Assembly (NCBI GenBank): GCA_022827885.1
Contig: JAJEIP010000067.1
Span: 1 to 33,495 of the forward strand
DNA from: Candidatus Poribacteria bacterium
GTDB taxonomy: Bacteria; Poribacteria; WGA-4E; WGA-3G
Direction: 5' to 3'
DNA: 33,495 nt
Below, one piece after another: positions 1-33,495 of the stretch. Under the pieces are notes generated by a model. It had not been told where the DNA came from and ran no database searches. It saw nothing but the letters and a program-made list of their open reading frames with translations. The translations under genes were made by a program, and so were the position numbers. The first letter of the stretch is position 1. Each line of letters starts with the position of its first letter.

Positions 1-43
1 TCATAATGAAATGGAGAGCGGGCACAAGTTCAGAAATAAAATC
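1..43. other. window edge, no gene seen
   Basis: Sequence downstream of the pgk stop codon. I see no reading frame, hairpin or terminator that can be supported in these 43 bases; the next gene lies outside the window. Confidence 0.5.
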
Positions 44-1240
44 TCAGTCCACCCGATCCGTTAAAGCAATGATGCCCGGTAGCGGTTTCCCCTCTAAAAA
101 CTCCAAGGATGCACCGCCGCCCGTTGAGATATGCGTCATTCGATCTGCGACCCCGGCTTGTTGTATCGCCGCGACACAGTCTCCACCCCCAATAATACTC
201 ACCGATTCTGAATCGGCAATCTGCTTTGCGACCGAAATCGTGCCTTGCGCGAACTTCTCAAATTCATAGACCCCTAAGGGTCCGTTCCACACGACGGTTT
301 TTGCTGTCGCGATCTGTCCACCAAAAGTCGAGACAGTTTCGGGACCAATATCCAATCCTTGCCAGCCCGCCGGGATATCTCTTTCGCCCACAATCTGCGA
401 TTCGGTTTCAGGGTCAAAGGCTTTACCCACGACATGATCGACGGGTAGTAGAACGGAATCCGAGAAGTCTTCCCTTTCGACTAACGATTTTGCAACGTCA
501 AGTTTTTCAGTCTCGACAATTGAGTTCCCAACAGTGAATCCCAACGCTGACAAAAATGTATATGCCATACCGCCACCGATAAGAAGTTTATCAACCTTTC
601 CGAGGAGGTTCTCGATCAGCGTGATTTTGTCAGAGATTTTCGCACCCCCGAGGATAGCGATGTATGGACGTGCAGGATCTTCAAGGGTCGTGCTGAGATA
701 ATAGATTTCGCGTGCCATCAAAAGCCCAGTGGCACACGGACTGAGATAGTGGGTTACCCCCTCCGTTGAGGCGTGGGCACGATGTGCGGTCCCGAATGCA
801 TCATTTACATAGACATCCGCCAGTGCAGCAAGTTGCGCTGCAAATGCCGTATCGTTTGCGGTTTCCTCGGCATAGAATCGGACGTTCTCAAGGAGCAGAA
901 TTTCTCCGTTACGCATTGAAGTGACGGCAGTTTGCGCAGCCTCGCCGATACAATCGTTGACATGCGCGACGCGTGTGCCGAGTTTGCGGCTGAGCGCCAC
1001 AGCGATTGGTTCAGTTGAAAGCACCTTCCGGTCAGTTGCCGAACCTACCTCGGGTCTGCCCAAATGTGTTACAAGGATAATTTTCGCATCGGCGTTGATA
1101 AGTGCTAAAAGTGTCGGCAAAGCAGCGGTAATACGGGTTTCATCTGTAATCTTTCCATCTCTCATTGGAACATTGAAGTCCACCCGCACAAGAACGCGTT
1201 TCCCACTAACGTCTATGTCCTTTAATTCAAGTTTTTCCAT
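44..1240 (-). CDS. pgk: phosphoglycerate kinase
   Basis: Phosphoglycerate kinase transfers the acyl phosphate of 1,3-bisphosphoglycerate to ADP, the first ATP-yielding step of lower glycolysis, in the cytosol. The 398-aa product has the usual length. The N-terminal RVDFNVPMRDGKITDETRI segment is the substrate-binding signature, GGAKISDKI and GGGMAYTF follow in the middle, and the C-terminal half has the nucleotide-binding GGGDCVAAI and the STGGGASLEFLEGK motif. The start is the ATG at 1240, preceded by the AT-rich stretch ATAAATTAAAAA, a form of the start leader that recurs in this window; no strong Shine-Dalgarno sequence is visible. It lies 133 bp downstream of sucC on the same strand, with no clear promoter in the gap, so read-through from sucC is possible. 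Family assignment is very secure. Confidence 0.97.
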   Translation of the reverse strand: MEKLELKDIDVSGKRVLVRVDFNVPMRDGKITDETRITAALPTLLALINADAKIILVTHLGRPEVGSATDRKVLSTEPIAVALSRKLGTRVAHVNDCIGEAAQTAVTSMRNGEILLLENVRFYAEETANDTAFAAQLAALADVYVNDAFGTAHRAHASTEGVTHYLSPCATGLLMAREIYYLSTTLEDPARPYIAILGGAKISDKITLIENLLGKVDKLLIGGGMAYTFLSALGFTVGNSIVETEKLDVAKSLVEREDFSDSVLLPVDHVVGKAFDPETESQIVGERDIPAGWQGLDIGPETVSTFGGQIATAKTVVWNGPLGVYEFEKFAQGTISVAKQIADSESVSIIGGGDCVAAIQQAGVADRMTHISTGGGASLEFLEGKPLPGIIALTDRVD

Positions 1241-1373
1241 TTTTTAATTTATGGACCTCTGGGCTGCACGCCCCTTCGCTTCGCGCGGATTTTCGGCCAT
1301 CCTCAACAGCAATTAGAGATCAATCCGCCAAAGAAAGAACATCCTCAAGGATCGCTGCGTGTGTCTGCTATTT

Positions 1374-2558
1374 TTATGCGAGGTTCGCCGCTTTTACTGA
1401 TAGTTGTGCCGCCTCAGAGAGTCCTTCCGCCTGTTGAACATTCAAATCCGATTCGGCAATGATCTGTTTTCCAAGCTCAACATTTGTTCCTTCTAATCGA
1501 ACCACCAGCGGAACGTTGAGTTCGACCTGTTTTGCGGCTTCAACGATGCCGTTTGCGATTGTGTCGCATTTCATGATGCCACCAAAGATGTTCACGAGAA
1601 CAGCCTTCACATTATCGTCTGCGAGGATGAGACGGAAAGCGTGTGTAACTGCTTCTACAGATGCACCTCCACCGACATCAAGGAAATTCGCCGGTTCGCC
1701 CCCGTTCTGTTTGATGATATCCATCGTTGCCATAGCGAGTCCTGCGCCGTTCACCATGCAACCGATATCACCATCGAGACGGATGTAACTTAAACCCGAT
1801 TCGCTTGCTTCTAATTCACTTGGATCTTCTTCGTGCGGATCACGCATCTCAGCTATATCGGAATGTCGCCAGAGTGAATTGTCATCAAGGTTTACTTTAG
1901 AATCGAGTGCGACAATGTCCAATGCGTCATCGGTTTTTACAATAGCCAATGGATTAATCTCTACCAACGAACAATCGCATGCAATAAACGCACTGTAAAG
2001 AGCCAAAATCAATTGCGTGGCGTTTGGGATAACCGAACGGTAGTCTACATCGGTAATGAGTTTATAGGCAAATTCCCGTGCTTGGAACTCAGTTAACCCG
2101 AAGGCTGGATGCACCTCGGCTCTAATAATTTTTTCAGGGGTTTGTGCTGCAACTTCCTCAATGTTAACACCCCCCTCTTCGCTTCCGATTAAAGTGAGTC
2201 GAGATGTTTCTCGATCCAGTAAAATAGCGAGGTAGAACTCTTTCTCTATTTCTGCAGCTTCGGCAATTAGTACTTTACGAACAAGTTTCCCTTCGGGCCC
2301 GGTCTGGGGTGTCACCAGTTGCATTCCGAGAATAGCATCTGCGTGCTGCTTGACTTCGGCGGGTGAATCCGCGAGTTTGACGCCGCCGCCTTTCCCGCGA
2401 CCTCCTGCATGTATTTGCGCCTTGATAACGTATTTTGGGCACTTGAGTTCCTGTGCGATTGCTTCGGCTTCCTCTGGCGTTTCGGCAACCTTACCCGGCA
2501 GCGTATTGACCCCATAGGATTCTAAGATGCGTCTGGCTTGGTATTCATGGATGTTCAT
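1374..2558 (-). CDS. sucC: succinyl-CoA ligase (ADP-forming) beta subunit
   Basis: SucC is the nucleotide-binding beta subunit of succinyl-CoA synthetase, which couples succinyl-CoA hydrolysis to ATP or GTP formation in the TCA cycle. The 394-aa protein begins [17 protein letters not shown], typical of the ATP-grasp N-terminus. It has the [12 protein letters not shown] loop near residue 55, the ATP-grasp metal-site region [10 protein letters not shown] near residue 200, and the C-terminal CoA-ligase domain with FLDVGGGAS and [10 protein letters not shown]. Length and motifs are normal. The alpha subunit gene sucD, usually directly downstream, is not here: pgk follows after 133 bp. The gene has its own promoter (2645-2673). 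Upstream folK ends 238 bp away. Confidence 0.97.
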
Positions 2559-2644
2559 CTTCTGTAAATTTTTCCTAAAACTCCTTTGGCACTTGTAATT
2601 ACTGGTGTATTATGTCTATGTATTCCAGACTCACGTATTTAGAA

Positions 2645-2673
2645 ATTATACTATACTTGCGAGAAAATTGCAA
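2645..2673 (-). promoter_or_regulatory. sigma70-type promoter of sucC
   Basis: On the minus strand TTGCAA (2668-2673), a 17-bp spacer and TATAAT (2645-2650) lie about 80 bp before the sucC start. A 6-bp inverted repeat (ACTTGC / GCAAGT) overlaps the spacer and -35 and could be an operator, although it is short. Confidence 0.7.
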
Positions 2674-2677
2674 GTTT

Positions 2678-2706
2678 TTCAAGGCGATTGAGGCGGGTTT
2701 GAACAG
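2678..2706. repeat. short duplicate of the folK 3' end
   Basis: The 29 bases at 2678-2706 match 2838-2866, inside the 3' end of folK, at 26 of 29 positions in direct orientation, 160 bp apart. Read in the folK frame the outside copy would give VQTRLNRLE against IQTLRNRLE in FolK. No start codon or longer reading frame accompanies it, so it looks like a remnant of a local duplication. Chance is unlikely at this identity, but the function, if any, is unknown. Confidence 0.45.
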
Positions 2707-2795
2707 TCCTTTGGACGAATTGCTCAAGATAGGCAAAGAGGAGACACTGTCCGATAGGGGGTTGCAGAAATTATATCAGATTTTAGTGTGAAAAT

Positions 2796-3293
2796 CTATA
2801 AAATACAATTTTCTTTCTTTAGAACGGATTTACCATCTTCAAGGCGATTGCGGAGGGTTTGAATAGATTCCTGAAAGACTGGGTGGACGAGGTTCGGCGC
2901 GATCTCCGTTAACGGGACCAACACGAAACCGCGGAGATGCATCTCCGGATGCGGAATGACGAGTTTCTCTGTTTGGACGCACAAATCCCCATAGATTAAT
3001 ATGTCCAAGTCAATTTCTCTCGGACCCCAACGGATACGGTGTTTTCTGCCGATAGTGGTCTCAATGTGTTTTAAGGTATGTAGCAAAGAGAGGGGAGAAA
3101 GGGAGGTTTGGATAGCAGCGACACCGTTCAGGAACTGTGCTTGTGCTTCATAACCAACGGGATCAGTTGTGTAAATGGAGGAAATCTTTTTTAAGGTGAT
3201 TCCCTCCGTTTTTGATAGGGTATTGATGGCATTTTGGATATGTACCAGACGATCGCCGATGTTACTTCCAAAGCCGATGTAAGCTGCGTACAT
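2796..3293 (-). CDS. folK: 2-amino-4-hydroxy-6-hydroxymethyldihydropteridine pyrophosphokinase
   Basis: FolK (HPPK) transfers pyrophosphate from ATP to 6-hydroxymethyl-7,8-dihydropterin in folate synthesis. The 165-aa protein has the family hallmarks in order: N-terminal [31 protein letters not shown] near residue 40, then [19 protein letters not shown] with the two metal-binding aspartates of the DLD motif, and [15 protein letters not shown]. Length fits the family. It starts 36 bp after the fabF stop on the same strand and is probably the last gene of the fab unit; other folate genes are not adjacent. The start ATG at 3293 has only a weak GAGAC ribosome site. FolK located after fabF is uncommon but not unique. 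Confidence 0.96.
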
Positions 3294-3329
3294 GGAGTCT
3301 CTGAGGCGCGTCCAAACGGACGGATACTG

Positions 3330-4568
3330 CTAATCCGAGAATTTTCGGATGGCGATAGAGGTGTTGTGTCCACCGAAACCGAACGCGTTAGAGAGTGCGA
3401 TATCAATCGTTGCGTCGCGACTTTCGTTTGGAACATAGTCCAAGTCGCAGGCCTCGTCCGGCATATCGTAGTTGATCGTTGGCGGTAGAAAGCCTTTTTC
3501 CATCCCACCCAAACAGGCGATGAGTTCTACGGCACCCGCTGCACCGAGCAGATGGCCAATCATGGATTTGGTGGAGCTGATAGGAATTTTGTAGGCACGT
3601 TCACCGAAGAGGGTTTTAATGGCGTTCGTCTCAGCAATATCGCCAATCGGTGTTGAAGTGCCGTGGGCGTTGATATAATCGACAGCATCCAATGGTAGGT
3701 CGGCATCTCGGAGTGCAAATTCCATCGCTTTCACTGCCCCTTCACCGTTTTCAGGTGGACTTACCATATCGTGTGCGTCCGAGGTCATTCCGTAGCCGAC
3801 CATTTCCGCGTAGATATAGGCACCACGCTTTTTGGCGTGTGATAGCGATTCGAGAATTAGGACCCCCGCACCATCGCCCATGACAAAGCCATCTCGGTCC
3901 TTTGTAAACGGGCGCGAGGCGCGTTCAGGCTCATGATTTCGAGCGGACATAGCACGCATTGAACAGAACCCCGCAAACGCTAAGGGTGTAATTGCCGATT
4001 CCGTTCCACCCGTAAACATGACATCTGCTTCACCCCGTTGAATGATACGAAACGAGTCACCCATAGAGTGGTTCGCACTTGCGCAGGCAGTGACGGACGT
4101 AGAATTGGGCCCCTTGAGATTAAAATGGATTGAGACCTGCCCTGCCGCCATGTTAATAATCATGTAGGGGACAAGGAAAGGACTCACGCGCTTCGCTCCT
4201 CTTTCAGCGAGGATTTTCGCGTTATCTTCAAGGACACCGATGCCGCCGATCCCTGAACCCATTTGGACCCCTGCGCGGTAAGGGTCAACCGTGTCGAGTT
4301 CCAAACCCGCATCTTCGTGTGCCATAATTGAGGCGGCAAGTGCGTACTGAATGAACAGCGGTAACCTGGACGCAGCGCGCCGGTCCATATACTGTTCCGC
4401 TTGGAAATTCTTAACCTCTCCGGCGATTTGGGTGCGATGCTCAGAGGCATCAAAATAGGTTAAAGGTCCGATTCCGTTTTTACCGATAGCAAGCGCATCC
4501 CAATATTCTTCTTTCGTATTGCCAATTGCATTGACAACACCGATTCCTGTAATAACTACACGCTCCAC
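3330..4568 (-). CDS. fabF: 3-oxoacyl-ACP synthase II (KAS II)
   Basis: FabF condenses malonyl-ACP with acyl-ACP during fatty-acid elongation. I place the start at the GTG ending at 4568: AAGGA lies 8 bases before it and the protein then begins [10 protein letters not shown], the normal FabF N-terminus, giving 412 aa. An ATG 36 bases upstream (4604) would add a tail that is translated from a repeat and lacks a ribosome site. The catalytic triad is complete: Cys162 in [11 protein letters not shown], His302 in NAHGTSTP and His339 in [17 protein letters not shown] is near the C-terminus. acpP is upstream across a repeat-bearing gap of 134 bp and folK follows 36 bp downstream, so the gene belongs to the fab unit. 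Confidence 0.97.
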
Positions 4569-4602
4569 GAGACCGATCCTTTTTTTAGAATAGCTGCCAG
4601 TC

Positions 4603-4685
4603 ATCAGTTATCGGTTAAAAGAAGATTCTGATGCAATCAAACCCTTCTTTAACAGACGACCGAAGACTGAAGACCGACAACTGAT
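4603..4685. repeat. imperfect inverted repeat between acpP and fabF
   Basis: Arms 4603-4615 and 4673-4685 (ATCAGTTATCGGT and its near complement, 12 of 13) enclose a second pair, TTAAAAGAAG (615-624 of this kb) with CTTCTTTAA (4644-4652). The element can fold as a long hairpin in the acpP-fabF transcript. A related sequence lies at 6781-6870 in front of fabD. It could attenuate transcription or protect the upstream acpP mRNA, but it may simply be a dispersed repeat. Confidence 0.6.
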
Positions 4686-4702
4686 AGACGATATACCTTA
4701 AC

Positions 4703-4936
4703 CTACACGTGTTCGTCCAGGTAACTCAGGGCATCTTGAACAGTTTGGATTTTCTCTGCGTCACTGTCTGGAATTTCGATATCGAATTCCTCTTCAAGTG
4801 CCATGACCAGTTCAACAGTATCAAGTGAATCAGCCCCCAAGTCTTCCATAAAGGAGGCATCTGGGGTAACATTATCTTCTTCGACACCGAGTTGTTTCGC
4901 GATAATTTCGATGAGGCGTTCTTGGTTTGTTGCCAT
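4703..4936 (-). CDS. acpP: acyl carrier protein
   Basis: ACP carries the growing acyl chain on 4'-phosphopantetheine during fatty-acid synthesis. The start at 4936 gives 77 aa, the normal length, beginning [18 protein letters not shown]. The phosphopantetheine site is Ser37 in [12 protein letters not shown], and the protein is acidic, as expected. A frame opening further upstream (GTG at 5011) would add 25 basic residues not seen in ACPs; I reject it. Before the ATG lies AAGGAAAATTAAAAAT, one of the recurring start leaders, with AAGGA 11 bases from the ATG. Upstream fabG ends 127 bp away; the leader contains short pairings (AACGTAG 4963-4969 with CTACGTT 5011-5017; CTTGGG with CCCAAG at 5038-5053) that could matter for the high expression expected of ACP. 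Confidence 0.97.
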
Positions 4937-4960
4937 ATTTTTAATTTTCCTTGCGGTTAA
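4934..4960 (-). promoter_or_regulatory. recurrent start leader of acpP
   Basis: Minus-strand text reads AACCGCAAGGAAAATTAAAA then AT and the ATG. The same AACCG(C/T)AAGG(A/T)AAAATTAAAA block precedes fabH and fumC, and a tandem variant precedes the gene at 32316. AAGG sits 11-14 bases from the start codon, longer than an ordinary Shine-Dalgarno spacing. Confidence 0.6.
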
Positions 4961-5063
4961 GTAACGTAGGTTCGGGACCTTCACGTGCCTCCGTGCAGCG
5001 TCGCCTTCCACTACGTTTCAGGCTTAGTATTAGGTACCTTGGGAAGTCCCAAGTCCACTTGAA

Positions 5064-5840
5064 TTACATCACCATGCCACCGTCAACCTGAAGCGTTTGG
5101 CCGGTGATATAGCGTGCAGCATCCGATGCCAAAAAACAGGCAGCATCTGCCACATCCTCTGGATGCCCAAACCCCCGTAACGGAATCAGTTCAAGGAGTT
5201 GTTGCTGATTCTGTTCCGGTATTTGTGCTGTCATATCTGTCGTAATAAAGCCCGGGGCGATAGCATTGACTGTAATACCGCGAGCCCCGACCTCCTTCGC
5301 GATAGCCTTTGTGAAACCGATGATGCCCGCTTTCGCTGCGGCATAATTCGCCTGTCCTGCGTTTCCTGTTAACCCCACAACCGACGAAATGTTGATAATT
5401 CGTCCGCTTTTCTGACGTATCATAGGACGGAGAACTGCCCGAGTGCAGTACATCGTGCCGGTCAAATTTGTCTGTAATACAGCGTTCCAGTCCTCATCCT
5501 TGAGGCGCATGAGCAACATATCCCGTGTAATCCCAGCGTTGTTCACCAGAATATCGATTTGTGAAAATTGCGAAATCGTCTTTTCAATCAGAGTGTCAAC
5601 ATCCGCCCTTTCGGAGATGTCAGCAGCCATTGAGAGAACAGCATAGCCTTTCCCGTGCAGTGTATCAGCGATCTGTCCAACTGCCTCGGTAGAACGAGAG
5701 CAGAGAACAACATTTGCCCCGGCTTCGCAGAGCCTCTGTGCAATCGCTGCGCCAATCCCTCGGGAGGCGCCTGTAACGATTGCGGTTTTGCCACTCAACA
5801 CATCCGCCCTAAAAGTATTTTGTTCCGTTGTTTCACTCAT
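5064..5840 (-). CDS. fabG: 3-oxoacyl-ACP reductase
   Basis: FabG is the NADPH-dependent reductase of the fatty-acid elongation cycle, a short-chain dehydrogenase. The 258-aa protein has the TGASRGIG cofactor loop (residues 23-30), NNAG (100-103), the catalytic serine at about 152-153 in NISSVVG, and YAAAK with Tyr166 and Lys170. The C-terminal ITGQTLQVDGGMVM is diagnostic for the family. It has about ten more N-terminal residues than E. coli FabG. The ATG lies 3 bp after the fabD stop codon, so the two genes are translationally linked; no strong ribosome site is visible, which fits coupling. acpP follows downstream. Confidence 0.96.
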   Translation of the reverse strand: MSETTEQNTFRADVLSGKTAIVTGASRGIGAAIAQRLCEAGANVVLCSRSTEAVGQIADTLHGKGYAVLSMAADISERADVDTLIEKTISQFSQIDILVNNAGITRDMLLMRLKDEDWNAVLQTNLTGTMYCTRAVLRPMIRQKSGRIINISSVVGLTGNAGQANYAAAKAGIIGFTKAIAKEVGARGITVNAIAPGFITTDMTAQIPEQNQQQLLELIPLRGFGHPEDVADAACFLASDAARYITGQTLQVDGGMVM

Positions 5841-5843
5841 TTT

Positions 5844-6788
5844 TTATTTATCACTTCCGTATTCATCTGTCACAAGAGAGAGTGTCTCAATATCTTCAAC
5901 GTTCATAGCACTACTTTCTGGCAAGGTCCGTTTCACCAAACCGGACAAAACTTTGCCCGGTCCGACCTCTACAAAATGCGTAATGCCGGTTTTCTGAAGC
6001 GTCTGCAATGTTTTTTCCCACTGGACAGGGCGCGTTATCTGTTGTAATAGGAGGTGTCTGATATCATCAACATCTGTGGCGACCTCACCCGTTACATTCA
6101 TCGCAACCTCGACTTGCGGTGATTGCATCGTCACCGATTCGAGGGGTACTGCGAATTTCTGCTGCGCGGGTGCCATAAGTGGCGAATGAAACGCTCCACT
6201 GACGGGCAACGGACGACACCGTCGCGCCCCAATTTCGGCTTTAGCAAGATCGAGGACATGGTTAACTGCTTCGATTTCTCCAGAGATCACCAGTTGCCCG
6301 GGACAGTTGTAATTAGCGATGTTCACAACACCTTCAGCCGTGTCACAAAGCGCTTGCAGACGCCCCGTTTCCATTCCGAGGATCGCCGCCATTGTGCCCT
6401 GTTGTGTGCTTCCAGCTTCCGCCATGAAACTCGCTCGTGCGTGAACCAAATGCAGTGCGTCTTCAAAGTCGATCACCCCTGCTGCCACGAGTGCGGAATA
6501 CTCTCCCAAACTGTGTCCAGCGACCGCGCTCGGCACGACACCGCATTCCTTTAGGACTTGCAAAGCTGCCACGCTACAGGTCAAAATCGCCAGTTGTGTG
6601 TTCTCGGTCTGCTTTAAGTCTGCTTCCGGTCCCTCAAAACAGAGTTGCCGCAACTCCTGTCCGAGGACTGCATCTGCCTCCTGAAAAACAGCATCGGCAG
6701 CTGGGTAAGTCTGTGCCAGTTCGGCTCCCATGCCTACTTGTTGTGAACCTTGTCCTGGAAAAATAAATGCCAAATGGTTATCAGTCAT
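5844..6788 (-). CDS. fabD: malonyl-CoA:ACP transacylase
   Basis: FabD loads malonyl units from CoA onto ACP. The 314-aa protein starts MTDNHLAFIFPGQGSQQVGMG; the catalytic Ser93 is in GHSLGEYSAL and the partner His201 in GAFHSPLM. The C-terminal THFVEVGPGKVLSGLVKR is typical. The ATG at 6788 falls at the edge of a repeat related to the one before fabF, so the first codons (ATGACTGATAAC) may come from that element; the FIFPGQGSQ core starts at residue 8, so the start is plausible in length. It lies between fabH (91 bp upstream) and fabG (3 bp downstream). Confidence 0.97.
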   Translation of the reverse strand: MTDNHLAFIFPGQGSQQVGMGAELAQTYPAADAVFQEADAVLGQELRQLCFEGPEADLKQTENTQLAILTCSVAALQVLKECGVVPSAVAGHSLGEYSALVAAGVIDFEDALHLVHARASFMAEAGSTQQGTMAAILGMETGRLQALCDTAEGVVNIANYNCPGQLVISGEIEAVNHVLDLAKAEIGARRCRPLPVSGAFHSPLMAPAQQKFAVPLESVTMQSPQVEVAMNVTGEVATDVDDIRHLLLQQITRPVQWEKTLQTLQKTGITHFVEVGPGKVLSGLVKRTLPESSAMNVEDIETLSLVTDEYGSDK

Positions 6789-6870
6789 CAGCGTTAAAAG
6801 TTATCAGTTGTCAATTGTCGGTAGAAGAGGCGTATGATCGCAGGAGAAGCCTCTTGAGCTGACTACCGAA
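6781..6870. repeat. repeat in front of fabD, related to the fabF one
   Basis: The block contains CAGTCATCAG, TTATCAGTTGTC and TTGTCGGT words, followed by AAGAGGC (6824-6831 region) pairing with GCCTCTT (about 6849-6855). It shares the CAGTCATCAG and ATCAGTT(A/G)TC words with 4598-4685. Both copies sit directly at the 5' end of a fab gene. It looks like a dispersed repeat family able to form hairpins. Confidence 0.5.
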
Positions 6871-6879
6871 GCCCGAAAA

Positions 6880-7875
6880 CTATAAGCGCAGGAGTGTGCT
6901 TCCCCATGTCAACCCCGCGCCAAAAGTTACAAATAGAAGCAGATCTCCTGGTTTTGCGCGTCCCTCACGAATCGCCTCATCTAATGCGATAATCACCGTT
7001 GCTGCGGAGGTATTACCGTATTTATCAACGTTGATATAAACCTTCTCTCGTGGCATGCCGAGTCTATCACCAACCGCCTCAATGATACGGAGGTTCGCTT
7101 GATGTGGGATTAACAGATCAATCTCCTCAATACTCACATCTGCTTGACGGAGCACACGTTGCGCAGCTTCCGGCATAAGACGGACCCCCAATTTGAAGAC
7201 TTCCCTGCCGTTCATCTGAAGTTTGTCTAACTTCTGATCGATTGCTTCTTGCGTGACCGGCATTCTGGAACCGCCTGCGGGAATCCCGAGGAGGTTAATG
7301 TCGGCATAATCTCCATCCGATCCGATATAAGATGCCAGGATACCTTTGGGTTCATCGGTAGCTTGGACGACAGCGGCCCCCGCGCCATCTCCAAAAAGGA
7401 CACATGTACTTCTGTCGTTCCAATCAACAATTTTGTTAAAAATCTCGCCACCGACGACAAGAATCGTATTATACCGTCCGGATCTGATCAGTCCGTCAGC
7501 TAAATCCAGTCCGTAAAGGAAGCCTGCGCACGCAGCGGACACATCCATTGCGGCGGCATTCTTTGCCCCGATCCCCTTCTGAACATAGCACGCTGTTGAA
7601 GGAAAAAACCTATCGGGTGTCACAGTAGCAACGAGAATCATCTCAATATCGAGTGGATCAATATGCGCGTTTTTGATAGCCCATCGCGCAGCATGTATAC
7701 AAAGATCAGAGGTTGCTACGTCGTCTTCAGCGATACGCCTCTCAGCGATCCCTGTCCGTTGCCGAATCCATTCATCACTCGTATCGACCCTTTCCTCAAG
7801 GTCAAAATTGGTGACAACCCGGTCAGGGAGGTAGGATCCTGTCCCTGTAATGGTTGCATATCGAAGTTGCGTCAT
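6880..7875 (-). CDS. fabH: 3-oxoacyl-ACP synthase III (KAS III)
   Basis: FabH starts fatty-acid synthesis by condensing an acyl-CoA primer with malonyl-ACP. The 331-aa protein has the complete Cys-His-Asn triad: Cys116 in DVSAACAGFLYG, His258 in LLIPHQANLRI and Asn288 in KYGNTSAAT. The N-terminal GTGSYLPDRVVTN and the WIRQRTGIAERR arginine region are typical. The C-terminus is complete (FGAGLTWGSTLLRL). It follows rpmF by 36 bp; plsX, which often lies between them, is absent. The start at 7875 has the recurring leader (AAGGAAAAATTAAAAACA before the ATG). Confidence 0.97.
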   Translation of the reverse strand: MTQLRYATITGTGSYLPDRVVTNFDLEERVDTSDEWIRQRTGIAERRIAEDDVATSDLCIHAARWAIKNAHIDPLDIEMILVATVTPDRFFPSTACYVQKGIGAKNAAAMDVSAACAGFLYGLDLADGLIRSGRYNTILVVGGEIFNKIVDWNDRSTCVLFGDGAGAAVVQATDEPKGILASYIGSDGDYADINLLGIPAGGSRMPVTQEAIDQKLDKLQMNGREVFKLGVRLMPEAAQRVLRQADVSIEEIDLLIPHQANLRIIEAVGDRLGMPREKVYINVDKYGNTSAATVIIALDEAIREGRAKPGDLLLFVTFGAGLTWGSTLLRL

Positions 7876-7907
7876 TGTTTTTAATTTTTCCTTGCGGTTC
7901 GGTCAGG
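7873..7907 (-). promoter_or_regulatory. recurrent start leader of fabH
   Basis: Minus-strand text has ACCGAACCGCAAGG, then AAAAATTAAAAACA, then the ATG. The ACCGAACCG part is shared with the fumC leader at 31917-31951, so the conserved block is longer than an ordinary ribosome site. Confidence 0.6.
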
Positions 7908-7911
7908 TGGA

Positions 7912-8097
7912 TTATGCGTCATCCGCAGATTTTAATACGGGGCGTCCCTTATAATGCCCACATTCGGAACAGACGCGGTGAGAAATAAGCGTCTCTCCAC
8001 AGTATGAACACACGCTCAAGGCTTTGTCATGGAGGGCGTTATGGCTCCGCCGCATTCTTTTTTTCGATTTTGACGTTCTCCGTTTTGGATGCGCCAT
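7912..8097 (-). CDS. rpmF: ribosomal protein L32
   Basis: L32 is a small zinc-ribbon protein of the large ribosomal subunit. The 61-aa protein starts MAHPKRRTSKSKKRMRRSHN, the typical basic N-terminus, followed by a four-cysteine zinc ribbon (CSYCGE and CSECGHYKG). This is the zinc-binding (C+) form. AAGGAG lies 7 bases before the ATG, a strong ribosome site. The order yceD-rpmF-fabH is the usual one, except for the missing plsX. GCGTG / CACGC in the 71-bp gap to yceD can form a small hairpin. Confidence 0.97.
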   Translation of the reverse strand: MAHPKRRTSKSKKRMRRSHNALHDKALSVCSYCGETLISHRVCSECGHYKGRPVLKSADDA

Positions 8098-8168
8098 GGG
8101 TTGTCTCCTTTATATTACAAAATCGCGATGCGTGAATCACGCGTACACTTCACGTATTTATTCTAATT

Positions 8169-8765
8169 TCAATTATTTCCAGTATTTTTGAGAGAACCAG
8201 CTTTGGAAAAAGCACTTTCAAGCTGCGCACTCAGAGAGTTAGAGGCAGGAAGCGATATCTCATCCGTCATTTCACAGGAGCATTCTGTCGTGTTGAGATC
8301 CGTTCCACATTCTGGACATAAACCTTTGCACGCTTCAGAGCAGAGCGACCATGTTGGTATTTCAAGAACAAGTGCCCGCCGGACATCTTCTGAAATATCT
8401 AACGTTTCCCCATCGTAGTATCGCTCATCATCTTCATCCATTTCTGACGATGTATCCCCAATAGAAAATAGCAAGTCAAGCGTTGTTGCTATGTCCACTT
8501 CAAACGGGTTGATACAGCGTCGACACTCCACTAAAACAGTGGTATCAACATCGGTCGTTATATAGATATTATCGCCCCCTTGGCGAAAGAGACCGACGCT
8601 GCATGACAAAGGCTTAATAAATTCTGCCTCCTCGTAAGTCAAACCGAGGGACTCAGACGGGACAAGTGCTTCGTATTCCTTGAAGTCCTCGTGTCGAAGG
8701 TCTTTCACGTTGAACACTAAAGTATCTTTCACGCCTTCCTTCATATCGAATTTTACCTCAAGCAC
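8169..8765 (-). CDS. yceD: YceD/DUF177 family protein
   Basis: The DUF177/YceD family is linked to 23S rRNA accumulation and is nearly always next to rpmF, as here. The 198-aa protein has the family core VECRRCINPFEVDI (residues about 80-93), the acidic EMDEDDERYYDGETLDISEDVRRALVLEIP region and the C-terminal CxxxCKGLCPECGTDLN. Four or more cysteines in the second half may bind a metal. The listed start is a GTG at 8765 with poor ribosome site; an ATG seven codons later (8744) with GAGG 11 bases before it is an alternative. Function in this organism is inferred from family and neighbours. Confidence 0.88.
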   Translation of the reverse strand: MLEVKFDMKEGVKDTLVFNVKDLRHEDFKEYEALVPSESLGLTYEEAEFIKPLSCSVGLFRQGGDNIYITTDVDTTVLVECRRCINPFEVDIATTLDLLFSIGDTSSEMDEDDERYYDGETLDISEDVRRALVLEIPTWSLCSEACKGLCPECGTDLNTTECSCEMTDEISLPASNSLSAQLESAFSKAGSLKNTGNN

Positions 8766-8867
8766 CTATGAGATACCGTCTTCAAATTTACCCGGTTTCC
8801 GTGATCATCAAACACCGAAAGGGGATGAGACACGCTGGTGGTTCTATCTTCTAAACCTTAACACACC

Positions 8868-10190
8868 TTAAAAATCGACTTCCTCTTCGATCCTAATGAG
8901 TTGTGCCTCGTCCTTTACATCTTCAAGCGTATAAATCTCTGCGAGTGCGGCTTTCATGTTTTTCTCTTGTGCCTTGTGGGTCAACATTACAAGGGACACG
9001 GTCTCCATGCCGTGCGGATCCTTTTGGATAACAGACGCGATGCTAATCTGCCAGTTTCCCAAAATTGTCCCGATCTTTGCGAGAACGCCGGGTCGGTCAG
9101 CAACCACAAAACGGATGTAATAGCGGGTCTCAATATCGTCAATAGGACATACATCAACTTCCGCCTGTGTCCCTGCGAGCCACGCCCGTGAAATCGGAGT
9201 GCTTACACCTTGCTGCACAGATTTCGCGGCATCAATGATGTCAGCAACAACGGCACTCGCTGTTGGCATCTCGCCAGCTCCCTGTCCATAAAAGAGGGTC
9301 GGTCCGACAGCATCACCGATAACACAAACCGCGTTGAACGCCCCCCCGACATTCGCTAACAAACTCCGCTCTGGCACAAGCGTCGGATGCACACGTGCTT
9401 CCACACGGTTTCCGTCGGTGAGTTTCGCGATTGCGAGGAGTTTAATGACGTAACCCAGCTCGCGAGCGTATTGAATCTCTTTCTGGGTGATACCCGTAAT
9501 ACCTTCAACATGGAATTGCGACAGTGAAATATTACTCCGATAGGCGAGGGCGATCAGGAGAATGAGTTTTTGTGCGGCATCAATTCCTTCAACATCAAGC
9601 GTTGGATCGGCTTCGGCGTATCCCTTGTCCTGTGCAACTTTGAGTACATCTGAAAAGTCCACAGCCCGCTCGTGCATTTCGGTCAACATATAGTTACACG
9701 TCCCGTTCACAATACCGTAAAGGGAGTGGATCTGGTTGCCAGCGAAACTCTCTTGTAGGGTTTTAATGATCGGAATGCCGCCTGCCGTGCTTGCCTCGAA
9801 ATTGAGACTGACTTGGCGTTCTGAAGCCAGTTGGAAGAGCTCACCACCGTGTTCTGCGAGAAGGGCTTTGTTTGCTGTGACGACGTGTTTGCCATTTTGG
9901 ATGGCGCGTTTAATGAGGGAGTGTGCTGTTGTGACACCACCGATAAGTTCAACAACGATATCGATTTCCGGATTGTCAACGACCGCTGCGGGATCCGTTG
10001 TCAGACAATCTATAGGAAGTTCAACACCTTGCCGCGTCGCAGGTAACGTTCGTTTTGCTATTTTTTTCAGGCATAATTCGGTGCCACTATTTTTGGCGAT
10101 GAGGGAATTCTGATTCATCAGAATTTTGGAAACGCCTGTGCCGACAGTACCCCATCCTAAAATGCCAACATTAATACACGACTTGTTCAC
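8868..10190 (-). CDS. hom: homoserine dehydrogenase
   Basis: Homoserine dehydrogenase reduces aspartate semialdehyde to homoserine, the branch point to threonine and methionine. The 440-aa protein has the NAD(P)-binding [12 protein letters not shown] at residues 9-20, VVELIGG near 80, [13 protein letters not shown] near 105, [11 protein letters not shown] near 165 and [21 protein letters not shown]-terminal ACT domain (from about 355, [15 protein letters not shown]) suggests feedback control, usually by threonine. This is the single-function form without aspartokinase. The start is a GTG with GGAGGG about 10 bases upstream. It lies 75 bp downstream of tRNA-Pro on the same strand and may share its transcript. 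Threonine synthase and homoserine kinase are not in the window. Confidence 0.96.
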
Positions 10191-10265
10191 TACTACAACT
10201 CCCTCCTTTCTTTACGATTTATTGCGCGATATATCACTTCTAAGACGATACTGCATATCCAGAGA

Positions 10266-10339
10266 TCGGGGCGACTGGATTCGAACCAGCGACCTCTTGA
10301 ACCCCATTCAAGCGCGCTTCCGGGCTGCGCCACGCCCCG
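10266..10339 (-). tRNA. tRNA-Pro (anticodon GGG)
   Basis: Minus-strand cloverleaf of 74 nt. The acceptor stem pairs CGGGGCG (complement of 10333-10339) with CGCCCCG (complement of 10267-10273), with discriminator A at 10266. The D stem is GCGC/GCGC; the anticodon stem CTTGA/TCAAG closes loop ATGGGGT, placing anticodon GGG at 10303-10305 with G37, as in proline tRNAs. The T arm contains TTCGAAT. The first base C1 also fits proline. CCA is not encoded. GGG reads CCC and CCU codons. Confidence 0.95.
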
Positions 10340-10363
10340 TTTGTAGCATCAATTTCCTTACAC

Positions 10364-10404
10364 TTGTATCAAGTCTTAATTGTATCAAGTCTTAATTGTA
10401 TCAC
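10364..10404. repeat. 16-bp tandem repeat upstream of tRNA-Pro
   Basis: The 16-bp unit TTGTATCAAGTCTTAA occurs at 10364-10379 and 10380-10395 without change, with a third partial copy to 10404. On the minus strand every unit holds TTGATACAA, so the -10-like word TACAA(T/G) is repeated every 16 bp. Confidence 0.85.
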
Positions 10405-10424
10405 AAATTCCTGTATAATGTCAA
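10395..10424 (-). promoter_or_regulatory. promoter of tRNA-Pro (and perhaps hom)
   Basis: On the minus strand TTGACA (10419-10424), an 18-bp spacer and TACAAT (10395-10400), with TG one base before the -10 (extended -10). It lies about 55 bp before the tRNA. The tandem repeat supplies two more -10-like words downstream. Confidence 0.7.
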
Positions 10425-10587
10425 AAAAAATTGAGCATTGCTTGAGATTCGCCTCTGTATCCGACACGTCCATTGATTTCCTATCGTTGATTTTTCGTTT
10501 AAAATGTAAGGCAAGACTTCCGTATATCCGCGTTATGTTCAGATCACATACGGAGCCTCGCCCTCCATTCGATAAGAACACGATAGG

Positions 10588-11373
10588 TTAGGCAAAACCC
10601 ATCCCTTTTAGATTCTTGAGACTGATGCCTAAACTTTCAAACGGATCGCGCTCGTAGCAGGTGTCCTGCTCAATAATATACCACTCGACCTCTGCGTAGA
10701 TACAAGCGTCCAGAATAGCCTTCCAATTAAGGTTGCCTTCACCAATTTCCGCGAAGCGTTGCGTAGAGCCTTGCATCGCCATATCCTTGAGATGGATGAT
10801 GTCGGCACGCCTCTTTAACTGGCGAATCCAGGCGGCTGGGTCGCCTCCACCGTGCTGAATCCAGTAGGTATCCAGTTCACTTTTAAAGTAATTCGGATCG
10901 CTTTCCGCATACAGAATCTCTAACCCAGTGCGCCCGTTATGACGCTCCAACTCGAAACTATGGTTATGATAGGAGAACGTCACGCCGCCTTCAGCAAGGC
11001 GCGCCGCGACTTCCGATGCCTCTCTTGCAAATCTGGCATATCCTTCTGCGGTTCGGTATTCGCCCGGAAGTCCGCCGATTGCGGCATGTTTGCATCCCCA
11101 CAACTGATGTTCATCAATAACGGATTGGGGTTCGTCCCGCATCTGTTCATAACTTGTATGCGTCGCAATAATACTGAGTCCCTCACCATCAACAATATTT
11201 TTTAGCGTGGCGGGTTCAATCGGACCGAGTGCGGAACATTGCACCGCCTCGTATCCGAGTTGCCGGACCTTTTTCATCGTTTCGGCGATGTCGGCTTCAG
11301 TTTTGGTAAATTCCCGAACAGTGTAAAGTTGCGCTGCGATCTGTTTCGCAGAAAGTTCATTTTGTGTTGCCAT
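10588..11373 (-). CDS. sugar phosphate isomerase/epimerase, xylose-isomerase-like TIM barrel
   Basis: The 261-aa protein fits the AP-endonuclease-2/xylose-isomerase-like TIM-barrel family. Recognisable parts are AAQLYTVREFTKTEADIAETMKKV at the N-terminus, FSYHNHSFEL in the middle, SELDTYWIQHGGGDPAAWI, IIHLKDM, and WYIIEQDTC followed by SLKNLKGMGF at the end. The E/D/H residues in these segments would form a divalent metal site. Substrate cannot be told from sequence; sugars or inositol derivatives are usual. The ATG at 11373 has AAGGAG 6-7 bases upstream. No signal peptide. It is divergent from the DUF1232 gene and has no partner genes that would reveal the pathway. Confidence 0.88.
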   Translation of the reverse strand: MATQNELSAKQIAAQLYTVREFTKTEADIAETMKKVRQLGYEAVQCSALGPIEPATLKNIVDGEGLSIIATHTSYEQMRDEPQSVIDEHQLWGCKHAAIGGLPGEYRTAEGYARFAREASEVAARLAEGGVTFSYHNHSFELERHNGRTGLEILYAESDPNYFKSELDTYWIQHGGGDPAAWIRQLKRRADIIHLKDMAMQGSTQRFAEIGEGNLNWKAILDACIYAEVEWYIIEQDTCYERDPFESLGISLKNLKGMGFA

Positions 11374-11408
11374 AATTTCTCCTTCTATCTGATCTATTCT
11401 ATTTATGG

Positions 11409-11566
11409 TAACCTAAGTTGCCACCTACCTATGAACATAGCACTCCGCTGGAGTGCAAGAGGTTGAACACACGATTTTCTATAGACATATCACCCCTCTG
11501 GGGTGAAGAAAGGTGCTGAAAAGGGTTCTTCAAACAGGCAAAACCTGTTAGTAGCAACTTGGATTA
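11409..11566. repeat. possible MITE-like element with imperfect terminal inverted repeats
   Basis: TAACCTAAGTTGCCAC (11409-11424) matches the reverse complement of 11551-11566 at 13 of 16 positions. The 158 bp between the outer ends contain three palindromes and no reading frame. No target-site duplication is clear, so mobility is unproven. Confidence 0.4.
11431..11506. repeat. pair of REP-like palindromes 50 bp apart
   Basis: GCACTCC-GCT-GGAGTGC (11440-11456) and TCACCCC-TCT-GGGGTGA (11490-11506) share the same 7-3-7 layout and the same left flank (ATGAACATA and ATAGACATA). Unit spacing is exactly 50 bp. They look like two members of one dispersed palindrome family. Confidence 0.65.
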
Positions 11567-11680
11567 TGGTAGTATACCAAAAAGGAATGTGCCGGTCAAA
11601 TTAATATTGAAAACTGACAGCTTTTAAATTTTAAAAAATTGATTTGCAGATAAAAAAGGATTTTGGTAAACTTTTAAATT

Positions 11681-12031
11681 ATGATGAATTCTTTTTTCTT
11701 CGGCGGTAACAAACCAGGTTCCTTTCGACTCTTCCGCCTGCTCCTTCATTTCCCAAATTTCGTCAAACTGGCATGGCGACTGTTTGTCGATGAACGTATC
11801 CCTGTCTATCGGAAAGCGATTCTCATCCTTGCCGAATTATTGGCAGTTGTGTTCGCTGTCGCCTATCTGGTGAATCCACTTGATTTCGATTTTATCCCAG
11901 TCTTTGGCAGGATTGACGATCTTCTCATTGGTGCGTTTGTGATTCTTGTGCCGGGTGCGTGGCTATTTATTCGGTTATCACCGGAACATATCGTTCGTGA
12001 ACATGTAGAACGAATTTCACGTGGGGAATAA
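11681..12031 (+). CDS. DUF1232 (YkvA-like) membrane protein
   Basis: The 116-aa protein has one strong hydrophobic segment (about residues 45-66, AILILAELLAVVFAVAYLV) followed by NPLDFDFIPVFGRIDDLLIG, which matches the DUF1232 core motif (SPiDliPdfipvlG-iDDl). A second hydrophobic stretch, AFVILVPGAWLFI, follows, so it is likely a small inner-membrane protein. The function of the family is unknown. The first two codons are both ATG (11681 and 11684) and no good ribosome site is visible. It precedes the HtrA gene by 177 bp on the same strand, which hints at, but does not prove, an envelope-stress connection. Confidence 0.82.
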   Translation: MMNSFFFGGNKPGSFRLFRLLLHFPNFVKLAWRLFVDERIPVYRKAILILAELLAVVFAVAYLVNPLDFDFIPVFGRIDDLLIGAFVILVPGAWLFIRLSPEHIVREHVERISRGE

Positions 12032-12080
12032 ATAGGGCTCGCTCAACCCAACGTATTTTTCCAACACATCACATTTTTCC

Positions 12081-12107
12081 CAACTTTTTTGCAACTTTAT
12101 TATCTAA
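12081..12107 (+). promoter_or_regulatory. sigmaE-like (ECF) promoter of the HtrA gene
   Basis: CAACTT (12081-12086), 16 bp, then TCTAA (12103-12107) resembles the E. coli sigmaE layout GAACTT-N16-TCtgA. It lies about 100 bp before the start of an HtrA protease, a classic sigmaE target. No sigma factor gene is in the window, so this is inference. Confidence 0.45.
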
Positions 12108-12159
12108 TAGGTGTGTCTTTAGGACGTAAGCACAGAATGAAAAATAAACGGTTCTGTCC

Positions 12160-12200
12160 ACCTCCAGGACCAGACCTAACACTCAATTATATTAGGAGGT
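12160..12200 (+). promoter_or_regulatory. anti-Shine-Dalgarno pairing in the HtrA leader
   Basis: ACCTCC at 12160-12165 is exactly complementary to the Shine-Dalgarno GGAGGT at 12195-12200. In the mRNA the two could pair across a 29-nt loop and hide the ribosome site. Only 6 bp pair, so any switch would be weak or helped by flanking pairs. Confidence 0.35.
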
Positions 12201-12208
12201 TTTACATC

Positions 12209-13891
12209 ATGTTCAGACTCAGCACCAGACTGCGTAACTCTGTAAAGGTAATTTTGGTCTTAGCAGTTCTCATTGTCGCTGCGGGTGTTATCATTGACCG
12301 GGATACAAATGAATTCACGCTACAGACTGCCGTTGGACAGACGAATGATACACTTCAAACATCAGAAGATTTCCAGCACTTGGAACGCGCAAATCGAGCA
12401 TTTATTGATTTAGTGGCGCGCACGCGTCCTGCTGTCGTCCAAATTACAACGACAACGCAACGGAATAGAATCATCACCCCCGAAAGACAACAGATAACCC
12501 CGGAGCAAGAAGAGCAATTTAGAGACTTTTTTGGAGATGAATTCTTCAGACGCTTTTTTCGAGAACAAGAACAGCCCGATCAACAAGCACCCCGCCAACG
12601 TATATTCCCGAATCCGGTCCCCGTTAGGGGTGTTGGCTCTGGGGTGATTGTCAGTGACGATGGCTATATACTTACCAACAACCACGTCATTGAACGGAGC
12701 GATGAAATCAGAGTCACCTTATCAAATGGCAAAGAGTATTCAGCGGAATTAGTTGGCCGCGATGCCGCCGGGACCGAAGTTAGCGGGACCGATTTGGCAG
12801 TTCTCAAAATTGACGCTGAGGGACTTCCAACACTTCCATTTGGTGATTCGGATCAGCTTGAAGTTGGCGAATGGGTGATTGCCATCGGAACCCCCCTCAA
12901 TTTTTCTCAAACTGTGACGCGAGGCATCGTGAGTGCGAAGGGGCGGCCTGGATGGTTCAGCGGTATCAAATACGGTAATTTCATACAGACGGATGCCCCC
13001 ATCAATCGAGGAAACAGTGGCGGTGCCTTGATCAACATTCGCGGCGAATTGGTTGGCATTAATACAGCGATTATCACCGGTGGTCTGTCCACAGGAAATA
13101 TCGGTATCGGCTTCGCCGTCCCGAGTAAAATGGCACAACAGGTCTTACCGCAACTCATTAAACATGGCAAAGTTGAGCGCGGTTGGCTCGGCATCAGCAT
13201 GAGAAATGTCGATCAGGATTTGGCAGAAAAGTTGAACTTCGATACACCGCGCGGTGCTTTCGTGCGTGGCGTTAGCAAAGGGAGCCCTGCAGATCAAGGT
13301 GGGATCCAACGTTCAGATGTCATCGTTGAATTTAATGGCGAAACAATCCGAGATATTAATGATCTGATGTATGTTGTCGCAGCAACAGAGGTCGGCAAAT
13401 CCGTTGAAGTCATAGTGCTCCGAGACGGTACTGAAGAAAAACGGTTGACCGTCAAGCTGGGCAAACGGACTGAAGAGGTTATCGCTAAACTCAACGCCCA
13501 GTTACAAGAAGCCGAAAATATGAGGCCAGAACTCAGAGGGGCACGATTAGACCGTGATGAACAGAAAGAAGCCTTTGCCGGACTTCAGGTCCAGAATCTG
13601 ACCCCCGCGATTGCTGAGCGTTACGGTTACGCGTCAGATGAGAAAGGTGTAGTCGTCACACAGGTTGAAAGCGGGAGCAACGCGGAGAAAAAAGGTATCG
13701 TTCCCGGATCGCTCATTCAAGAAATGGAGTGGACAGAGATTGGCGATCTTGCGTCCTATTCCCGTCTTGTGGAACAACTCGCGAACGAAAATAAAAAGCA
13801 GGTACTTCTCTATGTCAAGTCGCCAAATGGACAGGGAGGTGCGTACGTTACGATTAAAGTTTCCACATCAGACGATACATCAGACAGATAA
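12209..13891 (+). CDS. degP: HtrA/Deg-family periplasmic serine protease
   Basis: Deg proteases degrade or hold misfolded envelope proteins. I start the gene at ATG 12209, which has AGGAGGT ending 8 bases before it and begins a signal-anchor (MFRLSTRLRNSVKVILVLAV...); a frame open from 12089 adds 40 unlikely residues. The 560-aa protein has a hydrophobic N-terminus (residues about 12-29), a Q/E-rich linker region (90-130), the trypsin-like domain with His159 (TNNHV), Asp195 (TDLAVLK) and Ser270 (RGNSGGA), then two PDZ domains (from about 320, RGWLGIS, and from about 450, FAGLQVQNL). Just before Asp195 a small GTEVSGTD duplication is visible (GGGACCGA twice in DNA). Whether it is DegP, DegQ or DegS-like cannot be fixed from sequence alone; two PDZ domains favour DegP/DegQ. 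Confidence 0.93.
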   Translation: MFRLSTRLRNSVKVILVLAVLIVAAGVIIDRDTNEFTLQTAVGQTNDTLQTSEDFQHLERANRAFIDLVARTRPAVVQITTTTQRNRIITPERQQITPEQEEQFRDFFGDEFFRRFFREQEQPDQQAPRQRIFPNPVPVRGVGSGVIVSDDGYILTNNHVIERSDEIRVTLSNGKEYSAELVGRDAAGTEVSGTDLAVLKIDAEGLPTLPFGDSDQLEVGEWVIAIGTPLNFSQTVTRGIVSAKGRPGWFSGIKYGNFIQTDAPINRGNSGGALINIRGELVGINTAIITGGLSTGNIGIGFAVPSKMAQQVLPQLIKHGKVERGWLGISMRNVDQDLAEKLNFDTPRGAFVRGVSKGSPADQGGIQRSDVIVEFNGETIRDINDLMYVVAATEVGKSVEVIVLRDGTEEKRLTVKLGKRTEEVIAKLNAQLQEAENMRPELRGARLDRDEQKEAFAGLQVQNLTPAIAERYGYASDEKGVVVTQVESGSNAEKKGIVPGSLIQEMEWTEIGDLASYSRLVEQLANENKKQVLLYVKSPNGQGGAYVTIKVSTSDDTSDR

Positions 13892-13935
13892 TTAGCAGCG
13901 TGGACTCGTTATATTGCGTGTTCATGGATTAACGC

Positions 13936-13986
13936 TTGACGGATAGTTGTTTTTGTGGTATACTCCTCGGCAACAACTATCCGTCA
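13936..13986 (+). promoter_or_regulatory. consensus promoter inside a perfect 15-bp inverted repeat
   Basis: TTGACG (13936-13941), 17 bp, TATACT (13959-13964) is a strong sigma70 promoter for the MDR gene 48 bp downstream. Arms 13937-13951 (TGACGGATAGTTGTT) and 13972-13986 are exact reverse complements. One arm overlaps the -35, the other covers the expected transcription start, which is the layout of a repressor operator. No T-run follows, so it is unlikely to be a terminator. Confidence 0.7.
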
Positions 13987-14011
13987 TTATATTAAGAGGT
14001 TGAGATTAAAA

Positions 14012-15013
14012 ATGAAGGCACAACGGGTTATTTGGCCCGATCGCGCCAAAGTTGACATTGAGACGTTTATGCTTCCGCCCGTCGACGATGATGAAGTGCT
14101 TGTTGCAACGCAATGCACACTCATCAGTCCCGGCACAGAACGCGCGTTTCTATTGGGACTTCCGAATGCACAAGGCAGGTATCCGGCGCGTCCGGGTTAC
14201 AGCAATATTGGCAGAATAATAGAGTTGGGAAAAGCCGTCACTGATTGTGAGATAGGGGACCGCGTCGCTTCAACACAAGGACATACCAGCCATTTTGTGA
14301 CCGCACCCAGCCGCTTGCTAAAGATAGCATCCGAGGATGTGCCAGCCGAAGAGGCGGTTTTCTTTAATCTCGGCGCGATTGCGCTGCAAGGTATCCGCAA
14401 GGCGCGGATTGAATTGGGAGAAGCCACCCTGGTCTTGGGACAGGGACTTATCGGTTTATCGGCGCTGCAGCTTTCGAAACTGAGTGGCGCGTTGCCACTT
14501 ATCGCTGCAGATCTCACCGATAGTCGTCTTGAAATCTCTAAAAGAATAGGCGCGGACCATACCTTCAATCCAGAAGATACCGATTTCTCCGACCAGTTAG
14601 GCGACGCGACGCAAGGCGATGGACCTGCAGTTGTTATTGAGGCGACGGGTCATCCCGATGCGATCAGCACCGCTTTAGCCGTTGCGGGATGGGGGGCGCG
14701 GGTGGTGTTATTGGCGAGTACCCGTGGAGAAACACCGAGTGTGAATTTCTACCGCGATGTGCATAAAAAAGGGCTCATCTTGCAGGGTGCCCACAATTCT
14801 ATCCGACCGCGTCAAGAATCTTCACCCAATTTCTGGACGCTTGAAGCGGATAGCCGTTTGCTGTTATCGCTCATCGCGCAGAAACGCTTCAACGTTATTC
14901 CATTGATTAGCCATCGCGTCCCTGGAGAAGATGCAGCAAAAGCATATCAACTCCTCATGGCGTGGAACCCCGACTTACTCGGCGTTGTCCTTCAATGGAA
15001 CAGTAACATATAG
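14012..15013 (+). CDS. MDR-family (zinc-type) alcohol dehydrogenase-like oxidoreductase
   Basis: The product (333 aa from ATG 14012, AAGAGG 9-12 bases upstream) is a medium-chain dehydrogenase/reductase. The N-terminal GroES-like domain has DEVLVATQCTLISPGTER, the central Rossmann domain has VLGQGLIGLSALQL (about residue 147 onward) and VIEATGHPDAI. The GHE and four-cysteine signatures of classical zinc alcohol dehydrogenases are missing, so catalytic zinc may not be bound. The QCTLISPGTE subgroup includes sugar- and threonine-dehydrogenase-like enzymes; substrate unknown. A longer frame from 13955 starts within the operator repeat and is rejected. fusA begins 21 bp after its stop, so the two are probably co-transcribed. 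Confidence 0.87.
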   Translation: MKAQRVIWPDRAKVDIETFMLPPVDDDEVLVATQCTLISPGTERAFLLGLPNAQGRYPARPGYSNIGRIIELGKAVTDCEIGDRVASTQGHTSHFVTAPSRLLKIASEDVPAEEAVFFNLGAIALQGIRKARIELGEATLVLGQGLIGLSALQLSKLSGALPLIAADLTDSRLEISKRIGADHTFNPEDTDFSDQLGDATQGDGPAVVIEATGHPDAISTALAVAGWGARVVLLASTRGETPSVNFYRDVHKKGLILQGAHNSIRPRQESSPNFWTLEADSRLLLSLIAQKRFNVIPLISHRVPGEDAAKAYQLLMAWNPDLLGVVLQWNSNI

Positions 15014-15034
15014 ATCCAAATTTGTAAGGAAAAA

Positions 15035-17197
15035 ATGGCACGCGAATATCCGATTGAAAACGTGCGCAATATTGGCATTGCAGCGCACATTGATGCAGGC
15101 AAAACAACCACAACCGAACGGATTCTTTTCTACACCGGTAAAAAGCATAAGATCGGTGCAGTGGATGACGGGACTGCTGAGATGGATTGGATGGTGCAGG
15201 AACGAGAACGCGGTGTGACGATTACTGCCGCCGCAACGACCTGTTTCTGGCAAGAACACGCAATTCACCTTATTGATACCCCCGGACATGTCGATTTCAC
15301 AGTGGAAGTGGAACGCTCCTTGCGAGTTTTGGATGGTGCGATTGCCCTTTTCTGTGCTGTTGGCGGCGTTGAGCCGCAGTCAGAAACGGTTTGGCGTCAA
15401 GCCGAACGTTACGAGGTGCCACGCATCGTCTTCGTTAATAAAATGGATCGGGTTGGTGCGAATTTCACTCGCGTTCTGGAAATGATGAAGGAACAGTTAG
15501 GCGCGAACCCTGTCCCTCTTCAATTGCCGATGGGTGAAGGTCCCGATTTCACCGGTGTTATTGATCTCGTGACGCAGAAGGCAATGCGTTGGGACACAAC
15601 GGATCTCGGACAGACATACATAGAGACAGAGATCCCCCCTGAATTTCAAGATGAAGTGGCACAAGCACGGGAAGCCCTCTACGAGAGTGTCGCTGTCGAA
15701 GATGAAGCATTGCTTGAAAAATACTTGGGGGGTGAAGAGATAACCCACGCCGAGTTACTAACGGTTATCCGCGCAGCTACCTTGCAAGGGAACCTTTTCC
15801 CCGTGCTCTGTGGAAGTTCTTTAAAGAATCAAGGCGTTCAACCGCTATTGGATGCCGTAATTGATTTTCTGCCGTCCCCTCTTGACGTTCCGCCTATCGA
15901 AGGCACTGTGCCAGATTTCGTACATTCCGAAAAGAATCGGGATTACAAATCCCTCCCACAGCGGAAAGCAGCACAGAAGTCCATAGTTAGAAAAGCAAAT
16001 GACGAAGCTCCGTTTTCAGCATTAGCCTTTAAAGTGGCAAGCCATCCAACGGTAGACAAACTGGTATACTGTCGTATCTATTCAGGTGTGCTCAAACGTG
16101 GGGAGGTCGTCCATAACGTCCGTTCCGAAAAACGGGAACGGATTAACCGTATCTTGCAGATGCACGCTAACAAGGAGGCAGTCTGTGATGCGGCTTATGC
16201 CGGTGACATTGTTACCCTCGTCGGGCTTAAGGATACCAAGACCGGGGATACTCTGACGGATCCGAGAGAGCCTATTCTGTTAGCATCCATCACTTTTCCA
16301 GATCCGGTTATCTCAATTGCCATTGAACCTGAGCGTGCCAGCGACGCGGACACCTTGGAAGAAACACTCGAAAAATTGATGGACGAGGACCCAACCTTCA
16401 CCGTGGGCATCGACAAAGAGACCGGACAACGGATCATCTCTGGCATGGGTGAACTCCACTTAGAGATTCTCACAGACCGTATGATACGCGAATTCGGCGT
16501 TAACGCTCGGGTAAGCAAGCTGCAGGTGGCGTATCGCGAAACTATCAGTACATTCGCGGAGGGGCGCGGGACACATATCCACAAAACAGATGAAGAAGGG
16601 ATATACGGTGATGTGCTGCTAACGGTTGAGCCGTTAGCGCGCGGGGAAGGGTTCAAATTTGAGGATAACACAGACGAAACGCAAATTCCGCGGCAGTACG
16701 TCCCGTTTATTGAGAAGGCGTTGGAGGGTGCTACGGGAACAGGTCCGCGCATCGGATATCCGATGCAGGACATAAAAATTAGCCTCACAGGTGGGTCTTA
16801 CGATCCAACGGATTCTTCGGAAGTCGCGTTTGAAGCAGCAGCAGTCTTGGCGTTTGAAAATGCGACCAGAAAAGCCAACCCTTTGTTGTTAGAACCCATC
16901 ATGCGGATGCACATTACTGTTTCTGATGAACATGTCGGCAAAGTCATTGGTGATCTGAATTCCCGTCGGGCACAGATTAATGAGAGCACAACCCAAGATA
17001 TCTCCGACACAGGACGCCCCTCGCAATCGACCCAAAATGTCATCAATGCTTTCATTCCACTCTCAGAAACATTTCAGTACACAACGCGGCTTCGCTCAAT
17101 GACCCAGGGACGTGGCGCATTTACACTGGAATTTTCACACTATGAGGTTGTGCCGTCATCTCTTGCGCCCGACCTGAATCGTGTCGGTTCGGCTTAG
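15035..17197 (+). CDS. fusA: translation elongation factor G
   Basis: EF-G is the GTPase that drives tRNA-mRNA translocation and ribosome recycling. The 720-aa protein has all G motifs: AHIDAGKT (17-24), GVTIT (60-64), DTPGH (81-85), NKMD (135-138) and CGSS (259-262), then domains II-V with [11 protein letters not shown] and [10 protein letters not shown]. About 28 residues at 295-322 (basic, Lys/Arg-rich) extend the domain II entrance more than in E. coli EF-G. The gene is not in an rpsL-rpsG-tuf unit, so it could be a second EF-G paralogue (EF-G2 or the spdEFG type of some phyla) and not the main copy. AAGGA precedes the ATG by 5-6 bases. The stop is only 5 bp from the convergent P1 peptidase stop. 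Confidence 0.95.
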
Positions 17198-17202
17198 CGC
17201 CT

Positions 17203-18417
17203 TCAATGTCCGTGTGCCTTCATCACCTTTTGGAGCTCCACCAACGGAATCGCGTACATCGTTCTGCCTTCGCGTCCGGTGGTTGTAGTTGCCATTGTCA
17301 TGGAATTGATGATAGCCTCCTCAGTGGCTTCAATAACCGCTTGAAAGAGCAAACTCAAACGCCTATTGACGAGCATTTGGATTTCAAAAGTCCCGTTTTC
17401 GGTGCTATTTGGAAAAATGTTCGCGGTGGAAAATGCAATGACGAATTCCCCGCTACCGTCCGTACTCGGCGTGCCTGTACGAGCAAGTCCATGTGTAGCC
17501 CGGATCGCTATCTGTTTCAATTGGCGATGTGTCAACGGGGCATCTGTTGCGATAACAATAATGAACGAGCCATCTCTTCCCGGTTTCGGTGGAGATCCGC
17601 TGATGTCTTTGCCGACAGGAACCCCATCAATTCGCAGTTGCGAGCGACGTCCTCCGTTGGAATTAACAAGGACCCCGACTGTCCATCCACCGCGTTCTTC
17701 AGGCAGGACGCGGGAGGCTGTGCCGATACCGGCTTTAAACCCATAGCATCGCATGCCAGTACCGCCTCCGACGCTTCCTTCAGTTACGGGACCCTCTGTG
17801 GCGTTCTCAATCGCTTCAATCGCATGCTGTGCTGTGACGTGGAGTCCGCTGATGTCGTTCAAACCCCCATCGTAGCATTCCGCTACAATGGGTAGCACAA
17901 TATTGTTGTCTGGATAGCGTTCCACGATGTAACGCACAACCCCGTCATGGACCGCCCCGACACTGAGTGTATTTGTCAGCAAAATGGGAGATTCAATCCA
18001 TCCGGCTTGATCGATACGAGCAATGCCGGTTGCTTCACCATTACCGTGAATCGTGTATGCCGCGCCGAATAGACGTGCCGTCCAAATATCATCACTTGGA
18101 AGGACAGCGGTAACACCCGTCCGAATTGAATCGCCCTCGTTTAGTGTAACGTGTCCGACTTTCACACCCTCTACGTCAGTAATGGCATTGTGTGTGCCGG
18201 TTGGAAGGGTTCCTATTTGGATACCGATGTCTCGGGCGCGTGCGCGAGCATCTGCGTCTGTCAATTCAGCGTTTACGCTGGATATAGCACATACCCAAAA
18301 TACACCTGTGAGAACGATAAAAATCAACCCTCTTGTGTCGCACGGGTTTTCAATACCTTGCACCGTTTCAAGAAATTTTTTCATCAACATTCGCGATTTG
18401 GAAATCTCCTCATTCAT
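17203..18417 (-). CDS. P1-family (DmpA-like) peptidase, probably secreted
   Basis: The 404-aa protein belongs to the DmpA/P1 family of autoprocessing N-terminal nucleophile aminopeptidases (MEROPS S58). The signature begins at GTHNAITDVEGVKVGHVTL (about residues 74-92), continues with NTLSVGAVHDGV and VGGGTGMRCYGFKAGIGTASR, and contains GSFIIVIATDAPL, where Ser284 should become the N-terminal nucleophile after cleavage at Gly283-Ser284. A hydrophobic stretch (31-50, ending SSVNA) looks like a signal peptide, so export is likely. About 30 residues precede it, so the real start may be an internal ATG (codon 10 or 12); the ribosome site does not decide. Substrates of the family include D-amino acid peptides; unknown here. 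Confidence 0.92.
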   Translation of the reverse strand: MNEEISKSRMLMKKFLETVQGIENPCDTRGLIFIVLTGVFWVCAISSVNAELTDADARARARDIGIQIGTLPTGTHNAITDVEGVKVGHVTLNEGDSIRTGVTAVLPSDDIWTARLFGAAYTIHGNGEATGIARIDQAGWIESPILLTNTLSVGAVHDGVVRYIVERYPDNNIVLPIVAECYDGGLNDISGLHVTAQHAIEAIENATEGPVTEGSVGGGTGMRCYGFKAGIGTASRVLPEERGGWTVGVLVNSNGGRRSQLRIDGVPVGKDISGSPPKPGRDGSFIIVIATDAPLTHRQLKQIAIRATHGLARTGTPSTDGSGEFVIAFSTANIFPNSTENGTFEIQMLVNRRLSLLFQAVIEATEEAIINSMTMATTTTGREGRTMYAIPLVELQKVMKAHGH

Positions 18418-18449
18418 AGTGAGAAGAAAAACCGCCCTCTCTTTATAAT

Positions 18450-18478
18450 TTGACTTTCGTCAGTTTTTGTGTTATAAT
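18450..18478 (+). promoter_or_regulatory. consensus sigma70 promoter with no downstream protein gene
   Basis: TTGACT (18450-18455), 17 bp, TATAAT (18473-18478) points right, into a gap between two minus-strand genes. The next plus-strand coding start is rpoB at 19443, which has its own perfect promoter. Transcription should start near 18484-18486, at the edge of the structured element. Confidence 0.7.
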
Positions 18479-18482
18479 AATT

Positions 18483-18564
18483 GTATCGTGTTGGCAGACA
18501 AGTCAAGCATTGCCTCTCGGCAATGTGTCTGCCGCCTACTTGACGAGGCATAAACGCACGATAC
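18483..18564 (+). ncRNA. candidate structured small RNA with a loop-loop pairing
   Basis: P1 pairs GTATCGTG (18483-18490) with CACGATAC (18557-18564) and closes the element. Inside, P2 pairs GGCAGACA (18493-18500) with TGTCTGCC (18526-18533); P3 pairs CATTGCC (18508-18514) with GGCAATG (18519-18525) over loop TCTC; P4 pairs GCCT (18534-18537) with AGGC (18546-18549). GTCAAG (18502-18507) in the P2/P3 bulge matches CTTGAC (18539-18544) in the P4 loop, giving a kissing or pseudoknot contact. About 33 base pairs in 82 nt leave little unpaired. A consensus promoter ends 5 bases before P1. There is no clear U-run terminator. It could instead be a palindromic DNA repeat; it resembles no RNA family I can name. 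Confidence 0.5.
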
Positions 18565-18580
18565 ACGATAGACCGTGATT

Positions 18581-19117
18581 TTAACTTTCTAATTGATTTC
18601 TATAGATGCTGCGAATGTGGTTAAAAATAGCGATGTATGTTGGTAATCGGTAGTCCGGATAACTCCACTCCCAAGGTTGGAACGTTTTGCGATAGAAGCG
18701 AAGTGTGATTTCGGCGTAGATACCGTCGCTGAGGTAGATACGATGGGCATGGTCTTTCGTTGACGCAAGTACCAGTTTTGCTAAGCAGATGTAACCGGCG
18801 TCCAAATTGACACGCCGTGCGTCTGTTTCGGACTGTCTTACGGCAAAAGTTTGCTCAACGCTATTTGTGAACAGTTTCATTTCTGCGAGCGTACCGGCAT
18901 CAACAAGTCTTTCAAAACTTATAAATTGTCGCTGGATGTCTGGGCCCATTTCAGCCTCGTAGTAGACTGTGCTCGTGAAAGGCATCAATTCACTTACGTA
19001 ATCAATGGCTCCAAAGCGATGTGTCAGCTCTGTATAGACCGTGGGCAGGAGGTTAGGGTCGGCTGTCAGCACACCGATGATTGCTTTAACCGGCAGTGGT
19101 GTCGTGATGGCTCCCAT
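18581..19117 (-). CDS. DUF4416 family protein
   Basis: I start at ATG 19117 because GGAGG lies 5 bases before it; a TTG four codons upstream is within that ribosome site. The 178-aa protein begins MGAITTPLPVKAIIGVLTAD, with GPDIQRQFISFERLVDAGTL, RRVNLDAGYICLAKLVLASTKDHAHRIYL and WEWSYPDYR following, which match the DUF4416 family as I recall it. No transmembrane segment or known catalytic motif. Function unknown. Members are found mainly in anaerobic and uncultured bacteria. It is divergent from rpoB and flanked downstream by the candidate RNA. Confidence 0.8.
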   Translation of the reverse strand: MGAITTPLPVKAIIGVLTADPNLLPTVYTELTHRFGAIDYVSELMPFTSTVYYEAEMGPDIQRQFISFERLVDAGTLAEMKLFTNSVEQTFAVRQSETDARRVNLDAGYICLAKLVLASTKDHAHRIYLSDGIYAEITLRFYRKTFQPWEWSYPDYRLPTYIAIFNHIRSIYRNQLES

Positions 19118-19132
19118 GTTATCCTCCAAACC

Positions 19133-19153
19133 GGTGCGGTTAGAAACCGCACC
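19133..19153. repeat. REP-like palindrome in the DUF4416 leader
   Basis: GGTGCGGTT (19133-19141), AGA, AACCGCACC (19145-19153) is a perfect 9-bp stem with a 3-nt loop, followed by TACC. The central GGTT-NNN-AACC plus the CCTAC tail match the layout of the three in-frame copies in rpoB. Confidence 0.7.
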
Positions 19154-19294
19154 TACCGGGTCAGGGGTAAAATGTCTGTTTATCTTTCAGGTTTACCATA
19201 TAACCCTGAAATTGTATAAAAATTGCGATTTTACGGGTAATTATCATACATTATTGCATTAAATCGGGAAAAAATGTGATTTTTTTATTTTTTC

Positions 19295-19323
19295 TTGACA
19301 TACTGCCAAATATAATGTATAAT
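19295..19323 (+). promoter_or_regulatory. perfect consensus promoter of rpoBC
   Basis: TTGACA (19295-19300), 17 bp, TATAAT (19318-19323), with an A/T-rich upstream tract that could serve as UP element. Transcription should start near 19330, leaving a leader of about 113 nt. Confidence 0.85.
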
Positions 19324-19442
19324 ATTCTGTTATGCTATGCTACCATATTAAGACGGAAAAAGCAGTTGAGAAAGCAGGTTTTTGCAAAAGTCTATTTGTA
19401 AACCGCGTAACCACCGCCAAGTAAGTAGGGAGACTTCATTCA

Positions 19443-22400
19443 GTGAACAAAAAACCCAGACTTAAAAATGAGAGAATCTCTTTTGCCAAAACGAAGGTTC
19501 TTACCCCACTTCCGAACCTCATAGAGACCCAAAAACTCGCCTATGATGCCTTCTTACAACGAGATGTCCCACCTGATGAACGTTCGGATACTGGTCTCCA
19601 AGCGGTGTTTAAGGAAGTATTTCACACAGGAGACAAGAAAGGCATCCGCGACTTTTCGGAGGTTCACAGTCTCGATTTTGCCAGTTACACCCTTGGTGAA
19701 CCGAAATATACACTTCAAGAATGTGTTGCTCGTGGTGTAACGTATCAGGTATCCCTGACTGCCTGTATTATGCTTGTCCAACGGGCGGATGACTCGGATG
19801 CAGATGAACCGCATGTTGTGGATATCCGACAATCCGATGTATACCTCGGCGAAATTCCATTAATGACCGAAAATGGCAGTTTCATTGTCAACGGTAGCGA
19901 ACGCGTGATTGTGAGTCAATTGCACCGTTCGCCGGGTGTCATTTTTCTTGAAAAGGCATTACCGACCGGGCGGCGCACCCCGACTGCCCAAATTATTCCC
20001 TATCGAGGGGCATGGGTCGAATTTGAGATAGACACTAAAGATCAGATTTACGTACGCATTGACAAACGCAGAAAACTGCCTGCTACTGTGCTGCTGCGTG
20101 CCCTGGGTTGGGAATCAGACGCGGATATCCTGAAGCTTTACGCAAAGACGGAACGTCTTGTGCTTGCTGGATGGCAGGTTACCCATGTAGAAGGACCTGC
20201 AAAGCAAGTTAACCCTGGTGATTTGTTGAATCCTGCGGACTTTCGACAAGCCAGCAAAGACTATCCTGATCTTGAGGCAGAGAGGTGTTATCGCGTTACA
20301 GAGGTAACCGATGAAGACTGCCCACTGGAGGTCGAACAAGAACTGACATATAAGGAGCGGACGAACCTTCGTAGAAAATGGAAAGGCTTTGAAACTGAAC
20401 TTCTTCGGCGTGTGATTGACACCCACAATAGCGGGTGTGAGATCGTTACCGGACAAGTGTTAACGAATTCGGAATACGAAGAGGCGCGTGCCCGCCACGG
20501 AAGCGAAGCGTTCACAGCCGAACAGCTTGTGTCTCCAGATAATCAGGAATGGGTCGGTAGAGTCTGCGCTGAAGACGTTATCAATCAAGAAACTGGCGAA
20601 GTGCTCCTGACAGCGAATACGCTGCTCACCGAAACAGAATTGGAACGCCTCAGCGAGGCTGGTGTTGAGGCACTCACAATACTGGATGAGGAAGATTGCC
20701 AGCACATTCGATTCTTACGGAATACGTTGGAACGCGACCGACAAGCGGACTATGAGGAGCCGTATACTTTACAAGATGCCGCACTGATTGAGATTTTCCG
20801 CACGCTGAGACCTGGAGATCCCGCTGGTATAGAGAACGCTCGTAAACACCTTTCATGGTTGCTCTTTGACGCGCACCGATACGATTTAGGGGTCGTTGGA
20901 CGATACAAACTGAATCGAAAATTCAACGAAACCTGTCAATATTTCGGTTTGTGCCCGGATGATGTGCCTGGCTGGAAACCGGATGCGAAAATTGATTATG
21001 TGCCGACTTATGGAAATGCCCCCGAAGAGACGCTCCGAACGCAACGTCGCGAAGATATTGCTGCGACTATAGCTTACCTGCTTGATGTCCATAATGGGAT
21101 TAAACCGAAAGACGATCTGGATCATCTGGGTAATCGTCGCGTGCGTGTTATCGGTGAGCTCCTCGAAAACCAGTTTCGGATGGGTTTATTCCAGATTCGC
21201 AGAACCACCCGCGAACGCTTGAGTACCAACAACGATATTGCGAAAGTCGTCCCGTCTTCTCTCATAAATCCGAAACCGCTGATGATGGCACTTCGAGAAT
21301 TCTTTGGCTCGAACCAGTTGTCACAGTTTATGCAGCAGATTAATCCGCTGGATGAACTGACGCATAAACGCCGTATCTCAGCAATTGGTCCCGGTGGACT
21401 TCACCGAGATAGGGCAACGGCAGCTGTTCGGGATGTGCATCCAACACACTATGGACGCGTTTGTCCCTTGGAAACACCTGAAGGTCCGTCCATTGGTCTT
21501 ATCGTTTCTTTAGCGTGCTATGGACGGATAAACCCCTACGGTTTTATAGAAACGCCTTATCATAAGGTTGAGGATGGTTCAAAGGTAGGTCGGGTAGAAT
21601 ATCTCACAGCAGATAGCGAGGATACTGCGTATATTGCTGCGAAGCCTCCTCTAACGGATGCTGAACAGACCGGAAATGGTAAGGAATCGGGGTTACAAAC
21701 CCCTCCTGCAGAGTATACGCTGCCTGTACGCAGTGGTGAGGATGTCCTGTCGCTTCCCATGGAAAAGGTGGATTATATCGGGGTTTCCCCGCAGCAAATC
21801 GTTGGAATTTCCGCCGCGCTGGTTCCGTTCCTAGAACACGAGGACGCAAACCGTGCCTTGATGGGTGCTAACCACCAACGTCAGGCTGTACCGCTTGTCC
21901 GTCCAGAAGCCCCACTCGTGGGAACGGGGATGGAAGCCCCAGCTGCACTCTATTCAGGGGCACTCATTACCGCGAAGCGAGCCGGGACCGTCACGAGTGT
22001 TTCTGCCGATGAGATTCTCATATACACGGGTGAAACCCTTCACCATGATAAGGGTGAGAATACATTCAGCGAAATGGGCTACGATGTTTACAAACTCCAG
22101 ACCTTCAAACGCAGTAATAGCGGCACCTGTATCCACCAACGGCCTATCGTTGCAGTGGGCGACACAGTTGAAGTCGATCAGGTTATTGTGGATGGCACCT
22201 CTACAGAAAGTGGTGAACTCGCTCTTGGGCGGAATGTGCTATGTGCCTATATGCCGTGGGGTGGACACAATTATGAGGACTCTATCCTGATAAGCGAAAC
22301 GCTCATCAAAGAGGATACCTTCACCTCTATCCACATTGAGGAATTCGAAGTGGAGGCACGTGAAACGAAAGTAGGTCCAGAGGAGATCACCCGCGATATT

Positions 22401-24779
22401 CCGAACGTTAGCGACCAGCGTCTCACACAACTTGATGAAGAGGGGATTATTCGCGTTGGAAGCGTTGTGGGTGCTGGCAGCATCCTTGTCGGAAAAATTA
22501 CCCCCAAAGGTGAAAGCGAATCGGGTCCAGAAGAGAAACTCCTACGCGCGATCTTTGGCGAAAAAGTCAAAGAAGTAAGGGATGCCTCGACTTATGTGCG
22601 TCCCGGCGTTGAAGGTGTCGTCATTGACGTAAAAGTATTCTCTCGTAAACCGGATACCGCCTCCCGGCGTGGTGGTTGGTCCCAAGGCGACTCAGGCTTA
22701 TCCATGGCTGATAATTTGCGATATGAGTCGAAACGCAAGGAGATTGAAGAGGCCTCGCGTGAGCAGATCGCTTCCATCCGTCGCCGAAAAATCGAAGAGA
22801 TTCGCAAAACACTCATAGGATGCGAACTCGCTAATCCACTTTACACAAAAGAGGAATCGGGGTTAAAAACCCCTTCTACAGCTGAACCCTTTGCGAATGC
22901 TGGTGATACACTGACAGCTGAGGTTTTGGATGCCTATACTTCCGGTTTCACTGCAGATGCGTATCATCTGGTAACTGAAGACACAAACTCTGAAGCTTTT
23001 ATCGCTGAAGCAGGTTATAGGGTAACAGACATCCCTGAACCGATTCCTACTATTGTGGTCCACCCTTCAAATTCTTCAACCGTGCAAGCGTACCTCAGTG
23101 AGGTGTGCCAATCGACTTTGGGCAGTACAGAGCCATTCTTTCAGGAAACGGAACCTATAGATGGACATTTAGAAGATGCTGCTGTTGTGCTGCAGGGTTA
23201 CGATAACAGTGTAATTGCTATTGCTGTCTGTGAGGAATCGGGGTTGAAAACCCCTCCTACAGACGGGTATAATCTCGAACAGCTGCAGGAAATGCTTACT
23301 GCGGCGGGCACGCGATTCGGTGTATTGGTGCCCAAAGGTGCGTCAGAACCGGATAATTATGATTTCTATGAACTCGTGGATTTGACCAGCGACTCGGCTC
23401 CGACAGAAGACGCAGAAGCACAAGTTGCTGATCAAACTGTGTTGCAACCGTGCGCGCGTTCTGAATTTGAGACTGGCGTTACCGAACAGATTGAAGCAAC
23501 AGGATGCCCTGTCGTTGAAACGCAGCGACTGAATGAGGAAGAATGGGCGAACTTCAGCCAGGCTTACCCGGGTTTACAAGCGGATTTATTTTGGCAAATT
23601 AAGGAAGTTTTCAACCCCGAGTGTCCATTGACTGAAGGTCAAGAGTTGGCCGACGCCGACTATCTACGAGTATCCAGGGATTTTCCTGCGCGTCCTATAG
23701 TAGCCGGACAGCGTTTGACCACAGATGAACTGGCATCCCTCAATCGGACGACCAAGGATTTGAAAACCGACAAGGTCTGGCACATTACCGCGGTTTTTGA
23801 CCGAGCGTGTACACTGCCCGTTGGAGAATATGTTTCTGATGACGATTACCAACAAGCTCGTAAATCATATAGTTTGACGTTCTCAGACATCCATGTAACC
23901 GATGCCGAAGCCAGAGAACATATTCAACGTGTTGAAGAGATGGCGCAAGGCAGGATAACGACTTATACTGAAGAAAAAGAACGTGCCCTTCAGCAGTTAG
24001 AAATGGGTGATGAACTGAAACCAGGTGTCATCAAACGCGTCAAAGTTTATGTAGCGAGTAAGCGCCCGATCTCCGTCGGCGATAAGATGGCGGGTCGTTA
24101 CGGCAACAAAGGTGTTGTTGCCAAAATTTTGCCTGCTGAGGATATGCCCTATCTTCCAGATGGGACACCGGTTGAATTGGTATTAAACCCGTTAGGGGTC
24201 CCCTCTCGAATGAATGTCGGTCAAATTTTGGAAATTCATCTCGGATGGGCGTGCCATGAACTCGGTATCCGAGTGAAATCGCCTGTATTTGATGGTGCGA
24301 CAGAGGAAGAAATCTTTAAAGAACTTGGTAAGACCACGCTTCCCGAACGCAGTAAAAAGACGGGTAAAAGCATTCTCTTTGATGGTAGAACGGGTGAGCC
24401 ATTTGCACAGGAAGTAACGGTCGGCTACGTCTATTTCCTCAAGTTGAACCACCTTGTTGCGGATAAAATGCACGCTCGTTCAACGGGACCTTACTCTCTT
24501 GTTACACAGCAACCGTTAGGTGGCAAGGCGCAACACGGGGGTCAACGGCTCGGTGAGATGGAGGTTTGGGCATTGGAGGCGTATGGTGCAGCCCATACAC
24601 TGCAAGAAATGCTCACACTCAAATCAGATGACGTTCTGGGTAGAAGAGAGATTTACGAGTCGGTTGTGAAAGGGTTAAACCCTGAACCGCCCGGTACACC
24701 GGAATCTTTCAAAGTCTTGGTCCGCGAGCTCCAAACCCTTGGACTCCATGTATCCCTGGATAAAGAGGAGGAAAAATGA
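19443..24779 (+). CDS. rpoB: RNA polymerase beta subunit with large insertions
   Basis: RpoB forms one half of the RNAP active-site cleft. At 1778 aa it is about 440 longer than E. coli RpoB. The core is intact: rifampicin region QLSQFM...THKRRISAIGPGGL (625-652), GRVCPLETPEGPSIGL, DANRALMGAN, PWGGHNYEDSIL, GDKMAGRYGNKGVV (1546-1559) and GGKAQHGGQRLGEMEVWALEAYGAAHTL. Extra sequence: residues 244-357 (SI1 position, three copies of the 40-residue repeat before the normal VGRVCAEDVINQETGEV), about 1128-1500 (SI2 position, about four copies plus an unrecognised 200-residue part), and three short palindrome-derived pieces (ESGLxTP). Start is GTG with GGGAG 10 bases upstream. rpoC overlaps by ATGA. 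E. coli Asp516 and Asn518 correspond to Gln631 and Ile633. Confidence 0.97.
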   Translation: MNKKPRLKNERISFAKTKVLTPLPNLIETQKLAYDAFLQRDVPPDERSDTGLQAVFKEVFHTGDKKGIRDFSEVHSLDFASYTLGEPKYTLQECVARGVTYQVSLTACIMLVQRADDSDADEPHVVDIRQSDVYLGEIPLMTENGSFIVNGSERVIVSQLHRSPGVIFLEKALPTGRRTPTAQIIPYRGAWVEFEIDTKDQIYVRIDKRRKLPATVLLRALGWESDADILKLYAKTERLVLAGWQVTHVEGPAKQVNPGDLLNPADFRQASKDYPDLEAERCYRVTEVTDEDCPLEVEQELTYKERTNLRRKWKGFETELLRRVIDTHNSGCEIVTGQVLTNSEYEEARARHGSEAFTAEQLVSPDNQEWVGRVCAEDVINQETGEVLLTANTLLTETELERLSEAGVEALTILDEEDCQHIRFLRNTLERDRQADYEEPYTLQDAALIEIFRTLRPGDPAGIENARKHLSWLLFDAHRYDLGVVGRYKLNRKFNETCQYFGLCPDDVPGWKPDAKIDYVPTYGNAPEETLRTQRREDIAATIAYLLDVHNGIKPKDDLDHLGNRRVRVIGELLENQFRMGLFQIRRTTRERLSTNNDIAKVVPSSLINPKPLMMALREFFGSNQLSQFMQQINPLDELTHKRRISAIGPGGLHRDRATAAVRDVHPTHYGRVCPLETPEGPSIGLIVSLACYGRINPYGFIETPYHKVEDGSKVGRVEYLTADSEDTAYIAAKPPLTDAEQTGNGKESGLQTPPAEYTLPVRSGEDVLSLPMEKVDYIGVSPQQIVGISAALVPFLEHEDANRALMGANHQRQAVPLVRPEAPLVGTGMEAPAALYSGALITAKRAGTVTSVSADEILIYTGETLHHDKGENTFSEMGYDVYKLQTFKRSNSGTCIHQRPIVAVGDTVEVDQVIVDGTSTESGELALGRNVLCAYMPWGGHNYEDSILISETLIKEDTFTSIHIEEFEVEARETKVGPEEITRDIPNVSDQRLTQLDEEGIIRVGSVVGAGSILVGKITPKGESESGPEEKLLRAIFGEKVKEVRDASTYVRPGVEGVVIDVKVFSRKPDTASRRGGWSQGDSGLSMADNLRYESKRKEIEEASREQIASIRRRKIEEIRKTLIGCELANPLYTKEESGLKTPSTAEPFANAGDTLTAEVLDAYTSGFTADAYHLVTEDTNSEAFIAEAGYRVTDIPEPIPTIVVHPSNSSTVQAYLSEVCQSTLGSTEPFFQETEPIDGHLEDAAVVLQGYDNSVIAIAVCEESGLKTPPTDGYNLEQLQEMLTAAGTRFGVLVPKGASEPDNYDFYELVDLTSDSAPTEDAEAQVADQTVLQPCARSEFETGVTEQIEATGCPVVETQRLNEEEWANFSQAYPGLQADLFWQIKEVFNPECPLTEGQELADADYLRVSRDFPARPIVAGQRLTTDELASLNRTTKDLKTDKVWHITAVFDRACTLPVGEYVSDDDYQQARKSYSLTFSDIHVTDAEAREHIQRVEEMAQGRITTYTEEKERALQQLEMGDELKPGVIKRVKVYVASKRPISVGDKMAGRYGNKGVVAKILPAEDMPYLPDGTPVELVLNPLGVPSRMNVGQILEIHLGWACHELGIRVKSPVFDGATEEEIFKELGKTTLPERSKKTGKSILFDGRTGEPFAQEVTVGYVYFLKLNHLVADKMHARSTGPYSLVTQQPLGGKAQHGGQRLGEMEVWALEAYGAAHTLQEMLTLKSDDVLGRREIYESVVKGLNPEPPGTPESFKVLVRELQTLGLHVSLDKEEEK
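20172..20513 (+). other. three RNAP-type repeats at the beta SI1 position
   Basis: Residues 244-281, 282-320 and 321-357 of RpoB each begin with (W/Y)xVTxV or similar, then CPL or equivalent, an L(T/N)xxEY-like turn and often a WKGF/YPDL end. The best copy is CYRVTEVTDEDCPLEVEQEL at 282. They sit just before the conserved SI1 domain. Confidence 0.75.
21683..21707 (+). repeat. in-frame palindromic element, copy 1 in rpoB
   Basis: GGGGTT-ACA-AACCCC with flanks GGAATC and TCCT. It encodes ESGLQTPP (residues 748-755) in a region that is variable between beta subunits. Confidence 0.8.
22853..22880 (+). repeat. in-frame palindromic element, copy 2 in rpoB
   Basis: GGGGTT-AAA-AACCCC with flank GGAATC and TTCTACA. 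It encodes ESGLKTPST (residues 1138-1146) at the beginning of the SI2 insertion. Confidence 0.8.
23234..23262 (+). repeat. in-frame palindromic element, copy 3 in rpoB
   Basis: GGGGTT-GAA-AACCCC with flank GGAATC and TCCTACAG; flanking GTCTGT/ACAGAC extends the stem. It encodes ESGLKTPPT (residues 1265-1273). Same reading frame as the other two copies. Confidence 0.8.
23475..23882 (+). other. about four RNAP-type repeats at the beta SI2 position
   Basis: Residues 1345-1383, 1384-1418, 1419-1445 (partial) and 1446-1480. The clearest copy reads WQIKEVFNPECPLTEGQEL and the last WHITAVFDRACTLPVGEYV. They precede the coiled-coil that leads back to the conserved GDELKPGVIKRVKVYVASKR segment. Confidence 0.75.
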
Positions 24780-27700
24780 ACACGGCATTTGACAGTATCT
24801 CCATAAAGATAGCCTCGCCTGATCAGATTAAAGATGAATCGAAGCAGACCAGTTGCAAACGTCGGAATCCCACCCAAGGGGCGGATGAACCTTTTATCTG
24901 TCCCGAGAAAGGGACATGTAGTTGCGGCGAGGTCAAGAAGGCAGAGACTATTAACTACCGCTCCTTCCGTCCTGAACCGGACGGTCTCTTCTGTGAGGCT
25001 ATCTTTGGACCCCAAAAGGACTGGGAATGTAACTGTGGTAAGTATAAACGGATTAAACATAAGGGGATGATATGTGACGGTTGTGGTGTTGAAATCACAC
25101 AACAACGCGTTCGCAGAGATCGACTCGGATATATCCAACTTGCTGCCCCTGTATCTCATATATGGTACTTCAAAGGAATTCCTTCTCGTATCGGCACTTT
25201 TTGTGAACTCTCTTCACGTGACGTTGAGCGCGTGCTCTATTTTGAGGGGTTTATCGTCGTTGAAGTGACTGACCCCGAGTGTCCGCTTGAACGTGGACAG
25301 GTCTTAACCGAGATCGAGTACATAGACCACAGCAATAAGTACTGGGGCGGATTCCGGGCTGGCACTGGTGCAGAAGTTATTCGCGAATTACTGAGTGATA
25401 TCGACCTCGAGGCGGAGATAGAAAAATTAACGACAGAATTGAACGAAACAACGAGTCATCAGAAGAAGCTCAAGATCGCGAAGCAGCTGAAACAGATGGC
25501 TGATTTTGCAGAAATCGGGCAGCGACCGGAATGGATGATTTTGGATGTTATTCCTGTCATCCCGCCAGATTTACGTCCGCTTGTCCCTCTTGAAGGTGGC
25601 CGCTTTGCTACCAGCGACCTGAACGATCTGTATCGCCGTGTTATTAATCGGAACAACCGATTACGTAAATTGATACAACTCCGATCTCCAGAAGTCATCC
25701 TCCGTAACGAGAAACGGATGTTACAGGAAGCGGTCGACGCATTCTTCGACAACGGACGGCACGGTAGGCGTGTCACGGGTCCGGGGAACCGTCCGCTCAA
25801 ATCCCTGGCTGACGTTCTTAAGGGTAAGATTGGAAGGTTCCGTCAGAATCTGCTTGGTAAGCGGGTTGACTACTCTGGACGTAGCGTCATCGTTGTTGGA
25901 CCTGAATTGGGGTTGCATCAGTGTGGAATCCCGAAACGCATGGCTGTCGAATTGTTTAAGCCGTTCATTATTGAGCGACTCCAAGCGTATGGGTATACAC
26001 AGACAATTAAGCGTGCGAAGCATATTGCTGAACACGTTGATTCCGATTCTCCTGTATGGGAAGTTGTAGAAGAAGTCATTGCGGATCATCCGGTTTTACT
26101 CAACCGCCCGCCAACTTTGCACCGACTCGGTATTCAGGCATTTTTGCCGGTTTTGGTAGAGGGCAAGTCCATCAGGATTCCGCCACTTGTCTGTAAAGCG
26201 TTTAACGCTGACTTTGACGGTGACCAGATGGCAGTCCACGTGCCCCTGACCGTAGAAGCACAAGCCGAAGCAAAACTCCTCATGCTCAGCAGTCATAACA
26301 TTCTCAAGCCGTCACACGGTGATCCTGTTGCTGTTCCGGAGCTTGACATGGTGCTTGGGCCCAGTTTTCTGACCAAGACGTTGCCAGAGCACGCGGCGGA
26401 TGCGGCACTTCTGCATGATGTCTATACAACACGGGATCCTGCGACTTTTGAGGCACTCCGTGAAAAGGCGTGGTTCCATCGTCGTTACGCACACCCAGAA
26501 GAAGTCCTTACCGCGCATGCAGCAGGTCAACTGAAACTGCATGACAGTATCCAACTCTTCTGTGCATCTAATGGAGATGACCGGAAAACCACTGAACCCA
26601 TTCTCACAACAGTCGGCAGAGTTATCTTTAACGAGGTCCTGCCATCGGGTTTAGAGTGGGAAGATGAAAACTCCCAGCAGCGACTTCCGTTCTTCAATGC
26701 CGAAGCTGGAGGCAGGGAATTATCCGATTTGATTCATCGGTGTTTCAACGAACTGGGCACACGTGTCACGACTGAAGTGCTTGAGAAAGTCCAGAAACTC
26801 GCGTTTGAGTATGCCACGCTGAGCGGTATTTCGCCGAGCATTTCGGATTACATTATCCCCGACAATCGCGATGCTTTGGTGAGCAAAGCACAGGGAGATA
26901 TTGACGAACTCCTTAGCAACGTCACAGCGACCGAGCGCGAAGAACATGAAAACGAGCAGATTCGCATCTGGTTGGATGCCCTGAAAAAAGTTGAGGATGA
27001 GATGTTCGATGATTTGCCTCGGTTAGAGACATCTCTCGTTGAGCGCGGCGATCCTCGAAAAATTCACCCATACATCGATTCCGATGGGGCAGAGGTGCGC
27101 GACAAAACAGTAGAGGGTTTCAGTCCGGTACATATCATGGCAGATAGTGGCGCACGCGCACGGAAGAATCCATTTATGCAAATCAGTGCCGTTATCGGAT
27201 TGAAAGCGAAGCAGAGCGGTGAAATTCTCATCCCGCCGATCACCACCTCCTATCGTGATGGTCTGGATGTGCTTGACTACTTTAACTCTACCTATGGATC
27301 CCGTAAAGGTCTGGTGGATACGGCGATGAAAACCGCCGCATCGGGTTATCTGACTCGAAAACTCGTAGATGTGGCGCAAGATGTCCGTGTCACCACTGAA
27401 GACTGTGGTACCCTCAACAGCATTCAAAAATTTGCGACAGAGGGCGGCGACCTTGCTTTCAAAATTAGCGGACGGACCGCAGCAGAAGACATTTTCCACC
27501 CAGAGGACGGCGCGTTACTTGTTCCGGCGGGGACCGTCATATCCGCGCAGATGGCAGAACAGATTGATGCCCTTGGCATAAGCGTAGTAAAAGTGCGCTC
27601 TGTGCTCACGTGCCAAACCGACGATGGTATCTGTGCAAAATGCTACGGTAACGATTTAACGACGAATGATCTCGTCAACGTTGGTGAAGCGGTCGGCATC

Positions 27701-30478
27701 ATCGCTGCGCAGTCTATCGGTGAACCGGGGACGCAGCTTACGATGCGGACGTTCCACACGGGTGGTGCTGTTGAAGATGTTTCAGAAGCGCGGCAGCGCA
27801 GAATTTTGTCCAAAGCCAGCGGAACCGTGTATTTCCGAGATTTTGAACCCGGTCGGACGGTCGAAAAGGAGGGTGAACTCTGGATCGCTACTGAAAACAG
27901 AGGCAACCTTGACGGTCCAGCATATAAGGTCCAGAAGGTTAATCATCCGCATTGTCAATTGCGTGAAGGTGAACTGCTGAGCGAGAAGCAGTACACGGAA
28001 AACACGGAACGCTATAAAGGCTTTGATACAAAAACGTGGCAGTACGAAGTCACGGAGGTTTTGGATAGCGATTGTGATTTGAGGGCAGGGGAGCGGCTGT
28101 CTCATGCGGAATACGTCAAAGCACAGATGGAATATGGCTTCCAACGATTTGTGACCCCAAAATTCCGAGTGACACGCGTGCAACATCCTAAGCTTTCATT
28201 GAGTGTCGGCACCCAACTCACTGAAACAGAGATAGATCAATTGAAAGCAGAGGTCAGGCAGGGAGTGAGTGGAGAATGGCATTACTTGGATGCCGAAACA
28301 GGCGAGCGTATTGCTATTGAAAGCCTTACAGCCACTTCAGGTACTGCGTCTTCTGAGCGCACGAATGGTGCCTCTGATAGTTCTGATACTGCGAATGCCT
28401 CTGGACGAGATGCAAGCTTTAATCGTGTGTATTGTATAACCGAGATAGATAAGGGGACCAGCAAAGATTTCGGATTTAAGGTAGGAGACGAAGTTGCGCC
28501 AGAGGCAATCGCTCCGTTGCTGAACCCATTTGAGGTTGAGGCGAAACCGGTTTACGTTGTCCATAAAGAGGTTGGTGATTTTACAGTCGATCAGACGTTA
28601 ACGTCCCGTGAGTACGAGGATGCTCGCACAGCGTATCAACACCTTGAGCGCGCATTTAAAGTTGAAAAACAGGACGTTGAACGGCACTATGTGACGGCTG
28701 TGTATCATCCCGAATGTCCGCTTACAAAAGAGGAAGAATTAAGCGAAACAGCCTTAACCCGGGCACACAAACGGTTTACGGGTTTCGATGCTCAAAGGCT
28801 GCGCCACCGCATCACTCATATTTATCATCCTGACTGTCCGCTCAAGCCGGGCGATCTGATTAGCGATAGTGAAAAAAAACAGCTCGATGAACGCTATCCG
28901 GGGTTCACGACTTCGGAAAGTAAGCGCACCGCGGGCGGCTTTGCCGCGGAACGCATGTACCGTGTTACATCGGTTAATCATCCTGATTGTCCATTAGAAG
29001 TTGATGGTCTTTTGACCCAAAAGGAGTCATCCGCGAATCGCCGACACTACAAAGGCTTTGAAGTCTCACCTCACTACGAAGTGACCCACATCGAAGATGG
29101 AACGACAGCGTTAAGTGTCGGTCAACGTCTCACGGATATCGAGTATAAGGCACTCCGTAAGACGGATGCTTCGGTCCAAGACAAAGTCAAGAAAGTATAT
29201 CATGTCGTTAGTGTCCATCACCCTGAATTGGAAGATCACCCTGAATTGAAGGTTGAGACTGAACTGAGTGAAGAGGACTATAAGTCGTATCATCGCCAAT
29301 TCAAAGGGTTTGATGTTGAACTGGTTTATCAGGTAACTGAGGATAAGCGGGATGTTGATGAACCGCTTGAGGTTGGGACGATTCTGCCCGCGAAGGAATA
29401 CCGTGCGCTTGAGAAGGCAAATTTACAGATAACTCACACTGTCACCGAAGTCTCTCATCCGCATTTCCAATACGCTGTTGGCGACGAGTTGTCCGAAGAA
29501 GTGTATAATGAGGCAGTAAAACGGTCCCCCGGATTCGAGGTCGATGAATTGTCGTTACGGATGCGCATTGAAGTAGAAATATCGGATGGAAATCGGGTGC
29601 CGCATGTCATTCCTACGGGTTACTCCTTCTCTCTAACAGAGGGTGATAGCATTCGGAAGGGAGAAACGCTGGCAGAACTCCATGAGAGAACAGCGAACCT
29701 TGACATTGTTGCGGGGATTCCGCGTGTCACCGAATTGTTTGAAGCGCGCCGTCCGAAACGTGGTGAAGCCGCAGAAATCGCTGAAATTGAAGGTTACGTC
29801 CAATCTGCTGGCACGAAGTCAGGGATTCCTGCCTACCGCATTGAGCACGGGACATATCAAAGTCGTCTCTATCAGATACCTGATGAGAAGCGACGCGTGG
29901 CTGAAGGCGACTGGGTGAATGCCGGTGAACCTCTTACCGATGGCTATCTCAATCCACACGACATTTTGAGTATCGGGCGGACGACGATTGAAGGTGTACC
30001 GGTTGAGGGAGAAGAGGCGGTCTGGTCATATCTCGTTGATGAAGTCCAGAAAGTCTACGGCAAGGGGACTATTAACGATAAACACGTTGAGGCAATCGTT
30101 CGACAGATGCTAACGAAGATTCGGATCACTGAGCCGGGCGACACAAACTTCTATCCCAACGATGAAGTGCAACGCAAGCAATTTGAACGCGTTAATAGTG
30201 AGATTGAAGAAACAGGTGGCATGCCTGCCGCGGGTGAACCGATTCTCCAAAGCATAAGTAAGGCAGCCTTGAGTACAGATAGCTTCATCTCCGCTGCCTC
30301 CTTCCAGCAGACGACGAAGGTGCTAACGGATGCCGCTGTCAGTGGACAAACCGATAAACTCTTCGGGCTGAAGGAAAACGTTATTCTCGGTAGACTTATA
30401 CCCGCTGGCAGTGGATTCTCCAGTTTCCAAAACTTAGAGGTCTCCGCCATTGAACCAGAAATAGGCGAAGATGATTAG
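24776..30478 (+). CDS. rpoC: RNA polymerase beta-prime subunit with very large trigger-loop insertion
   Basis: RpoC carries the catalytic Mg site, NADFDGDQMAVH with Asp479, Asp481 and Asp483. At 1900 aa it is about 490 longer than E. coli RpoC and 700 longer than B. subtilis RpoC. In order: short N-terminal part with an insertion (21-48), zinc site C85/C87/C100/C103, VLYFEGF and one native repeat-like module (158-200), rudder and lid, the active site, bridge helix region, second zinc site (C877 region, C946, C953, C956), AAQSIGEPGTQLTMRTFHTGG, then an insertion of about 640 residues (about 1000-1640) in the trigger loop, and the normal end LFEARRPKRG to GSGFSSFQNLEVS. The start overlaps rpoB by ATGA. 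No frameshift is seen. Confidence 0.97.
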   Translation: MNTAFDSISIKIASPDQIKDESKQTSCKRRNPTQGADEPFICPEKGTCSCGEVKKAETINYRSFRPEPDGLFCEAIFGPQKDWECNCGKYKRIKHKGMICDGCGVEITQQRVRRDRLGYIQLAAPVSHIWYFKGIPSRIGTFCELSSRDVERVLYFEGFIVVEVTDPECPLERGQVLTEIEYIDHSNKYWGGFRAGTGAEVIRELLSDIDLEAEIEKLTTELNETTSHQKKLKIAKQLKQMADFAEIGQRPEWMILDVIPVIPPDLRPLVPLEGGRFATSDLNDLYRRVINRNNRLRKLIQLRSPEVILRNEKRMLQEAVDAFFDNGRHGRRVTGPGNRPLKSLADVLKGKIGRFRQNLLGKRVDYSGRSVIVVGPELGLHQCGIPKRMAVELFKPFIIERLQAYGYTQTIKRAKHIAEHVDSDSPVWEVVEEVIADHPVLLNRPPTLHRLGIQAFLPVLVEGKSIRIPPLVCKAFNADFDGDQMAVHVPLTVEAQAEAKLLMLSSHNILKPSHGDPVAVPELDMVLGPSFLTKTLPEHAADAALLHDVYTTRDPATFEALREKAWFHRRYAHPEEVLTAHAAGQLKLHDSIQLFCASNGDDRKTTEPILTTVGRVIFNEVLPSGLEWEDENSQQRLPFFNAEAGGRELSDLIHRCFNELGTRVTTEVLEKVQKLAFEYATLSGISPSISDYIIPDNRDALVSKAQGDIDELLSNVTATEREEHENEQIRIWLDALKKVEDEMFDDLPRLETSLVERGDPRKIHPYIDSDGAEVRDKTVEGFSPVHIMADSGARARKNPFMQISAVIGLKAKQSGEILIPPITTSYRDGLDVLDYFNSTYGSRKGLVDTAMKTAASGYLTRKLVDVAQDVRVTTEDCGTLNSIQKFATEGGDLAFKISGRTAAEDIFHPEDGALLVPAGTVISAQMAEQIDALGISVVKVRSVLTCQTDDGICAKCYGNDLTTNDLVNVGEAVGIIAAQSIGEPGTQLTMRTFHTGGAVEDVSEARQRRILSKASGTVYFRDFEPGRTVEKEGELWIATENRGNLDGPAYKVQKVNHPHCQLREGELLSEKQYTENTERYKGFDTKTWQYEVTEVLDSDCDLRAGERLSHAEYVKAQMEYGFQRFVTPKFRVTRVQHPKLSLSVGTQLTETEIDQLKAEVRQGVSGEWHYLDAETGERIAIESLTATSGTASSERTNGASDSSDTANASGRDASFNRVYCITEIDKGTSKDFGFKVGDEVAPEAIAPLLNPFEVEAKPVYVVHKEVGDFTVDQTLTSREYEDARTAYQHLERAFKVEKQDVERHYVTAVYHPECPLTKEEELSETALTRAHKRFTGFDAQRLRHRITHIYHPDCPLKPGDLISDSEKKQLDERYPGFTTSESKRTAGGFAAERMYRVTSVNHPDCPLEVDGLLTQKESSANRRHYKGFEVSPHYEVTHIEDGTTALSVGQRLTDIEYKALRKTDASVQDKVKKVYHVVSVHHPELEDHPELKVETELSEEDYKSYHRQFKGFDVELVYQVTEDKRDVDEPLEVGTILPAKEYRALEKANLQITHTVTEVSHPHFQYAVGDELSEEVYNEAVKRSPGFEVDELSLRMRIEVEISDGNRVPHVIPTGYSFSLTEGDSIRKGETLAELHERTANLDIVAGIPRVTELFEARRPKRGEAAEIAEIEGYVQSAGTKSGIPAYRIEHGTYQSRLYQIPDEKRRVAEGDWVNAGEPLTDGYLNPHDILSIGRTTIEGVPVEGEEAVWSYLVDEVQKVYGKGTINDKHVEAIVRQMLTKIRITEPGDTNFYPNDEVQRKQFERVNSEIEETGGMPAAGEPILQSISKAALSTDSFISAASFQQTTKVLTDAAVSGQTDKLFGLKENVILGRLIPAGSGFSSFQNLEVSAIEPEIGEDD
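24899..24916 (+). repeat. palindrome inside an N-terminal insertion of rpoC
   Basis: TGTCCC-GAGAAA-GGGACA lies in the segment coding residues about 21-48, which has no counterpart in E. coli RpoC. The segment adds Cys27, Cys42, Cys48 and Cys50 just ahead of the usual zinc site. Confidence 0.5.
25247..25375 (+). other. native beta-prime module resembling the repeat
   Basis: Residues 158-200 of RpoC read GFIVVEVTDPECPLERGQVL, then TEIEY, then a GGF turn and TGAE. E. coli RpoC has the equivalent segment ([20 protein letters not shown]), so this copy is ancestral; it matches the amplified repeat closely. Confidence 0.75.
27920..29557 (+). other. twelve RNAP-type repeats in the beta-prime trigger-loop insertion
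   Basis: Residues 1049-1594 contain units starting at about 1049, 1089, 1129, 1218, 1259, 1304, 1344, 1394, 1433, 1474, 1517 and 1554. The best conserved have YxVTxVxHPxCPL, a Gly, L(T/S)xxEY and YxGF spaced over about 40 residues. A Ser/Thr-rich linker (about 1183-1215) separates units 3 and 4. The block lies between ASGTVYFRDF and IEVEISDGNRVPHVIPTGY, two halves of what looks like one sandwich-barrel-hybrid module. Confidence 0.8.
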
Positions 30479-30490
30479 CAATCAGCAGTC

Positions 30491-30516
30491 AGGGCGGATT
30501 AAAAAAAATCCGCCCT
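30491..30516. terminator. hairpin between convergent rpoC and fumC
   Basis: AGGGCGGATT (30491-30500) pairs perfectly with AATCCGCCCT (30507-30516) over a loop of six A. It lies 13 bp past the rpoC stop and 18 bp before the fumC stop, so it can end both transcripts. There is no long T-run after the stem in either direction, so intrinsic termination may be weak. Confidence 0.65.
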
Positions 30517-30533
30517 AATTGTTGATGAATCTT

Positions 30534-31919
30534 CTACAAATTCGGTCGCGTCATATCCCCTGGCAAAACAAGTTCATCAAACGCCTCACCTGTCAGTGCC
30601 TCAAGGGCAATAGCCGCCTCGCGCAGTGTGCTTCCGTGCTCATGCGCATATTGCGCAACCTTTGCTGCTTGATCATATCCAATATGCGGGGTCAACGCTG
30701 TTACAAGCATCAGTGATTCTGAGAGGTGCCGCCCTATCGTTTCAGTATTCGGCACAATGTCCTCGACACAATTCTCGCGGAATGACTCACACGCATCACC
30801 GAGGAGTTGTATAGATTGTAAAGCGTTATGTGCCATCACAGGCATAAATACATTCAATTGCAATGCCCCATTTGCCCCGGCGAATGCCAAAGTCGTATCA
30901 TTTCCCATCACCTGTGCACACACCATCGTGACGGCTTCACACTGTGTCGGATTCACCTTTCCGGGCATAATCGAGCTTCCAGGTTCCATCTCAGGTAACT
31001 GCAATTCACCGAGTCCACACCGAGGTCCCGAAGCGAGCCATCGGATGTCGTTGGCAATTTTAAATAGAGCCACCGCCAGTGTTTTCAAGGCACCGCTTGC
31101 ACTCACAACGGCATCTCGACACGCGAGTGCTTCAAATGCGTTCGGTGCGCGTTTGAGTTTATAACCTGTTGTTTCTGATAACTTCGCCACAACTCGTTCC
31201 GTATAGTCGGGATGTGTATTCAACCCCGTCCCAACAGCTGTGCCACCAATTGGAAGTTCAGAGAGATGCGGCAGCGCGGCATTGAGACGTTGTTCTGCAG
31301 CGGTGAGTTGTTGTGTGTAAGCACTAAATTCTTGTCCGAGTGTAAGCGGTGTCGCATCCATCAGATGTGTGCGTCCGATCTTAACAATCTCCGCATAAGC
31401 GGATGCCTTTTCTGCAAATGCCGATCGCAGCCGTGTCAGACGCGGCAAAAGATGCTCTTGAATCTGCCGGACCATTGACAAATGAATGGCAGTTGGGAAG
31501 ACATCGTTTGTGGATTGGGACTTATTGACATGGTCGTTGGGATGGATTGGGTCTTTACTTCCCAACTCGCCGCCAAGCATCTCAATTGCCCGATTGGAGA
31601 TGACTTCATTGACATTCATATTCGTCTGGGTGCCACTACCCGTCTGCCAAATACGGAGCGGGAAGTGATCATCTAACGTTCCATCAATAACTTCTTGTGC
31701 TGCGTCGCTGATGGCTTCAGCAATCCGGTTTTCGAGCAAACCGAGGTCTGCGTTGACATGTGCGACGGCTTGCTTGATGGTCCCGAGTGCCCATATCGCA
31801 GCACGCGGCAAGCGTTCTTCACCAATCTTAAAATTTTGGAGTGCACGTTGTGTCTGTGCCCCCCAATATCGGTCATCTGGGACGTGAAGTGTCCCCATAC
31901 TATCTGTTTCCGTTCGCAT
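30534..31919 (-). CDS. fumC: class II fumarate hydratase
   Basis: FumC hydrates fumarate to malate in the TCA cycle without an iron-sulfur cluster. The 461-aa protein begins [30 protein letters not shown]. Family motifs are [19 protein letters not shown] near residue 95, [17 protein letters not shown] near 180 and the signature [15 protein letters not shown] near 315. Length and motifs are normal. The start at 31919 has the recurring leader AAGG-TAAAATTAAAAG. A consensus promoter lies about 230 bp upstream, so the leader is long. Convergent with rpoC. Confidence 0.97.
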
Positions 31920-31951
31920 CTTTTAATTTTACCTTACGGTTCGGTGAGGGT
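31917..31951 (-). promoter_or_regulatory. recurrent start leader of fumC
   Basis: Minus-strand text has CACCGAACCGTAAGG, then TAAAATTAAAAG, then the ATG. It shares 14 or more bases with the fabH leader, although the genes are unrelated and 24 kb apart. Confidence 0.6.
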
Positions 31952-32029
31952 GGTTGTGTCAAAGATGTTCCTTTCCGTATATTTAGGGGAAATACCCTAT
32001 CAAAAACCCTGCGTGTTTTTGCGAATCAA

Positions 32030-32056
32030 CGCTGAATGCGCGCATGGCATTCAGCG
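32030..32056 (-). promoter_or_regulatory. 10-bp hairpin in the fumC 5' leader
   Basis: CGCTGAATGC (32030-32039) pairs perfectly with GCATTCAGCG (32047-32056), loop of 7. It is about 90 nt into the fumC transcript and about 110 nt before the ATG. Role unknown; no riboswitch class recognised. Confidence 0.5.
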
Positions 32057-32151
32057 GGCATTTCTGCGTATTGTTGCAGGCTACGTTTTTTAATTAAGAA
32101 AAGACCCTTCGCCGCACGCCTCCCTCGACTCCTTTCAATTTTAATTTTAGT

Positions 32152-32180
32152 ATTATACCACAGAAAAATGAAGGTGTCAA
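32152..32180 (-). promoter_or_regulatory. perfect consensus promoter of fumC
   Basis: On the minus strand TTGACA (32175-32180), 17 bp, TATAAT (32152-32157). Start expected near 32145, leaving a leader of about 225 nt. Confidence 0.8.
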
Positions 32181-32219
32181 AAAACAACCGTAACGCGGAT
32201 GAATTCGTCCACTAAAAAT

Positions 32220-32248
32220 TTGCTATTTCGTTTTAGACATGGTATAGT
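32220..32248 (+). promoter_or_regulatory. promoter of the aldolase-like gene
   Basis: TTGCTA (32220-32225), 17 bp, TATAGT (32243-32248), about 68 bp before the ATG. Divergent from the fumC promoter with about 40 bp between the -35 elements. Confidence 0.55.
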
Positions 32249-32274
32249 TAAAGGATATGTAAGTCGTTTTGGTG

Positions 32275-32315
32275 AAAAGGAAAAATTAAAAAATCCGCAA
32301 GGTATAATTTAAAAA
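32275..32315 (+). promoter_or_regulatory. tandem start-leader motif
   Basis: AAGG-AAAAATTAAAAAA is followed by TCCGC and AAGG-TATAATTTAAAAA directly before the ATG. The two halves look like a tandem duplicate of the leader found on acpP, fabH and fumC. Confidence 0.55.
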
Positions 32316-33368
32316 ATGGATTCAACATTAACCAATCCGTATCTGACGAATGCTTTAACGGGACCACCGCCACAAAGTTATCGCTACGCACGCTGGCGAG
32401 AACGGGGATATCATCCCGACCTGCGTCCGATTTCACCAGATGGTGAATGTGGAACGCTGATAGGACAGATGGGCTGGGTGGGTGCGCATGCGCACACCCA
32501 CCAATATTTGTGGGCGACTGCTGGCAACATGGGTGCAGTTTTAACTGAAACAGTTGAGGATGTATGCCTCATCCCTTACAATGCATCACCGCGCTACCAA
32601 TTACCGCCGCAGATTGTTGTTAAAGGTTTGGCTGGACGACACGTCCTGCTGACAAAGTCGGGTTCTCGTTTGGACATGATCGGTATCGAACATCCTGCCC
32701 TCAATTTAACGCTGATTGAAGTTGAACCCGATGGTGTACACTATCGCATGCGCTTCGGTACACCGGACCAGGCGACCTTAGCACTGAATCCAGAGGGTAT
32801 CGCGCCCCCAGCACCCACGAGTGAAATGTTCCATTATCTTCTTATTTTCGAGCAGTTAGAAAGGCAGGGGTTTAACGCACTTGTGCACTTGCAACCGAAG
32901 TTTTTGAATCTTATTTCGCGGACAGAACATGGTGCCCCTGATAGGTTTTATAACTTCCTCAGAGGATACGAACCGGAAACGCCTATTATATACGATGAAT
33001 CCAGTGGTATCGGGTTTGTGGAAGAGAAGGCCCCGGGCATCCCAGAATTATCTTATGAGAGTCTGCGACTTTTCCAGAACGGCGGGAACGCTGAACGGCA
33101 TATTCTTTATTGGGTGGGACACGGAACGTTTTCGCGAGGCAAAGATCTCCTTGATGCTTACAAACACGCAGAGTATTTTGAAGCAGCAGCACGGATGGCA
33201 TGGGAAGCAAATCAACAACGTGTTGATGCCCAAGCCTATACTGAAGAGATAGTCAGTTGTATCTTACGCGAATTTAATGCGAATCGTGAGGCATCCACCG
33301 AACCAGATGTTGGGTTTGAAGATGTCGAGACCCCGATCCGATCCGACAACGTCTATAATTATCCGTAG
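32316..33368 (+). CDS. class II aldolase/adducin-like protein, RhaD-like
   Basis: The 350-aa protein resembles class II aldolases, closest by eye to rhamnulose-1-phosphate aldolase. Matching parts are GW then ATAGNMGAVL (58-80 region), LLTKSGSRLDMIGI (near 111), FNALVHLQPKFLNLISR (near 186), GIGFVEEKAPGIPELSYESL and HILYWVGHGTFSRGKDLLDAYKHAEYFEAAARM. In functional enzymes the ALVH segment reads HxH for zinc; here it is HLQ, so one ligand is replaced. The later His in WVGHG is kept. The enzyme may have changed activity or lost it. Residues 55-63 (VGAHAHTHQ) are an insertion coded by a palindrome. Start ATG 32316; downstream is a hairpin at the window end. Confidence 0.7.
   Translation: MDSTLTNPYLTNALTGPPPQSYRYARWRERGYHPDLRPISPDGECGTLIGQMGWVGAHAHTHQYLWATAGNMGAVLTETVEDVCLIPYNASPRYQLPPQIVVKGLAGRHVLLTKSGSRLDMIGIEHPALNLTLIEVEPDGVHYRMRFGTPDQATLALNPEGIAPPAPTSEMFHYLLIFEQLERQGFNALVHLQPKFLNLISRTEHGAPDRFYNFLRGYEPETPIIYDESSGIGFVEEKAPGIPELSYESLRLFQNGGNAERHILYWVGHGTFSRGKDLLDAYKHAEYFEAAARMAWEANQQRVDAQAYTEEIVSCILREFNANREASTEPDVGFEDVETPIRSDNVYNYP
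32477..32502 (+). repeat. palindrome within the aldolase-like gene
   Basis: GGTGGGTG (32477-32484) pairs with CACCCACC (32495-32502); the centre CGCATGCG is itself palindromic. It codes for the His-rich VGAHAHTH segment in frame, where RhaD-type proteins have no extra residues. Confidence 0.6.
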
Positions 33369-33467
33369 TGTCAGTTAAGCGACGATTTGGTTAAATCAGA
33401 TACTTCTGTAACTATGGTAGATTTTAGAATTACTTAGACATTAGAGATGAGGACTTAACCCCCCTAA

Positions 33468-33485
33468 CCCCCCTTATCAGGGGGG
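33468..33485 (+). terminator. C/G-rich hairpin after the aldolase-like gene
   Basis: CCCCCCT (33468-33474) pairs with AGGGGGG (33479-33485) over TATC, about 100 bp past the stop codon, preceded by a second run CCCCCC. AATTG follows, not a T-run, so it may be a dispersed repeat that also terminates. Confidence 0.4.
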
Positions 33486-33495
33486 AATTGTGTCT

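What the first reader, a model, noticed from the sequence alone, without database searches (positions are those of the whole stretch)
27920..29557. Twelve-copy repeat array inside the beta-prime trigger loop
Seen: after the conserved MRTFHTGG segment, RpoC carries about 640 extra residues, and 546 of them divide into 12 units of about 40 residues sharing YxVTxVxHPxCPL, L(T/S)xxEY and YxGF. Known: the trigger loop is a hot spot for lineage-specific insertions (SI3 in E. coli, a much longer one in cyanobacteria), normally made of sandwich-barrel-hybrid modules. Here a different module is repeated and appears to be inserted within one such barrel. Inference: the array may project from the secondary channel side and act in pausing, cleavage-factor access or binding of a partner. 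I do not know a described RNAP with this array.
Basis: partly seen in the sequence, partly recalled or inferred. Interest (0 to 1): 0.88.

Follow-up and report, generated by a model that had tools for sequence, protein, structure and literature searches.

The report
RNA polymerase trigger loop repeat arm
In one family of Poribacteria, the moving catalytic loop of RNA polymerase carries about a dozen tandem copies of one of the polymerase's own small modules, and in some relatives copies of that module together with predicted DNA-cutting domains have been inserted at other places in the polymerase genes.

Summary
RpoC (24776-30478) carries ~640 extra residues in the trigger loop: 11 profile-detectable ~35-40-residue units plus one decayed unit, apparently inside the hairpin loop of one remaining SI3-type barrel. 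The module is not unknown: a profile built from array units alone recovers the native beta' module near residue 160 ('sLC', beta'-bD2) in relatives and in solved beta' chains, and the predicted unit fold matches beta' bD2 and bD7. The array is in all 55 family genomes where rpoC was found (10-18 units in the 52 measured) and in none of 21 relatives outside the family, 19 of which have an ordinary ~190-250-residue SI3. It is under purifying selection; its length is 625-627 residues in 15 of 15 species of one genus. Its size equals or exceeds cyanobacterial Si3 (645 residues, 'largest known'). I think it is a trigger-loop-mounted arm like cyanobacterial Si3; function is inferred, not shown. Unexpectedly, sLC units also occur in in-frame cassettes with nuclease-like domains at several other rpoB/rpoC sites, with ~95%-identical empty alleles in a sister species. 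The window's own RpoB seems to carry a decayed one. The array may descend from such insertions.

The parts
24776..30478 (+). rpoC, beta' subunit, 1900 aa
   Evidence: TIGR02386 rpoC 1438 bits
19443..24779 (+). rpoB, beta subunit, 1778 aa, overlapping rpoC by 4 bases
   Evidence: TIGR02013 rpoB 1580 bits
27743..27766 (+). N-terminal trigger-loop segment MRTFHTGG (residues 990-997)
27818..27904 (+). first half of the SI3 barrel (SBHM/HABAS-like), residues 1015-1043
   Evidence: by-eye alignment to the second barrel of relatives with an ordinary SI3
27923..29539 (+). array of 12 sLC-like units, residues 1050-1588
27923..28027 (+). unit 1
   Evidence: E 1.5e-15
28043..28144 (+). unit 2 (the unit that carries a nuclease domain in relative G026)
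   Evidence: E 1.1e-13
28163..28264 (+). unit 3
   Evidence: E 9.1e-12
28418..28531 (+). unit 4, decayed; seen in orthologues and in the model, coordinates approximate
28556..28648 (+). unit 5, weak
   Evidence: residues 1261-1291; leave-one-out not above shuffles
28685..28789 (+). unit 6
   Evidence: E 3.4e-14
28805..28909 (+). unit 7
   Evidence: E 1.0e-16
28958..29062 (+). unit 8
   Evidence: E 4.7e-16
29075..29179 (+). unit 9
   Evidence: E 3.7e-11
29198..29314 (+). unit 10
   Evidence: E 2.3e-7
29327..29419 (+). unit 11, marginal in leave-one-out
   Evidence: E 7.0e-8
29435..29539 (+). unit 12
   Evidence: E 1.6e-13
29558..29692 (+). second half of the SI3 barrel, residues 1595-1639
   Evidence: by-eye alignment to relatives
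29702..29749 (+). C-terminal trigger-loop helix DIVAGIPRVTELFEAR (residues 1643-1658); the family has (A/V)(G/S)IPR where relatives have (T/S/M)GLPR
25250..25360 (+). native sLC module beta'-bD2 (residues 159-195)
   Evidence: hit by array-only profiles (E 3.4e-9; E 1.6e-8)
20172..20669 (+). sLC-like units in RpoB residues 244-409 (probably the betai4 site; site name is inference)
   Evidence: four hits, 3.6 to 37.3 bits
23061..23495 (+). RpoB residues ~1207-1351: probably a decayed restriction-endonuclease-like domain
   Evidence: overlaps the homology to a free-standing nuclease-like protein (E 1e-28); REase folds head the second-look structural list, best Z 7.0; no direct Pfam or Foldseek support
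23595..23873 (+). sLC-like units in RpoB residues 1385-1477 (probably the betai9 site; site name is inference)
   Evidence: 14.6 and 17.9 bits

Best explanation
Shown: the array is a tandem amplification of the RNAP's own small sLC module (the beta'-bD2/bD7 type) in the trigger loop. It occurs throughout one Poribacteria family and is kept by purifying selection. Shown by eye only: it splits the single SI3 barrel that remains there. Inferred: it forms an arm of about 60 kDa, mounted on the trigger loop through that barrel and lying outside the active centre, which moves when the trigger loop folds. By its place and size it should do what cyanobacterial Si3 does by other means: occupy the secondary-channel rim and reach along the enzyme toward the lobe or sigma, so tuning trigger-loop folding (pausing, cleavage) and initiation-complex stability. 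Inferred origin: in-frame insertion of sLC units, of the kind seen in rpoB and rpoC of relatives together with nuclease domains, later kept for use.
For: Identity: profiles made only from array units hit native beta'-bD2 in the window (E 3.4e-9), in 11 of 21 relatives outside the family at E 1.3e-6 or better, and in B. subtilis beta' at residues 141-162 (E 7.6e-4); 5 of the 10 listed PDB hits are beta', all at this place, the other four of them at E 0.048-1.9. In the second-look structural list 49 of 50 rows are RNAP entries (many are the same protein); the unit lies on E. coli beta' 140-181 (rmsd 1.1-2.3 A over 39-41 residues, 27-29% identity) or on the bD7 region. Place: most relatives have two uninterrupted barrels; the family keeps what looks like the second, split by the array (by eye). 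Retention: present in 55 of 55 family genomes with rpoC (52 measured intact, 3 seen in part), 0 of 21 outside. Constraint: dN/dS 0.11-0.22; 625-627 residues in 15 of 15 species of genus g19, 625-674 in 43 of all 52 measured; units mostly keep position within the genus. MRTFHTGG intact in the window; GIPR/SIPR replaces GLPR in all 52. Si3 analogy: 645 residues, shields the secondary channel, swings with the trigger loop (PMC10802570, passages), arches to sigma (PMC10120043, abstract).
Against: No functional data. In cyanobacteria the swing of Si3 did not markedly alter catalysis (PMC10802570, passages), which weakens the 'tuning' part of the analogy. GreA is absent from all 30 poribacterial genomes searched, 11 of them without the array, so its loss is not tied to the array. 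Primary sigma shows no obvious family-specific feature that would mate with an arm (5 of 17 sigma genes were not extracted by my script). The array has 1.2 to 6 times the dN/dS of the N-terminal core, and some species have 14 or 18 units, so the reach is not fixed across the family. The second-look Z-scores (4.5-5.6) are below the level the tool calls safe; the unit that fills that list (model 63-105, unit 1) is itself modelled at pLDDT about 49-61; Foldseek gave no significant hit. The barrel halves are not modelled with confidence, so rigidity of the whole arm is a guess.
Confidence: 0.55

Rival explanations
1. The array is mainly a fossil of selfish in-frame insertions: nuclease-bearing sLC cassettes that home into rpoB/rpoC, decay by losing the nuclease, and leave tolerated sLC repeats with no function of their own.
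For: MTES_1575 nuclease domains above Pfam cut-off in three RpoC inserts at three sites (G026 inside array unit 2, E 1.9e-23; G075 8.4e-23 and G002 8.3e-20); empty alleles in a sister species (G074 v G075, flanks ~95% DNA identity); sLC units in all five cassettes tested (E down to 2e-16); a decayed nuclease-like domain beside sLC units in the window's RpoB.
Against: dN/dS 0.11-0.22, near-constant length in 15 of 15 g19 species and no loss in 55 family genomes with rpoC are not what an unselected remnant shows; the rest of the same reading frame is essential, so frame retention alone proves nothing.
Confidence: 0.28
2. The array is a docking scaffold: many copies of a small module that each bind a partner protein or nucleic acid near the polymerase, with trigger-loop attachment incidental.
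For: Tandem repeats of one module with a shared HPxC/LTxxEY/GF core; similar units also in RpoB in two of the three genera; acidic, net charge about -28.
Against: Repeats diverge between positions but are mostly kept position by position within the genus, unlike a set of equivalent binding sites; no partner identified; no unit outside RpoB and RpoC in the own genome at E<1.
Confidence: 0.15
3. It is an ordinary SI3 barrel array, or an assembly artefact.
For: SI3 barrels are the usual trigger-loop insertion; the window comes from an assembly in 148 contigs.
Against: Units match sLC, not the barrel; the array is in genomes of one to four contigs too (G005, G010, G018, G022, G028, G063, G081).
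Confidence: 0.02

Closest known systems
sLC ('small left claw') domains beta'-bD2 and beta'-bD7, CATH 3.30.60.280 (PMC11515920)
   Same: Sequence profile and predicted fold of array units match these core beta' domains.
   Different: In type 1 bacterial beta' they occur once each at core sites; here 10-18 tandem extra copies sit in the trigger loop.
Cyanobacterial Si3 (PMC10802570, PMC10120043)
   Same: Trigger-loop insertion of about 640 residues built at the SI3 site; Gre factors are also lacking in cyanobacteria (PMC7026648, abstract in search listing).
   Different: Si3 is 8 SBHM barrels; here one barrel carries sLC units, and some species reach about 840-920 residues.
E. coli SI3 / beta'i6
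   Same: Same insertion site; barrel platform.
   Different: Two barrels, 188 residues (PMC2939025, passages), no sLC array. Most relatives of the window outside the family have this ordinary form.
betai4 with predicted tandem BBM2 repeats (PMC2939025 citing Iyer et al.)
   Same: Lineage-specific tandem modules in an RNAP large subunit, predicted one to six copies.
   Different: Other subunit and differently named module; relation of BBM1/BBM2 to sLC was not tested; Iyer et al. was not read.
Inteins and homing endonucleases (for the cassettes only; general knowledge recalled)
   Same: In-frame, nuclease-bearing insertion in an essential gene with empty alleles in a sister species.
   Different: No Hint splicing domain among Pfam hits of four cassettes; sLC modules follow the nuclease instead.

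Membership tests
sLC module (beta'-bD2/bD7) | Sequence similarity to native bD2 | tested here: met
   Array-only profile: own RpoC 161-182 E 3.4e-9; 11 of 21 relatives outside the family at E 1.3e-6 or better, the other 10 between 1.5e-4 and no hit; B. subtilis beta' E 7.6e-4.
sLC module (beta'-bD2/bD7) | Same small alpha/beta fold | tested here: met
   Predicted unit on E. coli beta' 140-181, rmsd 1.1-2.3 A over 39-41 residues; Z 4.5-5.5 and unit pLDDT about 49-61, so moderate.
SI3 (beta'i6) | Inserted in the trigger loop between MRTFH(T/I)GG and the (G/S)(L/I)PR segment | tested here: met
SI3 (beta'i6) | Made of sandwich-barrel-hybrid (HABAS) domains | tested here: not met
   The array units are sLC-like; only the flanks look like one barrel, by eye, and are modelled at pLDDT under 40.
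Cyanobacterial Si3 | Size around 640 residues | tested here: met
   Trigger-loop gap 625-934 residues in 52 family genomes against 645 for Si3.
Cyanobacterial Si3 | Eight SBHM barrels | tested here: not met
Cyanobacterial Si3 | Covers the secondary channel, contacts sigma, swings with the trigger loop | not testable with these tools
   Needs a structure of the whole enzyme.
BEAN / BBM modules | BEAN fold (CATH 3.90.105.10) and TGD/E motif | not tested
   No BEAN profile was built.
Intein (for cassettes) | Hint splicing domain | tested here: not met
   No Hint family among Pfam hits of four cassettes at E up to 0.1.
Homing-type mobile insert (for cassettes) | Filled and empty alleles in close relatives, with a nuclease in the insert | tested here: met
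   G075 rpoC filled, G074 empty; G074 rpoB filled, G075 empty. Nuclease family above cut-off in 3 inserts, sub-threshold in G003, by eye only in G074.
Homing-type mobile insert (for cassettes) | Nuclease cuts the empty allele | not testable with these tools
   Needs an enzyme assay.

The most novel reading that the evidence does not exclude
RNAP genes of this family are colonised by a new kind of mobile element: an in-frame cassette of short repeats, a nuclease domain (MTES_1575-, HsdR-N-like or HNH-like) and sLC modules that folds as part of the mature polymerase instead of splicing out. The trigger-loop array and the RpoB inserts in the window are domesticated descendants.
Probability: 0.4. 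Interest if true: 0.93.

Novelty: new variant of a known kind. Interest (0 to 1): 0.76.

Why it matters
The trigger loop is among the most constrained moving parts of RNA polymerase. Hanging about 60 kDa or more of tandem sLC modules on it, with a different building block from cyanobacterial Si3, gives a second natural test of whether big trigger-loop arms serve a common need. The nuclease-bearing cassettes, present in one sister species and absent from the other, could also show how lineage-specific insertions in RNAP arise in the first place.

Tried and rejected
Ordinary SI3 barrel array: rejected, the units match sLC.

Replacement of Gre/DksA by the array: not supported. GreA domains are absent from all 30 genomes tested (controls 9 of 14), DksA-type zinc finger from 29 of 30 (controls 5 of 14), with or without the array.

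Sigma partner: primary sigma of 12 of 17 genomes aligned (5 not extracted by my pattern); nothing array-specific that I could name.

A first iterated profile had taken in native modules of the genus, so it was not used for the homology claim; searches use array units only. A three-unit alignment for structure prediction was dropped, because the aligner shifted the register. Foldseek gave no significant hit for either model; only the second-look aligner was informative. Pfam did not find the RpoB flap domain directly (best E 0.21) nor an HNH family in the G074 insert (treble-clef 0.027). No relative of the array in phage or plasmid records or viral contigs. Lane and Darst 2010 was not held (DOI recalled); Iyer et al. 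2004 was not read. Novelty rests on paper searches in open-licence papers only.

Rows left out of counts: G034, G064, G065 (no rpoC match), and G021, G027, G073 (array split or frame-broken; counted as present, not measured). The 'out' line says 22 because it took in the G021 fragment; the relatives outside the family are 21. E-values use a fixed search size of 60 sequences; those a two-sequence search.
Full report
What is there. The window lies in a Poribacteria genome: the named relatives hit by the array are all labelled Poribacteria (7 of 7 loci). rpoB and rpoC overlap by four bases and both match their families. Ten neighbouring ORFs scanned are ordinary metabolic, protease or translation genes, such as EF-G and fatty-acid synthesis. 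RpoC has 651 residues between RTFHTGG and PRVTELFEAR. An 11-unit profile, leave-one-out shuffles and orthologues support 11 units plus a decayed twelfth; two of the 11 are weak on their own.

What the unit is. A profile from array units only finds the native beta' module near residue 160: in the window; in 11 of 21 relatives outside the family at E 1.3e-6 or better, one more at 1.5e-4, the rest weaker or none; and in B. subtilis beta' (E 7.6e-4). Four more beta' chains are listed at the same place with E 0.048-1.9; the other five PDB hits are unrelated proteins at E 0.11 or worse. The predicted model (mean pLDDT 59; 40 of the 53 ten-residue blocks over the array at 60-86, the rest 28-59, among them unit 1 and the stretches around units 4 and 5; barrel flanks under 40) repeats strand-strand-helix-strand. 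In the second-look alignment 49 of 50 rows are RNAP entries, many of the same protein. The unit falls on E. coli beta' 140-181 (Z 4.5-5.5, rmsd 1.1-2.3 A) or on the bD7 region of several species; one RNAP row has a meaningless rmsd of 18.6 A, and the best-matched unit is unit 1, which is modelled at only about 49-61. Alvarez-Carreno et al. (PMC11515920, parts 1-3 of 6 and passages seen) state that bD2 and bD7 are homologous and name them sLC. So sequence and predicted fold both point to sLC.

Where it sits. Most relatives in other families have two barrels in the trigger loop, as E. coli does. In the window the segment resembling the second barrel is split by the array between GELWIATENRG and RMRIEVEISDG, and the first barrel appears lost. 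This is by-eye alignment. Two relatives (G037, G040) have a different insert of about 170 residues at the same loop, so the loop is permissive.

Distribution. In the phylum search (84 genomes), 55 of 58 family-f1 genomes have 8-20 unit matches; the other three (G034, G064, G065) gave no rpoC match either. Outside f1, 12 of 26 genomes have one match and 14 have none. The places of those 12 were not listed; in the 11 of the same order the array-only profile finds native bD2 in RpoC and nothing in the trigger loop, and the twelfth, G061, was not examined. Trigger-loop gaps: g1 629-934 (35 measured), g18 853 and 856, g19 625-627 (15 of 15). Outside the family 21 were measured: 189-248 in 19, and 380 and 399 in two, G037 and G040. 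None of these 21 trigger loops has a unit. The largest array, G004, has 18 units at E<1. Cyanobacterial Si3, 645 residues, is called the largest known (PMC10802570, passages).

Selection. Against ten congeners the array has dN/dS 0.11-0.22, the N-terminal core 0.03-0.15 (several pairs are saturated in dS). Units mostly correspond by position within the genus, but only some do across genera. The family-wide GIPR/SIPR for GLPR change in the C-terminal trigger helix goes with the array; its effect is unknown.

Other sLC copies in RNAP. In the own genome all unit matches at E<1 lie in RpoC (array and native bD2) or RpoB. RpoB carries units at 244-409 (also in g18) and 1385-1477 (g1); the three g19 RpoBs scanned have none. 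Hence the trigger-loop array is the oldest expansion by distribution.

Cassettes. Six proteins combine sLC units with a nuclease-like domain: RpoC of G026 (inside array unit 2; MTES_1575 E 1.9e-23), of G075 (8.4e-23) and of G002 (8.3e-20); RpoB of G003 (HSDR_N_2 0.0078, below cut-off) and of G074 (HNH-like motif by eye only; Pfam treble-clef 0.027); and a free 851-aa protein of G010 (HSDR_N_2 5.6e-4, below cut-off, with TPRs). The array profile finds units in the sLC parts of the five cassettes tested (G002, G003, G010, G074, G075). G074 and G075 are reciprocal filled and empty alleles for rpoB and rpoC at ~95% flank DNA identity. In G026, 31 bases of the G000 gene are replaced by 583, at 85-87% flank identity. 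Insert GC is 3-6 points below the host gene in the four inserts measured. The window's RpoB 1246-1514 is homologous to the G010 protein (E 1e-28), and the model of that insert is headed by restriction-endonuclease folds (BpuSI Z 7.0), though that Z is within what the tool calls common, and Foldseek found nothing significant. The ExK of the G010 copy reads VCE in the window, by eye. MTES_1575-like stretches also lie in long ORFs of 1566-1857 aa elsewhere, a possible source. Not every insertion is of this kind: G078 RpoC has an unrelated one.

Mechanism. The trigger-loop motif is intact and the array seems attached through a barrel, so catalysis should be kept while the trigger loop drags an arm. 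Near-constant length in g19 argues for a defined shape. Cyanobacterial Si3 shields the secondary channel, swings with the trigger loop and arches to sigma, yet its swing did not markedly change catalysis. I infer a similar arm here (0.55), later use of what began as inserted modules. An unselected fossil is the main rival (0.28). GreA is missing with or without the array, so the array is not simply its replacement.

Novelty. A trigger-loop sLC array is not described in the papers I could search. The kind, a lineage-specific RNAP insertion, is known; the variant is new. The nuclease cassettes would be a further novelty if mobility were shown.

Noticed in passing
L036 (G026 rpoC): REase_MTES_1575 nuclease domain in frame inside unit 2 of the trigger-loop array; D and ExD residues look intact by eye.
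   Followed up: partly
L095 (G075 rpoC) against L094 (G074); L172 (G074 rpoB) against L173 (G075): In-frame cassettes of ~420-450 aa with empty alleles in the sister species, ~95% DNA identity in the flanks.
   Followed up: partly
L065 (G002 rpoC C-terminal part), L114 (G003 rpoB), L064 (G020 rpoC, second bD2-like copy): Further sLC units or cassettes at other sites of the RNAP large subunits.
   Followed up: partly
L104 562-3117 (-), G010: Free-standing 851-aa protein with HsdR-N-like domain (below cut-off), sLC units and TPRs, homologous to the RpoB insert of the window.
   Followed up: partly
L098 (G078 rpoC): Unrelated, apparently helical insertion of ~360 aa before the trigger loop.
   Followed up: partly
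L056, L058 (G037, G040 rpoC): A different ~170-residue insert at the same SI3 barrel loop.
   Followed up: no
e.g. G041:C20, G045:C61, G005:C1:6381908: Second, shorter RpoC-like ORFs of ~1020-1100 aa in many relatives, for G041 and G045 with RpoB-like sequence in a frame of the same length beside it; possibly a second RNAP.
   Followed up: no
L131-L134 (g19 primary sigma): 22-residue insertion in sigma region 4 in the four g19 sigmas aligned, absent from the other eight.
   Followed up: no
30 poribacterial genomes: No GreA/GreB domains found in any, DksA-type zinc finger in 1.
   Followed up: partly
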